Source: Halomonas sp. A40-4
GTDB taxonomy: Bacteria; Pseudomonadota; Gammaproteobacteria; Pseudomonadales; Halomonadaceae
Assembly: GCF_015767635.1 (NCBI RefSeq)
Contig: NZ_CP065230.1
Location: 3,100,001 to 3,164,000 of the forward strand
DNA: 64,000 nt
Reading direction: 5' to 3'
The position numbers and the translations under genes were made by a program. Below are positions 1 through 64,000 of this stretch, piece by piece (positions within the stretch are counted from its first letter, which is position 1; every line of letters starts with the position of its first letter). The notes below the pieces were generated by a model. That model was not told the origin of the DNA and searched no databases. It saw only the letters and a program-made list of their open reading frames with translations.

Positions 1-13
1 GCGAGGTAGGCCA

Positions 14-688
14 ATGAAGGCAATGATTCTGGCCGCCGGTCTCGGCAAGCGCATGCGTCCACTCACCGACCACTGCCCCAAACCCTTGCTGACCGTCGCC
101 GGTAAGCCGCTCATTGTGCACCACCTTGAACGGCTCAAACGCGTCGGCATTGACCAGGTGGTGATCAACGTCAGCTACCGCGGGGAGCAGATTATCGAGG
201 CGTTGGGCGACGGCCACGCCCATGGGGTCCAGATTCAGTGGAGCCGAGAAGCCACGCCGCTTGAGACCGGCGGCGGTATTCGTCAGGCATTGCCTCTACT
301 CGGCGAGAACCCGTTTTTACTCATCAATGGCGATGTCTGGTGCGATCACCTGCCCGATGCGAAGGCGCTAGCCAAGGAGGACCTGGCGCACCTGGTGCTG
401 GTGGATAACCCCGGGCATCACCCCGACGGGGATTTTGCCTTGCGTGACGGTCGGGTGCATGAAGGCCCTCCCCCGTTCCTCACCTTCGCGGGTATCAGCC
501 TGATCCGCCCGGCGCTGGTGGCGAATCACCCGGCAGGCGCCTTTGCTCTGGCGCCGCTGCTGAAAAACGCCATCGACAGCCAGCGCGTCAGCGGTGAACA
601 CACCTCTCAGCATTGGGTGGATGTGGGGACTCCCGAGCGATTAACCGCACTGGACACTCATCTGCAAGACCGACGAGGTGCGCAATGA
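14..688 (+). CDS. murU: N-acetylmuramate alpha-1-phosphate uridylyltransferase MurU
   Basis: This 224-residue sugar-1-phosphate nucleotidyltransferase likely makes UDP-MurNAc from MurNAc-1-phosphate in the cytosolic peptidoglycan recycling route found in pseudomonads and relatives. The N terminus has the family signature (AAGLGKRMRPLT at about residues 7-18, then PKPLL), and LINGDVWCD near residue 103 is the metal/nucleotide-binding aspartate region. The length is normal for MurU and shorter than full glucose-1-phosphate thymidylyltransferases. The 13 bases before it are too few to identify the upstream gene; its usual partner, the kinase amgK, would lie outside the window. It overlaps the next gene by 4 nt (ATGA), so translation is probably coupled. 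A generic mannose-1-phosphate guanylyltransferase-like enzyme is the alternative. Confidence 0.85.
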   Translation: MKAMILAAGLGKRMRPLTDHCPKPLLTVAGKPLIVHHLERLKRVGIDQVVINVSYRGEQIIEALGDGHAHGVQIQWSREATPLETGGGIRQALPLLGENPFLLINGDVWCDHLPDAKALAKEDLAHLVLVDNPGHHPDGDFALRDGRVHEGPPPFLTFAGISLIRPALVANHPAGAFALAPLLKNAIDSQRVSGEHTSQHWVDVGTPERLTALDTHLQDRRGAQ

Positions 689-1080
689 CCGCCAGATACC
701 TGGAAGCCGCAGTGACCACTACATCCCTGGTAGCGGTATACGGTACGCTTAAGAAAGGCTTGAATAACGCTCACTGGCTGTCGACAGCGACTCGGCTGGG
801 TGGCGATACCTGCACGGCGCTGACCCTCTACGATATAGGACCCTACCCCGGCGCAAAATGGCAGACATCGCGCGGCATTAGCCTTGAGATTTATCGCGTA
901 ACGGCCAGCCAGCTCGCCCGGCTCGACGAGCTGGAAGATCACCGCCACGGGGCGCCTGAACAGGGCGAGTATCAGCGCCAGCTGCTCACGACCCGTTTCG
1001 GCAAGGCCTGGGTATATATTTATAACCCTAGCGTGGATGGTTGCATAATGATTGCCGAAGGTGGCTGGCCGTCACAATGA
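685..1080 (+). CDS. AIG2-like gamma-glutamylcyclotransferase family protein
   Basis: A 131-residue protein of the AIG2/GGCT fold. The VAVYGTLKKG motif (about residues 12-21) is the diagnostic YGTLxxG loop that binds the gamma-glutamyl group, and LDELED (about 78-83) carries the acidic residue expected to act as catalytic base. Family members release 5-oxoproline from gamma-glutamyl-amines or dipeptides; the substrate here cannot be read from sequence. I chose the ATG at 685 because it overlaps the murU stop (ATGA) and puts the YGTL motif at the usual distance from the N terminus; an upstream in-frame start at 613 would lie inside murU. Confidence 0.75.
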   Translation: MTARYLEAAVTTTSLVAVYGTLKKGLNNAHWLSTATRLGGDTCTALTLYDIGPYPGAKWQTSRGISLEIYRVTASQLARLDELEDHRHGAPEQGEYQRQLLTTRFGKAWVYIYNPSVDGCIMIAEGGWPSQ

Positions 1081-1175
1081 GGCCTCAATAAGACAGTGCA
1101 GTGCGAACCAGGTAAGAGATGTTATGCTGCGCGACTTACTTTTTGTCAGCCAGCCGCCTGAATAAGGAGAGCAAC

Positions 1176-1595
1176 GTGAAAGCACGCGTAAAATGGACAG
1201 ATGGCCGCCAGTTCGTCGCTGAATCGGGCAGCGGCCACAGCGTGGTGATTGACGGCCCGCCCGACCATGGCGGCCGCAATACCGGCCCGAGGCCCATGGA
1301 AATGCTGCTAATGGGCATGGGCAGTTGCACGGCGTTTGATATTCTGAATATTCTCGACAAGGCCCGCGCCGACGTCACCGACTGCGTGGCGGAGCTTGAC
1401 GCTGAGCGGGCCGATAGCGTGCCTTCGGTGTTCACGCGCATTCATGTGCACTTCGTGGTCACCGGCCGCGCGCTGAAAGAAAAACAGGTCCAGCGTGCCG
1501 TCGAGCTGTCTGCAGAGAAATACTGCAGTGCATCGATCATGCTGACCAACGGCGGCGTCGAGATCACCCATTCCTACGAGATCGTCGACGCCTGA
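1176..1595 (+). CDS. OsmC/Ohr family protein
   Basis: A 139-residue OsmC-fold protein. Family members are thiol-dependent peroxidases or are induced by osmotic or oxidative stress. The central MGMGSCTAFDIL segment contains the first conserved cysteine, and EKYCSASIML contains the second, so the redox pair is intact. The sequence resembles the YhfA-like branch (RPMEMLLMGMGSC) more than Ohr. The start is taken as GTG at 1176, preceded by AAGGAG; an upstream in-frame start at 1119 has no ribosome site and would add a non-family extension. A short GC-rich hairpin (arms 1676-1681 and 1689-1694) lies about 80 nt downstream. Confidence 0.8.
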   Translation: MKARVKWTDGRQFVAESGSGHSVVIDGPPDHGGRNTGPRPMEMLLMGMGSCTAFDILNILDKARADVTDCVAELDAERADSVPSVFTRIHVHFVVTGRALKEKQVQRAVELSAEKYCSASIMLTNGGVEITHSYEIVDA

Positions 1596-1817
1596 GCGCC
1601 TTTGCATTGAAAAGCGTTCAAGCTTCGGTAAGCAGGCCAAAAAACTTGCCCTGCTGGATGCATCCCGCGCCTGGGGCGGGCATAATACGCCCGCTTGTTG
1701 AGCGCCTGGGATTATCAGGTGTTGAATTGAGTGCTCATCATCATGCGTCGCTAACGCATGACCGGTTCCGGCGTTGGCTCGTCGGGGTGTTTTCATCTGC
1801 CAAAGGGAGGCTCGGAC

Positions 1818-2612
1818 GTGTCAGACAATCTCCGACTCCACGGGTTTAACAACCTGACCAGCTCGCTAAGCTTCAACATTTACGACATCTGTTACGCCAA
1901 GACAGAAGAGCAGCGTGCGGCTTATATCGATTACATCGATGAGCTCTACAATGCCGAACGGCTGACACAGATTCTTAAAGACGTGACCAACATCATTGGC
2001 GCCCATGTGCTGAACATTTCACGCCAGGATTATGAGCCCCACGGCGCCAGCGTGACGATTCTGATTGCTGAACATGAGCTGGATGAGACGGATCCCGAGC
2101 AAACAGAACCCGGGCCGGGGCCGCTCCCCGAAACCGTGGTCGCTCACCTGGATAAAAGCCATGTCACGGTGCACAGCTACCCTGAGTCCCACCCGGATAA
2201 CGGCATCAGCACTTTCCGCCTGGATATCGATGTCTCGACCTGTGGCCATATCAGTCCCCTCAAGGCACTGAACTATCTGATCCACAGCTTTGACTCCGAT
2301 ATCGTGACGATGGATTACCGTGTTCGCGGCTTTACCCGTGACGTAGATGGCAAAAAGCTGTTTATCGACCACGACATCACCTCGATCCAGGATTACCTGG
2401 CCGAAGACACCAAGCACGCCTATCAAATGATCGACGTGAACGTGTATCAGGAAAACATGTTCCACACCAAGATGCTGCTCAAGGACTTCGAACTGGATAA
2501 CTACCTGTTCGGCACCTCGAGCCGGGATATCACCTTTGAAGAAGCGCGCGATATAGAAGACCGTCTGCGCAAGGAAATGCTCGAGATCTTCTACTCGCGC
2601 AACCTCGACTGA
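1818..2612 (+). CDS. speD: S-adenosylmethionine decarboxylase proenzyme
   Basis: AdoMet decarboxylase of the enterobacterial class makes the aminopropyl donor for spermidine synthesis. The translation from GTG 1818 is 264 residues, the length I recall for E. coli SpeD. The [11 protein letters not shown] segment matches the self-cleavage site, where the serine after lysine becomes the pyruvoyl cofactor. [14 protein letters not shown] and the C-terminal ENMFHTKM region are also typical. GGGAGG lies upstream of the chosen GTG; a longer frame from 1758 is not supported by family length. No speE is adjacent. The 222-bp gap before it contains only a weak hairpin. Confidence 0.93.
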
Positions 2613-2622
2613 GGGCGCTCTG

Positions 2623-3549
2623 CTAGTAAAGTCCCGGCTCACCCTCAGGCCGGGTCTTGAAGCGCCGATGCAACCAGAGATACTGCTCGGGGTGCTGCCG
2701 AATCGCCTGCTCGATAAACGCATTGACACGCGTGGCATCGACCACTTCATCGTTGCTGGGATATCCCTCGAGCGCGGGTAGCCACTCGTAGGTGTAGGTA
2801 CGGTCATCCGGGTTGCGGTAGAAAATCAACGGCACGACTTGCGCCCCGGTCATCCGCGCAATTTTGGCGGTTAACCGCACCGTCGCAGCCTGCTGACCAA
2901 AAAACGGGGCAAATACGCTGGCATCACGACCAAAGTCCTGGTCGGGTGAATACCATACCGAATGCCCGGCTTTCAGCCGCCGTATGACGCTGCGCAGGTC
3001 ATGACGATGAATCATCTGATCGAACACCCTCAGGCGAGCGCGGGTCATGAAGCGGTCGAAAAGCGGGTTATTATGCGGGCGGTAGACCGCGTCCGAATGA
3101 AAAAACAGCGAATGCAGCGCGCCCCCCAAGTCCAGCGGCGAAAAATGCACGCCAATAATCAGAACGCCCTTACCCTGCGCCTGGGCCCTGGCAAGATTTT
3201 CTTCGCCGACGCACGCGACTCGATGTCGAAAATCCTCGGGGCTGCGGCACCACGCAACGGCGGTTTCCATCAGCCCGATGCCATTGGCGATAAAGGTTTG
3301 CTTTACCAATCTACGCTGTTCGTCAGGGCTTTTTTCGGGAAAACATAGCGCTATGTTGACATCGGTAATATGACGACGGCGCTTGGCAAACCGCCAGGCC
3401 AAGCGCCCGATACCCGAACCGAGGGCAATGTTCAGCCGCCAGGGTAGCCATGCCGCAATGTGCATGCCAGCAATGGCCATCCAGGTGAACCAAAAGCGCG
3501 GGTGCGCGAAAGAACGGGGATAGGTTGATCGTGACATGCGCCTCGCCAT
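2623..3549 (-). CDS. lpxL: Lipid A biosynthesis lauroyl acyltransferase (LpxL/HtrB type)
   Basis: A 308-residue inner-membrane acyltransferase of the LpxL/LpxM family, which transfers a secondary acyl chain from acyl-ACP to Kdo2-lipid IVA. The HX4D catalytic motif is visible as HFSPLD near residues 139-144, and SPDQDFG near 201 is the second conserved block. One N-terminal hydrophobic stretch follows the basic start. The gene begins directly after the alr stop codon on the same strand, so the two are probably co-transcribed. An internal ATG four codons in is an alternative start. LpxL versus LpxM/LpxP specificity cannot be decided here. Confidence 0.85.
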   Translation of the reverse strand: MARRMSRSTYPRSFAHPRFWFTWMAIAGMHIAAWLPWRLNIALGSGIGRLAWRFAKRRRHITDVNIALCFPEKSPDEQRRLVKQTFIANGIGLMETAVAWCRSPEDFRHRVACVGEENLARAQAQGKGVLIIGVHFSPLDLGGALHSLFFHSDAVYRPHNNPLFDRFMTRARLRVFDQMIHRHDLRSVIRRLKAGHSVWYSPDQDFGRDASVFAPFFGQQAATVRLTAKIARMTGAQVVPLIFYRNPDDRTYTYEWLPALEGYPSNDEVVDATRVNAFIEQAIRQHPEQYLWLHRRFKTRPEGEPGLY

Positions 3550-4650
3550 TTAACCAAAAGCGCCATGATAACGGCGCGGTACACGGGGCAACACCCCAGT
3601 CAGCAGGGTATAGCTGATGGTATCGCAGTGACGGGCGACGTCATCGATCGACAGCACTGCGCCATTGCTTGCGCGCCCCCACAGTACCACTTCACTGCCA
3701 ATGACGGCATCCGCCACCCCGCTGACATCCACCGTGAACATATCCATCGAGACCTTGCCGACCAGCGGACAATGCTGGCCATTGACCAGCACCGGTGTGC
3801 CATCCTGGGCGTGGCGGTCATAGCCATCGCCATAGCCTCCGGCGACTACCGCGATGCGGGAGCGTCGCGGTGCCCGCCAGCGCCCGCCGTAGCCCACCGG
3901 CTCACCCGCCTCAACGTCACGCAGGGCAATGATTTCAGAGCGCAGCGTCATTACCGGACGCAACGAGTCCGTGGCAGGCGTAGCGGTTTCCAACGGATTG
4001 CTGCCATACAGCATAATACCGGGGCGATTCCAGGCCCCGTGGGACACCGGCCAGGCAAGGGTCGCGGGGGAGTTCGCCAGACACAGCGGCGCATCGAGTG
4101 TCGTGGCAAGCGCTTGCAACCGCGTCATCTGCTGTTGAAAATAGCGACTGTCAGCGGCATCCGCCGTGGCAAAGTGGCTCATCAAGTGCAGCGACGATGC
4201 CTGCGGCGCCTCGCTCAGCTGCGCCCAGACATTGCTGACGTCCTCCGGGGCAAACCCCAGCCGGTGCATGCCGGAGTCTACCTTGACCCAGACAGGAATC
4301 GGCTCACGCGGCGAAAAGGCTAGCAGCGCCTCAACCTGCCATGCACTGTGCACCGCCATCCATAGCCGGTGTTCATCCACCCACGCCAACTCGTCGGTGC
4401 TGAAGATACCTTCCAGCAGGATAATGGGTGTGGTGATCCCGCCTTCCCGCAGTGTCACTGCTTCTTCCAGGCACGCCACGGCGAACGCGGAAGCATCCGC
4501 GGCCAGGGCACGCGCGCACTCAAGCGCGCCGTGGCCATAGGCGTTTGCCTTGATGACGGCGACCGATCGGCTATGTGGCGCGCACTGACACGCCAGCTGA
4601 TAGTTATGACGCAACGCGTCTAGATCAATATGGGCCACCAGCGGGCGCAT
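3550..4650 (-). CDS. alr: Alanine racemase
   Basis: A 366-residue PLP-dependent alanine racemase that supplies D-alanine for peptidoglycan. The N-terminal barrel starts AHIDLDALRHNY and carries the PLP lysine in VIKANAYGHG (about residues 33-42). The C-terminal domain has the catalytic tyrosine region (EPVGYGGRW) and KVSMDMF. Length fits single-domain bacterial Alr. It is followed without a gap by lpxL on the same strand. DadX is a possible name, but no dadA is next to it, so alr is preferred. Confidence 0.92.
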   Translation of the reverse strand: MRPLVAHIDLDALRHNYQLACQCAPHSRSVAVIKANAYGHGALECARALAADASAFAVACLEEAVTLREGGITTPIILLEGIFSTDELAWVDEHRLWMAVHSAWQVEALLAFSPREPIPVWVKVDSGMHRLGFAPEDVSNVWAQLSEAPQASSLHLMSHFATADAADSRYFQQQMTRLQALATTLDAPLCLANSPATLAWPVSHGAWNRPGIMLYGSNPLETATPATDSLRPVMTLRSEIIALRDVEAGEPVGYGGRWRAPRRSRIAVVAGGYGDGYDRHAQDGTPVLVNGQHCPLVGKVSMDMFTVDVSGVADAVIGSEVVLWGRASNGAVLSIDDVARHCDTISYTLLTGVLPRVPRRYHGAFG

Positions 4651-4706
4651 TGGGCTTTCTCGCTTGTTGCTTCTAATCAGGGTTCATCATTATGACTAAA
4701 TAAAGT

Positions 4707-4727
4707 CACCGGGCACATGGCCCGGTG
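4707..4727 (-). terminator. Candidate terminator of rpoS
   Basis: The arms CACCGGGC (4707-4714) and GCCCGGTG (4720-4727) pair perfectly over 8 bp with a 5-nt loop. On the minus strand it lies 33 nt past the rpoS stop and is followed by a T-rich stretch (ACTTTATTTAG), not a pure T run. Confidence 0.55.
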
Positions 4728-4760
4728 TTGGGAAAATTAACGGGAGTTGAAGGAAGGCCG

Positions 4761-5729
4761 TTAACTTTCAAAAATCGACGACAGCGACAGCCCCTGTTTC
4801 TCCAGCGACCGACGTAATTTCTTGAGCGCCTCTACCTGAATCTGACGTACCCTTTCTCGGGTCAAGCCGATCTCGGCACCCACTTCCTCGAGAGTGGCCG
4901 CTTCATGGCCGCGCAAACCAAAACGCCGCACCACCACCTCGCGCTGTTTCTCATTGAGCTCGTCGAGCCAGTGGTCAACATGCTCCTTGACATCACCATC
5001 TACCAGGGAAGCCTCGGGGCCATGGTCTTCCTCATCAGAGAGCGTGTCGATGAGGGGTTTGTCGCTTTCGCCGCCCATGGGGTAATCAACCGACGAGACC
5101 CTTTCGTTAAGCCCCAGCATCTTTTTCACCGTGCCTACCGGCTTGTCGAGATGCTCGGCGATTTCTTCCGCCGTGGCTTCGTGGTCGAGCTTTTGCGTCA
5201 ACTCACGGGCTGCCCGCAAGTAGATGTTAAGCTCCTTGACCACATGGATCGGCAAGCGAATGGTACGTGTCTGGTTCATCAGCGCCCGTTCGATGGTTTG
5301 CCGGATCCACCAGGTAGCGTAGGTCGAAAAGCGGAAGCCACGTTCGGGGTCGAATTTTTCGACGGCTCGAATCAGCCCCAGATTACCTTCCTCAATCAGG
5401 TCCAGCAGGGTCAAGCCACGATTAAGATAGCGACGGGCAATCTTCACCACCAGGCGAAGGTTCGACTCAATCATCCGCGAACGCCCCAGCGGATCGCCCT
5501 TGCGGGCCAGTCGCCCGTAATAGACTTCCTCTTCAGGCGTCAGCAGTGGCGAAAAGCCAATTTCATTGAGGTAAATTTGTGTGGCATCAAGACTTTGATG
5601 CTGACGGTCCTCGCGCCCTAACGCTTTTTCGAAGGCCTCCTCGGCGGCAACGACATCCTCACCGTCGTCAAGTGCTTCTTCCACAGCGTTCAGGTCTACT
5701 TCCTGTAGATCTTTTTCCAGCATACTCAT
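4761..5729 (-). CDS. rpoS: RNA polymerase sigma factor RpoS
   Basis: The stationary-phase and general stress sigma factor, 322 residues. Region 1.2 ([21 protein letters not shown]), region 2 ([17 protein letters not shown], then [13 protein letters not shown]), region 3 and the region 4 helix-turn-helix ([19 protein letters not shown]) are complete and in order. It lies downstream of nlpD on the same strand, the arrangement in which the main rpoS promoter of enterobacteria sits inside nlpD. Here the 147-bp nlpD-rpoS gap and the nlpD body are the places to expect its promoter. The start at 5729 has a modest GGGGG site; a second ATG two codons later is possible. Confidence 0.97.
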
Positions 5730-5876
5730 GCGTCTTACCCCCGTTATATCGCCTATCCGCCCTTAAAAAACCAAATGGGTCGCTTGGGCTTCCCATCGTT
5801 ATTGTTATACAAAGCGTTCACGCCGTTACCTGTCGAATGAGTCGTGGCAACGCACGTTGCAAATGGCTGATACCGG

Positions 5877-6914
5877 TTAGCGTGACGGTAGAAACTCCAG
5901 GGGATCTTGTGGTTGCCCTTCGCGGCGTACCTCGAAATGCAGTCTCACGTCTTCCGCGTCACTATCGCCCATAGTGGCAATGACCTCACCGGCTTCCACA
6001 ACGTCGTTCTCGCTGACATTAAGGCTGTCGTTATGCGCATAAGCGCTGAGAAATTCATCGTTGTGTTTGAGCAGGATGAGATTACCGTAACCGCGCACAC
6101 CGCTGCCTGCATATACCACAATGCCAGAACCGGCGGCTCTTACAGGTTGCCCCTTTTCACCAGCGATATCAATACCGGCGGTGATGCTATCGCCCTGGCC
6201 AAACTCGCCCACCACATTGCCATCGCTCGGCCACTGCCAATCAATGGTTTCGGCTGGTGTATAAGTGCGGTCGTCGCGGTCAGGTGTCGAATCCTCAGGA
6301 GCGGCCGTCGCCTGCTCTGGGGCCGTTTCGGCTTCAGGTTCCGGCGCTGTTTGCGCTTCAGCCTGCTCGGGCTGAGTTTGCTCAGCCCGAGGTTGATCGG
6401 GGGCTGAATCAGAAGCCGCCTGAGTCTCAGATGCCTCAGCCGTAGTGACATTTTCCTCGGCGTCATCAGCATCACGCTCAGCCGTCAACCGCTGATTGCG
6501 CTCAATGGCTGACTCATCGGGCAGCAACCAGTCCATTTGCTGATCATCACTCGAAGCGGGGGTAGACGCCTCGGGCGAAAGACCTCTTGCCACCGCACCA
6601 CTGGCGCTTTCATTCGCTCCCGCTGAGGCGTTCGCCGACGTTGAAGACGTGCCCTCACGCAGGGCAATGATCTGCCCAGGCTGGATACGGTAAGGGGGCT
6701 CGATGTTATTGAGTTCAGCCACTTCGCGATAATCGAGATTATGCTGCCAGGCGATGCCGTAAAGGGTATCGCCTTCCTTGACCCGATACTCGGGGGAGCG
6801 CTCGACCGCGTCGCGGGCATCGCTTATATCACGCACCTGCGGGCCGCCGCTCTGCTGGTTGGCACAGCCGGCAACGGCTAACGCCAGTGCGGACATCATT
6901 ACTATCTTACGCAT
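5877..6914 (-). CDS. nlpD: Lipoprotein NlpD, LysM and degenerate M23 domains
   Basis: An outer-membrane lipoprotein that in known cases activates the amidase AmiC during cell separation. The 345-residue protein has a lipoprotein signal (AVAGC lipobox near residue 17), a LysM domain (about 41-85, YRVKEGDTLYGIAW), a long linker rich in Glu, Ala, Pro and Gln (about 90-230), and a C-terminal M23 domain. The zinc ligands look lost: the usual HxGID reads TAGID and the final HLHFEV reads RLHFEV. This fits a non-enzymatic activator. The start at 6914 is set by AAGGAG 10 nt upstream and by the lipobox; a frame open from 7016 would bury the signal peptide. Confidence 0.92.
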   Translation of the reverse strand: MRKIVMMSALALAVAGCANQQSGGPQVRDISDARDAVERSPEYRVKEGDTLYGIAWQHNLDYREVAELNNIEPPYRIQPGQIIALREGTSSTSANASAGANESASGAVARGLSPEASTPASSDDQQMDWLLPDESAIERNQRLTAERDADDAEENVTTAEASETQAASDSAPDQPRAEQTQPEQAEAQTAPEPEAETAPEQATAAPEDSTPDRDDRTYTPAETIDWQWPSDGNVVGEFGQGDSITAGIDIAGEKGQPVRAAGSGIVVYAGSGVRGYGNLILLKHNDEFLSAYAHNDSLNVSENDVVEAGEVIATMGDSDAEDVRLHFEVRREGQPQDPLEFLPSR

Positions 6915-6921
6915 GCAAAGC

Positions 6922-7893
6922 CTACTCCTTTTCAGCAGCGGAGGCGGTTTGGGGAGACGTTGGCGGCGTGCGACCAAGGGCACGCCGATGCAACAGTACA
7001 ACGACCAGTGCGCCAAACGTCATCAACGCTATTACACCAATGAGTTGCGCGGATTCGCCCGTTAGCTGTGCATAATCACCGGGCATTAAATATCGATAAT
7101 CCAACGGAATCATTTCACCATCACTACCCAGTTGGTATCGCACCAGTTCTCGCCACGGCCAGAGCACGGGCAGTGAACCCATAATGAAACCTAACAATAA
7201 TTGAAGCGTTGAGCCACGATGGCGGCGCAGCAACCAGGAGAGCACCCGTGAGAAAAGCGCCAGACCAATGAGGCAGCCGCCCCCAAACAGCAGGATGGTC
7301 ACCCAATCAAAGCCGCGCACAGCTTCCATCACCGTACCGTAAAGCCCCATGGTGAGCAGTAAAAAACTTCCTGATACGCCGGGCAACAACATGGCACTGA
7401 TGGCAATACTCCCCGCCACTATCAATATCAGTGACTCATTACCCAATGTTGACACCAGGGGCATCAATCCGGGTAGCCATTGAGCCAGCAGCAGGCCAAC
7501 CCCTAGCGGGAACAGGTAGCGCAACTTGAAACGCGTTCCTGAATCACTCACAACAAAGGCCGAAGCAGCCACCAAACCAAAGAAAAAACCATCCAGCAAC
7601 AGTGGATGTGCTTCCATCAACCACAGCGCCAGGTGCGCCACACTGAAAACGCTGATGACAATACCGACGAGCAGCGGCACCAGGAACGCCAGGTTAAGGT
7701 GCTGACTCAGCCCTCCCAGCCCGCCACGACGCCATGCACCAATGGCGCTTGGGCCGAACTGTTTGATGGTTAAGATCAATTCTTCATAAATGCCGCTGAT
7801 AAACGCAATGGTCCCACCCGAAACCCCCGGCACTGCATCGGCAGCGCCCATCCCGGCTCCGGTTAATAACAATCGTACGGGTTGACGCTTCAA
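6922..7893 (-). CDS. DUF368 membrane protein, putative polyprenyl-phosphate transporter
   Basis: A 323-residue multi-span membrane protein beginning with the DUF368 signature (GAGMGAADAVPGVSGGTIAFI, about residues 12-32) and repeating a related LLPGVSGSFLL motif in the middle, consistent with an inverted repeat. DUF368 proteins (PopT) have been described as recycling undecaprenyl phosphate across the membrane; that role is carried over from the family. It sits between pcm and nlpD on the same strand, its start overlaps the pcm stop by 4 nt, and its last codons contain the nlpD ribosome site, so it is part of the operon. Confidence 0.85.
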   Translation of the reverse strand: MKRQPVRLLLTGAGMGAADAVPGVSGGTIAFISGIYEELILTIKQFGPSAIGAWRRGGLGGLSQHLNLAFLVPLLVGIVISVFSVAHLALWLMEAHPLLLDGFFFGLVAASAFVVSDSGTRFKLRYLFPLGVGLLLAQWLPGLMPLVSTLGNESLILIVAGSIAISAMLLPGVSGSFLLLTMGLYGTVMEAVRGFDWVTILLFGGGCLIGLALFSRVLSWLLRRHRGSTLQLLLGFIMGSLPVLWPWRELVRYQLGSDGEMIPLDYRYLMPGDYAQLTGESAQLIGVIALMTFGALVVVLLHRRALGRTPPTSPQTASAAEKE

Positions 7894-8567
7894 TCGACCA
7901 CTCCTTGCAATAATGGAACAAAACGAACCGGTTCCAGGCGGCGTTTTTCAAACGCATTACCGACGCGTTTGATCTGGGTAAGCCACTGGCTGCCGTCTGA
8001 TGCCTCTAGAGGGGCAATCAAGACGCCATCAGGGCTTAACTGCTCAAGCAGTGGTTCTGGTAGCGTTTGGGCGCAAGCGGTCAACAGAATGACGTCAAAT
8101 GGCGCGGCGGCGGGCCAGCCTTCACCTCCGTCAGCAACGGCCAGCGACGCCCGGGCACCCAGGCGGCTAAGCCGGAAGGCGGCGCGCCGGTGCAGAGCCT
8201 CGATACGCTCAAGGGAAAACAGCTTATCGACCAATCGGGCCAGAATAAGTGTTTGATAGCCAGAACCAGTGCCCAGTTCCAGAACGCGCTTGGGTTCAGC
8301 ACGCAGCACCAGCTCGGTCATGCGCGCAACGATAAGCGGTTGAGACAACGTCTGGCCAAACCCGATGGGTAACGAGGTATCTTCGTAGGCGCGGTGGGCC
8401 AGCGCTTCATCCACAAAAAGATGGCGCGGCTCGCTGGCCATGACTTCAAGCACCCGTGCGTCACCAATTCCTTGGCGAATCAGGCGTTGGACCATGCGGT
8501 CACGGGTACGCTGCGAGGTCATTCCGGTACCGCGCAGCTCTTCCGGTGACAGTTTAGGCGAATGCAT
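7890..8567 (-). CDS. pcm: Protein-L-isoaspartate O-methyltransferase
   Basis: A 225-residue class I SAM methyltransferase that marks isoaspartyl residues for repair. The [11 protein letters not shown] motif (about residues 67-77) is specific for the Pcm family, and [12 protein letters not shown] (about 95-106) is the SAM-binding glycine loop. It overlaps surE by 14 nt upstream, the usual surE-pcm coupling, and overlaps the DUF368 gene downstream by 4 nt. Confidence 0.94.
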
Positions 8568-9300
8568 CCAGCCAGTCTCGAACGTCGTTGAGCGCCTGAT
8601 GGCGCGTTAAATCCGTTTGCAAGGGGGTAATCGATACAAAGCCCGCCTCGACGGCGGCAAAATCAGTGTCGTCACCATCGTCGGCATTGGCAGCCACCGG
8701 GGCAATCCAGTAACGGGTGCGCCCACGCGGGTCTTTAACGGCCAGCGGCTGCTCCGCGGGGCCGCGATAGCCAAGTCGCGTCACTTTAACCCCCTTGACG
8801 TCCCCCCAGGGCACATCGGGCACGTTAACGTTCAGCAGTGTGCGCGGCGGCAGCGACAGCTGGTCCACGGCCCCCACCAGGCTCGCCGCCAGGTGGCCGG
8901 CCGTAGCAAAGTGGCGATGGCCGCAGAGCGACATGGCAATCGCCGACATGCCCAGATTACGTCCTTCCATGGCAGCGGCAACCGTACCCGAATACAGCAC
9001 GTCGTCCCCCAGGTTGGCGCCATGGTTAATGCCGGAAATCACCAGGTCGGGTTTTTCATCCCACACGCCGTTGACCCCCAGGTAGACACAGTCCGCCGGC
9101 GTGCCGTCGACACTGTAGAACCCGCTGTCCAGTGCGGTCATCGCCAGCGGTCGCGAGAGCGTCAGCGAGTTGCTCGCCCCGCTGCGGTCACGGTCCGGGG
9201 CAACGACACGCAGATTGGCGTGCTTGGTCAATGCATCGTAAAGCGCCTTGAGCCCCGGCGCATGAACTCCATCGTCGTTGGATAGCAGCAAACGCCGCAT
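8554..9300 (-). CDS. surE: 5'-/3'-nucleotidase SurE
   Basis: A 248-residue metal-dependent nucleotidase for nucleoside monophosphates. The N terminus [13 protein letters not shown] (about residues 4-16) holds the paired aspartates that bind metal, and [19 protein letters not shown] is the second family block. The start at 9300 follows AAGGAG; upstream in-frame codons to 9516 overlap truD and lack family similarity. It belongs to the truD-surE-pcm run. Confidence 0.95.
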
Positions 9301-9344
9301 GGAAAACTCCTTAATTGGTTGCCCGAGTCCCGGCACACGCCCCT

Positions 9345-10379
9345 TCAGTCCGGTGACGCGATCAATTCGCTGACCACCGCGGTGGCGAAACTGCCGCGAG
9401 GCAGAGCGAATGAGAGTACCACGCTCTGGGCTTCGCGGTTTAGCTGTGGCTCGCTCAAACGAACGCGTAATGCCCGCTGGCCGCGCCTGACTCCGCTGCG
9501 CAGCAGGCCCTCGCACAGCGACGGATGACGATCCAACAGCGCAGCCTCGTAGTCACCCGCTGCCTGCTGACTGATATTGCCGACGCCCCACAAGGGACCT
9601 GTCGGATGCACATCCAATGCATCGGCACGCGCGCAAAGCGTGGTGTCTACCTGGTCAACATTGAACACGCTCTGGGTACCGTCAAGCATTAGCGTATCGC
9701 CGTTAACTGGTTGCTGCCACTGGTTTTTCTCAATTCTTTCGCTAAGCAACTCGTTGAACAGAAAGCTGCGGGCGGTGGACAGCAAAATACCGTGACGATC
9801 GTCACGCTTGCGCCATCCGCGCGCCAACAATGCTTCTGCGCGCTGTAGATTGCGCCCCGCTGGCCCGAAGCGTTGCGACCCAAAGTAGTTGGGCACGCCC
9901 TGCTCGCATAGCAACTGCCAACGCTGGCTAACGTCATCTGTCTCTATCGCTTCCCCGCTCAACCGCAGTTGAAATCGGTTATAACGATGCACGCCACGCT
10001 TCAGCTTGCGCGGGTGTCGGGCATGCTGCAAAACGCTGATGCCGCCATCGGCGAGGGCCTGCATCAACCCCTCAGGGGCTTCCTTGCCGGGTAAATGCAC
10101 GCTCAACCATTGGCGAGTCACCGCGACACGGTCCTTCATCCCCGAATAGCCAACGTCACGGGGTGCAACGTCACAGCGCTGACTGAGTATTTTAACGACC
10201 TCCAGGGTCGTCAGGTTGCGCTTTTCAATGTTCAGCCAAAGATGTTCGCCGTGCCCCTCCGGGGCAAAATCCAGCACCTCGTCGACCAAAAAGTCATCCG
10301 GCGCCAGACGAAACCTGCCAGGTTTTGGCGGACCGAGTGCCGCTTCCAGGCTGCGCTGCCAGCGGGGTAATTCAGGCAT
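9345..10379 (-). CDS. truD: tRNA pseudouridine(13) synthase TruD
   Basis: Converts U13 of some tRNAs to pseudouridine. The catalytic aspartate is in the [12 protein letters not shown] motif (about residues 76-87), and NYFGSQRFG (about 165) is the other TruD hallmark. About 344 residues, typical length. I take the ATG at 10379 (MPELPRW); an in-frame ATG at 10391 is possible. Either start overlaps the 3' end of ispF, so translation is probably coupled. Confidence 0.94.
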
Positions 10380-10860
10380 GGGGCCTCTCATTCAGGCCGA
10401 GCAGCACCACCGCTTCGGCTGCGATGCCTTCACCGCGCCCGGTAAAGCCCAACCGCTCGGTAGTGGTGGCTTTAACATTCACCTGGCCCTGGCTCACACC
10501 CAGATCGGCCGCGATCACCTCGCGCATGGCGCCCACGAAGGGGGCCAGTTTTGGCGCCTGGGCCATCACCGTGGCATCGATATTGACGACGTTATACCCT
10601 TCAGCACGCACCAACGCGATAACCTGACGCAAGAGATCGCGGCTGTCCGCCCCTTTCCATGCCGGGTCGGTGTCCGGGAAATGATGACCAATGTCGCCCA
10701 GCGCACAGGCCCCCAGCAGGGCATCGCTCACCGCATGCAGCAGTACATCGCCGTCGGAGTGAGCAATAAACCCTTTATCAAACGCTACCTTTACCCCGCC
10801 CAACATCAGATGATCGCCGGGACCAAACCGGTGGACATCAAATCCATGACCAATGCGCAT
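10372..10860 (-). CDS. ispF: 2-C-methyl-D-erythritol 2,4-cyclodiphosphate synthase
   Basis: IspF of the MEP isoprenoid pathway, 162 residues. RIGHGFDVH at the N terminus holds zinc ligands D8 and H10, and [13 protein letters not shown] holds the third histidine. The C-terminal [17 protein letters not shown] is the nucleotide pocket. The start codon overlaps the ispD stop by one base. Confidence 0.97.
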
Positions 10861-11567
10861 TAGTGGCTCCTCTCGGTGATATCACGCTGTGACGTAAGAA
10901 TCGCGGCCGCCAGTGCCAGATCATCGGGGTGTGTCACTTTAAGGTTATCCCGTCGCCCGGACACCAGTTGGGGAGCATCGCCCAGCGCTTCCACGGCGGA
11001 GGCTTCATCGGTCACCAGCGTATGCCGGTTTCGAGCATCGTTTATCGCTCGGTAAAGCTGGCCGTAACGGAAGCCCTGGGGCGTCAGCGCATGCCAGAGT
11101 GCGTCACGGGGCTCACTATGCAGGCTGGCACCGGCAGGACTGGCACGTTTCATGGTGTCAGCCACCGGCATCGCCAGGAGCGCACCCGCGGCATGGTGCT
11201 GCACGGCCTGGTAAAGCGCCAGCAGATCTTCACGGGTCACGCAGGGGCGGGCGACATCATGGACAAGCACCAGATCGTTATCCCCGGCGTCGATGGCCGT
11301 GAGCGCGTTGAACACACTGTCCATGCGCTCTTCGCCACCAGTGACACGCTGCCAATCGGCAAACGGCACCCACTTTTCGGCGAACCAGTGGTCGTCGTCG
11401 TCAAGGCAGAGTACCAGACGCGCATTTGGGAAAGCGCTGTACAAGCGTTCCAGGGTATGGGCAAGCAGCGGGCGGCCCAGCAATGTCAGGTACTGTTTGG
11501 GCCTGTCCGCCTCCATGCGGCGTCCTTGACCGGCAGCGGGCACCACCAACCACAAAGGATCACTCAT
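10860..11567 (-). CDS. ispD: 2-C-methyl-D-erythritol 4-phosphate cytidylyltransferase
   Basis: IspD of the MEP pathway, 235 residues. The N-terminal [10 protein letters not shown] and PKQYL motif binds CTP, and [12 protein letters not shown] (about residues 100-111) is the metal/substrate loop. It overlaps ftsB by 8 nt and has GGAG upstream. It directly precedes the next-but-one pathway enzyme, IspF. Confidence 0.97.
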
Positions 11568-11901
11568 CGGGCAACTCCGGCCTGATCACCGAGCGGGCGT
11601 TGATGCCGACCAACTCCTCCTCGATGGCAACGCCTGGCACCCAGAAAAACTGCTCGTCGGTACGCACCATGCCCATATCGCTGCGCGCTCGCTCTTCAAT
11701 CGCGTCCAGGCCGTCCTTGAGATCGGTCACTTCGGCCGCCATTCTGGCATTGCGCTCGCGCAGGGGCACATTTTCTGCCTCCTGAGCGGCAACGCGCTGC
11801 TCGAGTTGCTGCAAGTCGCGCCAGCCGCCATCGCCAAGCCAAAGTTGGTATTGCAGCATGCCCAACACCAGCAGCAGCGCGATTAATAGCCATCTGCGCA
11901 T
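11560..11901 (-). CDS. ftsB: Cell division protein FtsB
   Basis: A 113-residue bitopic protein of the FtsQLB divisome complex. One transmembrane helix (about residues 4-20) is followed by a coiled coil with heptad leucines (about 25-70) and the FtsB C-terminal stretch around EQFFWVPG. The ATG at 11901 follows AGGAG and starts just before the helix; codons further upstream to 11928 add nothing family-like. First gene of the ftsB-ispD-ispF-truD-surE-pcm-DUF368-nlpD run. Confidence 0.92.
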   Translation of the reverse strand: MRRWLLIALLLVLGMLQYQLWLGDGGWRDLQQLEQRVAAQEAENVPLRERNARMAAEVTDLKDGLDAIEERARSDMGMVRTDEQFFWVPGVAIEEELVGINARSVIRPELPDE

Positions 11902-11990
11902 GACCGCTCTCCTATAAATGCCGCTCAAATACGTTTTGCCTAAATTGGCGCGCCATTATGCCATCAAGCCGCCCGACCAGCGAGTTGCTT

Positions 11991-13136
11991 TCATTTATAC
12001 GGTAGCGCGGCAAAGGCCGCATCACGGTAGGCAGCCACTTGTTGCCCTTCTTCACGGCAAAAGGTCGCGACAGCGTTCGCGAGGCCGGGATGGGCCAGGT
12101 AATGCAATGAGCGCACACGCTGCGGTGCAAAGCCGCGCAGTAGCTTGTGCTCGCCCTGAGTACCCGGATCAAACAGCGTCAGGCCCTGCTCGAGACAGAA
12201 CTCGATGCCCTGGTAATAGCAAGCTTCAAAATGCAGGCAGTCGGCCACCACCTCACTGCCCCAGTAGCGCCCATAAAGCGTCTGAGCGCCTCTAAAGTAA
12301 AGCGCTGCCGCAACAGGTCTCCCGTCAAGGCGTGCCTGTACCAAGAGCAGCGACTCGGGCATGGCATTGTAAATACGGGTAAAAAAATCCTGGGCCAGAT
12401 AAGGCGGCCGCCCGCGCTCCTGGTAAGTAATGGCGTAACACCGGTAAAAATGCGTCAGGTCAGCAGGCGTGATCTGTTCGCCGACCAAGCGCACCACCTC
12501 CAGCCCCTGATCGGCCACCAGACGGCGTTCACGCTTGATCATTTTACGCCGCTTGGACGTCAGCGCAGCGAGAAACCCGTCGAAGTCGCCGAAGTCTCGA
12601 TCACGCCACTGAAACTGCACGCCCTCGCGGCTGATGAGCTCGGGGCACTGGGCCTGCCACACTTCCACTTCTGACGTGCCCGCAAACAGCAAATGCCAGC
12701 TTGAAAGGTCATGGCGCTGGCACTGCTCCCGCCAGCCCTGGGCCAGGGCCGCGTAGACGACGTCTGTATCAGCGTCTTGGGCTACCAAGGCACGCGCGCC
12801 GGGTACCGGAGTAAACGGTACGGCACTCAGCGCTTTAGGATAATAATGCCCCCCGGCGCGCTCAAAAGCATCAGCCCACCCCCAATCAAACACATATTCG
12901 CCGTAGGAATGGTGCTTCTCGTAAAGCGGCATTGCGCCCACCAGTTGCGCGCCTTTCCAAACGGTTAAATGGCAGGGCTGCCAGCCGGTCGCTGGGCCTA
13001 CCGAACCGCTCGCCTCCAGCGCATGCAGGAAGGCGTGACGTAAAAACGGCTGATCGGCATCTACCAGAGCATCCCACTGACTGGCCGACACAGCCTCCAT
13101 GGCAGATAACACCGCAACCGATAGCGACACTGGCAT
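11991..13136 (-). CDS. COG3146/DUF482 GNAT-like protein
   Basis: A 381-residue protein of the family annotated as peptidogalycan biosynthesis or GNAT N-acetyltransferase-like (COG3146). Recognisable blocks are PFLRHAFLHALE near residue 30, TSKRRKMIKRERR near 200, and the C-terminal FDPGTQGEHKLLRGFAP. The fold is related to FemX-type acyltransferases; the true substrate is unknown. The start at 13136 is preceded by GGGAGAG. An aldehyde dehydrogenase gene is divergent from it across about 140 bp. Confidence 0.75.
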   Translation of the reverse strand: MPVSLSVAVLSAMEAVSASQWDALVDADQPFLRHAFLHALEASGSVGPATGWQPCHLTVWKGAQLVGAMPLYEKHHSYGEYVFDWGWADAFERAGGHYYPKALSAVPFTPVPGARALVAQDADTDVVYAALAQGWREQCQRHDLSSWHLLFAGTSEVEVWQAQCPELISREGVQFQWRDRDFGDFDGFLAALTSKRRKMIKRERRLVADQGLEVVRLVGEQITPADLTHFYRCYAITYQERGRPPYLAQDFFTRIYNAMPESLLLVQARLDGRPVAAALYFRGAQTLYGRYWGSEVVADCLHFEACYYQGIEFCLEQGLTLFDPGTQGEHKLLRGFAPQRVRSLHYLAHPGLANAVATFCREEGQQVAAYRDAAFAALPYK

Positions 13137-13273
13137 AGCCTCTCCCAGACCTAGGGTTGGTTTCAATTAAGCTACTCTACACTATGCGGGTTCATTACCC
13201 TTACGGTACAAGCTCGTGATTTAACGCAACGAATTGCCTCGCGCCTGACATCAGGATCCATCAAGGAGACGCC

Positions 13274-14629
13274 ATGACCTGCCACCTCAACGCCTGCCTG
13301 GAGACTCAGCGTCTCGCCTGCCGCCAGTCGCCTTACCCCTCCCGGGCGGAACGACGTGAGCTTTTGGCCCGGCTGGCGCTGATGACCAGGCGCCACCGAC
13401 ACGCCATCATCGAGGACATCCAGACCGATTTCGGCCAGCGCAGCGAGGTCGAGATTCAGCTTGCCGACATTCAACCGGTACTTGATGCTGTGAGCCATGC
13501 GCGTCGTCATCTATGGCACTGGATGCGCCCCTGGCGAGTCAGCGTCCCCTGGCGGCTACTGCCTGCACGTGCGCGTATTGCGCCCCAACCTCTTGGCGTT
13601 GTAGGTATTATCGCCCCCTGGAACTACCCCTGGAGCCTTGCGTTGATGCCGGTCGTTGATGCACTCGCGGCGGGAAACCGCGTCATGCTCAAGCCCAGCG
13701 AGCTCACGCCACACACCAGCGCCCTGCTTGGCCGACTGGTAACGCAGTATTTCAGCCCCCGAACACTGTGCGTGATTGAGGGCGACGCCACCACCGGCCA
13801 GGCGTTCAGCGCTCTGCCATTCGACCATTTGCTGTTTACCGGCTCGCCCCAGGTCGGCCGGAAAGTTGCATTGGCCGCTGCCAACAACCTGACCCCAACG
13901 ACGCTGGAATTGGGCGGCAAAAGCCCGGCGTTTGTAGCAGGGGATGCCGACTTTACGCGTGCTGCCGACGCGATTATTTTCGGCAAGGGCATGAATGCCG
14001 GGCAAACCTGCATTGCCCCCGATTACGTGCTGGTTGAAAGCCGCCATATCGATGCTCTGACCAACGCTCTGAGCCGCGCGATTTTAAAACAGCGCCCCTC
14101 GGCACGGGAGGCCACCCAGCCAATAAACGAGGCTCAGCGTGCACGCAGTGAAGCGATGCTCGCCGAGGCGCGTAACCACGGATGCCGAATCATTGACCAC
14201 GGCGCCCACGCGCCCGCGCTGGTGATAGATCCCCACCAGAGGCTTGCCGTGATGCGCGAGGAAATTTTCGGCCGCTGCCTGCCAGTTATCAGCGTCAAGG
14301 ACAGCAATAAGGCGCTTGACTTTGTCGCTGCGCGACCACACCCGCTGGCGATTTATGTATTCACCCAGCAACGCGATCAACAACGCCATTGGCAACACGC
14401 CAGCCAGTCTGGTGCCCTGGTATTCAATACCACACTGTTGCATCACGCCGTGCCGGGGCTGCCGTTTGGCGGCGTCGGGGCCAGCGGCCACGGGGCCTAT
14501 CACGGCCGTCACGGCTTTCACCGTTTCAGCCACCTGCGCGGGATGTTTTATCTGGCCAGCCGCTCTCCTGCCACGCAGCTATACCCACCTTACCGTCGCT
14601 GGCTACTAAAGTTACTTCGTCTCATTTAA
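13274..14629 (+). CDS. Aldehyde dehydrogenase, coniferyl-aldehyde-dehydrogenase-like
   Basis: A 451-residue NAD(P)-dependent aldehyde dehydrogenase. IIAPWNYPW (about residues 114-122) is the cofactor pocket, ELGGKSP (about 213) carries the general-base glutamate, and NAGQTCIAPDYV (about 240-251) carries the catalytic cysteine. The sequence around the cysteine and the HGAYHGRHGF stretch near the C terminus point to the coniferyl aldehyde / long-chain fatty aldehyde dehydrogenase branch. It ends with a short hydrophobic tail rich in Leu and Arg, which could anchor it to membrane. ATG with AAGGAG upstream. Confidence 0.82.
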   Translation: MTCHLNACLETQRLACRQSPYPSRAERRELLARLALMTRRHRHAIIEDIQTDFGQRSEVEIQLADIQPVLDAVSHARRHLWHWMRPWRVSVPWRLLPARARIAPQPLGVVGIIAPWNYPWSLALMPVVDALAAGNRVMLKPSELTPHTSALLGRLVTQYFSPRTLCVIEGDATTGQAFSALPFDHLLFTGSPQVGRKVALAAANNLTPTTLELGGKSPAFVAGDADFTRAADAIIFGKGMNAGQTCIAPDYVLVESRHIDALTNALSRAILKQRPSAREATQPINEAQRARSEAMLAEARNHGCRIIDHGAHAPALVIDPHQRLAVMREEIFGRCLPVISVKDSNKALDFVAARPHPLAIYVFTQQRDQQRHWQHASQSGALVFNTTLLHHAVPGLPFGGVGASGHGAYHGRHGFHRFSHLRGMFYLASRSPATQLYPPYRRWLLKLLRLI

Positions 14630-14694
14630 GCCGGGGAGCAAACGGCCGATAATGTTAATATAAGGTTTTATTGACACCTTCCCACGGAGCAAGG

Positions 14695-16932
14695 ATGCCA
14701 GCACCACCAACCCTCGATAACGAGCCTCAGCGCCTGGACGCGGTGCATGCGCTTCGTGTCCTCGATACCCCCAGTGACAGGGCGTTTGAACGCTTGACAC
14801 AACTGACCCGCGACCTATTCGATGTGCCTGTTGCCTTGGTATCGCTCATCGATCAAGAACGGCAGTGGTTTAAATCGCACCAAGGAATTGAGATGTCTGA
14901 AACGGACCGGAGCATTTCTTTCTGCGACCACGCCATCGCCCAAGATGGACCGCTCATCATTGAAGACACCCTTGAAGACGAGCGCTTTGCCGGCAATCCA
15001 TTGGTCACAAGCCCGCCGCATTTCCGCTTTTACGCTGGCTTCCCGATACGGCCCCTCAATGGCATGGCCGTTGGCACTTTATGCATTATCGACTTCCAAC
15101 CGCGCCCATTCAGCGAACGTGACTTGAAGCTACTGGGTCGTTTAGCGGGTCAGGTTGAAGAACTGTTTCGCCACCACAAGCTGCAGGTTGAACTCACCCA
15201 GACAGCCAACCGGATGCATAAAGAGCAGCAACTGCTCAAAGTTCTCCACCACGGCATCACCGACTATCAGGCGCTCATGTCCGGCGAGCAACTGTGGACC
15301 TTTTTAACGGAAGCCCTGAGCGAGCTCACCGACAGCGAATACACTTTGATTGGCGAGGTACTACCCGGCGATATCAGCAATGCGCTGAAGCTTAATGCCA
15401 TTAAAGGCCCTTTGTGGAGTTCCGAATCACGTCATCACATAGAGCAACTGCTCAGCGGCGATAGGGTGCTCAAGAACCCCAACTCGCTGTTGGGTAGGGT
15501 CTTTGCCCGGGGTGAGGTGGTCATCGACAACGATGTTAATGAGCATACCCAGCGCAGCGAGTTCCCGCTGGGCCAGGTGCAGTTTGGAAACTACCTGGGC
15601 GTGCCTATTTTCAATAGCGGCCAACTCATCGGCATGTTTGCCATCGCCAACAGCCGTCAGCAGCTGGACCAGCATCTGCTGGACTGGCTTCAGCCCTTCA
15701 CCGACACCTGCGTACTACTGATCAACCTTTACCGCCAGATGGCTGAGCGCGAGCAGGTCATGCAGGATTTAGCCAATACCCGCGATCAAGCCGAGCGTGC
15801 CAACCAGGCCAAGAGCGAATTTTTATCATCGATGAGCCATGAACTGCGCACGCCGCTCAACGCGATTATCGGCTTTGCCCAAGTACTCGGCCACAACCCC
15901 CGCGCACCTCTGAATGACAAACAAAAACGCCAAGTCAACCAGATCGAAAAGAGCGGCCACCATCTGCTTAGTTTGATAAACGACGTACTGGACTTGGCCA
16001 AAGTCGAAGCGGGCCAACTGTCGCTTTCCATTGAAGCCATTTCGTTGAACAGCATCCTCGAGGATGCCTGTAGCACCCTCGAGGCTAACGCCGAGGCCGC
16101 TGGTATCACCTTAACCTTTTCATTACCTGATACCGACTTGAAGATCAGTGCCGACTACACACGTACCAAGCAAATACTTCTCAACCTGCTGTCCAACGCG
16201 ATCAAGTACAACGTGGCCAACGGGCGTATCGATATCCTTGCGCAGCATCAGAAAGATGTCGCCAAGCTCAGCATCAGCGACACGGGCCCCGGCATCCAGA
16301 CCGACCGGTTGAACGAGCTGTTCGAACCGTTTAACCGCCTTGATGCTGAAGAAAGCCATGTGGAAGGAACCGGTATAGGATTGTCCATTACCCGGAAGCT
16401 AGTGGAACGCATGCATGGAGAGATTGGCGTCGACAGCCAGCCAGGCCATGGGACGACGTTCTGGTTTACGTTGCCAGTGTCGACCTCCCCCGCCACTGAG
16501 CGCCCCGGAGGCGCTGACCGACAACACCTGCCAGAGACTGCAAACCAGCAAACACTGCTGTACATCGAAGACAATCCTGCCAACCAACACCTGATGGAAG
16601 ATATTGTCGACGCCATGGAGGGCGTGACGCTTCGCACCGCATCAAGTGCTGAGATCGGCCTGGAAATGATGCGTTACGACATTCCCGCTGTGGTGATAAT
16701 GGACTTGCACCTACCCGGCATGAGTGGCTATGACGCGTTGACCAAGCTGCGTACGACTCCCCTCTATCGCGATGTGCGCGTCATTGCCCTTTCGGCCAAT
16801 GCGCTGCCCAGCGACATAAAAAAGGGCCTCAGAGCAGGGTTTGATGCCTATCTAACCAAACCAATCGACATTAAACAGTTTACTGACACGCTTAACCCGT
16901 TGCTGGGAGCGCCCATCAGGCAGGAGCCATGA
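14695..16932 (+). CDS. GAF-domain hybrid sensor histidine kinase
   Basis: A 745-residue soluble hybrid kinase with no clear membrane segment. Order: GAF domain (about 20-155, DRAFERLTQLTRDLFDVP start), second GAF-like domain (about 190-350), HisKA with phospho-acceptor H382 (SHELRTPLN), HATPase_c (about 490-595), and a C-terminal receiver (about 620-740) with aspartate in VIMDLHLPG and the conserved lysine in YLTKPID. It senses an unknown soluble signal and probably passes phosphate to the next gene's receiver, whose start it overlaps by 4 nt (ATGA). ATG 14695 has GGAG upstream; a TTG at 14671 is an alternative. Confidence 0.9.
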   Translation: MPAPPTLDNEPQRLDAVHALRVLDTPSDRAFERLTQLTRDLFDVPVALVSLIDQERQWFKSHQGIEMSETDRSISFCDHAIAQDGPLIIEDTLEDERFAGNPLVTSPPHFRFYAGFPIRPLNGMAVGTLCIIDFQPRPFSERDLKLLGRLAGQVEELFRHHKLQVELTQTANRMHKEQQLLKVLHHGITDYQALMSGEQLWTFLTEALSELTDSEYTLIGEVLPGDISNALKLNAIKGPLWSSESRHHIEQLLSGDRVLKNPNSLLGRVFARGEVVIDNDVNEHTQRSEFPLGQVQFGNYLGVPIFNSGQLIGMFAIANSRQQLDQHLLDWLQPFTDTCVLLINLYRQMAEREQVMQDLANTRDQAERANQAKSEFLSSMSHELRTPLNAIIGFAQVLGHNPRAPLNDKQKRQVNQIEKSGHHLLSLINDVLDLAKVEAGQLSLSIEAISLNSILEDACSTLEANAEAAGITLTFSLPDTDLKISADYTRTKQILLNLLSNAIKYNVANGRIDILAQHQKDVAKLSISDTGPGIQTDRLNELFEPFNRLDAEESHVEGTGIGLSITRKLVERMHGEIGVDSQPGHGTTFWFTLPVSTSPATERPGGADRQHLPETANQQTLLYIEDNPANQHLMEDIVDAMEGVTLRTASSAEIGLEMMRYDIPAVVIMDLHLPGMSGYDALTKLRTTPLYRDVRVIALSANALPSDIKKGLRAGFDAYLTKPIDIKQFTDTLNPLLGAPIRQEP

Positions 16933-18686
16933 CATTCTATTCCAAACACGTATTGGTCGTTGACGATAACACTGTCAACATTGAGCTAATGCTCGACTTG
17001 CTCGAAAACCAGGGTTTTCACAACACTCATGGCATCAGCGATTCCCGCCATGTGCTCGCCTATTGCCAGCGGTCACTACCTGATCTGTTATTGCTGGACA
17101 TTCGCATGCCTTACCTGGATGGCTACGCGGTTATCGAGCAGCTCAACGCGCACCTTGGCGAGCAGACGCCGCCGATTGTCATCCTCACGGCCCAGATTGA
17201 CGACGAAACCAGACAGCGCGCGCTGGCGCTTGGCGTGCGCGACTTTGTTACCAAGCCTTTCAAGCATGACGAGGTGCTGCAACGCATTCTCAACGTGCTG
17301 AACGTCGAGCATCGCTACCACGTCCGCGACCGACAGGCCGACACTCTGGAACGCATAGTCAATGAACGCACTCAGGCGCTTTACCTTCAATCATGCACCG
17401 ACCCCATTACGCGTTCACCCAATCGGCGCGGCCTTACTCAAGCCCTCAGCGAAGCGGCAACGCACAACGATGCCACTGGGCTATTGTTTATTGCCTTAGA
17501 CCGCTTTGATGATGTCATTCGATTGCATGGGTACCGGATTGCCGAAAGGCTAATGAGCCATATTGTACAGCGCCTGGGTGAGCGCCTGAGCGACTCCCAC
17601 ACACTCGGCTTATGGGGTGGCAGCGAGCTGTTGGTGATTAGCGCCACCGATGACAAGCGTAAGCTTCTGTCGCTGGCCCATCACCTGATGGAAACGTTCG
17701 AAACCGACCAGCAGGTTGACGATTTGCTGCTGCCACTAGGAGCAAGAGTCGGCATTAGCCAAGCCCGCGGTGCATTTGATATTGAGCGGTTAGTCCATAT
17801 GGCGACCTTGGCGCTACCACAGAAGAACGGCAGAGCCGTTCAGTGCTATAGCGAAACGCTCGAGGCCCAGCAGCGCCATCGGCTACACGTTCTGCAAGCC
17901 TTGCGTGGCGCCACCGAACGCGGTGAAATGTCGCTTGTCTTCCAGCCCAAGCTGCGCCTGAGTGATCAGCGTATTATCGGTGCCGAAGCATTATTACGTT
18001 GGCACCATCCCGACCTGGGACACATATCACCAGGCATGTTCATTCCTCTGGCTGAAGCCAGCGGAGATATCTTTTCGATTGGCGAGTGGGTTCTGGAAGA
18101 GGCCATGAGGACGATCGCCGACTGGCGACAGAAAAACGTGTTCAGCAATGACTTTCACATTGCGGTGAACGTAGCCGCCCGGCAGCTGGCGCGCAAGGAT
18201 TTCGCCGAAAGCGTCTTGCGTCAGTTGGAAGACCACCAAATCCCCGCGCACTTCTTCGCCATTGAGGTCACTGAATCCGGTTTAATGAGCGATATGCAGA
18301 ACGCACGGCAACAGCTTGAGCAGTTTACCCAGGCCAATATCGCCGTGGCCATCGATGATTTTGGCACCGGCCACTCTTCGTTGGCGTATATCAAGACGCT
18401 GCCTTTTTCAACGCTGAAGATTGACCGCGCCTTTGTTATGGACTTGGAGGAAAGCGACGTAGAACGCCAACTGGCGCGTACCATTGCCCAACTGGCGCAT
18501 AGCGTGGGCAGTGATGTTGTCGCGGAAGGCATTGAAACCGCGTATCAGGCCATGTACTTACGGGGCATTGGCTGTGAAACTGCTCAAGGCTATTATTTCT
18601 CGCGGCCATTACCGGCCAGCGAGTTCCTCGCCTGGTGCGATAATTGGCAGCCGCACTTGCCACCAACCTCCACGGAGACCGTTTAA
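16929..18686 (+). CDS. Response regulator with receiver, degenerate GGDEF and EAL domains
   Basis: A 585-residue c-di-GMP effector. The receiver (1-125) has phospho-acceptor D57 and lysine in FVTKPF. The GGDEF domain (about 155-320) reads GGSEL at about 230-234, so diguanylate cyclase activity is unlikely. The EAL domain (about 335-570) keeps the EALLRW motif at 353, the [10 protein letters not shown] loop and the later conserved acidic residues, so it is probably an active c-di-GMP phosphodiesterase. The degenerate GGDEF may bind GTP as a regulator. Translationally coupled to the hybrid kinase upstream; its TAA overlaps the hexR ATG by one base. Confidence 0.9.
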
Positions 18687-19546
18687 TGGCTCACGACTTG
18701 CTCGACCGGATACGCCAACGCCTGGAAGATCTCAACCGCTCGGAGCGTAAGGTCGCCAACGTGATTATCGATGATCCTGCGGCCGCCACCAGCCTGAGCA
18801 TTGCCAGCCTGGCACAGGCGGCAAGCGTCAGCGAGCCGACGGTGAACCGCTTCTGCCGCAACTTTGGCGCCAAGGGCTATCCCGATTTCAAGATCAAACT
18901 TGCCCAGAGCCTCGCGGGCGGCACCCCCTACGTGACCCGGGCAGTCGAGCCTGGCGATTCCGCCACCCAGTACACCCAGAAAATCTTTGGCGCCACCATT
19001 GCCGCACTGGATGAAGCCCAACGTGAAGTCGACATGGGCGCCGTGGAACGCATGGTGGATTACCTGACCCAGGCCAAGCAGATCCACTTTTTCGGCCTTG
19101 GGGCCTCCGGTGCGGTGGCGCAGGATGCCCAGCACAAGTTCTTCCGCTTCAACCTGCCGGTCATGGTGCACATCGATGTGCTGATGCAACGCATGGTTGC
19201 CGCTGCCTGCCATACAGGCGATGTGGTAGTGATCATTTCCTATACCGGGCGCACCCGTGAACTGGTCGACATTGCTCGCGTCGCCCGCGAAGCGGGCGCT
19301 GTGGTGCTGGGCATCACAGCGCCGGATTCACCGCTTTCCCAGGAATGCACCGCCACCCTTGAAGTCGCGACGCCGGAAGACACTGACCATTACATGCCCA
19401 TGACGTCACGCGTGATTCAACTGACGCTGATCGATGCGCTGGCCACCGGTGTGACGCTCAGGCGCGGCGAGGATTTCCTGCCGCACCTCAAAAAGATCAA
19501 GGACAGCCTACGGGAAACACGCTTCCCTATTCCCAAAAACACCTAG
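18686..19546 (+). CDS. hexR: HexR-type transcriptional regulator (RpiR family)
   Basis: A 286-residue regulator with an N-terminal RpiR helix-turn-helix (about 1-78; [21 protein letters not shown]) and a C-terminal SIS sugar-phosphate domain (about 120-260; [14 protein letters not shown]). Protein-wide similarity is to HexR, which represses Entner-Doudoroff and central carbon genes and responds to 2-keto-3-deoxy-6-phosphogluconate. Its usual neighbours (zwf, edd, eda, glk) are not nearby; instead it abuts a c-di-GMP signalling pair. The ATG overlaps the upstream stop codon and has GGAG. Confidence 0.88.
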
Positions 19547-19551
19547 GGCGT

Positions 19552-19911
19552 TTAATCGGTCACAGCGGCGCAAACGGTAATCTCGACCCTCAGCTCGTCG
19601 GCAGGCATCGGTGCACATACACAGGTGCGTGCCGGCGCATGGCCTTCCGGCACCCAGGCATCCCAAACGGCATTCATCGCCGCGAAATCGCTACCGTCCT
19701 TGAGGTAGATCGTGGCGGTCAGCAGCTGCTCTCGAGACGAGCCAATCTCGCTCAACAGGGCATCCACCCGCGCCAGCATGCTTTCGGTTTGTGCCGTGAT
19801 ATCGTCGAAACGCGCCTCTGGCCCGGCAACCTGGCCACACAGGTGGGCCACACCCTGATGGATGACCGCACGGCTCATGCGGGCTTTGGTGTCGTGGCGT
19901 TCAATTGTCAT
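19552..19911 (-). CDS. RidA family protein
   Basis: A 119-residue member of the YjgF/YER057c/UK114 family. Canonical RidA hydrolyses reactive enamine/imine intermediates made by PLP enzymes. The C-terminal [10 protein letters not shown] contains the conserved arginine that binds the carboxylate. It belongs to one of the broader Rid subfamilies, so the exact activity is uncertain. The start at 19911 avoids overlap with the upstream DksA-like gene. It is convergent with hexR, whose stop lies 5 nt away. Confidence 0.8.
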
Positions 19912-19949
19912 GGGGTTCCTCGTTATCGTTGAATCCGTTGTCATTCGGC

Positions 19950-20291
19950 CTATTCGGCACAGCCGATGCACTTGAGCACCAGCGGGTCGCTTTCCAGACG
20001 CTTAATGTTAATCCACTCGCCGCATTTGATACATTCACCGAAGACACCCTGTTCGAGGCGCTGTAGTGAGCCCGCGATACGCGTCACGTTTTGCTGGCGA
20101 CGCTGCTCTTCGGCCTTGGCCATGGCCTGCCCCTGAAGGGCGTCCATACGCGACAGCCGACCTACCGAGGTTTGATCCAGCGTCACCGTATCCCGAGCCC
20201 CGGCACTGCCAGCACTTTCGTCGATCAGCGTTTCGCGCAGGGTGATTAAACGGGCCTTCATGGCCTCCACGTCTACATCGGGATGGTTCAT
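19950..20291 (-). CDS. DksA/TraR-type zinc-finger protein
   Basis: A 113-residue protein with a coiled-coil N-terminal half and a C-terminal four-cysteine zinc finger (CIKCGEW then LKCIGC, spacing CxxC-x17-CxxC). Such proteins bind the RNA polymerase secondary channel. It is shorter than DksA and has no DxxDxA motif at the coiled-coil tip that I can recognise, so it is better called a YbiI/TraR-type paralogue. ATG 20291 follows AAGGAGGTG. Divergent from the MFS gene across 91 bp. Confidence 0.82.
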
Positions 20292-20382
20292 CGCCACCTC
20301 CTTAGGATCTGCTGTTATACTTGGAGAATTAACCCTTTACGAGCGCCCCTTCGCCCGCTTGTTTCGCAAAGGATACTGCATC

Positions 20383-21576
20383 ATGGGCTATCGTACCCTG
20401 CTGCGCGACCACCGTAGTGTGTTAAGTATCGCCTTTTTGGCAATGTTCAGTTCAAGCCTTGGGCAAAGTTTTTTTGTCGGGCTTTTTCAGGCACCGCTGG
20501 CTGACCATTGGCAGTTCAGCGCGGGCCAGTTCGGTACCGCCTACACCGTCGTGACGCTCGTTTCAGGGTTTGTAATGCTGTATTACGGTCCTTCCATCGA
20601 CTGGATATCCCCACGCCGATTCGCGATTACCGTGCTGTTCGCCCTGGTGACGGGCGTTGCCCTGCTCACCCTTTCCCCCTGGTGGTGGCTTGGCGTTCTC
20701 GGCCTGGGCCTGGTGCGATTATGCGGGCAGGGCATGTTGACCCACCTGGGCAACACCCTCGCTGCCCGGGAGTTCACCACCCAGCGGGGCCGCGCAATGG
20801 GGCTTGCAAGCTTGGGCATTCCACTTGGCGAAGCGCTGCTTCCACCGCTCGTCGCGGCGACACTGCTATGGCTAAGCTGGCAGTCCTTCTGGTGGTTGCT
20901 TTGTGCCCTGCTGGCCCTGCCTTGGCTATGGCTGCTGCAGCGTGCCCCCTGGTCCAACGCCCCGGGCCAAAAACCCCAGAAACGTGACACCACCGGGCCG
21001 CGACCCTTTTACGAGCCTCGCTTCTGGGCGTTATTGCCGCTGCTCATGTCGCTGCCGATCACCATGACAGGGCTATTCATTTACCAGGCGCAGCTGACCG
21101 ATGCCCTGGACAGCTCGCTGAGCGTCTATGCGCTGGCCCTTACCGGCATGGGGGTCGCCAAGCTTCCTGGCGCACTGTTGGGCGGCCGCTGGATCGACAA
21201 AATTGGCCCGGTGCGTCTAGCCCGCGTGTACTTGATTCCTTATGCTGCGGCGATGCTATTCGCCACACTGGCCGGAGGGAACGCAAGCGTTTGGGCGTTG
21301 ATGGTGGGAGGCGGTTTGGCCATGGGCGCTCAAGAGCTGATTGCCTCGGGCCTGCTGATCAAGCTGTGGGGCATCGAGCACCTGGGACGCGTACGCTCCG
21401 CGCTCAGCGCCGCCATGGTATTTTCCACGGGTATCGCTCCCGCCGCCATCGGACTCGCGCTCAGCGCTGGCATGGCGTTTCCGGCCATCCTTGCCACGAT
21501 GCTGGCGTTTATCGTCGCCGCCTGGTGTCTTGCCCAACGCGTTTTGCAAATAGCCAACCAAGCGGCCAGCCCCTAG
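20383..21576 (+). CDS. MFS transporter
   Basis: A 397-residue integral membrane protein with about 12 hydrophobic helices in two halves and a basic central loop (about 190-205), typical of the major facilitator superfamily. TQRGRAMGLASLGIPLGEAL (about 127-146) and GGRWIDKIGPVRLARV are loop motifs of this superfamily. The substrate is unknown. ATG 20383 is chosen because upstream codons overlap the promoter gap with the divergent DksA-like gene. Convergent with the usp gene; the two stops overlap by 4 nt. Confidence 0.8.
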   Translation: MGYRTLLRDHRSVLSIAFLAMFSSSLGQSFFVGLFQAPLADHWQFSAGQFGTAYTVVTLVSGFVMLYYGPSIDWISPRRFAITVLFALVTGVALLTLSPWWWLGVLGLGLVRLCGQGMLTHLGNTLAAREFTTQRGRAMGLASLGIPLGEALLPPLVAATLLWLSWQSFWWLLCALLALPWLWLLQRAPWSNAPGQKPQKRDTTGPRPFYEPRFWALLPLLMSLPITMTGLFIYQAQLTDALDSSLSVYALALTGMGVAKLPGALLGGRWIDKIGPVRLARVYLIPYAAAMLFATLAGGNASVWALMVGGGLAMGAQELIASGLLIKLWGIEHLGRVRSALSAAMVFSTGIAPAAIGLALSAGMAFPAILATMLAFIVAAWCLAQRVLQIANQAASP

Positions 21577-22427
21577 CGCAGAATCAGCACCGGCAATTGG
21601 GCCTTCCTCAGCATCGCGGTGGTAGTGCTGCCAACCAGCAAATGGCGAATGCGCGAATGGCCGTAGGCGCCCATGACCAGCATATCGATGCCATGTTCCT
21701 CTTTGTAGGCGCGCAGCGTCTCTTCGACATCACCCGCTCGAATCGCGCCTTCGGCCGTATGTCCCGCACTCGTCAGGCTCGTCAGCGCCCACTCCAGCTG
21801 TGAACGGTGCTCGGCGGTTTCCGCGCCGACGATGACAACGTGGCAGGTCGCACCGTTAAACAACGGGCTCTTGGCCAGCATTTCAACGCCTTTGCGCGCT
21901 GTGTTGCTGCCATCGAAGGCCATCATGACGTTTTCGGGATGGGTAAATGTTCTGGGCACCATCAGGATAGGGCGGTGCACTTCGCGCACCACGCGCTCCA
22001 GGTTTGAACCTATATGGCCGCTGGCCTGGTGAGCGGTTTCACCACGCTTACCCACCACCAGTAGGCGTACACTCTTTTCCTGCTCGACCAGGGTTTCCAC
22101 CAAGGTACCGTTGCGCTGCATGGCATCTAGCGCTTCGACACCCGCTTTCAAGGCTCGCTGCCTGGCATCCTCCAGCACCAGCCTGCCTTGCTCACGCGCC
22201 AGCTTGGCACGCTGTTCTTCGACGTCGGATAGCTTTTCCAGTAGATGCTCGCGGGTGCCCAGCCCCAGATTGCCGGTCAGGTCAGGCTCGGAGATTTGTG
22301 GGTGGTTATCCACTACATGAATAAACGCGAGAGGCGCATCAAGCGCCTTGGCAGCCCAGGCAGCGTAGTCGCATACCCCTTCGGAAAACTGGGAACTGTC
22401 GATAGCCGCCAATACTCGATCAGACAT
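21573..22427 (-). CDS. Double-domain universal stress protein (UspA family)
   Basis: A 284-residue protein made of two UspA domains (about 1-145 and 155-284). The C-terminal domain keeps the ATP-binding pattern G-x2-G-x9-GS (GAYGHSRIRHLLVGSTT) and the first domain has a shorter version (GHIGSNLERVVREV). It is a close paralogue of the protein at 25721-26599, sharing long blocks such as VVGKRGET and MMAFDGS. No partner transporter is adjacent, unlike the paralogue. A general stress role is inferred. Confidence 0.88.
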   Translation of the reverse strand: MSDRVLAAIDSSQFSEGVCDYAAWAAKALDAPLAFIHVVDNHPQISEPDLTGNLGLGTREHLLEKLSDVEEQRAKLAREQGRLVLEDARQRALKAGVEALDAMQRNGTLVETLVEQEKSVRLLVVGKRGETAHQASGHIGSNLERVVREVHRPILMVPRTFTHPENVMMAFDGSNTARKGVEMLAKSPLFNGATCHVVIVGAETAEHRSQLEWALTSLTSAGHTAEGAIRAGDVEETLRAYKEEHGIDMLVMGAYGHSRIRHLLVGSTTTAMLRKAQLPVLILR

Positions 22428-22575
22428 TGATCAACCTCACTCAAGCAGGTGCAATAAACATTATTGTTGTGGCCTACCTTTTTACACGAACTTATTGACC
22501 GGCAACAGCGCCTGCCCCGACATCTCAACATGATAAGCTTGATGACCGCTGGGGGAATTGGCAAGGGGACGTATC

Positions 22576-22965
22576 TTGGGTATTAGCTGGGGTAGCATTA
22601 TGCTGGTGGCAGTTGGCGGGGCTTTCGGTGGCATGGCCCGCGTGGCCACCTCGAACCTGTTTGCCAAATGGCTGGGCATCGCATTTCCTTGGGGCACCCT
22701 GGCCGTTAACCTGCTGGGCGCTTTTGCCCTTGGCTGGGTGGCGAGCACCCTCAATCAGGGCAGCCCACCATTCGGTGATGCGTGGCTGTTTGTCGCCGTT
22801 GGGCTACTGGGCGGCTTCACGACGGTCTCATCCTTCAGCTTGCAGACCCTGGGCCTGTGGGAAAGCGGCATGGGAGGCAAGGCACTCGCCAATATCACCA
22901 GCACGCTGACACTCGGCGTTGCGGCGCTGGGGTTAGGTGCATGGTTAGCGGGAGGGGGCCTATGA
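22576..22965 (+). CDS. crcB: Fluoride channel subunit CrcB/FluC (first of pair)
   Basis: A small four-helix membrane protein of the Fluc family that exports fluoride as a dual-topology or hetero-dimer. Motifs: GGAFGGMARV, FPWGTLAVNLLG with the pore asparagine, and GLLGGFTTVSSFS with the phenylalanine box. The start is uncertain: TTG 22576 (129 residues, AGGGG upstream) places the first helix at normal length; ATG 22600 gives 121 residues and TTG 22558 gives 135. It overlaps the second crcB by 4 nt. Confidence 0.88.
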   Translation: MGISWGSIMLVAVGGAFGGMARVATSNLFAKWLGIAFPWGTLAVNLLGAFALGWVASTLNQGSPPFGDAWLFVAVGLLGGFTTVSSFSLQTLGLWESGMGGKALANITSTLTLGVAALGLGAWLAGGGL

Positions 22966-23345
22966 AGACGCTTGCCACCTATGCCGCGGTTGGCATCGGC
23001 AGCGGGCTGGGCAGCGCGCTGCGTTACGTCATCTCGTTGTCGATGACAGGCACCCTGGGTAGCTCCTTTCCCTGGGGGACGCTTCTGGTCAATGTTGTCG
23101 GCTCAGGGCTGATCGGCTGGCTTGCCGGGCGCATTGCCCGGGCACCCGATGCACAACGCAAACGCTGGCAGCCCTTTTGGGTGGCGGGCTTTTGCGGCGG
23201 ATTCACCACCTTTTCTCTATTCAGCTTGGAAGTCGTTTCACTTGCCCAGACCCAACCCATCCTGGCGTTGGCTTATATCGCTGTCAGCCTGCCTTTATGG
23301 TTGGCGGCAGTCTGGGCAGGACAACGCTGGGCCAATAGCGGTTAA
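22962..23345 (+). CDS. crcB: Fluoride channel subunit CrcB/FluC (second of pair)
   Basis: The second Fluc subunit, 127 residues, with four predicted helices and the same ordered motifs: GLGSALRYV, FPWGTLLVNVVG, and GFCGGFTTFSLFSLE. Tandem non-identical crcB genes usually encode a heterodimeric channel with antiparallel subunits, and ATGA coupling here supports equal expression. I looked for a fluoride riboswitch upstream of the pair and did not see a convincing one. Confidence 0.9.
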   Translation: MKTLATYAAVGIGSGLGSALRYVISLSMTGTLGSSFPWGTLLVNVVGSGLIGWLAGRIARAPDAQRKRWQPFWVAGFCGGFTTFSLFSLEVVSLAQTQPILALAYIAVSLPLWLAAVWAGQRWANSG

Positions 23346-23367
23346 GCCACCCACTCCTGACACCTAC

Positions 23368-24339
23368 CTAATATTCTCTCGTATCGGCCGGTGAGTGTTT
23401 TACCAGCCGCGGCACCCAGGCGAGATACGTCACCATGCCCAGCAATTCGACCAGTGACTGCAGGACAATGACCACCACCGATGCTGCCCAGATATCGGGC
23501 AGCGCAATCGCCAACGGAAGTACCACAAAGGAATTGCGGGTACCGAGGCTGAAAACCAGCGTCCGGCCAGAAGCCGTGGGAAGGCGAAACAGCATGTGGA
23601 GCGTCTTGCCGACCAGGGCTGCAACCAGCAGATAGAGCACAAAAAGCACGGCGATTTGACCCAGCATCTCCTGCGACTCAATAATCAAGTGCACTTGCGA
23701 GGCCGCAATCAAGAACACCACTGCTGTCAGCAAAGGCACGGGTAGCCAGCCCATCACCTCAACGCCTCGCTTGAGTACAGCAGATTGCGCGGCGCCTGTT
23801 TCGGTCAGCCAGGCAAGTAGCAACGGCGTTACGATCAGTCCCCAAAAGGCAGGTAATAATTCGCTCAGCAGATGGTCACTGACAAGCTGCTCGCCCATCA
23901 TTAACGTGACATAAAGCGGCAGCAGCGTTATCTGCAGCAAGAGCAGTACCGGCGTCGCGGCAATTGCCTTGGCACTATCCCCCTGCCCAAGATGGGTAAA
24001 GCTGATAAACCAGTCGGTGCAGGGCACCAACAACACCAGCAGGACGCCGAGCAGCACAGCACCTTTCAACCCAAACAGCGTGGCCAACCCCCACACCACC
24101 AGCGGCATGACAATAAAGTTACCTAGCGCCAACGCGCTCATAAAGCGTCGGTCTTTGAATGCTTGCGGGATATGTAGCAGCGGTACTTGAGTAAAGGTCG
24201 CATACAGCAACAAGCCAAGCAGTGGCCAGAGGGCAACGTTCCATGCCTGAATCACTTCCCAACGCGCCCCCAAACCAATACCGGCAAGGATGGCAACGAG
24301 ATAAAGCCAGACTTGATACTTTTCCAGGGTTTCGCGCAT
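23368..24339 (-). CDS. ACR3/BASS-type carrier (arsenic-resistance-like)
   Basis: A 323-residue protein with about ten hydrophobic helices, of the bile-acid:sodium symporter/ACR3 superfamily. The LVPCTDWF segment (about residue 105) resembles the conserved cysteine region of ACR3 arsenite carriers, and SLGTRNSFVVLPLAIALP is the later conserved helix. No arsR or arsC is adjacent, so arsenite export is not confirmed. ATG 24339 is used. Convergent with crcB and followed upstream on the same strand by cfa, 65 bp away. Confidence 0.75.
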   Translation of the reverse strand: MRETLEKYQVWLYLVAILAGIGLGARWEVIQAWNVALWPLLGLLLYATFTQVPLLHIPQAFKDRRFMSALALGNFIVMPLVVWGLATLFGLKGAVLLGVLLVLLVPCTDWFISFTHLGQGDSAKAIAATPVLLLLQITLLPLYVTLMMGEQLVSDHLLSELLPAFWGLIVTPLLLAWLTETGAAQSAVLKRGVEVMGWLPVPLLTAVVFLIAASQVHLIIESQEMLGQIAVLFVLYLLVAALVGKTLHMLFRLPTASGRTLVFSLGTRNSFVVLPLAIALPDIWAASVVVIVLQSLVELLGMVTYLAWVPRLVKHSPADTREY

Positions 24340-24404
24340 CAAGGTAGTGTCGGATCCAGAGAAAAATGTCCCTCTCAGGGGCGTTGGTCGTGCCTAAACG
24401 ATGA

Positions 24405-25565
24405 TTAGCTCACGCGCTCATAACCGCCCACCACGCCTTTCTTGCTCAGCACGAACTGCCAAAGCTGGATTTCCCGCGCACGGAAAGCAGCCGCACAGCT
24501 CAGCAGGTAATAACGCCACATGCGGTAGAAGGTCTCATCAAAACGGTAGCGGAAGTTTGGCCAGTTGGTTTCGAAATTGGCGTGCCAGGCCATCAGGGTC
24601 TTGTCGTAGTCAGCGCCGAAATTATGTACATCTTCAACGACAAATAGCCCTTCTGCCGCATCGGTGACCTGGCCCATGACCGGCAACTCACCATTGGGAA
24701 AAATATACTTGTCGATCCAGGGATCGCAGGCCGTGGCGCGCAGATTTTTACCAATGGTGTGAAGCAGGAAGAGGCCGTCGTCTTTCAGGCAACGATGCGC
24801 CACCTCCATGAACTCGCGATAGTTTTTATGCCCCACGTGTTCAAACATGCCAATACTGACGATACGGTCAAACGTCTCGGTTTCATCGCGGTAGTCCCGC
24901 AGACGGAACTCCACCGGCAATCCGTTTTTCATCAGGCGCTGGCCAAACTCTGCCTGCTCTCTGGAGATGGTCAGGCCAACACATTCGACGCCATAATGCT
25001 CGGCGGCGTAGGCCATGAAACTGCCCCAGCCGCAGCCAATATCGAGCACCCGCATGCCGGGCTCCAGATTCAACTTACGACAGATCAGGTCGAGTTTGGC
25101 CTCCTGAGCATCGTCCAGATTGGTGGCATCTTTCCAGTACCCGCAGGTATAGGTCATACGCTTGTCGAGCATGCCCGCGTAAAACTCGTTACCCAGGTCG
25201 TAATGTTTTTCGCCCACTTCCCAGGCACGTTTGGCACTTTGCCGATTGATCAACCTGGCACGCAGGGAATGATAAATCAGTTGCGTGGGCTTGATCCGCT
25301 GATGAAGCTGAGCACGCATCAGGCGATAAAAGAATTGATCCAGCGACTCAACCTCCCAGTCGCCTTGCATATAACTTTCGCCAAACCCCAGGTTGCCTCG
25401 CGAAAGGGCGCTATCGATAACGCCAGGGGCTTTCAGTTGAATATCCCAGGACCTCTGGCCATTGATTTCAATATCGGCTTGCTTGAGCAGGTCGGCAACG
25501 AACCGATGGGAAGGTGAACGCTCGTCGAACACCTCACTTTTTTTCCCCAATATTGGTAAGTTCAA
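24405..25565 (-). CDS. cfa: Cyclopropane-fatty-acyl-phospholipid synthase
   Basis: A 386-residue SAM-dependent enzyme that methylenates unsaturated phospholipid chains, a stress and stationary-phase membrane modification. The SAM loop VLDIGCGWGSFM (about 168-179), the following GLTISREQAEF, and GMFEHVGHKNYREF (about 237-250, bicarbonate/active-site region) are all characteristic. An N-terminal lipid-binding domain covers residues 1-110. The start is probably TTG 25565 with GGGGG upstream; a downstream GTG at residue 12 is possible. Confidence 0.93.
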   Translation of the reverse strand: MNLPILGKKSEVFDERSPSHRFVADLLKQADIEINGQRSWDIQLKAPGVIDSALSRGNLGFGESYMQGDWEVESLDQFFYRLMRAQLHQRIKPTQLIYHSLRARLINRQSAKRAWEVGEKHYDLGNEFYAGMLDKRMTYTCGYWKDATNLDDAQEAKLDLICRKLNLEPGMRVLDIGCGWGSFMAYAAEHYGVECVGLTISREQAEFGQRLMKNGLPVEFRLRDYRDETETFDRIVSIGMFEHVGHKNYREFMEVAHRCLKDDGLFLLHTIGKNLRATACDPWIDKYIFPNGELPVMGQVTDAAEGLFVVEDVHNFGADYDKTLMAWHANFETNWPNFRYRFDETFYRMWRYYLLSCAAAFRAREIQLWQFVLSKKGVVGGYERVS

Positions 25566-25672
25566 GGTAACACCCCCGCCTATCCCGTGAGTGAATTAGT
25601 AACACCTCAGTTAAGCATAGAACCAACGTCGACATTAGGTGAAGTGCCTTAATAGTCACACCACCCACAATG

Positions 25673-25712
25673 ATAAAAAAAACCGGCACACTCACTGTAC
25701 GAGGGCCGGTTT
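25673..25712 (-). terminator. Rho-independent terminator after the SulP-usp operon
   Basis: On the minus strand AAACCGGC (25712-25705) pairs with GCCGGTTT (25687-25680), then an unbroken run of eight T (25680-25673). It starts 9 nt after the usp stop. Confidence 0.85.
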
Positions 25713-25720
25713 CGGGGAGC

Positions 25721-26599
25721 TTAACGCAATATCAACACGGGTATGGTGCTCTTGCGCAGCATGTCGGTGGTCGTGCTGCCCACCAACAGGTGGCGTATGC
25801 GCGAATGGCCATAGGCCCCCATGACCATCATGTCGATGTCATTGTCCTTTGCGTAGGCATGAAGTGTTGTTTCCACTTCACCGGCGCGAATCGCCCCTTC
25901 GGCTTCGTGGCCGGCCTCGCGCAGGGTGGAAAGCGCCCACTCGAGCTGCGAGCTGTTTTCGCCGGTATCGGCGCCGACGATGACCACATGGCAGGCAATA
26001 CCGCTGAACAGCGGGCTCTTGGCGAGCATTTCAATGCCCTTCCGCGCCGTCTTGCTGCCGTCGAACGCCATCATGACCTTTGCCGGGGTTTTGAAACCGC
26101 CTCGCGGCACCATCAGAATCGGCCGGTGCATTTCGCGCACCACGCGTTCAAGATTGGAACCCAGATGGCCGCTGGCCTGGTCGGCGGTTTCGCCGCGCTT
26201 GCCCACGACCAGCAGACGCACATCGTTTTCGAGCTCCACCAGGGTTTCCACCAGGGTGCCGTTGCGCTGGCGGGTGGCCGGGTCGGCGATGCCGTCTTCA
26301 GCGGCACGCGCCTTGGCCGCCTCGAGCATCAGCTTGCCCTGCTCACGGTTGACCTTGGCCCGCTGTTCATCAAGATCGGAAAGCTCTTCCATGAGCTTTT
26401 CCCGCGCGCCGAGGCGCAGACTCCCCGACAGGTTGGCGTCCTCGCTGGTTTGCGGATGGTTGTCCACCACGTGGACGAATACCAGCGGCGCGTTCAGCGC
26501 CTGGCTGGCCCAGGCGGCGTAATCGCAGACGCTTTCTGAAAACGATGAGCCGTCGATGGCGGCCAGTACCTGACCGGACATTGAGAATTGATCAGACAT
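25721..26599 (-). CDS. Double-domain universal stress protein, SulP-linked
   Basis: A 292-residue tandem UspA protein, paralogous to the one at 21573-22427. Both domains are present; the second has the ATP-binding GAYGHSRIRHLLVGSTT. It starts 17 nt after the SulP gene on the same strand with GGAGTG upstream and ends at a strong terminator, so the pair forms an operon. In SulP-Usp operons the stress protein is thought to regulate the carrier, which is an inference here. Confidence 0.88.
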   Translation of the reverse strand: MSDQFSMSGQVLAAIDGSSFSESVCDYAAWASQALNAPLVFVHVVDNHPQTSEDANLSGSLRLGAREKLMEELSDLDEQRAKVNREQGKLMLEAAKARAAEDGIADPATRQRNGTLVETLVELENDVRLLVVGKRGETADQASGHLGSNLERVVREMHRPILMVPRGGFKTPAKVMMAFDGSKTARKGIEMLAKSPLFSGIACHVVIVGADTGENSSQLEWALSTLREAGHEAEGAIRAGEVETTLHAYAKDNDIDMMVMGAYGHSRIRHLLVGSTTTDMLRKSTIPVLILR

Positions 26600-26616
26600 T
26601 GTGCACTCCTTGCTGA

Positions 26617-28119
26617 TTAGTGGCCGCCCATGAGTTTTTCTACCGCCACGGGGTCGTCATGTACGGCGTAACGATCCACCACGGTGGCGCTCGCCTCGTT
26701 GAGGCCGATCAGCTCAACCTCGGTGCCTTCACGGCGGAACTTGATCACCACCCGGTCCAGCGCCTGTACGGCGGTGATATCCCAGAAGTGAGCCCGCGAT
26801 AGATTGATGGTGACCTTGTCGATGCTTTCCTTGAAATCAAACGCTTCGATAAAGCGCTCGGAGGAGGCAAAAAACACCTGGCCCACGACCTGGTATTCGC
26901 GCTCGCTACCTGGCGCGACTTCCGTCGAGCCGATGTACATGATGTTGCCGACCTTGTTGGCGAAGAACATCGCCGCCAGCAGAACGCCCACGAAGACACC
27001 AATCGCCAGGTTGTGAGTGCCGACGGTGACCGCCACGGTCGCCACCATCACAATATTGGTGCTCATGGGGTGTTTCTTGAGGTCGCGAATCGACTCCCAA
27101 CTGAAGGTACCCACCGACACCATGATCATGACCGCGACCAGCGCCGCCATGGGGATCTGGGAGACCCAGTCGGCGAGGAACACCACCATCAACAGCAGCG
27201 CAATGCCGGCAATCAGGGTCGAGGTGCGTCGACGGCCGCCGGATTTTACGTTGATCACCGACTGGCCGATCATCGCACAGCCCGCCATGCCGCCGATCAG
27301 GCCCGAACCGATGTTGGCAATGCCCTGGCCTTTACACTCACGATTTTTATCGCTCTTGGTATCGGTCAAATCATCGATGATCGTCGCGGTCATCATTGAT
27401 TCCAGCAGGCCAACAATCGTCAGCATCAGCGAATACGGCAGGATGATCATCAGGGTATCAAGATTTAGCGGCACATCTGGCCACAGGAAAATCGGCAGGC
27501 TATCGGGTAGCTCACCCATATCACCCACACTGCGGATTTCCATGCCGGTCATCATATAAACCGCGGTTAGTACCACAATGCACACCAGCGGCGAGGGAAT
27601 CATCCTGCCGATAGCGGGCACATAGGGAAAGCCGTAGATGATCGCCAGCCCTGCCGCCGTCATGGCGTAAACGTGCCAGGTAACGTCGGTCAGCTCGGGC
27701 AGCTGGGCCATGAAAATCAGAATCGCCAAGGCATTCACGAACCCCGTGACCACCGAGCGCGAGACAAAGCGCATCAGGTCGGCAAGCTTCAGGTAGCCGG
27801 CGATAATCTGCAGCACGCCGGTCAACAGCGTGGCGGCCAGCAGATACTCGAGCCCGTGCTCCTTGACCAGGGTGATCATCAATAGCGCCATGGCCCCGGT
27901 GGCAGCCGAGATCATGCCGGAGCGGCCGCCGGTGAAGGCGATGATCACACAGATGGCGAAGGAGGCGTAAAGCCCGACCTTGGGGTCGACCCCCGCAATG
28001 ATGGAGAACGCGATCGCCTCGGGAATCAGGGCGAGTGCCACCACGATACCCGCCAGGGTGTCGCCCTTGAGGTTCGAAAGCCAAGACTGTTTAAATTTTT
28101 CGTACATGCGGGGGTCCAT
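26617..28119 (-). CDS. SulP family anion transporter with STAS domain
   Basis: A 500-residue SLC26/SulP carrier. The transmembrane part (about 15-385) starts with [20 protein letters not shown], the SulP signature, and contains [18 protein letters not shown]-terminal STAS domain follows (about 400-490; [13 protein letters not shown]). Substrates of this branch include sulfate and bicarbonate (BicA-like); sequence alone does not choose. It heads an operon with a universal stress protein. Its 5' leader contains stacked short hairpins and a four-copy octamer repeat. No strong ribosome site is visible at 28119; an ATG four codons in is possible. Confidence 0.88.
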
Positions 28120-28134
28120 AGTTAAGGGTTAACG

Positions 28135-28185
28135 ACAGGCCGCAAGCCTGTGGCGTAAAACGCCCGACAGCGGCGCGTAAAGCGC
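28135..28185 (-). other. Three adjacent short hairpins in the SulP leader
   Basis: Perfect short inverted repeats stand one after another just upstream of the SulP start: ACAGGC/GCCTGT (28135-28151, loop 5), GGCGT/ACGCC (28152-28164, loop 3) and GCGC/GCGC (28173-28185, loop 5). They would lie in the mRNA leader. Function unknown; they could be chance in GC-rich DNA. The rest of the 554-bp gap (28120-28673) holds the octamer repeat and no gene that I can support. Confidence 0.4.
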
Positions 28186-28203
28186 TTGGGTCATACAAGA
28201 CGG

Positions 28204-28235
28204 TGCTTGAGTGCTTGAGTGCTTGAGTGCTTGAG
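28204..28235. repeat. Four-copy tandem octamer TGCTTGAG
   Basis: TGCTTGAG is repeated four times without error (28204, 28212, 28220, 28228), 85-116 bp upstream of the SulP start. Short perfect tandem repeats of this kind can change copy number by slippage. It lies where a SulP promoter or leader would be expected. Confidence 0.9.
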
Positions 28236-28673
28236 AGATTGACGTCCGGTGACGCCAGGACATAGCAAAGGCGATATGCAATATACCGCCAGGCGATGAC
28301 AGCCGGGTGAAGGCGTCATGCAAAGCAAAATAGGAAGGGAGGCCTAGGGTGGAGTCATCAGCCCTGAGGTGGCAAATGCCGGTAATGTCATAAACAAGGT
28401 CACTGTGTCATCTACACGGATTCGTCTATATGCCTGCCCTGAAAATAAGGGCGGCAGCAGAAGGCGCAAGATTCTAACAGTAATTTTACCACGCTGCACC
28501 CGGCCATCGCCGTTGGCGTTCTTTGACAACGGTCAGGAAGGCACCATGTTCGACGACCGCAGGGTGCCCAAGCCCATAACTTTGGCGTACCATTGCAACG
28601 CAATATATCGACTGATCGAGTCCCAACTTTCCACGTTGAAGCGGCACCCCCGCCGAGAGAAGAGGAGCAGTAG

Positions 28674-29687
28674 ATGAGCCATTCCATAGCAGTGATCAAA
28701 GGCGACGGTATCGGCCCCGAAATCATGGACGCCACGCTTCGCGTGCTGGATGCCCTGGATTGCGGTTTGGATTACGAATTTATCGATGCAGGACTTGGCG
28801 CGCTGGAAAAACACGGTACGCTGATTCCTCAGGCATCGCTGGATGCCATCGAAAAACACGGTATCGCGCTCAAGGGCCCGCTCACCACGCCGATTGGCAA
28901 AGGCTTCTCCTCGATCAACGTGCAGCTTCGCCGTCACTTCGACCTTTACGCCAACGTGCGCCCTGCCATCAGCTTTCCCGGTACTCAGTCACGCTACGAC
29001 AACATTGACATGATCACCGTGCGGGAAAACACCGAAGGGGCTTACCTCGCCGATGGCCAGGAATATATCGATGATGGCAACACCGCCCTGTCAGTCATCA
29101 AGGTGACCCGTAAAGGCTCCGAGCGCATTGTGCGTTATGCCTTTGAATTGGCGAAAAGCAACGGCCGCAAGAAAGTCACTGCCGTGCATAAAGCCAACAT
29201 CATCAAGACCAGCTCAGGGCTTTTCCTGGATGTTGCCCGGGAAATCGCCGAGGAATATCCCGACATCGAATTCCAGGAGATGATCGTCGATAACGCCTGC
29301 ATGCAACTGGTCATGAACCCGCATCAGTTCGACGTCGTGGTGACCACCAACCTGTTTGGCGACATCATGTCAGACCTTTGTGCGGGTCTGGTCGGCGGGC
29401 TTGGCCTGGCACCGGGCGCCAACATCGGCGAAAAAGCGGCGATCTTCGAGGCTGTGCACGGCTCCGCGCCGGATATCGAAGGCAAGAAGATCGCCAACCC
29501 CTGTGCGCTGCTGCTGGCCGCGGCGCAGATGCTCGACCACCTGAACATGGACGACAAAGCCACCGCCATTCGCAAGGGGATTCGCGACGTGCTGGAAAAC
29601 CGCCGCGATATGGTCACCCCGGACATGGGCGGCACCGGCACCACCGATACCTTTGCCGACGCACTGGTCGACTACGTCGGTCATTAA
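28674..29687 (+). CDS. Isocitrate dehydrogenase, NAD-type (isocitrate/isopropylmalate family)
   Basis: A 337-residue beta-decarboxylating dehydrogenase. Visible motifs are IKGDGIGPE (residues 8-16), ITVRENTEGAY (about 117-127, substrate phosphate/carboxylate binding), TAVHKANI, and NLFGDIMSDLCAGLVGGLGLAP (the 3-isopropylmalate/isocitrate signature, split here around residues 223-244). The short form and ENTEGAY favour an NAD-dependent isocitrate dehydrogenase over NADP Icd or LeuB. GAGGAG precedes the ATG. It is convergent with the metal ATPase gene. Confidence 0.85.
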   Translation: MSHSIAVIKGDGIGPEIMDATLRVLDALDCGLDYEFIDAGLGALEKHGTLIPQASLDAIEKHGIALKGPLTTPIGKGFSSINVQLRRHFDLYANVRPAISFPGTQSRYDNIDMITVRENTEGAYLADGQEYIDDGNTALSVIKVTRKGSERIVRYAFELAKSNGRKKVTAVHKANIIKTSSGLFLDVAREIAEEYPDIEFQEMIVDNACMQLVMNPHQFDVVVTTNLFGDIMSDLCAGLVGGLGLAPGANIGEKAAIFEAVHGSAPDIEGKKIANPCALLLAAAQMLDHLNMDDKATAIRKGIRDVLENRRDMVTPDMGGTGTTDTFADALVDYVGH

Positions 29688-29698
29688 GCAGCTACCGC

Positions 29699-31837
29699 TC
29701 ACCGGCCCTCAGTAACGGCCGGTGAGCGAAACCGGTAGCCCAACAGGCGCATCGCATTAAGCGTGACCAACACGGTAGCGCCGGTGTCAGCCATTACTGC
29801 CACCCACATGCCGGTGATGCCCAGTACGGTCGACACCAGAAACAACGCCTTGAAGCCCAGCGCCAGCGCCACGTTGGTCTTGACGTTGTTCAGTGTCGCC
29901 CGGGACAGCGCGATGAGTTCGGCAACCCCCATCACACGGTTCTTCAGCAAGGCCGCATCGGCGGTTTCCAACGCCACATCGGTTCCACCGCCCATGGCGA
30001 TCCCCACGTCGGCGGCCGCAAGCGCCGGGGCATCGTTAATACCGTCACCCACTTTACCCACGGTCCCCAGTCCCTGGGCCTGCCAGTCCCGCACCCGCTG
30101 GGCCTTGTCCTCGGGCATCAGCTCGCCTTCGGCCTCAATACCCAACTGCTTACCCATGGCGGCCACCGTGCGCGCGTTATCGCCGCTGAGCATCACCACG
30201 CTGACGCCCAGGCGTTTGAGCGCCTCAATCGCGGCTGGCGTATCCTCACGGGGTTCGTCGCGCAGTGCCAACACGCCAAGTGCCTTGCTTTCAGCCAGCA
30301 ACAGGACCACCGTTTTACCCTCTGCTTCCAGCGCGGCAATTCGCGCTGACTGTGTCTCGGTCCCCTGCCAATGGCGCGGGCTTGTGAGGGTTAACTGCCG
30401 GCCCTCGAACCGACCGCTGACACCCTGCCCGGCCTGAGCCTGCCCCTCGGATGCCCTGCCAAGCCACAGCCCCAACTGCTCTGCATGCTGCACAATGGCC
30501 TGGGCAACCGGGTGGCTTGAGTCCTGCTCCAGCGCGGCGGCCAACCTGACCACCTCGTCCTCGCTCGACTCGGTCCATGCTTCAACATCGGTCACGCTGG
30601 GCGCACCAGCGGTCAGGGTCCCGGTTTTATCCACCGCCACGCGCTGGAGCTTGCCCAGCTGTTCAAGCACGGCACCGCCCTTGATCAAAAGACCACGCCG
30701 CGCGGCGGTTGAAAGCCCCGCGGCAATGGCCGCCGGCGTCGAGATGACCAGCGCACACGGACAGGCAATCAACAGAAGTGCCAACGCCCGATAGATCGAC
30801 TCGGACCAGGCAAGCCCGGTCAGCCAGGGCGGCACCACCGCGACAAGCACGGCCACACCGACGACCAATGGCATGTACCAGCGGGCAAACCGGTCGATAA
30901 AGCGCGCCACTGGCGCTTTGGCGGCCTGTGCTTCTTCGACCAGGTGAATAATCCGGGCAATGGTATTGTCAGCAGCCCCCCGAGTGACTTCCACCTCTAA
31001 CGCCGCGTTGAGATTGACCGTGCCCGCCCAGATATCCTCGCCGGTGGCACGCTGCCGGGGCACCGACTCGCCGTTGATAGGCGACTCATCGAGCTGGGAG
31101 GTTCCTGCGACAATACGCCCATCGCAAGGCACGCGGTCCCCCGGGCGCACCAATACCCGCTGGCCGGGCGTCAACGTATCAGCTGCTACATCGCGGATGG
31201 CTTCCCCTTCAAGTAGACGCGCCGTCGCCGGCGTCAGATTGCCTAGCGCCGCGATGCGCCGCCGCGCCTGCCCGGCCGCCACCCCTTCGAGCAGCTCACC
31301 CACCGCGAACAAGAACACCACCATGGCCGCTTCAGCGGCGGCCCCGATGGTTAAAGCCCCCAGGGCCGCGATACTCATCAGCATTTCAATGGTCAGAGGA
31401 TTGCCCATGCGCAGTGAGCGCCAGGCGGCTTGCCCGATTGGCACCCATCCGATCAGCGTGGCCAAGATGAATGGCCAGGCACCCACTTCGGGCAGACGCC
31501 AGGCCAACAGCCACGCCATTACCAGCAGTGCGCCACTGATCAGTACCAGCCGTCCTTTTGCCGTTCCCCACCAGCGCGGCGTCGATGCCGTGGATGGTGA
31601 GGCGTCAATCACCGGATAGCCAAGCTTGGACAGGGTGTGTGTCAGGGCGTCATGGTCCAGCGCCTGATCGGCATAAGCGGTCACGCTTACCGTACCGCTC
31701 ATGCTTGAGGCGCTGACTTTTTCAACCTGCGACAACCCTTCTAGCGCTGCCTCTACCTTGCGTTCACAGCCGCCACAGTCCATGCCCTGGACGTTCAGAC
31801 GCGCGGTGTCGCGGGTGTCTTGCTGGCGAGTGGTCAT
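29699..31837 (-). CDS. zntA: Zn/Cd/Pb-exporting P-type ATPase
   Basis: A 712-residue P1B-type ATPase. Order: N-terminal HMA domain (about 12-75, GMDCGGCERKVE metal site), transmembrane helices, actuator loop (about 250-270, INGESVP), the metal-transporting ACPCALV motif (about 365), phosphorylation site DKTGTLT (about 410) and hinge GDGINDAPALA (about 615). CPC plus the CxxC HMA domain and the C-terminal NAMRLL segment fit the Zn2+/Cd2+/Pb2+ exporters. It is divergent from a MerR regulator, with a MerR-type operator in its promoter. Confidence 0.92.
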   Translation of the reverse strand: MTTRQQDTRDTARLNVQGMDCGGCERKVEAALEGLSQVEKVSASSMSGTVSVTAYADQALDHDALTHTLSKLGYPVIDASPSTASTPRWWGTAKGRLVLISGALLVMAWLLAWRLPEVGAWPFILATLIGWVPIGQAAWRSLRMGNPLTIEMLMSIAALGALTIGAAAEAAMVVFLFAVGELLEGVAAGQARRRIAALGNLTPATARLLEGEAIRDVAADTLTPGQRVLVRPGDRVPCDGRIVAGTSQLDESPINGESVPRQRATGEDIWAGTVNLNAALEVEVTRGAADNTIARIIHLVEEAQAAKAPVARFIDRFARWYMPLVVGVAVLVAVVPPWLTGLAWSESIYRALALLLIACPCALVISTPAAIAAGLSTAARRGLLIKGGAVLEQLGKLQRVAVDKTGTLTAGAPSVTDVEAWTESSEDEVVRLAAALEQDSSHPVAQAIVQHAEQLGLWLGRASEGQAQAGQGVSGRFEGRQLTLTSPRHWQGTETQSARIAALEAEGKTVVLLLAESKALGVLALRDEPREDTPAAIEALKRLGVSVVMLSGDNARTVAAMGKQLGIEAEGELMPEDKAQRVRDWQAQGLGTVGKVGDGINDAPALAAADVGIAMGGGTDVALETADAALLKNRVMGVAELIALSRATLNNVKTNVALALGFKALFLVSTVLGITGMWVAVMADTGATVLVTLNAMRLLGYRFRSPAVTEGR

Positions 31838-31871
31838 GGCATCATCCTTCCCGTTCGGCTATCGTGGGAAT

Positions 31872-31903
31872 AGCGTAATACCTGTAGTCACTAGAGGTTT
31901 AAG
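31872..31903 (-). promoter_or_regulatory. MerR-type promoter/operator for zntA
   Basis: ACCTGTAG (31880-31887) and CTAGAGGT (31891-31898) form an inverted repeat with one mismatch and a 3-nt centre. On the minus strand it lies between a -35-like TTAAAC and a -10-like TACGCT separated by 19 bp, the overlong spacing that MerR proteins correct by twisting DNA. The regulator gene starts 8 nt to the right. Confidence 0.75.
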
Positions 31904-31905
31904 CC

Positions 31906-32370
31906 ATGACCAACACGTCCAGCCATGCCGCTATCGGCATTGGCGAACTCGCCAGCCGGACCCACTGCAAGCCGGAGACCGTGCGCTATTACGAGAAGAT
32001 CGGCCTGCTACCCGCCGCCCCGCGTAATGATGGCAACCAGCGGCGCTACAGCGAGGCTACGGTGCAGCGGTTGATGTTTATTCGACACGCGCGGGATTTT
32101 GGTTTTTCGGTGGAGGCCGTGCGGGAGTTACTCGATATGGCCGATCACCCGAGCCAGCCGTGCGAGCAGGTCGATAGCCTGGCAAGGCGGCACCTGGCGG
32201 AGGTGGAATCGCGCATTCAGCGGCTGATGGTTCTGCGCGACGAACTGAAGCGGACGGTCGCCCAGTGCGACGGCGACAGCGTGGCTCAGTGCCGGATTAT
32301 CGAGGTGTTGAGCGACCACCGGCTGTGCAGCCACGATGCCGCCCATGGCGGCGCGGAGGCGCTACGCTAA
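31906..32370 (+). CDS. cadR: MerR family metal-responsive regulator (CadR/PbrR/ZntR type)
   Basis: A 154-residue MerR regulator. The winged helix-turn-helix covers about residues 10-75 (IGELASRTHCKPETVRYYEK), followed by the dimer helix and a metal loop. Cysteines at about 86, 121, 129 and 141 plus C-terminal histidines match the divalent-metal branch (Cd/Pb/Zn) and not the Cu(I) or Hg branches. Divergent from the ATPase gene with a shared operator, so it probably activates that gene. The final stretch (HDAAHGGAEALR) has histidines as in CadR. Confidence 0.88.
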   Translation: MTNTSSHAAIGIGELASRTHCKPETVRYYEKIGLLPAAPRNDGNQRRYSEATVQRLMFIRHARDFGFSVEAVRELLDMADHPSQPCEQVDSLARRHLAEVESRIQRLMVLRDELKRTVAQCDGDSVAQCRIIEVLSDHRLCSHDAAHGGAEALR

Positions 32371-32382
32371 TACGGCGGCGCG

Positions 32383-33162
32383 TCATGCCCCCAGCCACAC
32401 GTCGAGGAACAGCATGATCACCAGGCCGATGGCCAGACCAAAGGTCGCCTTCTTCTGGTGACCGCAGCGATGGGTCTCGGGAATGATTTCATGGCTGATC
32501 ACGTAGAGCATGGCCCCGGCGGCAAAAGCCATGCCCCAGGGCAGTAATATCTGCGAGACGCTGATAATGCTGGCGCCGAACAGGCCGCCGATAGGCTCGA
32601 TCAGTCCAGTGAGCGCAGCAATCGTCCACGAGCGAACCCGTGAATACCCCTCACCCATGAGCGCAATCGCCACGGCCAGCCCTTCCGGTATGTTTTGCAG
32701 GCCAATGCCGATCGCCAGCGGCATGCCGCCCTCCAGGCCGTTGGCGCCGAATCCAACGCCTACCGCCATGCCCTCGGGCAGGTTATGAATGGCAATGGCA
32801 AACACGAACAGCCAGACCCGCCGCAGCGAGGCAGCTTCGGGGCCTTCGCGGCCCTGCTGGAAATGCTCGTGGGGCAGGCGCTCATTGAGCAGCGCAATCG
32901 CGCCCATGCCCAGCAGAATCGCCGCGCAGACGATGGCGGCAGGCACAGGGCCACCCGCATAGTAGATTTCGGCGGCGTCCAGCGCCGGGATGATCAGTGA
33001 AAAGAATGACGCCGCCAGCATGACGCCAGCGGCAAACCCCAGTGCCAGGTCACGAAAGCCGCGGTCAGGCGTTTTGCCCAGCAATACCGGTAGTGCGCCG
33101 ACGGCTGTCAACGACCCGGCCACAAGGCTACCCAAGAAACCTAGTAAAAACGTATTTTCCAT
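32383..33162 (-). CDS. ZIP family divalent metal transporter
   Basis: A 259-residue membrane protein with about eight helices. IHNLPEGMAVGVGFG (about 130-144) and LQNIPEGLAVAIAL (about 160) are the two metal-binding helices of ZIP transporters. The variable loop after helix III has HEHF. It resembles the GufA/ZupT group that imports Zn2+ and other metals. It lies convergent to the MerR gene, 12 bp away, and forms a metal cluster with the exporter. Confidence 0.87.
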   Translation of the reverse strand: MENTFLLGFLGSLVAGSLTAVGALPVLLGKTPDRGFRDLALGFAAGVMLAASFFSLIIPALDAAEIYYAGGPVPAAIVCAAILLGMGAIALLNERLPHEHFQQGREGPEAASLRRVWLFVFAIAIHNLPEGMAVGVGFGANGLEGGMPLAIGIGLQNIPEGLAVAIALMGEGYSRVRSWTIAALTGLIEPIGGLFGASIISVSQILLPWGMAFAAGAMLYVISHEIIPETHRCGHQKKATFGLAIGLVIMLFLDVWLGA

Positions 33163-33219
33163 GCGCCAAGCAGGCCTTGTATCTAGAGAATCAGCGCCGG
33201 GGGTTATGTCTAGTCTAGC

Positions 33220-33804
33220 CTACCCCAGCCCGCGCAGAATAAAGTTTACCGTTTGCCGTGCCTGTTGCTGAGAAGCCCCGCTCTTCATCAACAGCCGCAA
33301 ACCGGACATGGACAGCGTCAAGAATTGCGCGGCGCTGTCCGGATCCCGCGTATCAGTTATGCTGCCTTCCCGCTGAGCGCGTTTGATCACCTCGGAGAAG
33401 AATGCATTGATGCTGGCCACGCTGTCCCGGGCAGTCTGAGCCGGAAGCGAGTCTTCTCCGCCCAGTTCGGTGGCAGAATTGAACAGCAAACAGCCGAGCG
33501 ATGCCTGTTGGCTGTCGGTATCAGCGGCTGAATGCAAAAGCTGCTCGATAAACGACCAGGCGCTATCGGCAGCGTCCAACTGTTCTGCCAGCGACGCCAA
33601 CAGCTCTTCGCGATAATTCTGCAGGGCTAACAGGAACAGCGCCTCTTTGTTACCGAACGCCTGGTACAGGCTGCTGCGCGACAGCGCCATGGCGTCCAGC
33701 AGATCACGCATGGACGTATGGTAGTAACCGGAGCGCCAGAAGGTGTTAACCGCGGCCTTTAGCGCTTCTTCAGGCTGATGCTGTAGGGGTCTGCCGATGG
33801 TCAT
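33220..33804 (-). CDS. TetR/AcrR family transcriptional regulator
   Basis: A 194-residue repressor-type protein. The N-terminal helix-turn-helix (about 10-55; TSMRDLLDAMALSRSSLYQAFGNKEALF) is a classic TetR domain, and the C-terminal ligand domain has the GCLLFNSATEL motif of the AcuR/NemR-like branch. ATG 33804 starts the family-like sequence; upstream codons to 33936 lack similarity. Target unknown. The 220-bp gap behind it (33805-34024) holds a hairpin and no gene. Confidence 0.87.
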   Translation of the reverse strand: MTIGRPLQHQPEEALKAAVNTFWRSGYYHTSMRDLLDAMALSRSSLYQAFGNKEALFLLALQNYREELLASLAEQLDAADSAWSFIEQLLHSAADTDSQQASLGCLLFNSATELGGEDSLPAQTARDSVASINAFFSEVIKRAQREGSITDTRDPDSAAQFLTLSMSGLRLLMKSGASQQQARQTVNFILRGLG

Positions 33805-33965
33805 CGTCACCACTCTTGGAAGCTGTCGCCCACTATTCAACAGGGCAATCACGATCTGGAACATCAATCTAACATGCCGCAGGGGCATTAGGGGAGTCAG
33901 CGCCCCTATTGATCGCGGGGCGAGGAAAAGCGACACGAGGCCACCAACGAAGAAACCGCAACGCT

Positions 33966-33998
33966 CATCCCCGGCGCGGCCTGGCCGAACCGGGGATG
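33966..33998. terminator. Hairpin downstream of the sulfurtransferase gene
   Basis: CATCCCCGG (33966-33974) pairs with CCGGGGATG (33990-33998), with a further CGGC/GCCG pairing inside. It lies 27 nt past the stop of the minus-strand sulfurtransferase. No T run follows, so intrinsic termination is doubtful. Confidence 0.35.
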
Positions 33999-34024
33999 GG
34001 ATGCGTCCAGAGGGCGTTGAAAGC

Positions 34025-34996
34025 TTAGTTCAGCAGTTCTCTGACCTGCTTGATGCCTTCGCGGGCAAGCTGCACCGGGCGGGAATCGCTGAGGGTCCAG
34101 GCGGCCATCGAGCCGTCATACATGGCGATATTGTCGAACCCGGCGACTTCGCTGAGCACGAACCAGTCGGTAGCAGCCCAGTGACCGGTGTTGCAGAAGG
34201 CAATCGTGCGCTCACTGCTATCCAGTTCCACGGCATTGATGCGCGACTGCAGACCCTCGACGTCCAGATAGTAAGCGCCGTTCTGGTCGTTCAGGTGCGA
34301 CTGGTGGGGCAGGCTCCGCGCGCCCGGAATCGTACCGGCGACCCGTGCCGCGGAGGATTGGTTGTCACCGGCGAAATAGTCGGCGGGCCGGGCGTCGACC
34401 AGCTGCGCCTGGCTTTCCCGGGCGGCTTCCACGTCCTCGGTTGACGCAATCAGCTCTTCACGGAGTGTGGCGTCGAACTCGGCGGCATCGTATGGCTCAG
34501 GCGCGCCGCTTGCCACGTCAAAACCCTGCTGCTCCCAGCCCGCAAAGCCGCCGTTGAGGATGGCAACCTCGTCGTGGCCGAGGACTTTAAGCGTCCAATA
34601 CACCCGCGCTGCACTGCCGAAGTCGGTGGCGCCGGTACCGGCGGGCACAATCACCACCGCGCTGTCGTTATCGATCCCCAGGTCGCCAATCAGCGTTTCC
34701 AGATCGCTCACCTCGGGCATCAAGCCCGCAACGCTGTCGCGGGTTTCGCGCCAGCCGTCATCGGTGTAGCTTGAATAACGGCTGCCCGGAATGCGCGCCT
34801 CGGCAAAGCTCTCGGCATCGCCACCATCGTCGATGGACGAGCGCACATCCAGTACCACAAGTTCCTCTTGATCAAGGTGTTCGTTCAGCCACTGGGCATC
34901 CACCAGCGGCGTCATTTCAAGCGGCGTTTCTTCAAGTGCTAGGGCCTGGACGGAAAACCCCAGGGCGCCGATCAGGCCCAATAGTAAGCGGGACAT
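34025..34996 (-). CDS. Periplasmic tandem-rhodanese sulfurtransferase
   Basis: A 323-residue protein with a Sec signal peptide (about 1-21, LIGALGFSVQALA) and two rhodanese domains (about 30-160 and 175-320). The first domain has lost its cysteine (VPAGTGAT). The second keeps the active-site cysteine in FCNTGHWAATDW, so it is probably a thiosulfate or 3-mercaptopyruvate sulfurtransferase of SseA type acting in the periplasm. ATG 34996 has GGAGG 5 nt upstream. Divergent from the TTL-PqqD gene across a 253-bp AT-rich region in which I see no gene. Confidence 0.85.
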   Translation of the reverse strand: MSRLLLGLIGALGFSVQALALEETPLEMTPLVDAQWLNEHLDQEELVVLDVRSSIDDGGDAESFAEARIPGSRYSSYTDDGWRETRDSVAGLMPEVSDLETLIGDLGIDNDSAVVIVPAGTGATDFGSAARVYWTLKVLGHDEVAILNGGFAGWEQQGFDVASGAPEPYDAAEFDATLREELIASTEDVEAARESQAQLVDARPADYFAGDNQSSAARVAGTIPGARSLPHQSHLNDQNGAYYLDVEGLQSRINAVELDSSERTIAFCNTGHWAATDWFVLSEVAGFDNIAMYDGSMAAWTLSDSRPVQLAREGIKQVRELLN

Positions 34997-35249
34997 AAAA
35001 CCTCCATTGCGGTCGCGAGCAACGCTCATCGACCTGAGTAAAACAGGCAAAAGAACGATTGGTACATTAATATGATAGTGGGTGATATAAAACCATTATC
35101 AAAATGCTTTTTTGGCATAACCGTATAGATAAACATACCAATGGTCGTGGCATCGGTGCAGGGTCTGCTTTTCACAATCGCTGAAAATGTTGTGTAAGCA
35201 ATCGCGCTGATCGACCACTCACTGGTAACGACCCGACGAGGAGCCCAGG

Positions 35250-37541
35250 ATGAGCGCGCACGCTACTCCCCCGCCACGCTTTTGGCTGAGCGGCAAACGC
35301 CATGCCGAGCAGGATGTTTTTTTTCGCCAGACGCTGGAAGCCAAGGGCTGGCAGCAAGGCGACGACGCGCAGTGGCAGGCAGCCTGGGTTACCGGCATGC
35401 CGCCCAGGGCGGCATTCAAGGCGACGTCTCCCAGCCGCGTGATGAACCACATTCCCGGCAACGCCGCGCTCACGGTCAAAAGCCGCCTGCATGCGGGGTT
35501 GAGAGGGCTGCGCGAACGCACCCGGCGCCACTTTGGGGAGGCGCATCCCAACACGGAACGGCTGAATTTCTTCCCGCGCGCCTATGAAATGCCCCACGAC
35601 TACCCGGCGCTGGTCGAGGACGCCGCCGCGCATCCCGACAAGCGCTGGATCTTGAAGCCGACCAATGCGTCCAAGGGCCAAGGGGTTCAGGTGTTGCGCG
35701 ATCCGACCAGCGCACCGCTGGAACCCAACTGGCTGGTGCAGGAGTATATTGCCAACCCGCACACCATCCGTGGCCACAAGTACGTGCTGCGCCTTTATAT
35801 GCTGATTGCCAGCATTGACCCGCTACGCGTGTATCTCTACGACCAGGGCTTTGCCAAGCTGGCCTCGGCGCCGTGGAGCCCGGATGACATCGACAATCCC
35901 TTTAGCCAGCTGACCAACCCCGACATCAACGCGCTCAACCTGGACGCCGAGATTCCGGTGGAGTTTATCGACCTTGACCGCTATCGCCACTGGCTTCGCG
36001 AGCAGGGCCACGACGACCAGGCGCTGTTTAGCCAGCTGCAGGATCTGGCCACGCTGACCGCGCTGTCCGGCGTCGAGGCGATGCGCGCCCGCTCCCGGGA
36101 AGACGGCGCCGACCCGCGGGGCTGCTACGAGCTGATCGGCCTGGACTGCCTGGTCGACGACCAGCTAAAGCCATGGATTCTGGAGTGCAACCTGAGCCCC
36201 TCACTGGGCACCTGCGCCAAGCCCGAACATGGCGGCGTGGTCGAAGAGGCCGTCAAAACCGGGCTGGTGGAGGACATGATTGCCCTGACCGGGCTTGCTC
36301 AGCCACCCCGGGAGACGGCCACCTTCGATGCCGCGGCGCTGGCGGCCGAGCGCGAACGGGCGGGTGGCTTCGTGCCGCTCTACCCGACCCGGGACGCCCA
36401 TCGCCACCTGCCCTTTGTCGGGCTACCCAGCCTTGCCGATTACCGGCTGGCGACCGAACTCGCCCCGCTGAGCCTGTCTTTCCACGGCCAGGACGTCAGC
36501 GAGCTTATCGATGACGATCGTCTGGCGCTTTACCACCACCCCAGCGGTCGCTACTTTCAGCTCAACGACAGCGCGGCGCTTATCTGGCTGCTGGTCAGCG
36601 AAGGCGCGCCGATCGAGAGCGTGCTAGAGCAGCTCCAGGCGGCTAGCGGCGGGCAGGTCGATGCCGACACCCTGGCCAGCGACCTCTGGGCGACGCTCTC
36701 GCTATGGTGGCAACATGGGCTGCTGGCGCCCGGGGATCGCGACACTTCAGTGCCCGACACGGCGTCACCCGCTCGCGAGCATCCCGCCACCTGGCGCGGT
36801 ACGTTGTTTTTTGATCAGCGCTGCTGGTCGATCAGCGCGCCACAAGGCCCCGTGGCAACACGCATTGCCGAGACACTGGCGCCGCTGCTGGACGCCGACG
36901 GCAACGCCCCTGACACGTCGCTGCATATACTGGAAAGCGCCAACGGTTACTGCCTGACCAGCGACAGCCGCGTGATTCGCTCCCGCCTGCACCTCGACGA
37001 CATCGTCCCTGCCCTCACCCAGCACTGCTTGTCCCACGCTACCGGTGACGGGCAGTTGGTGCTCGACGTCGTCCTGCTGAGTCGGCCGGAGGGGCATGTC
37101 GTCTGCGTGGTGCCCGACCAGGAGCCTGCCCAGGCGATGGGCACGCTGAAGGCTGTGGCGGAACGGAACGCCCTTGCCCTGACGCGCGGGGCACGCCTCT
37201 CACTGGCCACACCGGATACCCTGGAACCGCTTAATGTACCGCTTGGGGATGCCGGATTCCTGTTTCAGGAACGCGGCCCTTGCGTTGGGCTGTTATGGCT
37301 TGATGCCGACCCGAGCGACAGCCCGGAGGCGCCGTCATCGCTCGAGTTACTCGGCGCTTTGCTCCCCGCGACCCTGGAAACCGCAGAACACCCACAAGGC
37401 TTAAGCCCTGACGCCTTGACCGCGCTGCAGCACATGACTCAGGGCGCGCATTGTGCGCGGCTGGCCAGCACGCAGGTCGAGGCCGTCGGCCAGTGGCTTG
37501 ACCGGACACCGCTTTCACCCTCTTCCCACGCCGCGGTATAG
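35250..37541 (+). CDS. TTL-like ATP-grasp ligase fused to a PqqD-like domain and a C-terminal domain
   Basis: A 763-residue fusion with no signal peptide. Residues 1-350 form a tubulin-tyrosine-ligase-like ATP-grasp domain: NHIPGNAALT (66-75), FPRAYEMP (108-115), WILKPTNASKGQGVQVL (133-149), VLRLYMLIASIDPLRVYLY (179-197), LTNPDIN (221-227) and LKPWILECNLSPSL (306-319) align well with eukaryotic TTLL ligase motifs, including metal- and ATP-binding residues. Residues about 425-495 resemble PqqD (YFQLNDSAALIWLL), a leader-peptide-binding domain. Residues about 515-763 resemble the layout of HPr-kinase-related proteins but have no P-loop GKS; that match is tentative. It precedes a Glu/Gly-rich small peptide gene by 57 bp. 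It probably ligates an amino acid or forms an amide on a peptide; the substrate is inferred. Confidence 0.8.
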   Translation: MSAHATPPPRFWLSGKRHAEQDVFFRQTLEAKGWQQGDDAQWQAAWVTGMPPRAAFKATSPSRVMNHIPGNAALTVKSRLHAGLRGLRERTRRHFGEAHPNTERLNFFPRAYEMPHDYPALVEDAAAHPDKRWILKPTNASKGQGVQVLRDPTSAPLEPNWLVQEYIANPHTIRGHKYVLRLYMLIASIDPLRVYLYDQGFAKLASAPWSPDDIDNPFSQLTNPDINALNLDAEIPVEFIDLDRYRHWLREQGHDDQALFSQLQDLATLTALSGVEAMRARSREDGADPRGCYELIGLDCLVDDQLKPWILECNLSPSLGTCAKPEHGGVVEEAVKTGLVEDMIALTGLAQPPRETATFDAAALAAERERAGGFVPLYPTRDAHRHLPFVGLPSLADYRLATELAPLSLSFHGQDVSELIDDDRLALYHHPSGRYFQLNDSAALIWLLVSEGAPIESVLEQLQAASGGQVDADTLASDLWATLSLWWQHGLLAPGDRDTSVPDTASPAREHPATWRGTLFFDQRCWSISAPQGPVATRIAETLAPLLDADGNAPDTSLHILESANGYCLTSDSRVIRSRLHLDDIVPALTQHCLSHATGDGQLVLDVVLLSRPEGHVVCVVPDQEPAQAMGTLKAVAERNALALTRGARLSLATPDTLEPLNVPLGDAGFLFQERGPCVGLLWLDADPSDSPEAPSSLELLGALLPATLETAEHPQGLSPDALTALQHMTQGAHCARLASTQVEAVGQWLDRTPLSPSSHAAV

Positions 37542-37598
37542 CGGCAGGAAGTCGCGCCATCTGGCGCATTTGCTTGTCACACCAAAAGGAGAAGCCTC

Positions 37599-37844
37599 AT
37601 GTCTCAACACGAAGCTAAACGTCGTTTACTGAGCCGCCTTAGCCGTCGGTTCGGCTATACCGCCCCCGCCCTTGCGCTGGTCGCAGGTGGTCTGGCCTTT
37701 CAGGCCCAGGCCGACGAGCCCACCGACGGATTCACCTCGATGCAGGAAGCGCCCATGATGCTGGCAGAAGGTGGCGCTGAGGGCGAAGGCGAGGAAGAAA
37801 TGGAAGGTGAAGGAGAAGGCGAAGGCGGTGCCGAAGCCGGCTAA
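37599..37844 (+). CDS. Small exported Glu/Gly-rich peptide, candidate precursor 1
   Basis: An 81-residue peptide of no family I can name. Residues 1-20 are strongly basic (KRRLLSRLSRR), 21-39 are hydrophobic (PALALVAGGLAFQAQA) and end in an AxA signal-peptidase site before DEPTDG, and residues 58-81 are almost only Glu and Gly with few Ala and Met. It has AAAAGGAG upstream. It shares the LALVAGG core, an MM doublet and an AEGGAE repeat start with the 106-residue peptide at 40549, so the two are paralogues. Position right after the TTL-PqqD gene suggests it is its substrate. No cysteine is present. Confidence 0.75.
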   Translation: MSQHEAKRRLLSRLSRRFGYTAPALALVAGGLAFQAQADEPTDGFTSMQEAPMMLAEGGAEGEGEEEMEGEGEGEGGAEAG

Positions 37845-37875
37845 CACCGGCCTTGCCCACCAAGATAACTGCTTC

Positions 37876-37899
37876 TGTGCCGGTGTCCGCACCGGCACA
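37876..37899 (+). terminator. Strong hairpin after peptide gene 1
   Basis: TGTGCCGGTG (37876-37885) pairs perfectly with CACCGGCACA (37890-37899), loop of 4 nt, 31 nt past the peptide stop and just before the ribosome site of the next gene. No T run follows. It could be a partial terminator or an mRNA stabiliser that raises peptide over downstream expression. Confidence 0.55.
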
Positions 37900-37921
37900 C
37901 TTCACCGGGAGGCTAACGACC

Positions 37922-38470
37922 ATGTCGACATCACCACTGTCGCCACTGATTGACGAAAATGTGCAAACCCTCGCGCAGCTCGCCCAACTGCTGGGCCGCG
38001 TTTCGGCACACGATTACCAGCGCTCGCTCGGCGCCAAGGGGACTCAGTCGCTGGGCAAGCACGTTCGCCATATCCTTGAGCACTACCAAACCCTGCTGGA
38101 TGCCTGCGCGACGACATCTACCCAGGCGATCTTTGACTATGAAAATCGCCCGCGGGAAGCGGCGCTGGAAACCCAGCCTGGCTATGCGAGTGACCGGACT
38201 GAAGCGCTTCAGGCGGGGCTCAAGGCATTAGCGACCATGCAACACGATGCCGCCCTAACGCTGAGCTATCCGGTTGAGGGTGACGTTGACGATTCGGTAG
38301 CACTGCCCACCAGCCTGGGCCGGGAGCTGGCATTTTTAACCAGCCACAGCATTCACCATATGGCGCTGCTGGGCCTGCTCTGCGAACAGCTGGGCATCGC
38401 GCTACCCGAGCACTTCGGCGTTCATCCATCGACGCTACGTTACTGGGAGCTACAGCATTCAGGCTCTTGA
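37922..38470 (+). CDS. DinB family protein
   Basis: A 182-residue helical protein of the DinB/YfiT-like fold. Histidines in GKHVRHILEHY (about 40-50) and TSHSIHHMALL (about 140-150) give the metal-binding triad of the family. Members include thiol-dependent transferases; the function here is unknown. ATG 37922 has GGGAGG 9 nt upstream; codons before it lack similarity. It follows the Glu/Gly-rich peptide on the same strand and may be in its transcript beyond the hairpin. Confidence 0.72.
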   Translation: MSTSPLSPLIDENVQTLAQLAQLLGRVSAHDYQRSLGAKGTQSLGKHVRHILEHYQTLLDACATTSTQAIFDYENRPREAALETQPGYASDRTEALQAGLKALATMQHDAALTLSYPVEGDVDDSVALPTSLGRELAFLTSHSIHHMALLGLLCEQLGIALPEHFGVHPSTLRYWELQHSGS

Positions 38471-38637
38471 GAATCTACGCGCCACCCCACTTCCAAGCGC
38501 GTTTCCATTCGCCACATCACCTACTCGATCCCTGTTCAATTCCAGTGGAACACTACACGATTGCCTTTGCGTGGTAATAAAGATTCCGGCCACCAACGCT
38601 CAACGAAAGATACATGACAGAACCCTCATCGCGCCTG

Positions 38638-38667
38638 TTGTCAATTCTGAACCAATTGTTCCATAAT
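38638..38667 (+). promoter_or_regulatory. Candidate sigma-70 promoter for the AhpD-like gene
   Basis: TTGTCA (38638-38643) and CATAAT (38662-38667) are separated by 18 bp, about 60 bp upstream of the start at 38728. The rest of the 257-bp gap (38471-38727) shows no gene. Confidence 0.4.
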
Positions 38668-38727
38668 CAATGAGTACAATGCAGCGATACTGCAGCAACC
38701 GTTTTTTATCAACCCAAAGAGAGCGAC

Positions 38728-39285
38728 ATGGCCGATTTCCCCTTACACACCGCCGATAGCGCCCCCGAAGCCGCGCAGGCAAACCTGAAAGCCGCCGAAA
38801 AGAAAATGGGCTTCCTGCCGAATATCTTTGCCAAGATGGCCGAGGCGCCGACGCTTCTCGACGCCTATATGACCCTTGACGGCATCTATGCCAAGACCAG
38901 CCTGAGCCCGGTGGAACAGCAAGCGGCCCTGCTCGCCATCAGCGCCGATAACCACTGTGCATTCTGCGTCGCCGCCCATACCGGTGGCATTAAACAAGCC
39001 GGCGCCGACGACGAGATCGTCAAGGATCTGCGCGACCGCAAGACACCCAACGATGCCAAACTGGCCGCCGTGACGCGTTTTGCACGCCACTTGAATGCTC
39101 AGCGTGGCTGGGCCGAGCAAGCCGAGCTGGATGCCTTCCTTGAAGCAGGTTTCACCCATCAGCAGGTGCTCGAGTTGGTCATTGCCTGCGCGCTAAAAAC
39201 ACTCTCGAACTACACTAACCACCTTGCCGGCACACCGCTCAACGAAGAGCTCAGGCCGCTTGCGTGGGAAGCCCCCACGTCATAA
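38728..39285 (+). CDS. Carboxymuconolactone decarboxylase/AhpD-like protein
   Basis: A 185-residue all-helical AhpD-fold protein. HCAFCVAAHTGG (about 76-87) is the CxxC-x3-H redox centre of the peroxidase-related branch, so it is probably a thiol peroxidase or related redox enzyme and not a true decarboxylase. It lies 65 bp upstream of an ECF sigma factor gene, a common arrangement for ECF-linked CMD proteins. Confidence 0.82.
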   Translation: MADFPLHTADSAPEAAQANLKAAEKKMGFLPNIFAKMAEAPTLLDAYMTLDGIYAKTSLSPVEQQAALLAISADNHCAFCVAAHTGGIKQAGADDEIVKDLRDRKTPNDAKLAAVTRFARHLNAQRGWAEQAELDAFLEAGFTHQQVLELVIACALKTLSNYTNHLAGTPLNEELRPLAWEAPTS

Positions 39286-39350
39286 GGGATCAGAGGCGAG
39301 TATGAGCATGAACACTTTTCTGCTATCAGATCTTGTCGGTGAGGACTAAC

Positions 39351-39917
39351 GTGACAACCGCCATGCGCTCACCCGATGAACATATTGCGGCGCTGCGACC
39401 CAAGCTCGTCGCCTTCGCTCGCTTACAGCTTCGCGATAACGCCGCAGCTGAGGATACCGTGCAGGACACGCTGGTCACCGCACTGGAAAAGCACGATACC
39501 TTTGCCGGGCGTTCCGCGTTCGAGACCTGGGTCTTCGGCATCCTCAAAAACAAGATTCTCGAAAGATTCCGCCAGCAAGACCGCTATGTCGCGTGGCAAA
39601 ATGATGATCAGAGTGAGGACGATGCACTGGAAAGCCTCTTTCAGGACAACGGACGCTGGCGGGCAGCGAATCGTCCAACGCCATGGGGCGACCCAGATCA
39701 GATACTAGAAAACACGGCATTTTGGAAAGTACTGGATGCCTGCCTCATAGCACTGCCGGAAAACACGGCTCGCGTTTTCACGATGCGTGAACTCATGGAG
39801 CTTTCAACGCAGGAAATATGCCAGATACTGGACATAACAGAGACCAATTGCTGGGTCATATTGCATCGAGCTAGGCTAAAGTTACGCCACTGTGTTGAAA
39901 AAGGCTGGTTAGCCTAA
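39351..39917 (+). CDS. ECF-type RNA polymerase sigma factor
   Basis: A 188-residue sigma-70 family factor with only regions 2 and 4. Region 2 covers about 10-85 (DNAAAEDTVQDTLVTALEK, then WVFGILKNKILERFR). Region 4 covers about 125-180 (ELSTQEICQILDITETNCWVILHRARLKL). The insert with PTPWGDPDQILEN between regions is typical of the ECF group paired with short zinc-finger anti-sigma factors. GTG 39351 with GAGG upstream is preferred; TTG 39333 and ATG 39381-side codons are alternatives. Its probable anti-sigma factor is encoded three genes downstream. Confidence 0.88.
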   Translation: MTTAMRSPDEHIAALRPKLVAFARLQLRDNAAAEDTVQDTLVTALEKHDTFAGRSAFETWVFGILKNKILERFRQQDRYVAWQNDDQSEDDALESLFQDNGRWRAANRPTPWGDPDQILENTAFWKVLDACLIALPENTARVFTMRELMELSTQEICQILDITETNCWVILHRARLKLRHCVEKGWLA

Positions 39918-40074
39918 CGCTTCCCCCTCCCCCTCAAAATATGCGATCCGCTGTAAAGTTTTACGTCTCTTGCCCACTAAGACCTGTAAAGCACGGCTTG
40001 ATGGCTTTTGAAGGCTAGCAGCTAACAATCGCTAAGAGATCAATAAGGCTTGGCATTGAGGAGGAGGCAATCAA

Positions 40075-40506
40075 ATGCAAAACGATACGACCACACGCTC
40101 CCTAGAGGCATCTTTAATAGAACGCCATGCGCACTGGTTGTTGCGCCTGGGCTTGGCCAGTGTCTTTATTTTCATGGGAATCGACAAATTCATGGGCTCA
40201 GGGATTGCCGCATTTTCGGCCACGATGAGCCTACCGCTAATTCTTGGCGTTCTTGTTGCCCTAGGTGAGATTGGCACCGGTTTGCTTGTCGTCCTGGGTG
40301 GGTTGATGAAGAGTCGCTTGGGCGACCTCATAACTCGCCTAGGTGCGCTGGGTATGGTGCCCATCCTGCTCGGTGCCATCTTCATGGTGCACTGGGGGCA
40401 GTGGCACTTTATGTCCACCGCTTCGCACCCGCTGGGAGGCATGATGTTTCAGGTGACGCTCGCTATGATGGCAATCTATCTGCTAGCCAAAGGCAATAAT
40501 GCTTAA
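40075..40506 (+). CDS. DoxX-like small membrane protein
   Basis: A 143-residue protein with four hydrophobic helices. LLRLGLASVFIFMGIDKFMG (about 22-41) is the DoxX/DoxD-type first helix. Related DoxX proteins accompany ECF sigma factors and small secreted peptides in several proteobacteria. GAGGAGG lies upstream of the ATG. It precedes the 106-residue peptide gene by 42 bp on the same strand. The 157-bp gap in front of it (39918-40074) may hold an ECF promoter; I could not define one. Confidence 0.75.
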   Translation: MQNDTTTRSLEASLIERHAHWLLRLGLASVFIFMGIDKFMGSGIAAFSATMSLPLILGVLVALGEIGTGLLVVLGGLMKSRLGDLITRLGALGMVPILLGAIFMVHWGQWHFMSTASHPLGGMMFQVTLAMMAIYLLAKGNNA

Positions 40507-40548
40507 AAACTTAACCTAATAAACTCATGCCTTTGTGAAGGAGGCTTT

Positions 40549-40869
40549 ATGTCAGACAATAAACGACAAACGTTACTGGATAGCCTGACCAAAGGGTTCG
40601 CCTATGCGGTCCCCGTTCTGGCCCTGGTCGCCGGTGGGTCGGCAGTGCATGCCGTCTACTCCGACGTTACCACTGAATCCGGTTATTACATGATGGCCGC
40701 AGCAGAAGGTGGAGCCGAAGCTGAGGGTGGTGCTGAGGGTGAAGCCGAAGCTGAAGGTGGCGCCGAAGCCGAAGGTGCCGCTGAGGGTGAAGCTGAAGGT
40801 GGCGCCGAAGCCGAAGGTGCCGCTGAGGGTGAAGCTGAAGGTGGCGCCGAAGCCGAAGCCGCCTCATAA
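40549..40869 (+). CDS. Small exported Glu/Gly/Ala-repeat peptide, candidate precursor 2
   Basis: A 106-residue peptide, paralogue of the one at 37599. Basic N terminus (SDNKRQTLLDSLTKG), hydrophobic PVLALVAGGSAVHA with a signal-peptidase-like AxA-type end near residue 36, a short linker with YYMM, then about 55 residues made only of Ala, Glu and Gly in imperfect AEGGAE/AEGE units, ending AAS. The tail is encoded by a 42-bp tandem repeat. No cysteine, histidine or lysine lies in the tail. It sits between the DoxX-like and anti-sigma genes with AAGGAGG upstream. Confidence 0.75.
   Translation: MSDNKRQTLLDSLTKGFAYAVPVLALVAGGSAVHAVYSDVTTESGYYMMAAAEGGAEAEGGAEGEAEAEGGAEAEGAAEGEAEGGAEAEGAAEGEAEGGAEAEAAS
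40756..40858 (+). repeat. 42-bp tandem repeat inside peptide gene 2
   Basis: Two perfect 42-bp copies start at 40756 and 40798, and a third partial copy of about 19 bp starts at 40840. The unit is in frame and encodes 14 residues of the Glu/Gly/Ala tail. Confidence 0.92.
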
Positions 40870-40918
40870 GTGGCAAGCTTAACTCACCCTGATCGCTCAA
40901 CTAACCAAGGAGTCTTCT

Positions 40919-41119
40919 ATGCTGATGTGCCGTGAAGCGACACGCTTGATGTCGCTTAAGCAGGACAAGGCGCTCACCTTACGGGAACGAGCGGCGCTGC
41001 GTTTTCACCTTTCCATGTGTGGGGCCTGCCGTGCTTGCGCCCGTCAGTTTGATCTGCTGCACGCCATTGGTGAACACCACCCTGCCGCATTGAAAACGAC
41101 ATCGACATCCGATGACTAG
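40919..41119 (+). CDS. Short zinc-finger anti-sigma factor (zf-HC2 type)
   Basis: A 66-residue cytosolic protein. C4 plus HLSMCGACRAC (H30, C34, C37) gives the H-x3-C-x2-C zinc anti-sigma motif with the usual spacing to the first cysteine. There is no membrane helix, so the signal is probably sensed in the cytosol, for example thiol oxidation that releases zinc. It is the likely partner of the ECF factor at 39351. AAGGAG precedes the ATG; it ends 10 nt before the DUF3047 start. Confidence 0.82.
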   Translation: MLMCREATRLMSLKQDKALTLRERAALRFHLSMCGACRACARQFDLLHAIGEHHPAALKTTSTSDD

Positions 41120-41129
41120 GAGTTGCGCT

Positions 41130-41792
41130 ATGGCGATACGCCCACTTGAAATCGCTGTGGTTATCGTCGGTTCGCTGGCGATCAGCAGCGCGGCAACGGC
41201 AGATATATTATTGACGCCCAACCAGATCATGACCTGGCCCACCCGCAGTTTTGACGGTGAGACCCATTACGAGATCGTCGAAAAGGATGGTGCCAGGGTG
41301 CTAATGGCCCAATCACAGGGCCAGGCATCGGCACGCTATCTGGAACGCGAAATCGACCTCGATGAAACACCCTACCTGCACTGGTGCTGGCAGGTGGATT
41401 CCACCTACCCGGGACTCGATGAGACCACCAAGGCGGGCGACGACTACCCTGCTCGTGTCTATGTCGCTCGCAAAACAGGGCTGTTGCCCTGGCAGGTACA
41501 GTCCGTCAACTATGTATGGTCGTCCACGCAGGACGCTGGCAGCGCCTGGACCAATGCATTTACCGACCGTGCCGAATTGATGGCCTTGCAGGGCGGCACC
41601 TCGAAGGTCGGCAAATGGGTCGCTGAAGTACGCGACGTGCGCGCCGACTTTGCCAACTTGTTTGGTGACACGGTGAGCACCATCAACGGCGTCGCCTTGA
41701 TGAGCGATGGCGACAACTCAGGCAGTGACGCCACCGCCTGGTTTAGCCAACTCGGGTTCTCCGCGACTAAACAGCTGCCTAATTGCCCATAA
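41130..41792 (+). CDS. DUF3047 periplasmic protein
   Basis: A 220-residue protein with a Sec signal peptide (about 1-24, ending AATA before DILL). YLHWCWQVD, GDDYPARVYV and SVNYVWSS are the recognisable DUF3047 blocks. Biochemical function is not known. ATG 41130 has GGAG 9 nt upstream. It is the last gene of the ECF cassette. The 221-bp stretch after it (41793-42013) shows no gene. Confidence 0.78.
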   Translation: MAIRPLEIAVVIVGSLAISSAATADILLTPNQIMTWPTRSFDGETHYEIVEKDGARVLMAQSQGQASARYLEREIDLDETPYLHWCWQVDSTYPGLDETTKAGDDYPARVYVARKTGLLPWQVQSVNYVWSSTQDAGSAWTNAFTDRAELMALQGGTSKVGKWVAEVRDVRADFANLFGDTVSTINGVALMSDGDNSGSDATAWFSQLGFSATKQLPNCP

Positions 41793-42013
41793 AAACGGCT
41801 TCTCGAACTCCCCGGACACTTGATACCCAGACTCTTGCATACCGCCCATCAAGATTATCTTGAGGTATGTAAACAGTTTTTTGATCTACCGTTGGCTCTT
41901 CAAGGCGACAAGGGATGTCAATCTCGCCGCTTTCGTATAGGATATGTACAACTATTAAATAACAGCAATACACTGATTACTCAGGCGGCTTAGAAGACAA
42001 GGGACTTAAGACA

Positions 42014-43285
42014 ATGATTTTTAACAACACGACTAACGCTCATCGACGTGCCTTGATGCAACACACCGCCTGTATAGAGTTTACCCCTGACGGTATTATT
42101 CTTGACGCCAGTAAACAGTTCCTGGATGCGGTTGGCTATTCGCGAGAAGCCGTCAAAGGCCAGCATCACCGACTGTTCTGCACGGAAAAAGAGGCGAGTT
42201 CTTCAGCGTACCGATCATTCTGGCGGTCGCTTTCTGAAGGTGAAAGCCATCAGGGTACGTTCAAGCGCATAGATGCCAGGGGCCAGCCAATATGGCTTGA
42301 GGCTACCTATGTGCCTGTTTGTAACCGACAAGGACGTGTTGTCAGCGTCTTCAAGGTCGCCAATGATGTAACGGCCGAGCACCAGGAAGCGGCGCGCAAG
42401 GACGCTGTTCTGCAAGCGCTTGATAGCTCCATGGCAGTGATTGAATTCACCCCGACAGGCGACATCATCAACGCCAACACCAACTTCGAGCAAGCGGTAG
42501 GCTACACCAATGAACAGTTGGCAGGTACGCATCATCGTCAACTTTGCCCGCCCTCGTTTTATCAACAAAACCCGCATTTTTGGGAAGAGCTGGCCAGAGG
42601 CGAGTTCAAGCAAGGCAAGTTTGAGCGATTGGATTCGCGAGGCAGAAGCCTCTGGTTGGAGGCGACTTACAACCCGATTACGGATGCCAACGGCGAGGTG
42701 TTTAAAGTGGTCAAGTTTGCCACCGACATTACCTCGGCCATGCAGGAAGCCCAGGCTGCCAACCAAGCAGTGTTGACGGCGCAATCGACATCATCGGAAA
42801 CCGAACAGATTGCCCAGAGCGGCCTGTCTCACTTGCAGCGTGTACTGGAGGATGCCCAGCAATCAGCCCAGGCGCTGTCTGAGGCGCAACGCCTGGTTGA
42901 ATCGCTCAACGAGCAGGCAAAAAATATCAACATGATTACTGAGGCCATCGCCAACATTGCCAACCAGACCAATTTACTTTCGCTTAATGCGGCGGTGGAA
43001 GCCGCTCGCGCCGGAGAGCAGGGGCGCGGCTTTGCCGTTGTTGCCAATGAGGTTCGCCAACTGGCCAAAGGGTCGAGTGAAGCGGTCGACAGCATTACCC
43101 TGGTGCTCAGGGAAAACAGTGACCTTGTTACACGCACCACTCAGACCATGAAGCAAGTCATAGACCGCAGCGAGTCGAGCCAGGCAAGCATCAGCGAAAT
43201 TGAAACGATCGTGAATGAAATACTGACGGGGTCGCGTAATGTATCGTCGTCTATCGACCAGCTAACGCTCAAAGCCGCCAGCTAG
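42014..43285 (+). CDS. Soluble two-PAS methyl-accepting chemotaxis protein
   Basis: A 423-residue receptor with no membrane helix. Two PAS domains with PAC segments (about 15-125 and 135-245) share the repeated [14 protein letters not shown] and [16 protein letters not shown] motifs, then a signalling hairpin (about 260-423) with [24 protein letters not shown], here cited by its centre at about residue 322. Similar to cytosolic Aer-like receptors that sense redox or energy state through a PAS-bound cofactor. The C terminus has no CheR-docking pentapeptide that I can see. Confidence 0.88.
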
Positions 43286-43301
43286 CTTTCCTGGCCATCA
43301 T

Positions 43302-43338
43302 AAAAAGTGCCAGCCTTTTGAAAGGCTGGCACTTTTTT
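43302..43338. terminator. Bidirectional rho-independent terminator
   Basis: GTGCCAGCCTTT (43307-43318) pairs with AAAGGCTGGCAC (43321-43332) with an A run on the left and seven T on the right. It serves the chemotaxis gene on the plus strand and probably the convergent peroxiredoxin gene. Confidence 0.9.
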
Positions 43339-43373
43339 TGGCAGGTTTTCATTCCCCGCCTTCAAGATGCAAC

Positions 43374-44024
43374 TTACTTCAACGGCGTTTTACGCAGATA
43401 CGGCAGCACCGTCTCGTAATCGCCGAATTTTTGCTTCGCATCTTCGTCGGAGACGCTGGGCGGGATAATCACATCCTGCCCGACGGTCCAGTCTGCCGGG
43501 GTCGCCACGCCGTGCTTGGTGGTAGCTTGCAAGGCATCCAGTGCGCGCAGGATTTCAGCGAAGTTGCGGCCTACGGTCATCGGGTAGGTCATGGAGAGCT
43601 TGAGCTGCTTGTCAGGCCCGATGATGAAGACCGAGCGTACCGTGGCGCTGTCAGCGGGCGTGCGGCCATCCGGTAGATAGGCGTCTTCCGGCAACATGTC
43701 GTAAAGCTTGGAGACAGTCAGCCCGTCATCGGCAATGATCGGAAAATCAACGTCGCTGCCGCTCACGGTTTTAATGTCGTCGCCCCAGCGCTTGTGATCT
43801 TCCACGCCATCGACCGAAACACCAATCACCTTGGTACCGCGTTTCTTCCACTCACCGCTTAACGTGGCGACGGCACCAAACTCGGTGGTGCACACGGGCG
43901 TAAAGTCTTTGGGGTGAGAGAACAGGATCGCCCAGCTGTCGCCAATCCAATCGTGAAAGCGAATGGGTCCATGGCTGGTTTCGGCTTCAAAATCGGGAAC
44001 CACTGCATTGATACGTAGTGACAT
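43374..44024 (-). CDS. 1-Cys peroxiredoxin (Prx6 type)
   Basis: A 216-residue peroxiredoxin. FTPVCTTEFG (about 41-50) contains the peroxidatic cysteine. Length, the DGVEDHKRW block, the extended C-terminal domain (DWTVGQDVIIPPSVSDEDA) and lack of a second conserved cysteine fit the Prx6 group that reduces peroxides with an external thiol. AGGAG precedes the start. Confidence 0.92.
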   Translation of the reverse strand: MSLRINAVVPDFEAETSHGPIRFHDWIGDSWAILFSHPKDFTPVCTTEFGAVATLSGEWKKRGTKVIGVSVDGVEDHKRWGDDIKTVSGSDVDFPIIADDGLTVSKLYDMLPEDAYLPDGRTPADSATVRSVFIIGPDKQLKLSMTYPMTVGRNFAEILRALDALQATTKHGVATPADWTVGQDVIIPPSVSDEDAKQKFGDYETVLPYLRKTPLK

Positions 44025-44180
44025 GTTTTCCTCCTGTGGGTCAAAACCCCTAATGCTTTATGCGCCTTTCAGATCCATCACTATAGAACATAAAGTGCTA
44101 AGCAAGCCAATCAAAACCATCACACCGTGATAAAAACGGCATAAGCAAAGGCATTGATTACTCTGGACGGTATATAAAAA

Positions 44181-45233
44181 TTAGGCGCTATGAGAACCAG
44201 CCGACTTTTCAGCGGCTTTGGTTTCTCGTTTGACTCGCTTCAGCCATACCTGTTTGGCGTAGCTGCGCAAGTTGTCAACGTCGTCGGTCTCGTCGACGAT
44301 ATCCTGCCCAAGAATCGTCTCAATGATATCTTCAAGGGTAATCAAGCCAACGAAGGTACCATGCTCGTCGTAAATCACTCGCATGTGCAGCCGGTCACTG
44401 AGCATTGAAGCAAACACCTGCTCCACATTACTTGAGACATCCACACTGGCAATCGGATGCATCATGTCTTTCATGATGCTGTGCTCATCCGCATGATACA
44501 TATCCGCTTTATGCACATAGCCAAAGGCCTGCTCACCATTATCCATGACCGGAAAGCGAGTGAACGGTGTATGGCTGTAAGTTTCTTCAAATTCTCCCAC
44601 CGTCAGATGGGGCAGCACTGTCTGGCAGACAGTGCGCGGTGTCATCGCCTTGCCTACCGGAATTTCGTGCAAATTGAGCATATTGACGATGGTGCGGGTT
44701 TCATCGGCATCCAGGACTTTTTCTTCCAGCCCCACCCGGGCAAGCACTTTGATTTCATCGCGAAGATCAACATCGTGCTCAGACTTGCCCAGGCGACGGG
44801 TGATTTGCTCCGACATCCAGATAAACGGCAGCAGAATGATGATCATCGGCTTGAGCAGACGCGGCAACAGCGGCGACAACCCCCGCCAGTAAGTCGCCCC
44901 AATCGTTTTGGGGATAATCTCCGAGAGCACCAGAATCAGCATGGTCATCACCGCCGATACGATGGCAATAGAGGCTTCGCCAAATACCACTGCGGCCTGG
45001 GCGCCAACGGCGGTGGCCCCTACCGTATGGGCAATCGTATTAAGGGTCAGAATAGCCGCGAGCGGGCGATCAATATTGTCTTTTAACTGCGTCAGCGATG
45101 CATGAAGCTTGGGGTTATCTTCTTTCTGCTTGGCGATGTAGCTTGGCGTGATAGAAAGTAATGCCGCTTCAAGAATCGAGCATAGAAAGGAAAAACCGAT
45201 GGAGAAGGCGGCAATCGTGATCAGAAGGACCAT
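44181..45233 (-). CDS. CNNM/CorC-type membrane protein with CBS domains
   Basis: A 350-residue protein with a DUF21 transmembrane domain (about 1-175, four helices) and a CBS pair (about 205-325; MTPRTVCQTVLP, then HMRVIYDEHGTFVGLITLEDI). Family members are linked to Mg2+/Co2+ export or resistance. The CorC_HlyC C-terminal domain is missing or very short, ending in a basic tail. The start at 45233 lacks a clear ribosome site. Confidence 0.85.
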   Translation of the reverse strand: MVLLITIAAFSIGFSFLCSILEAALLSITPSYIAKQKEDNPKLHASLTQLKDNIDRPLAAILTLNTIAHTVGATAVGAQAAVVFGEASIAIVSAVMTMLILVLSEIIPKTIGATYWRGLSPLLPRLLKPMIIILLPFIWMSEQITRRLGKSEHDVDLRDEIKVLARVGLEEKVLDADETRTIVNMLNLHEIPVGKAMTPRTVCQTVLPHLTVGEFEETYSHTPFTRFPVMDNGEQAFGYVHKADMYHADEHSIMKDMMHPIASVDVSSNVEQVFASMLSDRLHMRVIYDEHGTFVGLITLEDIIETILGQDIVDETDDVDNLRSYAKQVWLKRVKRETKAAEKSAGSHSA

Positions 45234-45421
45234 GTAAGGCTCATGTAAGGAATGATAGGTATGTTATAGGACCATGGACCACCAGAATCAACAGGCGGTT
45301 CAATAAAGCGTCTTTTCCACTGTCGAAGCCGAAAACCGCTGCACCGGACAAGCCATTACATTAGCCTGGACAGAGAGCGGCGGCCAGTCATGCGGTCAAC
45401 CGAGAAGTCATAAAGCTAGAA

Positions 45422-45440
45422 CGCCTCCCGTCAGGAGGCG
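45422..45440 (-). terminator. Candidate terminator of luxS
   Basis: CGCCTCC (45422-45428) pairs with GGAGGCG (45434-45440), loop 5 nt, 39 nt past the luxS stop on the minus strand. Only a weak T-rich tail follows. Confidence 0.45.
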
Positions 45441-45478
45441 CTTGGCTAACAGCCTTTACTTCTGCTTCCTTTTACCAC

Positions 45479-45946
45479 TCAGGCAAACACTTCAGTCCAC
45501 TCGCTACGTTTTTCCAGCAAGGCTTTGGCAAGCTCCTGAGCACCTTCCAGGCTATGGCTCGCTGCCCAGCCACACTGCATTTCGTTGCAGGCAGGCACTT
45601 CGGTAGCTTCCAGCACATCGTTTAGCGTTTTCTCGACAATGGACACCACTTCATCGTAGTCATCGTGGTTGATCATCGCGATATAAAAGCCGGTTTGGCA
45701 GCCCATCGGACTGATATCCACCACTTTATCGGTGTGGTTGCGCGATTTTTCGGCCAGCAGGTGCTCCAGCGAATGCAGCGCAGGCATGTCCATATGGCCT
45801 TTATTGGGCTGGCAAATGCGCAGGTCGTATTTATGAATACGATCTCCGTTTTCGCCTTCTTTGATATCAGCTAAACGGATATAGGGCGCTTTCACCTTGG
45901 TATGGTCCAGGTTAAAGCTTTCAACGTTCATTTTTTGCTCGGCCAT
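45479..45946 (-). CDS. luxS: S-ribosylhomocysteine lyase LuxS
   Basis: LuxS cleaves S-ribosylhomocysteine to homocysteine and the autoinducer-2 precursor. 155 residues. The HxxEH metal site is in HSLEHLLAE (about 51-59), the catalytic cysteine is in [10 protein letters not shown] (about 77-86), and the third ligand is in the C-terminal [16 protein letters not shown] lies upstream of the ATG. It indicates AI-2 formation or at least the activated-methyl cycle. Confidence 0.95.
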
Positions 45947-45998
45947 ATTGGCTCCTCTCCGTTTGCGTATTGACTCAACCTTATTCTACACCTTTAAG

Positions 45999-46346
45999 CT
46001 ACACGTTTGGCGCGTCGAAGTCCCAGGGCTCGTCGGTGTACACACACACGTTGGCATCTTCGATATCGCCATCGGGTGCTTCAACGTGCTGGGCAAAAAA
46101 ATCCTGGATTTCCTTGCGCTGGCAGTGGGCTTCAAACTCTTCGCGGCTGGCCCAAATTTCGTGGAAAACGATCGGGTAGCTGGTGCCCTGAGCAAAGGGG
46201 TTATCGATCTGTCGCGTCACGGTGTAGTGGATGCAGGCATCTTCGCGATGCGCATTGGGTTCTAACGCCTGCAGCGCTTTAAACACCGCTTCTTCTTTAC
46301 CGGGCTTGGGCTTGAAACCCGCCACACAATAGATTTTTTCTGACAT
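45999..46346 (-). CDS. Antibiotic-biosynthesis-monooxygenase-domain protein (putative quinol monooxygenase)
   Basis: A 115-residue ABM-fold protein. GFKPKPGKEEAVFKAL, HYTVTRQIDNP and VFHEIWASREEFEAH follow the YgiN-like dimeric alpha-beta barrel pattern, with the histidine in FHEIW typical. A substrate cannot be assigned. ATG 46346 with AGGG upstream is preferred; longer frames to 46421 exist. Confidence 0.8.
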   Translation of the reverse strand: MSEKIYCVAGFKPKPGKEEAVFKALQALEPNAHREDACIHYTVTRQIDNPFAQGTSYPIVFHEIWASREEFEAHCQRKEIQDFFAQHVEAPDGDIEDANVCVYTDEPWDFDAPNV

Positions 46347-46433
46347 GCTTATACCCTGAGTCATTGAACGCTTGCGTATTATGCGCTTTGCCACGCCACC
46401 TGGACAATGTGACTTGACCAAGGTTCGACAGTT

Positions 46434-46892
46434 TTACTGAGCAGCGCTCTCTGCGACGTCACGTAGCACATCCGCCACATTACCGAGGGGCAGATCGCAC
46501 CCTTCCAAACCATGGCGTTCAGCAAGATAGTGAGGGTCGTTCCACTCCAGACGCACGCCGTCGTCGGTTTCGCGCACCACCATCTTTTGCGGAAGGTCCA
46601 ATGCGACGCTTCCCTGGCACTGCATCATGGGGGTGCCGACCTTGGGATTACCAAAGATAAACGTCATGGTAGGCGGTAGCTCAAGGTCGTTGTTGGCCGC
46701 GTTTTGCCCGTGATTGACGGTGGCCATAATGTTCAGGCCATTATCCTCCAGCGCCGTATTAAGCTGCCTCACGACGGTGCTGTAAGCTGAATCACTGATG
46801 ACATGTTCAATGCCGTTGTCACGCTCGGCAAGAACCGGCTGGCTCAACAGTCCGCCAAGTACCGCGATTCCCAACCCATAAAAAGGGCGCAT
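46434..46892 (-). CDS. DUF302 exported protein
   Basis: A 152-residue protein with a Sec signal peptide (about 1-22, ending PVLA before ERDN). The mature part follows the DUF302 pattern, with NHGQNAANNDLELPPTMTF and VGTPMMQCQGSVALDLPQK as its core. Function unknown. AGGAGG precedes the ATG. It is 16 bp downstream of the dehalogenase-like gene and may be co-transcribed. Confidence 0.82.
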   Translation of the reverse strand: MRPFYGLGIAVLGGLLSQPVLAERDNGIEHVISDSAYSTVVRQLNTALEDNGLNIMATVNHGQNAANNDLELPPTMTFIFGNPKVGTPMMQCQGSVALDLPQKMVVRETDDGVRLEWNDPHYLAERHGLEGCDLPLGNVADVLRDVAESAAQ

Positions 46893-46908
46893 AGTTCCTC
46901 CTTGTCAA

Positions 46909-47586
46909 TTATTTGAGCAGCCGGTTAGCCAGGGTTTCCAGATCGGTGACCGTCATATCGGGTTCGATTCCCCAGGGGTCGAAGGGGGCATCAGAGCTGC
47001 GGCGTACCCAGGCACTGCGCAACCCCGCATGGGTCGCTCCGATCACATCAAAAGGATTGCTGGAAATCAGCCAGGTATTTTCAGGGCGGGTTTCCAACCG
47101 GGTCCTTAAAAACGCATACACCGCCGGGTCGGGCTTGAAGCGCTTGATATCGTCAACACTGACAACGTCATCCATATGCTGGTCAACGCCTGCACGTTTC
47201 AGCAGCGCCGAGACGGCGTCAGACGTGCCATTGGAAAACGCCACACAACGCATACCGGCATCGCGAAGCTGGTCAATCGCTGGCACGACATCAGGAAAGG
47301 CGGGCAATTCGGCATAAACCGCCATCAGGTGATCATAGTCATTGTCGGAGAGGCCGGTTTGCAACGCACGGTCGGTGAATACCAAGGCTTCCCGGGTGCA
47401 TTCTACAAACGGCACATAGGCGCCCATCAAGCCATGGCGAAAGCTGTACTCCAACTGCTTGTCGCGCCAACGGCGGGCAAATTCGGCCGCTTTATCCCGC
47501 TCGGGCAGACGTCTTTCAAGCTCAGCCTTAACCCCCTGGGTATCAATCAGCGTGCCGTATACATCGAAAGCTAATACGGGCTGCAT
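46909..47586 (-). CDS. HAD-type (S)-2-haloacid dehalogenase-like hydrolase
   Basis: A 225-residue haloacid dehalogenase type II enzyme. FDVYGTLID (5-13) carries the nucleophilic aspartate, AFSNGTSD (about 115) the second motif, KFKPDPAVY-like KRFKPDPAVY the lysine motif, and SSNPFDVIGA (about 175) the third motif. It could dehalogenate short 2-halo-acids, though many members are phosphatases. AAGGAG upstream. Confidence 0.85.
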   Translation of the reverse strand: MQPVLAFDVYGTLIDTQGVKAELERRLPERDKAAEFARRWRDKQLEYSFRHGLMGAYVPFVECTREALVFTDRALQTGLSDNDYDHLMAVYAELPAFPDVVPAIDQLRDAGMRCVAFSNGTSDAVSALLKRAGVDQHMDDVVSVDDIKRFKPDPAVYAFLRTRLETRPENTWLISSNPFDVIGATHAGLRSAWVRRSSDAPFDPWGIEPDMTVTDLETLANRLLK

Positions 47587-47647
47587 GGAAACTCCTTAGT
47601 TTCACGGATTATGGCGTGTATTTAGCATAGTCGAGGCGTTGAAAAAC

Positions 47648-47684
47648 AAAAACGCCGCTGCCAAGAATCAGGCAGCGGCGTTTT
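47648..47684 (-). terminator. Rho-independent terminator after doeD
   Basis: AACGCCGCTGCC (47651-47662) pairs with GGCAGCGGCGTT (47671-47682), loop 8 nt. On the minus strand it starts about 18 nt past the aminotransferase stop and ends in a T-rich run (TTTTTGTTTTTC). Confidence 0.88.
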
Positions 47685-47701
47685 GGCTATCGCCCTACGA
47701 A

Positions 47702-49135
47702 TCAGACCGTAAACGCGGCTTCCTTTTCACCGGTTTTCAGGTCGCCTGCGCGCACCAGCTCATCGGTAACACGGTCGATGGCGCGCTTGGCGCGGCCAAT
47801 CATCTCGTCCACCTCACCGCGATTAATGGTCAGCGGCGGCGCAAAGCCGAGAATATCGCCCTGGGGCATGGCGCGGGCAATCAGGTTCTCTTCCATGGCG
47901 GCCGCCGCCACACGAGGCCCAACTTTCAGCGCCGGATCAAAATGCAGGCGCTGTTTGGCATCCGGTGAGAACTCCAGCGCCGCCATCAGGCCAACACCGC
48001 GAACATCACCTAGCAGCGGGTGGCCTTCAAAGGTGGCCTTGAGCTGCTGCTGGAAGTAGGCGCCAGTTTCGGCCGCGTTGCCCACCAGGTTTTCGCGCTC
48101 GATGATCGCCAGGTTGGCAAGTCCGGCCGCGCAGCCCAGTGCATGGCCAGAGTAGGTCCAGCCGTGGCCGATGGGGCCATACTCGCCGGTGCCCTGCTCG
48201 AGTACCTGCCAGACTTTCTCGCCTACAATGACACCGGAGAGTGGCTGATAGGCGCTGGTAAGGCCTTTGGCGATGGTCACCAGATCAGGCTTCATGTTGT
48301 AGTGGTGGCTGCCGAAATCAGAGCCCGTGCGGCCGAAACCACAGACCACTTCGTCGGCAATCAGCAGGACATCGTACTTGGCCAGTACCGTTTGAATCGC
48401 GTCCCAATAGCCTTCCGGCGGCGGCACGATGCCGCCGGTGCCTAACACAGGCTCACCGATAAAGGCGGCTACCGTGTCCGGTCCTTCTTCCAGAATCATC
48501 GCTTCCAGCTTGTCGGCGCAGAAAGCCGAGAACTCAAGCTCGGACATGCCGTGCTGTTCGGCGGCGCGCAGGTAGTAATGCGGTGCTTCGGTGTGGCGGA
48601 TGGTCTCAATCGGCAGATCGAAATGATCGTGGAACGCTTTCAGACCGGTCAGTGACCCCGATGCAATACCGGAACCGTGGTAGCCCCGCATCCGCGAAAT
48701 GACCTTTTTCTTCTGTGGGCGACCCAGCACGTTGTTGTAGTAGCGCACAATCTTGAGCTGGGTTTCGTTGGCGTCCGAACCGGACATGCCGTAGTAAACC
48801 TTCGACATGTTCATACCGGCGATTTTCAGAATCTGCTCGGAAAGCTCAATCTGCGGTTCATTCGAGTGGCCCACATAGGTGTGGTAGTAAGAGAGCTCCA
48901 GGGCTTGCTTGTAGATCGCCTCGGCCACTTCGGTGCGACCATAGCCAATATTGACGCAGTAAAGCCCGGCAAAGCCGTCGATAAACTCGCGACCGTCTTT
49001 ATCCACGATATTGATACCTTGACCGCCGGTAATTACGCGCCCCGGGGCATCGCCATGGGCGAAGTCGCGCAGATGAGTGGATGCGTGGAAGGTGACGTTG
49101 CGATCACGTTCAATCAGATCCTGGTGCAAGCTCAT
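47702..49135 (-). CDS. doeD: Class III aminotransferase, probable diaminobutyrate transaminase DoeD
   Basis: A 477-residue PLP aminotransferase of class III. ADEVVCGFGRTG (about 260-271) binds the cofactor, and the PLP lysine is in TIAKGLTSAYQPL (about 290). GLYCVNIGYGR near residue 58 is shared with putrescine-pyruvate aminotransferases. In the Halomonas ectoine-degradation pathway DoeD converts diaminobutyrate to aspartate semialdehyde. The call rests on its pairing with the dehydrogenase gene upstream and on doeABX 9 kb away. A polyamine or GABA transaminase is the main alternative. Confidence 0.7.
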   Translation of the reverse strand: MSLHQDLIERDRNVTFHASTHLRDFAHGDAPGRVITGGQGINIVDKDGREFIDGFAGLYCVNIGYGRTEVAEAIYKQALELSYYHTYVGHSNEPQIELSEQILKIAGMNMSKVYYGMSGSDANETQLKIVRYYNNVLGRPQKKKVISRMRGYHGSGIASGSLTGLKAFHDHFDLPIETIRHTEAPHYYLRAAEQHGMSELEFSAFCADKLEAMILEEGPDTVAAFIGEPVLGTGGIVPPPEGYWDAIQTVLAKYDVLLIADEVVCGFGRTGSDFGSHHYNMKPDLVTIAKGLTSAYQPLSGVIVGEKVWQVLEQGTGEYGPIGHGWTYSGHALGCAAGLANLAIIERENLVGNAAETGAYFQQQLKATFEGHPLLGDVRGVGLMAALEFSPDAKQRLHFDPALKVGPRVAAAAMEENLIARAMPQGDILGFAPPLTINRGEVDEMIGRAKRAIDRVTDELVRAGDLKTGEKEAAFTV

Positions 49136-49157
49136 AATGTTCTCTCTATACGGTAAA

Positions 49158-49178
49158 CCTCCCCGATCAGCGGGGAGG
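49158..49178 (-). other. Intercistronic hairpin between doeC and doeD
   Basis: CCTCCCCG (49158-49165) pairs with CGGGGAGG (49171-49178), loop 5 nt. It sits in the 71-bp gap and is followed on the minus strand by only three T. It may lower or stabilise doeD expression. Confidence 0.5.
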
Positions 49179-49206
49179 GTGTTGAAAATATGGCGAGCTT
49201 TTTTGA

Positions 49207-50703
49207 CTAGCTCCCGGACACGGAGCCCAGGGCTCCAAGACAGTAATACTTGGTTTCGAGATATTCATCGATACCGGTAGCACCGCCTTCACGGCCAAGG
49301 CCGGACTGCTTCACACCGCCGAATGGCACCGGGGGACCCGTCATCTTCACCGAATTGACGCTGACCATGCCATATTCCAGCGCGCGCATCAGCTTCCAGA
49401 TGCGGCGGATATCGTGGGTGTAGATATACGCGGCCAGACCGTATTCAGTGTCGTTGGCCATCTCGATCGCTTCATCATCATCGCGGTAAGCGGTAATACC
49501 GGCAACCGGGGCGAAGTTTTCTTCCCGCCATACTTTCATCTGTGGCGTGACACCGGTCAGCAACACGGGCATGAAGAAGTTTTCGCCAGGTGCCTGGCTC
49601 TGATCGCCCGCTACCATGGTGGCGCCGCGAGAGACAGCGTCATCAACGATGGAGGCGGCTTTTTCTACCGCTTGGCGATGGATCAAGGGCCCCAGGTCTA
49701 TTTCACTTTGCAGGCCATTGCCCACGGTGAGTGCAGACATGCGCTCGGCAAACTGCGCGACGAACTCATCGTGGATGGATTCGTGCACCAGAATACGGTT
49801 GGCGGCGAGGCAGTCCTGCCCGGCGGTCTGGAACTTGGCCGCAACCGCCGCATAGGCTGCTTCCTTGGGATCCATATCCGGACCGACAATAAAGGGCGCG
49901 TTACCGCCCAACTCCAATGAGAGTCGCTTGACGGTGTTGGCGCTTTGCTCGATCAGGATGCGTCCGACGCGGGTAGATCCGGTAAACGACAGTGCCCGAA
50001 TACGCGGCTCGGAACACAGAATCTTGGACACTTCGGGGGGATCGCCCAGCACGACATTGAAAATGCCTTCCGGAATCCCCGCACGCTCAGCCAATTCGGC
50101 CAGCGCGAGCGCAGAAAACGGGGTCTCGTTGGCCGGTTTGATGATCACCGGGCAGCCTGCTGCCAGGGCCGCTGCGGCTTTGCGGGTAATCATTGCCAAC
50201 GGGAAGTTCCATGGCGTAATCATTGCCGATATGCCCACCGGCTCCTTGATGGTACCCAGCGAGGCGTTGGGAATCGGGCTGGGAATGGTGTTACCGTAGG
50301 TCCGCTTGCCCTCTTCAGCAAACCAGCGCACAAAGCTCGCACCATACTCGACTTCACCACGTGCATCAGGCAGCGGCTTGCCCTGCTCCAGCGTCATGAT
50401 GGTGGCCAGATCTTCGCGGTTGGCTTGAATCAAGTCATACCACGCCAGCAGTTTCTCGCAGCGTTCATCGGCGCGTAGTGCCCGCCACTGCACAAAGGCA
50501 TCTTCCGCGGCATCAACCGCCGCGGTGATCTGTTCGGCTTCCATCAGCGGAATATGGCCAATGGCTTCGCCGGTTGCCGGATCAATCACGGCTTCTTCGC
50601 GACCGCCTTCGCCATGGGTCCACTTGCCGTTCACGTAGGCATACTGACGGAAAAGGCGCGGGTCTTCCAGGCGCTTGGCGAGCGTAGTCGATAGTGTGGT
50701 CAT
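49207..50703 (-). CDS. doeC: NAD(P)-dependent semialdehyde dehydrogenase, probable DoeC
   Basis: A 498-residue aldehyde dehydrogenase. ITPWNFPLAMITRK (about 160-173) is the cofactor pocket, ELGGNAPFIV (about 262) has the general base, and TAGQDCLAANRI (about 292-303) has the catalytic cysteine. Overall it resembles succinate-semialdehyde dehydrogenase; in Halomonas DoeC oxidises aspartate semialdehyde to aspartate as the last ectoine-degradation step. Adjacency to the aminotransferase supports this, but GabD cannot be excluded. GGGGAGG lies just before the ATG. Confidence 0.72.
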   Translation of the reverse strand: MTTLSTTLAKRLEDPRLFRQYAYVNGKWTHGEGGREEAVIDPATGEAIGHIPLMEAEQITAAVDAAEDAFVQWRALRADERCEKLLAWYDLIQANREDLATIMTLEQGKPLPDARGEVEYGASFVRWFAEEGKRTYGNTIPSPIPNASLGTIKEPVGISAMITPWNFPLAMITRKAAAALAAGCPVIIKPANETPFSALALAELAERAGIPEGIFNVVLGDPPEVSKILCSEPRIRALSFTGSTRVGRILIEQSANTVKRLSLELGGNAPFIVGPDMDPKEAAYAAVAAKFQTAGQDCLAANRILVHESIHDEFVAQFAERMSALTVGNGLQSEIDLGPLIHRQAVEKAASIVDDAVSRGATMVAGDQSQAPGENFFMPVLLTGVTPQMKVWREENFAPVAGITAYRDDDEAIEMANDTEYGLAAYIYTHDIRRIWKLMRALEYGMVSVNSVKMTGPPVPFGGVKQSGLGREGGATGIDEYLETKYYCLGALGSVSGS

Positions 50704-50908
50704 GGAAACCTCCCCTGGTTGACGCCTGGCGTGGGCGACAGCCGTTGCACATTAAAAATGACGGCCCTGAGCCGTCGTGTTTCGATGTGTCTAGCCTAAG
50801 GGAGATTGCGCACGAAGTGTTTTTGAAAGGACCGACGTATGACGCGAGTTTTTTTGTCAAAACCGCTTTTCCAACGCTTTTTTTTGGCGAGACGTCGCAA
50901 AAAGCTGA

Positions 50909-50936
50909 GCCATCATGATGGACTCATCATGATGGC
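50909..50936. repeat. Perfect 12-bp inverted repeat between doeC and the diguanylate cyclase gene
   Basis: GCCATCATGATG (50909-50920) and CATCATGATGGC (50925-50936) are exact reverse complements with a 4-nt centre, and each arm contains its own CATCATGATG palindrome. It is in the 349-bp divergent gap 50704-51052, which otherwise holds AT-rich DNA (from about 50940) and no gene. An operator or cruciform is possible. Confidence 0.85.
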
Positions 50937-51052
50937 CGCCGGGAATGTATTTTAGATTTTGATTCAGTTTAAGTTTTTGTGGCATTAGTCGATATAAAAT
51001 GAATATTATTTAATACTTTCACTTACTCAATGTCTTCACGTTAGTGGCCACC

Positions 51053-52267
51053 ATGGACGGACTCGTGTATCGACTGGATTATTTTCAACAGCTCTCCCAG
51101 CGTATCGGCAACGTAACGGTCCGGGAGCAGTACGACCTTGATCGCCACGACGAGCGTTTGCGATCACTTTTTGTGTTAACAACAGTATTGGCGCTTTTCT
51201 ATTTCTCTTACACTTTTGTGGATATTTTTTTACTCCGTGATGTCACTTTTCGGTCAGTGCTATTGCGTGCATTGGTTGTGGGGCCCATAACCGTCTTTTT
51301 ATTTTTTTATTACAAGCGTCCTGTTTCTATTCGCCGTAAGGAGCTTGCTGGTGTTCTCGTCGTCTGCATGGGAACTGTCGTATGGTGCGCAGTGCTACTG
51401 GGCTCATCGGCTCCCGGCGTACTAGATTACTTCTATGCAGGACTCGTATTCATTTTAGTCATTACGATTGTCATCACGCCACCCTTCGAATATAGCGTGT
51501 ATGGCTCGCTATTTGTGTTTGCTTGCCTTTACACAACGATTTGGTTTTTAGAGGGCGTCGATAGCCATTACATACTCAATCATTTAGCTCTTGGCTTACC
51601 CACATTTGTATTGACGCTCATCGCCAATTACCGTTTTTCAGCTGAATCTCTGAGACTGTATATGGCTAAAGTCCACGCAGACCGGCTAGGCGAAACCCTG
51701 TCGATGCAGAATGCAGAGCTCGAGAAGATATCCCGTCTTGACCCTCTTACCGGACTGGCTAATCGTCGCGCTTTAGTCCACTACGCCACTATGCTGTTTA
51801 AACAACCCACAGCGCATAAACGTTTTGCCGTGGTGATTGTAGATATCGATTACTTCAAACCCTTCAATGACCATTATGGCCACGCCGAGGGAGACAACTG
51901 TTTACAAGCTGTTGCCGGCGCCATTCGCTCCGCTTGTAGTCCAGAGGATTTGGTATGCCGCTTTGGTGGCGAAGAATTTCTTGTCCTACATTCAGACAGC
52001 CACCTGTCAGCACACGGCGCTTGGTCACTCGCGGAGCATATTCGCAGCAAAGTCGCGAACCTGGAAATTGCCCATCAAAAAAGCCCATTAGGACAGGTAA
52101 CCATAAGCGCAGGGGGATATACCGCGCCGGTCGATACCCATACCAAGCTCGATGAAATCATCATCGCCGCCGACAGTGCACTCTACGAGGCGAAGCGTGA
52201 AGGGCGCAATCAAGTCCGTATAAGCGACCATACTCCCGTTGATGTGCCATACCAACGCCGCCTCTAA
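51053..52267 (+). CDS. Membrane-bound diguanylate cyclase (GGDEF)
   Basis: A 404-residue protein with about six hydrophobic helices (about 40-205), a short coiled coil and a GGDEF domain (about 230-390). CRFGGEEFLVL keeps the active GGEEF motif, and DIDYFKPFNDHYGH has the metal/GTP residues, so it should make c-di-GMP. The ligand of the membrane part is unknown. Codon use and the upstream DNA are more AT-rich than the neighbours. The start is uncertain: ATG 51053 or GTG 51044, neither with a strong ribosome site. Convergent with the large decarboxylase gene. Confidence 0.87.
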   Translation: MDGLVYRLDYFQQLSQRIGNVTVREQYDLDRHDERLRSLFVLTTVLALFYFSYTFVDIFLLRDVTFRSVLLRALVVGPITVFLFFYYKRPVSIRRKELAGVLVVCMGTVVWCAVLLGSSAPGVLDYFYAGLVFILVITIVITPPFEYSVYGSLFVFACLYTTIWFLEGVDSHYILNHLALGLPTFVLTLIANYRFSAESLRLYMAKVHADRLGETLSMQNAELEKISRLDPLTGLANRRALVHYATMLFKQPTAHKRFAVVIVDIDYFKPFNDHYGHAEGDNCLQAVAGAIRSACSPEDLVCRFGGEEFLVLHSDSHLSAHGAWSLAEHIRSKVANLEIAHQKSPLGQVTISAGGYTAPVDTHTKLDEIIIAADSALYEAKREGRNQVRISDHTPVDVPYQRRL

Positions 52268-52307
52268 TTGGCTGGCGGCGCTCCTCCATCAGTGCCTATA
52301 CCAAGGC

Positions 52308-55085
52308 TCAGCCGTCTGCCGGGTTCAGCAGTGCCTCCTCGGTAAATACCACCAGCCCTAACTCCGGCCGGTAGCCATGGATCTCGGTCACATCCAGCGC
52401 TTGAAGAAAGTCGAGAATTTCCTCGCTGATGACCTGCCCAGGCACCAAGACCGGGAAGCCCGGCGGATAGGGGATCACGAAGCTTGCAGACACCACATCC
52501 CGTCCCTCACGCATCTGCGCCTGCAATTTGCCGTTATCGAAACGAAGATATTCGGTGTTTTCTTCCTCGTAACTAAGGAAGTAGGCGCAACGGATATCGC
52601 CCTGGGGCGTGTCGGCATTCGGACGAAAGGCATCGTGAAAGCGACTGAAGTCAGGCAACGGGGGCAGATCATGATTCAGGGAATGCACCTGCTGTTCGAT
52701 GATCTTGCGCTCGGGGCGGCTGCTGTCTTCCAGACGATACTCGAACTCCTTAGCCAGCTTCATTAGCACATCCAACAGGTAGGCAATCGATCCGCGCGTC
52801 GTGCCGATATTGGTCATGAACAGCACGGTATTGCGTGATGTCTTGTTAATCTGAATACCGTACTTATTCATCAGGTATTCGTTCTTGAAGGTATCGCCAT
52901 CGACCCCTGTATTGCCGATCGCGATGGTCACGCGGGAAGGGTCCACCACAAACTCATCGCGTGCCCAGGCTTCCTCCATTTTGTTCCAGCCGGTCACCGG
53001 GTCATAATAGGACTCGACACCCGACTCACGATAAGCCTCAGGCACCATGTCGCTATTTTTAAGTACACGGAAATATTTTTGCAGTAACGGGTGAGTATAA
53101 AGCTGTTCGCGGAGGGACAGCGCCGTTTCGACCTGGGAGTGCACCAGCTCGAAGCCCTCCATTTCCGCCTGCATACGTCCTACGTCCAGCGATGCCACAA
53201 TTTGGTAATTGGGAGAGGTTGAGGTATGCGTCATGTAGGCCTCATGGAAAGAGGCCTCCACCTTCTGGCGAAAGTCCTGATCCCAGACGTGAATCATCGA
53301 GCCTTGTCGCAAGGAAGTCAGCGTTTTGTGCGTCGAATGGGTCGCATAGGTACGAATGCGTACCTGATCCGGGTCGGGCATCAGTCGCTGGTCAAGCCAG
53401 GTCGCATCATCTTCCGGATCGAGCTTGTCGAACTCGGCTTTCCAGGCCGCATATTCTTCACGATAGCTTTCACTGCGGTAACGATATCGCAGGGTGCTTG
53501 CCGTGTTCATCGCGGTACGCGGCCGATAAGTGGGGTTGAAGCCAGCGAAAGCGAACCAGGCTTCGTCCCACAGAAATACCAGGTCAGGCTTGATCGCCAG
53601 ACACTCTTCCATTACGCGGCGTACGTTATACACGATGCCATCGAAGGTGCAGTTGGTCAGCAATAGCATCTTGACCTTGTGCAACTGGCCAGCGCGCTTG
53701 TAGGTAAGCAGTGTCTTCTTGATGTCGCGCAGCGGTACTGCGCCGTACATGGAGTAGTCGTCGAGTGGATAGGAATCCAGATAACTGACATGCGCCCCGG
53801 CCAGCACCATGCCGTAGTGGTGCGACTTGTGACAGTCACGATCGATGAGCACGATGTCCCTCGGCTTGATGAGGGCTTGCACCACGATCTTGTTGGCCGT
53901 TGAGGTGCCATTGGTGACGAAAAAACTGCGACGCGCTCCGAAGGCCCGGGCGGCATACTCTTGCGCCTTTTTAATCGGCCCGAAGGGTTGTAGCAGAGAG
54001 TCGAGACCTCCGGATGTCGCCGACGTTTCAGCCAGAAATATATTGATGCCGTAGAAGTCGATCATGTGGCCCGCCCAATGGGAGCGGGTCACCGACTTAC
54101 CCCTGGAAATGGGCATGGCGTGAAACACCCCTGTGGGCTTTTTGCTGTACTCACGCAAGGCATCAAAGAAGGGGGTACGATAACGGCTATCGATCGCGCG
54201 CAGAATGGTGTGGTGCTGCTCGATATAATCCGTTTCACGGTAGAAGATACGGTTGAAATATTGGATGTCCCGGCTCGCCGTGGCCTCCACATCGCCACTG
54301 GTGACCAGGAACTGATCAATCTCAGGACGCAGTTCATGAATCATCGAGCTGAGCAAGATACTGCGCTCGGCTTCCGTTTGATGCTCCAGTTCCTTTTCCG
54401 ACAGGCCTTCCAGGTAATTACGCAGGGCACTGAGGTTGTACTTTGACTTGTAGGGAAACTCGTAGCGGATCAGGCAGGCCTGAATATTGGGATTGACCAG
54501 GATGGCAATCAACGCATCCTCGAAGCTCTTTACCGTCACCACGTCATAGACAAAACGATCCTCGGGACGACGCATATTGTGAAACGCTTCGCGCACCACC
54601 TCCTCTTCCTGATTGGAGAGGTTGTCGACGATCAACAGCTCGAAATAAGGTTGTGCCGAACTGTTGGAAGCAGGGTGTCCGCGGCGCAGCTGATTGAGCG
54701 CATCGAGTGCTTCCATGTCTTCTGAACCGGCATCCGTCTCGGAGAGATCGACATGGCGACGGCGGTAGGATTCGCTGATCAAGGCTCTTACCAGTCGCTT
54801 TACGACTTTGTCCAGCAGCGCGTACTCCCCCCGGTTGAAGAGTGTCCACAGGTGGCGAAAATCTTCCTTGGACGGAAACGCATGATAATCCTCGATGATT
54901 TCCAGGCGAGTCAGTTTAACGTCAATGGCCTTGACCAGATTCTTGGCGCGGCCCTCATCCTCAAGCCTTGTCAAAATACCCAGGTCACGTTTCAGTGCAT
55001 TCCAGGTGTCGGCACGCAATTGGGAGATTTTGTGATAAAAACCCAAGGCGGTGTAGGACGTTTCGGTAGGATTATTCTCTGACAT
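52308..55085 (-). CDS. Large Orn/Lys/Arg-type PLP decarboxylase
   Basis: A fold-type I decarboxylase of about 925 residues, longer than the roughly 710-760 residues of E. coli inducible Lys, Orn and Arg decarboxylases. The extra length is an N-terminal region (about 1-160) rich in charged residues, then a receiver-like wing domain (about 160-290), the PLP core with lysine near residue 587 in THSTHKTLTSLRQGS, and the C-terminal domain with YPPGFPVLVPGQ. The core is most like arginine decarboxylases of this class, but the substrate is not proven. Start ATG 55085; upstream in-frame codons reach 55121. It ends a run of four minus-strand genes for amide and amine chemistry. Confidence 0.82.
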   Translation of the reverse strand: MSENNPTETSYTALGFYHKISQLRADTWNALKRDLGILTRLEDEGRAKNLVKAIDVKLTRLEIIEDYHAFPSKEDFRHLWTLFNRGEYALLDKVVKRLVRALISESYRRRHVDLSETDAGSEDMEALDALNQLRRGHPASNSSAQPYFELLIVDNLSNQEEEVVREAFHNMRRPEDRFVYDVVTVKSFEDALIAILVNPNIQACLIRYEFPYKSKYNLSALRNYLEGLSEKELEHQTEAERSILLSSMIHELRPEIDQFLVTSGDVEATASRDIQYFNRIFYRETDYIEQHHTILRAIDSRYRTPFFDALREYSKKPTGVFHAMPISRGKSVTRSHWAGHMIDFYGINIFLAETSATSGGLDSLLQPFGPIKKAQEYAARAFGARRSFFVTNGTSTANKIVVQALIKPRDIVLIDRDCHKSHHYGMVLAGAHVSYLDSYPLDDYSMYGAVPLRDIKKTLLTYKRAGQLHKVKMLLLTNCTFDGIVYNVRRVMEECLAIKPDLVFLWDEAWFAFAGFNPTYRPRTAMNTASTLRYRYRSESYREEYAAWKAEFDKLDPEDDATWLDQRLMPDPDQVRIRTYATHSTHKTLTSLRQGSMIHVWDQDFRQKVEASFHEAYMTHTSTSPNYQIVASLDVGRMQAEMEGFELVHSQVETALSLREQLYTHPLLQKYFRVLKNSDMVPEAYRESGVESYYDPVTGWNKMEEAWARDEFVVDPSRVTIAIGNTGVDGDTFKNEYLMNKYGIQINKTSRNTVLFMTNIGTTRGSIAYLLDVLMKLAKEFEYRLEDSSRPERKIIEQQVHSLNHDLPPLPDFSRFHDAFRPNADTPQGDIRCAYFLSYEEENTEYLRFDNGKLQAQMREGRDVVSASFVIPYPPGFPVLVPGQVISEEILDFLQALDVTEIHGYRPELGLVVFTEEALLNPADG

Positions 55086-55146
55086 GACGACACCCATCCT
55101 TTGTCGGTATTTATCTAGCAACGCATTGGCGTCGGCAACGATTCAA

Positions 55147-56190
55147 TCAGCCGTACAGCCCTCGTAAGCCGTAACGCACGATTATTTGTTCTTCGCAAAA
55201 TTTATCGAAACTCAAATCCAGCACCCTGCCGGGCCAACGAAACTCAACAAGCCCTTCCTTGGGGTAATACACAGAGGTATACACGGTTCCAAGGCCACGC
55301 TGGTAGTCGTGGCGAAATAGAGGAGGAGCGGAAAAAGCCGAGATCAGACGCTCATTAGTGGTCTCGTCATCGTCCACCAGGATCGAAAGCTGACGCTCGC
55401 GAATCAGCGTTTCCGAGGCCAGCGCGTGGGCATACCATTCAATTTTCTTTTGATGATTGGTGGCCACCGCGACTCGCCGGATATTGGCGCGGCGGTCTGG
55501 CGCAATCATCGCCGTGACATAGCGCCCACTGGCGTCTGTCACGGTAATGTTGTAAGCCATGTGCGTGGGCACCCGCTCGAGTACGGCCGCCGCTTCGGGC
55601 ACCGTATCGCAGAATTCAAGGATATAGCGCAGAATGATCGGCGCGCCGAAGCCATCCCCCACCACCTTGCGCCCACCGAAGGCCAGGGAAACGGCAAGCC
55701 CCGAATCATTCATCCCATCCAGCACGCCCCACAGACAGTCCGACATGGCGATCACACGGCGCTGATTCCAACGGGTGTAGAGAATCGTGCCCTCGCACAG
55801 TTCCGGTGGATAATCATAGTTGCGTGCCAGCACGGTAGAAGACGGCCTTGCCAACACCGCCTGGGAACAACCGGTGATATAGGGCGGCGGCCGATACAGA
55901 CTGAGCAGCCGCGACGCCAGGTCGCCCCCACCGGTCAGTGCGCACAAGGTGCGATAGGTTTCCAGCAACTCCGGCATGTAGTGACGTAGGGCGTTGTAGC
56001 ACTCCAGATAGGAGGGCCTTTCACGCTCACCTTCGGACAGGTACCAGGGTTCATAAGCAGGCCAGTGGTAATCAAACAGCGATTGCCACTTGGGTCCCGC
56101 CTGCTCTTCATGAACGGTACGAAACGTCAACGCCTTGTCCAGCTCAACGCCTGGCGAACGGCCCGCTGACAACTTTCCGTCAATACTCAC
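55147..56190 (-). CDS. C45-family acyltransferase/hydrolase
   Basis: A 347-residue Ntn hydrolase of the C45 family (acyl-CoA:6-aminopenicillanate acyltransferase-like). ITGCSQAVLARP places the probable autocatalytic nucleophile at C108, after which ARNYDYPP is the usual following block. These enzymes self-cleave before the cysteine and transfer or hydrolyse acyl groups on amines. The GTG start overlaps the ATP-grasp stop (GTGA), so the two are coupled. The substrate is unknown; a polyamine or amino-acid amide is an inference from context. Confidence 0.78.
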   Translation of the reverse strand: MSIDGKLSAGRSPGVELDKALTFRTVHEEQAGPKWQSLFDYHWPAYEPWYLSEGERERPSYLECYNALRHYMPELLETYRTLCALTGGGDLASRLLSLYRPPPYITGCSQAVLARPSSTVLARNYDYPPELCEGTILYTRWNQRRVIAMSDCLWGVLDGMNDSGLAVSLAFGGRKVVGDGFGAPIILRYILEFCDTVPEAAAVLERVPTHMAYNITVTDASGRYVTAMIAPDRRANIRRVAVATNHQKKIEWYAHALASETLIRERQLSILVDDDETTNERLISAFSAPPLFRHDYQRGLGTVYTSVYYPKEGLVEFRWPGRVLDLSFDKFCEEQIIVRYGLRGLYG

Positions 56191-57809
56191 AGAATTTTGA
56201 AGTTGCCACCGCCAATCGCATGGCTGACGGCAACTCCCTCCACCACAGGATCTTGCAACGCTTGACCAGCATATTCACCGCGAATGCCTTTGATCCAGGC
56301 CTTCGCCCGCTCATTAAGATTGAAATCGTCGTCCATCAAACGGCCACGGGTGATCAGAATGCCAAGGTCAGCGCCTTCGTAGCGGAAATCACCGGCTCCG
56401 CTAATGCGCATAAAGAAGGCTTCCTGCTCGTTTTCAGCAGCGTGGGGATGGTAGCTATAGTGGTCATAGTTGATGCTGCCATCGTCACTGATACGCCATA
56501 CCCCCGTCTTTGGGGCACGAGTCAGCAGGTCGACGCTCTCGTCGGTATGCTTGATCACCAGCTGACTCCAGCTATCGACGCTCTCGGGGTGCGCCCAGCG
56601 CTCATTGATATCATCGATATCAAGATCGAAGTCGAGGTCTGAAAACTCCAGCAAGTGGAAAAGGAACAGCGGGATATCGGAGTGAGCGAACGCCGCCACG
56701 TTAGTCAGTGAACTGGCGCCGGTGACGCGCGGATTGAGCTCGCCAAGGTAGACGTCGTCGGTATCCATATCGATCAGGAAGTCGAGCTCGAAATAGCCGC
56801 GATACCCCTCCTCGCGAAGCGCCTCACCGAACTGGAACGTATAGTCGCGCGCCTTGTCACGTACTTCCTGGGTAAAGGCACCAGAGAACATCTCGTTGCC
56901 GCACCAGCCGCCCTTGTAGGGTGTCAATGTCTTGAACCCGACAAGCTCTGTCATCAAGGGGCCAACGACGGTTCCACAACGCGTGGCGCAGGCTTCTATC
57001 GCCGAGCCACGACAATTGATCCGCTTCATGATCTTGACTTCGGGCTCGGCCTCAATCTCTTCGGCGTGCTTGTAATAGTCTTCTTCATTGGCAATGAAAA
57101 AGGTGGTATGCCCCGAGTCGCCAAAGGCGGTCTGCACCACCAGGTCGCTGCCGAGCTCTTTACTGACCTCACATAGCTCCTGATAGCTGCCGACTTTCGC
57201 CAGTACATTGGGCACGCTTGGCACGCCCGCTTTATTGCCGATGCGCACCGTCTCGATCTTGTTATCCATGCGCTGGCGTAACGTCGCCGGGGGAAAAGCA
57301 ATCTTGAGCCCCAGTTGCTTGCAGATCTCTTCGGTATGCTCATCAAACATCAGGAAAGACGCAATACCGGCGTTATCACCGCTGGATCGCGACTGAATAA
57401 AATCGATCACTTCCTTGTGTTCAAGCAGGTAGTTGTTGATATCTTCGATGCCTTCAAAATCGCGCGGGAATTTTTCTTTAGGCACAAAAACGTTTCGCTG
57501 CTGCCCCTCAAAACAGTCTATATAGTTGATATGGCGAAAATTGCTCACCCAGTCGCCAATCCCCAACAGATTGAAGTTGGTCGCTGATATGAAGTAAATC
57601 GGTTCCTGATTATTGCGAAAGTGACGACGGACATCGGCAATGGAGGTGATCTTGCTCATGGTTGATGCTCCCTGGGTGGCGGAAGGAGTGCGCGTGTTAT
57701 CAAGCGTTGTCTGTGACGGAGCGCTTGACGGCTCAATAGCATCGCTAGCGGCCTTATTGTTCTGCGCGGGGCGCAATAGCCGACGCATCAGATCCAACAG
57801 AAATTTCAT
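56187..57809 (-). CDS. ATP-grasp ligase (biotin-carboxylase-like)
   Basis: A 540-residue ATP-grasp enzyme. The N terminus (about 1-50) is a variable basic/Ser-rich stretch; the ligase core spans about 60-400, with VVQTAFGDSGHTTFF as the glycine-rich loop and YLGELNPRVTGASS (about 360) holding the metal-binding glutamate and asparagine. It has no biotinyl or carboxyltransferase parts nearby, so it probably ligates a carboxylate to an amine. ATG 57809 follows GGGAG. It overlaps the C45 gene by 4 nt and lies 32 bp after the nitrilase-like gene. Confidence 0.8.
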   Translation of the reverse strand: MKFLLDLMRRLLRPAQNNKAASDAIEPSSAPSQTTLDNTRTPSATQGASTMSKITSIADVRRHFRNNQEPIYFISATNFNLLGIGDWVSNFRHINYIDCFEGQQRNVFVPKEKFPRDFEGIEDINNYLLEHKEVIDFIQSRSSGDNAGIASFLMFDEHTEEICKQLGLKIAFPPATLRQRMDNKIETVRIGNKAGVPSVPNVLAKVGSYQELCEVSKELGSDLVVQTAFGDSGHTTFFIANEEDYYKHAEEIEAEPEVKIMKRINCRGSAIEACATRCGTVVGPLMTELVGFKTLTPYKGGWCGNEMFSGAFTQEVRDKARDYTFQFGEALREEGYRGYFELDFLIDMDTDDVYLGELNPRVTGASSLTNVAAFAHSDIPLFLFHLLEFSDLDFDLDIDDINERWAHPESVDSWSQLVIKHTDESVDLLTRAPKTGVWRISDDGSINYDHYSYHPHAAENEQEAFFMRISGAGDFRYEGADLGILITRGRLMDDDFNLNERAKAWIKGIRGEYAGQALQDPVVEGVAVSHAIGGGNFKIL

Positions 57810-57841
57810 CGATGGTCTCCCTTTGCCGGCCATTGCCGGGA

Positions 57842-58720
57842 TTAATGTTCCGGCGGCGTCTCAAGGTCAGCGCGAGCAGGCTTTACCAATGGCCCTAAGG
57901 TATCCAGAAATGGTGAAGAGCCGCCTTCGCTTGCATAGATAGAGAAGTTCACCTTCCGGTCACGGAAACTCTTGAGCGGCTGGCCAAGACCATGCAGGCC
58001 TCTCTCGCGTTCGCGTCTCACCCGGTTCAGGTCAATCTCGATGGGCATTACTTGTTCGCCACTCCCTGCCTGATGGATGACATCACCAGAAGGTCCAACC
58101 ACAATTGAGCGGCCGTTGCCCAAGGCGCCAGCACCGTTGATATCGAAGAAGTAACACTGGTTGAGCGCCGCGCTGGTGCGGGCAATGGAAAGCTCCAGGT
58201 CCCGATCAATGGTATCGGTCATGGTGGGATGCAGAATGACCTCAGCGCCCATGGCGGCAAGGGTTCGAGTCGTTTCCGGAAACCACATGTCGTAGCAAAT
58301 CGAGATGGCAAAGCGCCCGACGTTTGGCACGTCAAAGACAACAAATTCGCTGCCGCTTTCCACACCGGCTTCAAAGGGACGGAACGGGAACATTTTGCGG
58401 TAACGCGCTACCACCTGACCCATGGGATTAATGACCACGGAGGTGTTGTAAATATGGTCACCGACCTGCTCAAACATGGAACCAGGTATCAACCAGATGC
58501 GATGCTGTAACGCCAGTTGACAAAACATCGCCTCGGTATCACTGGGCAATGGCTGGGCATGATGGGGTGAAGCCCCCATCGGCATTAACTCACTGAACAG
58601 CACCATCTGAACCTGAGGAAAGCGGGTCATGAGTGCGTCAACTCGATGACGCATGGCTTCGGTATTATCGCCATGGTGCAGGGCATGCATTTGGACACCA
58701 GCAATGGTGAAGTAAGACAT
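57842..58720 (-). CDS. Carbon-nitrogen hydrolase (nitrilase superfamily)
   Basis: A 292-residue amidase of the nitrilase superfamily. The catalytic triad is visible: glutamate in LFSELMPMG (E44), lysine in RYRKMFPF and cysteine in ICYDMWFPE. The fold suits deamination of N-carbamoyl or amide substrates, as in N-carbamoylputrescine amidase. It is the first gene of the four-gene run; its promoter should lie in the 186-bp gap 58721-58906. Confidence 0.85.
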   Translation of the reverse strand: MSYFTIAGVQMHALHHGDNTEAMRHRVDALMTRFPQVQMVLFSELMPMGASPHHAQPLPSDTEAMFCQLALQHRIWLIPGSMFEQVGDHIYNTSVVINPMGQVVARYRKMFPFRPFEAGVESGSEFVVFDVPNVGRFAISICYDMWFPETTRTLAAMGAEVILHPTMTDTIDRDLELSIARTSAALNQCYFFDINGAGALGNGRSIVVGPSGDVIHQAGSGEQVMPIEIDLNRVRRERERGLHGLGQPLKSFRDRKVNFSIYASEGGSSPFLDTLGPLVKPARADLETPPEH

Positions 58721-58906
58721 CGTGTTCTCTCTGCGTTAGGCGAACGGGTTGTTTGAGCTTAGCCTTACGGTATAGCTCGGTGATTCAGGTGCGTATATTC
58801 CATTAGGTGAGTGAATAAAGGTCATTTATCTCATAGTAAGCCAACGAAGCGCTGAATTGGCGTTGACCAAGTGCCTAGCAATATCAATATTTCAACTTTT
58901 GAAGCA

Positions 58907-59377
58907 CTAAACGTTAATATCGATGCCGATAGGCTCCTGCTTGACGGTCTTGGTCACAATATAAGTAAAGTAGCGCTCGATACCTGCATCCGAGACCAGC
59001 CACTTGTCCATCAGGCGCTGATAGCTATCGATGGTGCGCGCCTCGAACTTGACGAGGTAATCCACGCCGCCTCCTACCGCGACGCACTCGGTGACTTCCG
59101 GGGTTTGCATCACCAGGGCTTCAAAGCGGGTAAAGCTGTCGGCATTGTGCTGCTTGAGCTCGATTTGTACCCAGACAGGGTTGCGCGGCACCAGCACGTC
59201 GGTATCAATGCGTGCACTGTAACCTTGAATGATACCGGCATTTTCCAGGCGCTTTACCCGCTCCCAGCATGGACTAACCGAGAGGTTGATCGCTTCGGCC
59301 AGCTTCGACTTGGTGATCCGCCCATCGCGGGAGAGGATATCGAGAATTTTCAGATCGTAACGGTCAAGTTTCATCAC
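58907..59377 (-). CDS. doeX: Lrp/AsnC family regulator DoeX
   Basis: A 156-residue Lrp/AsnC regulator. An N-terminal helix-turn-helix (about 1-60; DGRITKSKLAEAINLSVSPCWERVKRLE) is followed by the RAM effector domain (about 70-150, VTECVAVGGGVDYLVK). Its place directly after doeB, 8 bp away, matches DoeX of the Halomonas ectoine-degradation operon, which binds DNA near doeA and the ectoine-metabolism genes. Its ligand in that system is thought to be a pathway diamino acid. Confidence 0.88.
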   Translation of the reverse strand: MMKLDRYDLKILDILSRDGRITKSKLAEAINLSVSPCWERVKRLENAGIIQGYSARIDTDVLVPRNPVWVQIELKQHNADSFTRFEALVMQTPEVTECVAVGGGVDYLVKFEARTIDSYQRLMDKWLVSDAGIERYFTYIVTKTVKQEPIGIDINV

Positions 59378-59385
59378 GGTGAATG

Positions 59386-60417
59386 TTACGCCTCCAGGCG
59401 CTCAACAACATCGGCGATCACCGCCAGGGTGTCCCCCATATTGATCAGCGAGGGCGCTCGACGGGCCATCAGAATACCGTCGCGCTCAGCCCTGTAAGCA
59501 ACCGGCTCGGTGCCGCTGCGGGTCATGTCGTACACGTAGGCAAGTGTCTGGCCTTTTGTCACTTCGTCACCCAGCGACACCAACAGCTCCAGCACGCCAG
59601 AGTGCTGGCTCTGCACGTAACAACTGGCATCGGGCATATCGAGATACACCTGCCCGCCCGAGGGCATTTCCACCTCGCCGTCTACCAGACCGTAGTGAAT
59701 CAGGAAGTTGCGCACGCCGCGTTGCGTAATGGCGATGCTCTCCGGGGTGGAGGTGCCGCCGCCCCCAAGCTCGGTGGCGACAAAAACCTTGCCCTGGCGC
59801 TCACAGGCGGTGTCGAAAAGTTTCTCGGCATCCAGCTCGAACATCACCATGGCGTAGGGAGCACCGAAAGCTTTCGCGCCTTCAAGGGCTGCCTGCTGCT
59901 GGGCTTTGTTGTCCAGTACATGAGAGGCGCCAAACGGCAGGATATCCAGCGTGCGGCCGCCGGAGTGCAGGTCGAGTACCACATCGCTCATCGGCACCAG
60001 CACGCGGGTGAAGTAATCGGCAATTTGAGAGGTGACACCGCCATTAGGGTCACCCGGGAAGCTGCGATTAAGATTGCCTTTATCCATTGGCGAGGTGCGC
60101 TTGCCGGCCATGACAGCCGGGGTATTCATGCATGGCACGATAATCACCCGCCCGGTGACGTCTTCCGCTTTCAGCGTTGAAGACAGCTTCAACAGCGAGG
60201 TAATGCCTTCGTACTCGTCGCCGTGGTTACCACCGGTCAGCAGCGCCGTGGGACCGTCACCGTTTTTGACTACGGTGACCGGAATCATCACCGCGCCCCA
60301 GGCGGATTCATCGGTGGAGATGGGCAGCTTTAAAAAACCGTGCTGCACGCCGTCGGCGTCAAAATCCACGGTGGCCGAAATCGGACTGGGCCGCTGTTGG
60401 CTGGAGGGTATCGTCAT
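59386..60417 (-). CDS. doeB: N-acetyl-L-2,4-diaminobutyrate deacetylase DoeB
   Basis: A 343-residue zinc amidohydrolase of the succinylglutamate desuccinylase/aspartoacylase family. Zinc ligands are in TGGNHGDEYEG (about 60-70) and DLHSGG (about 148). In the ectoine-degradation pathway DoeB removes acetate from N-alpha-acetyl-diaminobutyrate, giving diaminobutyrate. It lies 12 bp after doeA on the same strand. Confidence 0.9.
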   Translation of the reverse strand: MTIPSSQQRPSPISATVDFDADGVQHGFLKLPISTDESAWGAVMIPVTVVKNGDGPTALLTGGNHGDEYEGITSLLKLSSTLKAEDVTGRVIIVPCMNTPAVMAGKRTSPMDKGNLNRSFPGDPNGGVTSQIADYFTRVLVPMSDVVLDLHSGGRTLDILPFGASHVLDNKAQQQAALEGAKAFGAPYAMVMFELDAEKLFDTACERQGKVFVATELGGGGTSTPESIAITQRGVRNFLIHYGLVDGEVEMPSGGQVYLDMPDASCYVQSQHSGVLELLVSLGDEVTKGQTLAYVYDMTRSGTEPVAYRAERDGILMARRAPSLINMGDTLAVIADVVERLEA

Positions 60418-60429
60418 GGTGTCTTCCTT

Positions 60430-61629
60430 TTACTTAACAAACAGCTGGCGCGGAAAATTGGCCAGGGTTTCGCAGCCGTCTTCGGTGATCAAAATGCTTT
60501 CGGTAATTTCCAGTCCCCAGTCGTCATCCCACAGGCCGGGCATAAAGTGAAACGTCATGCCGGGTTCCAGGATAGTGTCATCCGAGGGACGCAAACTCAT
60601 GGTGCGCTCGCCCCAGTCGGGCGGGTAAGAAAGGCCAATGGAGTAACCGCAGCGAGCGCCGCCGCGGTCAAAACCGTATTTATCCATGGCCGCCCCCAGC
60701 GCCATGGCAATATCCGCCGTACGATTACCCGGCTTGGCCACTGCCAGGCCGTTCTCAATGCCTTCCAGCAGCGCCGACTCCGCACGGATAAAGTCCATCG
60801 GCGGCTTGCCCAGAAAGACCGTGCGCGACATCGGGGCGTGGTAGCGCTTGAACACGCCGGCGATCTCGAAAAACGTGCCTTCGCCTTCACGAAACGGCGT
60901 ATCATCCCAGGTCAGATGGGGCGCCGCTGCGTCTTTACCAGTCGGCAGCATCGGAACAATGGCAGGATAATCGCCGCCGAACACCTTGCCGTTTTCATCT
61001 TTCCAGCCTTCGATACCCACGCGGTAAATTTCCGAGACCAGCTTGCTTTTGGGCACCCCGGGCTCCATCACCTCCAGAATACGTGAATGCATGCCTTCCA
61101 CAATCTTGGCGGCAATACGCATATAGGCAATTTCCTGAGGTGACTTGATCTTCCGACACCAGTTGACCAGGGCGTTGGCATCCATGAAGCGCGCGTGGGG
61201 CAATGAACGCAAAAGGCTCAGGTAAGCTTGAGCGGAGAAATAGTAGTTGTCCATTTCCATGCCGACTACGCCCAGATGCCAGCCCCGGTCGGGCATGATC
61301 GACTGGGCCAGGTATTCCATGGGGTGCATGTCCGGATTCTGGACGTAGTAATCCGGGTAATAGGTGATGTTCTCAGGATCAATCCAGCAGGTGCGCAATG
61401 CGCCATTGGCATCCATGCGGCGACCAAACCACACCGGCTCGCCCTCAAGACCCACCAGAACGCACTGATGCACATAAAACGACCAACCGTCGTAACCGGT
61501 CAGCCACGCCATGTTAGAGGGGTCACTGACGATCAATACGTCAATGCCTCTACCGGCCATTTCAGCACGCACCTTCCACAGGCGGTTAGCATACTCTTCA
61601 CGAGTGAAGGGCAGGGAAACCTGAGTCAT
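60430..61629 (-). CDS. doeA: Ectoine hydrolase DoeA
   Basis: A 399-residue enzyme of the M24 creatinase/prolidase fold that opens the ectoine ring. The N terminus MTQVSLPFTREEY and AWLTGYDGWSFYVHQ (about 40-54) and the C-terminal GARCGYSIGLSYPPDWGE (about 325) are the conserved blocks. ATG 61629 is used, with GAG upstream; an in-frame start five codons earlier is possible. It is the first gene of doeA-doeB-doeX; the 163-bp gap 61630-61792 probably holds the promoter. Confidence 0.9.
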   Translation of the reverse strand: MTQVSLPFTREEYANRLWKVRAEMAGRGIDVLIVSDPSNMAWLTGYDGWSFYVHQCVLVGLEGEPVWFGRRMDANGALRTCWIDPENITYYPDYYVQNPDMHPMEYLAQSIMPDRGWHLGVVGMEMDNYYFSAQAYLSLLRSLPHARFMDANALVNWCRKIKSPQEIAYMRIAAKIVEGMHSRILEVMEPGVPKSKLVSEIYRVGIEGWKDENGKVFGGDYPAIVPMLPTGKDAAAPHLTWDDTPFREGEGTFFEIAGVFKRYHAPMSRTVFLGKPPMDFIRAESALLEGIENGLAVAKPGNRTADIAMALGAAMDKYGFDRGGARCGYSIGLSYPPDWGERTMSLRPSDDTILEPGMTFHFMPGLWDDDWGLEITESILITEDGCETLANFPRQLFVK

Positions 61630-61792
61630 CGGGCAACTCGCCATTAAAGATCACTAAGAACCAGCGCCGCTGGGCCACAGGATCGACCTGGCCATCGCCA
61701 CAGTAGGCCCGCCAATGTCGTCTTGAGCCGATACTAGCACTCACCCTTGGTTGCCGGTCAAAGCCTTTATTACAAAATGTGCATACGGCATG

Positions 61793-62992
61793 CTAATCAG
61801 TGCTGAAACACTCTCCGGCACTCTTTTTCACACGGTCCACGTCATAAATACATTTTCCCGCCACGAACGTCAGTTGCGGTTGAAGTTCGCTGCCGAGAAG
61901 CACCACATCGGCATCGAAGCCGATGGCTATTCGTCCCTTGATGTCATGTAACCCAAGCACTCGAGCCACACTGGTTGAAATCAGGCCCAACGCCGCCTCG
62001 ATAGGCAGTACACCGTCACGAACGAGGCGTTGCCAGTCCGCAATCAATGTCGTGTTGCGGGCCACTTTCATGCCCAGGTAAGCGCCTTGGGTATCGAATT
62101 CAGGCAAGCTGCCGTTGCAATCGGAGCTCATGGTAATGCGCTCGGGGGGAACACCGCGCTCGAGTAGACGCGACACCGCGTCAAAGGCTGAAAGACCGTC
62201 GCCGGGTTCTTCAAAGGCGGTGACGTCGACACAGGCACTGAAGGCTAACGCGTACGCAGCGGCTTCCTCAAGCAAAGCGGGATGGCGATTGACATGGGTG
62301 GGGATGATTTGATCGGCGGGAATTTCGGTTTCGGTTAGCAACCTGCGCAGCGGTTCCAGGCCCCGCTTACCGTCCCCAAGGTGGAAATGGCAGATACCCC
62401 GCTTGCCCGCCAGCATGGCGCCCACACGAGTATCACTGACGATACGTTCGATTTCATCCTGGCGCGGCTGGCTCGAGCGATGGTCCGAGATGGCAATTTC
62501 GCCTAGGCCTATCACCTCAGGTATCCAGGCCAGATCACGCTGGAGGTCGCCAGTCAGCGTGGGCGGCGGGACGCGATACGCGCCGGTGTACATGTAGGCC
62601 GATATGCCGTCGGCCCTGAGTCCACGCACCTTGGCCAGCAGGTCAGCCGGAGAGCGGCTGATGCTGTCGGTGCCGAGCACCCCCACCACCGTGCCAATCC
62701 CCATCGAGGCGATTTCGTGGGCGGTGATTTCCGGACAGCGGGTGCCACAGCCGCCTTCGCCACCGCCGCCGGTGACGTGGACGTGCTGATCGATAAAGGC
62801 GGGCACGGCGATAAGATGACGTGCCTCCACCAACTGGATGGGCCAGCCCACCGGGATTTCGATATCACGGCCCAGCGCGGCAATCCGGCCGTCGGCAATC
62901 AGGATATCGGTCGCTTCTAGAGGGTCCGGTGCGAAGATACTGCCCACCCGCAGCAGGGTCAGCAGTTGGTCCTGGGCGTTGGCGGGCATCAT
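61793..62992 (-). CDS. iadA: Isoaspartyl dipeptidase (beta-aspartyl-peptidase)
   Basis: A 399-residue amidohydrolase-superfamily metalloenzyme. DQHVHVTGGGGEGG (about 70-83) carries the first zinc ligands and the glycine-rich loop specific to IadA, and later histidines (HFHLGDG, THVNRHP) and MSSDCNG with the catalytic aspartate follow. It hydrolyses beta-Asp-X dipeptides. The start overlaps the stop of the cyanophycin synthetase gene by 4 nt (ATGA), so its likely job is release of Asp and Arg from the beta-Asp-Arg dipeptides of cyanophycin. Confidence 0.9.
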   Translation of the reverse strand: MMPANAQDQLLTLLRVGSIFAPDPLEATDILIADGRIAALGRDIEIPVGWPIQLVEARHLIAVPAFIDQHVHVTGGGGEGGCGTRCPEITAHEIASMGIGTVVGVLGTDSISRSPADLLAKVRGLRADGISAYMYTGAYRVPPPTLTGDLQRDLAWIPEVIGLGEIAISDHRSSQPRQDEIERIVSDTRVGAMLAGKRGICHFHLGDGKRGLEPLRRLLTETEIPADQIIPTHVNRHPALLEEAAAYALAFSACVDVTAFEEPGDGLSAFDAVSRLLERGVPPERITMSSDCNGSLPEFDTQGAYLGMKVARNTTLIADWQRLVRDGVLPIEAALGLISTSVARVLGLHDIKGRIAIGFDADVVLLGSELQPQLTFVAGKCIYDVDRVKKSAGECFSTD

Positions 62993-64000
62993 GTCGGCTC
63001 ACCGTCGGGTGTCGTGGCGGCAGCTGGCTGGAAGCGACGCCCCCGGATACGCTCAATGGCGCCCTCGACATCGTCGATCAGCAATACCAGCAGATCGCCC
63101 TCGCCGGCCTCATTAAAGGCCCGGTCGACAGCTTCCTGCTCTTCCATGATGACCTCGACACGGCAGTCCCCCGGGATTGATTCGGCTCCTTCGCGCAGCA
63201 GGCGAGCAGCATCACCGGGGGTTCTGCCGCGGGCATCGGTTTCATAGATAAAGACGACGTCGTGCATCCTGGCCAGCAGAGTGCCCAGCGTGAACAGGTC
63301 TTCGTCGCGGCGGTTGCCCGGGGCGCTGGCCACGCTGATGCGTCGGCGGGCCGGAATGCAGCCGACCAGTTCGCTCAGCGCCTCTAGCGCCGGGACGTTA
63401 TGGCCATAGTCGATCAGCACCTTCATGCCGTCGGCGTCGATCAGGTTGGTACGCCCGGGGTTCTGACCCGGCGTGGGATGGAAGGTCTGCAGGCCCCTCT
63501 GGATATCGGCGATCGACAGGCCCAGCGCATAGGCGGCGGCACTGGCTGCCAGGGCATTGGCAACATTGAAGCGCGCATGGCCTTCAAAGGTGATCGGCAC
63601 GTCCACTACCGGAATCACCTCGGCTTCAACGTGACCCTGGCGCATCACGATACGCTCGTTGTGAACGGTAAAAGCGATGCCCTGTTCGCGGACATGCTGA
63701 CGGACGGGGCGGGAATGGGGGTCCAGCGTGAAGAAGATGATATCGCCTCGGGCCCACTCCTGACCTTCCAGCACCCGTAGATCGTCGGCATTAAGCACCG
63801 CCGTCCCCCCATGACGGACGGCGTCGATGACCACCGTTTTGCAGCGCGCCAGTTCATCGAGGGTATGAATGTCGTGCTCACCCAGGTGGTCACTGGCGAT
63901 ATTGAGCAGCACGCCCACATCACACTCGTCGAAACCCAGACCACGGCGCATGATGCCGCCGCGGGCGACTTCCAGCACAGCGCACTCGACCGTGGGCTCA
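62989..64000 (-). CDS. cphA: Cyanophycin synthetase, C-terminal part (cut by window edge)
   Basis: The open frame runs off the right edge, so only the last about 335 residues are seen. They form a Mur-ligase-type domain: GFDECDVGVLLNIASDHLGEH, ARFNVANALAASAAAYALG and VLIDYGHNVPALEAL (DYGHN is typical of CphA). The ATP-grasp part and the P-loop should lie beyond base 64000. CphA polymerises aspartate with arginine side chains as a nitrogen store. It overlaps iadA by 4 nt. Confidence 0.88.
   Translation of the reverse strand, partial: EPTVECAVLEVARGGIMRRGLGFDECDVGVLLNIASDHLGEHDIHTLDELARCKTVVIDAVRHGGTAVLNADDLRVLEGQEWARGDIIFFTLDPHSRPVRQHVREQGIAFTVHNERIVMRQGHVEAEVIPVVDVPITFEGHARFNVANALAASAAAYALGLSIADIQRGLQTFHPTPGQNPGRTNLIDADGMKVLIDYGHNVPALEALSELVGCIPARRRISVASAPGNRRDEDLFTLGTLLARMHDVVFIYETDARGRTPGDAARLLREGAESIPGDCRVEVIMEEQEAVDRAFNEAGEGDLLVLLIDDVEGAIERIRGRRFQPAAATTPDGEPT

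Follow-up and report, generated by a model that had tools for sequence, protein, structure and literature searches.

Branch glutamylation of the TTLL type is known from eukaryotes, as a modification of tubulin and of a few Glu-rich proteins, and the locus described here raises the question of what a ligase of this type acts on in a bacterium, where it is fused to a PqqD domain and followed by the gene of an acidic exported peptide. All coordinates are positions within the window, i.e., the whole stretch of 64 kb that was analysed, and all features lie on its (+) strand. We consider it rather probable that the locus encodes a leader-guided protein-tagging system, in which the RRE would hold the leader, the TTLL ligase would tag the Glu tract, and Sec export would come afterwards. 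The following features have been assigned:

35250..37541 (+), fusion enzyme of TTLL-type ligase, PqqD (RRE) and putative pseudo-HprK, 763 aa (ORF, Pfam, structure)
35271..36419 (+), TTLL-type ATP-grasp ligase domain, residues ~8-390 (VIA, PDB profile search)
36480..36731 (+), PqqD-like RRE domain, residues ~411-494 (PF05402, structural match to TbiB1)
36780..37511 (+), HprK/PEPCK-fold domain without P-loop, residues ~511-754 (hhalign; PEPCK in VIA)
37599..37844 (+), acidic exported peptide 1, 81 aa, leader/signal and Glu/Gly/Ala tail, candidate substrate (ORF, leader profile)
37656..37667 (+), YxxP motif (YTAP) within the peptide 1 leader (leader motif count; motif as described in PMC13381572)
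37922..38470 (+), DinB-family protein, conserved neighbour (PF05163 over cut-off)
39333..39917 (+), ECF sigma factor (TIGR02943)
40075..40506 (+), DoxX-family membrane protein (PF07681)
40549..40869 (+), acidic exported peptide 2, 106 aa, YAVP in leader, second candidate substrate (ORF, leader profile)
40919..41119 (+), zf-HC2 anti-sigma-like protein (PF13490 and NF052368 over cut-offs)

An initial annotation of this DNA had described a TTL-like ligase fused to a PqqD domain, with an 81-residue peptide gene 57 bp behind it. Both ORFs and the 57-bp gap are present as described, and the ribosome-binding sites of the two look good by eye. The HprK-like domain, the peptide at 40549-40869, the adjacent DinB gene and the ECF sigma/DoxX/anti-sigma set had been missed. 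The fusion enzyme is the sole TTL match of its genome, and one enzyme per genome is usual. Plasmid, phage and viral collections, in which near relatives are possibly absent, have given no match, and a mobile or phage origin has been rejected on this outcome.

The ligase domain and its likely donor

The fusion itself is borne out by Pfam, in which both TTL (PF03133, residues 62-330, E 3.1e-50, 171.5 bits against a cut-off of 20.1) and PqqD (PF05402, residues 427-492, E 2e-7, 31.7 bits against a cut-off of 23.4) score over their cut-offs. Among the best 50 matches listed, the nearest solved folds to the ligase domain are those of TTLL/TTL enzymes, headed by the TTLL6 polyglutamylase (VIA; Z 43.3, 363 residues, 2.3 Å, 25% identity). 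TTLL polyglutamylase structures have reached Z values of 34-43 vs 32 for tubulin-tyrosine ligase (TTL), and the PDB profile search has given 2.7e-53 for TTLL6 and ~1e-8 for TTL. By sequence as well as by structure, the polyglutamylases TTLL6, TTLL7 and TTLL11 are the nearest solved relatives, and a tubulin-tyrosine ligase proper has been rejected, as TTL falls far behind them in both rankings.

The retention of TTLL motifs, likewise noted in the initial annotation, has been seen in an alignment of 24 rows that takes in the window's own enzyme, where 11 residues of active-site type are invariant throughout (K136, Q164, K177, R181, K203, T222, N223, N227, D299, E312, and N314); K136, D299, E312, N314 and others are presumably ATP/Mg ligands. 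The equivalent of TTLL6 Q180 is K142 in the window enzyme and K or R in 24/24 rows, and that of TTLL6 H362 is L315, with Leu in every row. The elongase determinant of TTLLs has been named as Q180 in PMC12366701, and an initiase signature has been described for TTLL5, which acts on RPGR-ORF15, a Glu-Gly repeat (PMC13052805). Under this initiase/elongase rule, which is carried over from eukaryotes at 25% identity, K142 and L315 would point to branch initiation and not to chain elongation.

A ranking by whole domains is not decisive for the donor amino acid, for which glutamate is most likely. It is rather unlikely, though worth weighing, that the enzyme-substrate relation holds with glycine, tyrosine, another amino acid or an amine as the donor, or with attachment to the C-terminal alpha-carboxylate. 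Members of the TTL family ligate Tyr, Glu or Gly, and the tails of three loci (L034-L036) have been found to end in GY, but the glutamylases TTLL6/7/11 stand first by sequence and structure, and the PDB match 5vlq ('LOC100158544 protein'), which we take to be the TTLL3 glycylase, appears behind them in the profile search, at 3.4e-13 and before TTL. A different donor or attachment would also agree with the fact that glycylases, too, initiate on glutamates in acidic tails (PMC12340829) and that primary chains are extended by TTLL11 (PMC12366701).

The PqqD/RRE and HprK-like domains

The PqqD part resembles a lasso-type RRE and matches TbiB1, as bound to its lasso leader, with Z 14.3 and 1.2 Å over 82 residues. 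DSSP has placed strands at residues 416-421, 424-429 and 434-438 and helices at 440-449, 455-465 and 472-488; a further short strand (451-454) separates the first two helices. Lasso/LPP RREs read a leader motif of the kind [Y/W]xxPx[hydrophobic] (PMC13381572), and most leaders at the loci compared here carry this motif or a close variant: proline is found in 52/52 distinct leaders, within YxxP in 36, [VLIF]xxP in 12 and another form in 4, the first residue of the motif being V or L in 12/52 and H or A in 4/52. The leader apparently doubles as a Sec signal, with the motif inside its h-region; in a direct PDB search it has had no match apart from one at E 6.2. The initial view of the PqqD domain as a leader reader has gained from both the structural match and the motif. 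The RRE fold and the leader motif are shared with the discrete RREs TbiB1, FusB1 and LppB, whereas here the RRE is fused to a TTLL ligase and what appears to be a Sec signal contains the motif. No lasso cyclase was found among the ten window proteins run against Pfam and NCBIfam.

Residues 413-763 align with PqqD-HprK proteins (hhalign, 98.8%), and the GSGKST motif of the latter (P-loop GxxGxGKS/T) falls into a gap of the fusion enzyme. Structurally, the HprK-like domain matches PEPCK (Z ~10.6), while HprK is not among the best 50 VIA matches listed; Foldseek has given PEPCK and HprK as weak matches, HprK at E 0.008 and worse, so that the tie to HprK rests mainly on hhalign. Having lost its P-loop, the domain is probably a pseudokinase scaffold. 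It is very improbable that this part is instead an active kinase with the precursor as its phosphorylation target, on the pattern of the paeninodin and LPP clusters, and with the TTL part acting elsewhere. Such a role would suit the remote homology to PqqD-HprK proteins, and an HprK-like kinase and an RRE do work on a leader-bearing precursor (PMC13381572), but besides the gap at the P-loop the region is poorly conserved: the C-terminal alignment has eight invariant columns, six of them within the PqqD part and only two beyond it. The PqqD-HprK proteins of HPr-rel-A type (TIGR04352 match below cut-off) are homologous to the C-terminal half of the fusion and keep the P-loop, whereas the fusion enzyme has lost it and has a TTLL ligase added in front. 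Two PqqD-HprK loci also hold a small protein with a YTPP leader.

Acidic exported proteins and their association with the enzyme

Peptide 1 shows, by eye, a basic n-region, a hydrophobic core, a plausible cleavage site between AQA and DE, and a Glu/Gly-rich tail. That such a peptide lies here is more than chance, judging from a blind scan of the 64-kb window for acidic low-complexity tracts preceded by a hydrophobic stretch, which has given two matches, namely peptide 1 and the peptide at 40549-40869; elsewhere the scan is imperfect, as it overlooked the cytochrome-type proteins of L016 and of L102-L106 and picked up one unrelated match in L098. Leader and Glu tract are common to distinct carriers, i.e., free peptides, lipoproteins, and SoxA/TsdA-type cytochrome c fusions, and no NCBIfam model has scored above cut-off for the members of the acidic exported proteins and cytochrome fusions that were run.

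The composition was counted on the whole mature parts of 72 distinct proteins (4214 residues, haem domains left off), which contain 31.1% Glu, 25.5% Ala, 16.8% Gly and 2.3% Asp, i.e., 13 Glu per Asp in the Glu/Ala/Gly tract; Asp is higher (7.4%) in alphaproteobacterial lipoproteins. Lys, Ser, Thr or Cys is found at least once in 71/72 mature parts, so that acceptors other than Glu exist. These acceptors, together with the shared plan of an ATP-grasp ligase and ribosomally made, leader-bearing precursors, would be in keeping with a graspetide-like cyclisation, in which the peptides would be bridged internally by lactams or lactones formed by the ATP-grasp domain. We regard this as improbable: the acceptors are sparse beside the abundant Glu (Lys 2.4%, Ser 4.0%, Thr 2.7%), Lys is missing altogether from the nine lipoproteins, and the ATP-grasp domain is of the TTLL type, with TTLL/TTL as its nearest solved folds. 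The use of a Sec signal in place of a classical leader and the DoxX and sigma-factor neighbours recall the bufferins, which are MNIO-modified, Sec-exported RiPPs (PMC12452194). The modifying enzyme here is a ligase and not an MNIO, and a reading as bufferins has been rejected for want of a Cys-bearing core: Cys makes up 2/4214 residues, both in cytochrome-type proteins, and is absent after residue 40 from 48 small peptides and the nine lipoproteins. No MNIO (DUF692) was found by Pfam among the ten window proteins run.

The association of enzyme and leader has been followed across genomes. In the Halomonas family, leader-bearing acidic proteins are present in 24/25 genomes that have an enzyme match and in 1/126 of those lacking one (Fisher 1.3e-25); the corresponding figures for an alphaproteobacterial order, at E<=1e-10, are 14/14 and 0/285 (Fisher 2.6e-24), the Fisher values being too small because the genomes are related. 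Presence and absence agree in 149/151 and, at E<=1e-10, in 299/299 genomes, respectively; the sensitivity of these counts is partly circular, since the leader profiles A2 and A4 derive from enzyme-neighbouring genes, and A4 even from those loci on which it was then used. The initial proposal would have been refuted by homologues of the fusion that are never found close to such peptides; instead, all 44 genomes with a fused-enzyme match carry leader-bearing acidic proteins, a count that includes G039 and G1310 (one in-frame stop each) and G511 (470/770 positions) and leaves out the fragment in G021. From the enzyme match to the closest leader match there are 58-727 bp in 43/43 measured loci and ~80 bp in two others.

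DinB is present in 24/27 mapped loci with a non-broken enzyme gene, the DoxX gene sits between enzyme and peptide genes in other loci, and ECF sigma, anti-sigma, DoxX and rhodanese lie near the enzyme in many. Such surroundings, and the leader-bearing cytochrome that G119 has kept in a genome with no enzyme match, would be expected if enzyme and acidic proteins merely shared a stress regulon and had no enzyme-substrate relation. The chance of this is very small in our estimation: one leader recurs across unrelated carriers while the enzyme holds an RRE domain, the co-occurrence extends down to G1069, with two enzyme and two leader genes, and L016, the one wider alphaproteobacterial locus mapped, keeps its leader protein though DinB, DoxX and sigma were not found there. 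The proposal that the peptide is the substrate is accordingly supported by co-occurrence and leader motif, with two refinements, namely that the candidate substrates form a family and that their leader apparently serves as the Sec signal as well; the modification itself is one we infer.

A putative route of leader-guided tagging

In the leader-guided tagging that we favour, the PqqD/RRE domain would, judging from fold and motif, bind the substrate leader via [Y/V/L]xxP inside the apparent Sec signal and keep the precursor in the cytoplasm. The TTLL-type domain, as its fold and active-site residues suggest, would then ligate an amino acid, glutamate being the likeliest, to the gamma-carboxylates of tract Glu residues at the expense of ATP. 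Release and Sec export would presumably yield a periplasmic product that is polyanionic, whether a peptide, a lipoprotein or a c-type cytochrome, and the physiological role may, as a guess, be cation or redox handling at the cell envelope. No Peptidase_M14, a candidate eraser, was found in the genome, which counts neither way.

The ligase fold, the active-site residues and an acidic Glu/Gly low-complexity target tract are shared with the eukaryotic TTLL polyglutamylases; the present system differs in being bacterial, with exported targets and no tubulin, and in its substrate choice, apparently by an RRE that reads a signal-peptide leader vs microtubule- or partner-binding regions in eukaryotic TTLLs. 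As the enzyme travels with exported proteins whose long Glu-rich tracts may well be what it acts on, protein tail-tagging may also exist in bacteria. We give about even chances to the further idea of a bacterial counterpart of the tubulin code, in which one RRE-guided TTLL, usually one per genome, glutamylates the Glu tracts of unrelated exported proteins; with YxxP read inside the Sec signal, tagging would have to precede export. If true, the system tags whole proteins and is not a natural-product pathway, and the leader-tract module is portable. It would provide a new enzyme type for RRE-guided modification and, as a compact TTLL with a built-in substrate reader, a simple system for TTLL site choice; it would also be informative on where the TTL family came from, and a set of acidic exported proteins and cytochrome fusions would acquire a function. 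The open-licence literature, preprints aside, has yielded no paper describing a TTLL/PqqD system. A 2009 amidoligase survey by Iyer and colleagues reportedly discusses bacterial TTLs, so that parts of the present system may be foreshadowed there. Enzyme and leader proteins have been found in salt-loving and in other proteobacteria.

Architecture and active site of the fusion enzyme

The genome containing the window consists of a single contig of 4.15 Mb, with Vreelandella/Halomonas as closest named relatives and Halomonas sp. CUBES01 as the nearest in the tree. Both genes put forward in the initial annotation, encoding 763 and 81 residues, have been confirmed in place with a spacing of 57 bp, and are listed together with their relevant neighbours:

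35250-37541 (+), fusion enzyme, 763 aa
37599-37844 (+), peptide 1, acidic exported peptide, 81 aa
37922-38470, DinB-family gene immediately behind peptide 1; adjacency to the system kept across several gammaproteobacterial families
40549-40869 (+), peptide 2, 106 aa, assigned by the leader family shared with peptide 1; flanked by DoxX (40075) on one side and by a zf-HC2 anti-sigma gene (40919) on the other

The enzyme is the only TTL match genome-wide, with Pfam domains TTL (E 3.1e-50) and PqqD (E 2e-7); NCBIfam returned nothing above cut-off for the enzyme, peptide 1 or peptide 2. A profile of 13 homologues searched against the PDB retrieved TTLL6 (2.7e-53), TTLL7 (6.6e-44), TTLL11 (8.7e-27), 5vlq (3.4e-13), which we take to be the TTLL3 glycylase, and TTL (~1e-8), and for the PqqD part the lasso RRE TbiB1 (3.5e-6). 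The AlphaFold2 model (24-row alignment, pLDDT 83.9, pTM 0.75) superimposes on TTLL6 with Z 43.3 over 363 residues (2.3 Å, 25% identity), followed by TTLL11 (Z 37), TTLL7 (Z 34) and TTL (Z 32). When residues 400-763 were modelled separately (pLDDT 82.6, pTM 0.66), the PqqD part matched TbiB1 with Z 14.3 over 82 residues at 1.2 Å, and the rest found PEPCK at Z ~10.6, with HprK and PEPCK among weak Foldseek matches. At the profile-profile level, residues 413-763 align with two PqqD-HprK proteins (98.8%), whose GSGKST loop is a gap in the enzyme in the same alignment. Therefore, the fusion is a TTLL ligase followed by an RRE and a P-loop-less HprK domain.

Eleven active-site positions (K136, Q164, K177, R181, K203, T222, N223, N227, D299, E312 and N314) are invariant in 24/24 rows. 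The TTLL6 sequences among the PDB matches differ within the aligned stretch solely at 179/180/362, which are C, Q, H in 6vzt and A, R, I in 6vzq, an entry whose title includes "engineered"; the numbers 179 and 362, and what these positions mean, are our assumption. Q180 has been described as the primary determinant of TTLL6 elongase selectivity (sections of PMC12366701). In the bacterial alignment, its column, K142 of the enzyme, holds Lys (14/24) or Arg (10/24), that of H362 Leu in all 24 rows, and that of 179 Ser (21) or Ala (3). With Lys/Arg and Leu at the Q180 and H362 columns, the enzyme looks like an initiase by the TTLL6 residue rule. A stand-alone TTL-family ligase of 367 aa in a gammaproteobacterium (L037, 1417-2517) is possibly a split relative; the protein encoded after it has RRKALK as its n-region and may carry a signal.

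Occurrence of the enzyme together with leader-bearing proteins

Within the Halomonas family, 25 of 151 genomes match the enzyme, including a broken fragment of 272 codons (G021) and a gene with an in-frame stop (G039). The class sample gave any match at 1e-10 in 7 of 369 genomes, four of them fusions (the window genome, G305, G416, G511), and the others (G344, G355, G438) a separate TTL, a PqqD-HprK protein or a short part; 3 of 398 genomes match in the phylum sample, two of these already belonging to the family sample. Among 299 genomes of the order that includes the alphaproteobacterium Robiginitomaculum, 14 have the enzyme (15 loci). In the respective class sample 5/289 genomes match, three by the fusion (G1413, G1310 with a single in-frame stop, and once more G889) and two confined to the PqqD part.

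The signal-peptide-like leader follows this distribution closely. Profile A2, built from genes near the enzyme, matches 25 of the 151 family genomes, 24 of them with the enzyme; the exceptions are G021, with its broken enzyme and no leader gene, and G119, which has a leader-bearing cytochrome and no enzyme match. Profile A4, built from the very alphaproteobacterial loci tested, finds 15 genes among the 299 genomes of the order at E<=1e-10, all in the 14 that have the enzyme and none of these missed; G1069 has two enzyme and two leader genes. Nine further genomes appear with E between 1e-5 and 1e-3, in eight cases across ~20/40 positions, and are presumed to be generic signal-sequence noise. 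The Fisher values of 1.3e-25 (family, A2) and 2.6e-24 (order, A4) are lower than they should be, since the genomes share ancestry. Of the 25 family genomes matched by A2, 22 have exactly two leader genes; in the window genome these start at 37599 and 40549, the next match having E 0.7. The initial annotation had proposed the adjacent peptide as the substrate, and enzyme homologues indeed lie beside such peptides: the nearest leader match is 58-727 bp away (median 279, 43 loci; ~80 bp in G1310 and G1413), and a leader-bearing acidic protein stands <=0.2 kb from the enzyme gene in 16/16 loci (L002-L017), some possibly of the same species as genomes in the other samples. An enzyme-substrate relation is thus strongly supported by comparative evidence.

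Leader motif and composition of the candidate substrates

One leader is common to free peptides, alphaproteobacterial lipoproteins (lipobox LLLA[AG]C) and SoxA/TsdA-type c-type cytochromes, in which the acidic tract sits between signal and haem domain. Four such cytochromes with acidic repeats before the haem, three of them Pfam-checked, are:

L025, 582-1331
L007, 13135-13902
L012, 12527-13210
L016, 7805-8806

The 53 profile matches given a locus (30/47 of the A2 family matches, 8 others, 15 strong A4) yield 52 distinct leaders, all with Pro in the hydrophobic core, in the form YxxP (36), [VLIF]xxP (12) or another residue before xxP (4). Lasso RREs recognise [Y/W]xxPx[hydrophobic] (sections of PMC13381572), and variation from YxxP to LxxP is on record (sections of PMC12710340). 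In the bufferins, Sec signals serve as RiPP leaders, with masking of the signal until modification proposed (sections of PMC12452194). PqqD-HprK proteins with intact P-loop at L040 (910-2413) and L039 (925-2115) adjoin small proteins (in L039 an upstream ORF) with FLKKAGKFAVYTPPA leaders, carrying YTPP at the position equivalent to the motif; the fusion may descend from a leader-reading system of this kind.

Composition has been determined for 72 distinct proteins (48 small, 15 cytochromes, 9 lipoproteins), a set that required the leader by a pattern also taking alphaproteobacterial cytochromes and is hence no census. Behind residue 40, haem domains left off, their 4214 residues comprise Glu 1311, Ala 1073, Gly 708, Ser 167, Thr 114, Lys 103, Asp 98, Arg 5 and Cys 2; in 71/72 proteins this part contains Lys, Ser, Thr or Cys. 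Glu:Asp is 13 here and also in a count of 61 proteins, which understates other residues because only tracts picked by E/D/G/A content entered it. The excess of Glu over Asp suggests a side-chain requirement beyond charge alone. The acidic peptides of L034-L036 end in -GY, like the tyrosine end of alpha-tubulin, which may be coincidence.

Proposed modification and genomic context

In the mechanism we propose, the RRE would grip the signal-peptide leader of the precursor, the TTLL domain would attach amino acids to the side chains of glutamates in the tract, and the modified product would then be exported. The proposed chemistry is deduced from homology: as TTLL6/7/11 are nearest, the donor is most likely glutamate, with glycine as a possible alternative. 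The closest eukaryotic parallel is TTLL5 acting on the Glu-Gly repeats of RPGR-ORF15 (sections of PMC13052805). TTL and tubulin are absent from the main text, in the sections seen, of RRE surveys and a graspetide survey, and no TTL-PqqD or bacterial TTL RiPP system was found in the open-licence literature. The parts, TTLL ligase and RRE-guided modification, are known; their combination and targets are undescribed in the open-licence literature searched.

Thirty gene maps, several of close relatives and spanning 11-20 kb round the gene except for the window, have been compared. Where the enzyme gene is not broken (27 maps), DinB is present in 24; DoxX and the cytochrome occur in 10 maps each and are mutually exclusive there. 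An ECF sigma gene (39333) lies upstream of peptide 2. DoxX, rhodanese, the ECF sigma factor and the SoxA/TsdA-type cytochromes hint at a role in envelope stress connected with sulfur, redox or metals. Upstream of the enzyme (29699-33162), a probable heavy-metal P-type ATPase, a MerR-type regulator and a ZIP-like transporter have been named from reading the sequence alone, and their relatives are similarly placed in 7 to 9 of 17 loci compared. Between the enzyme and peptide 1 genes, a short inverted repeat (37554-37567, GCGCCA-TC-TGGCGC) without T-run could allow the two to be expressed differently.
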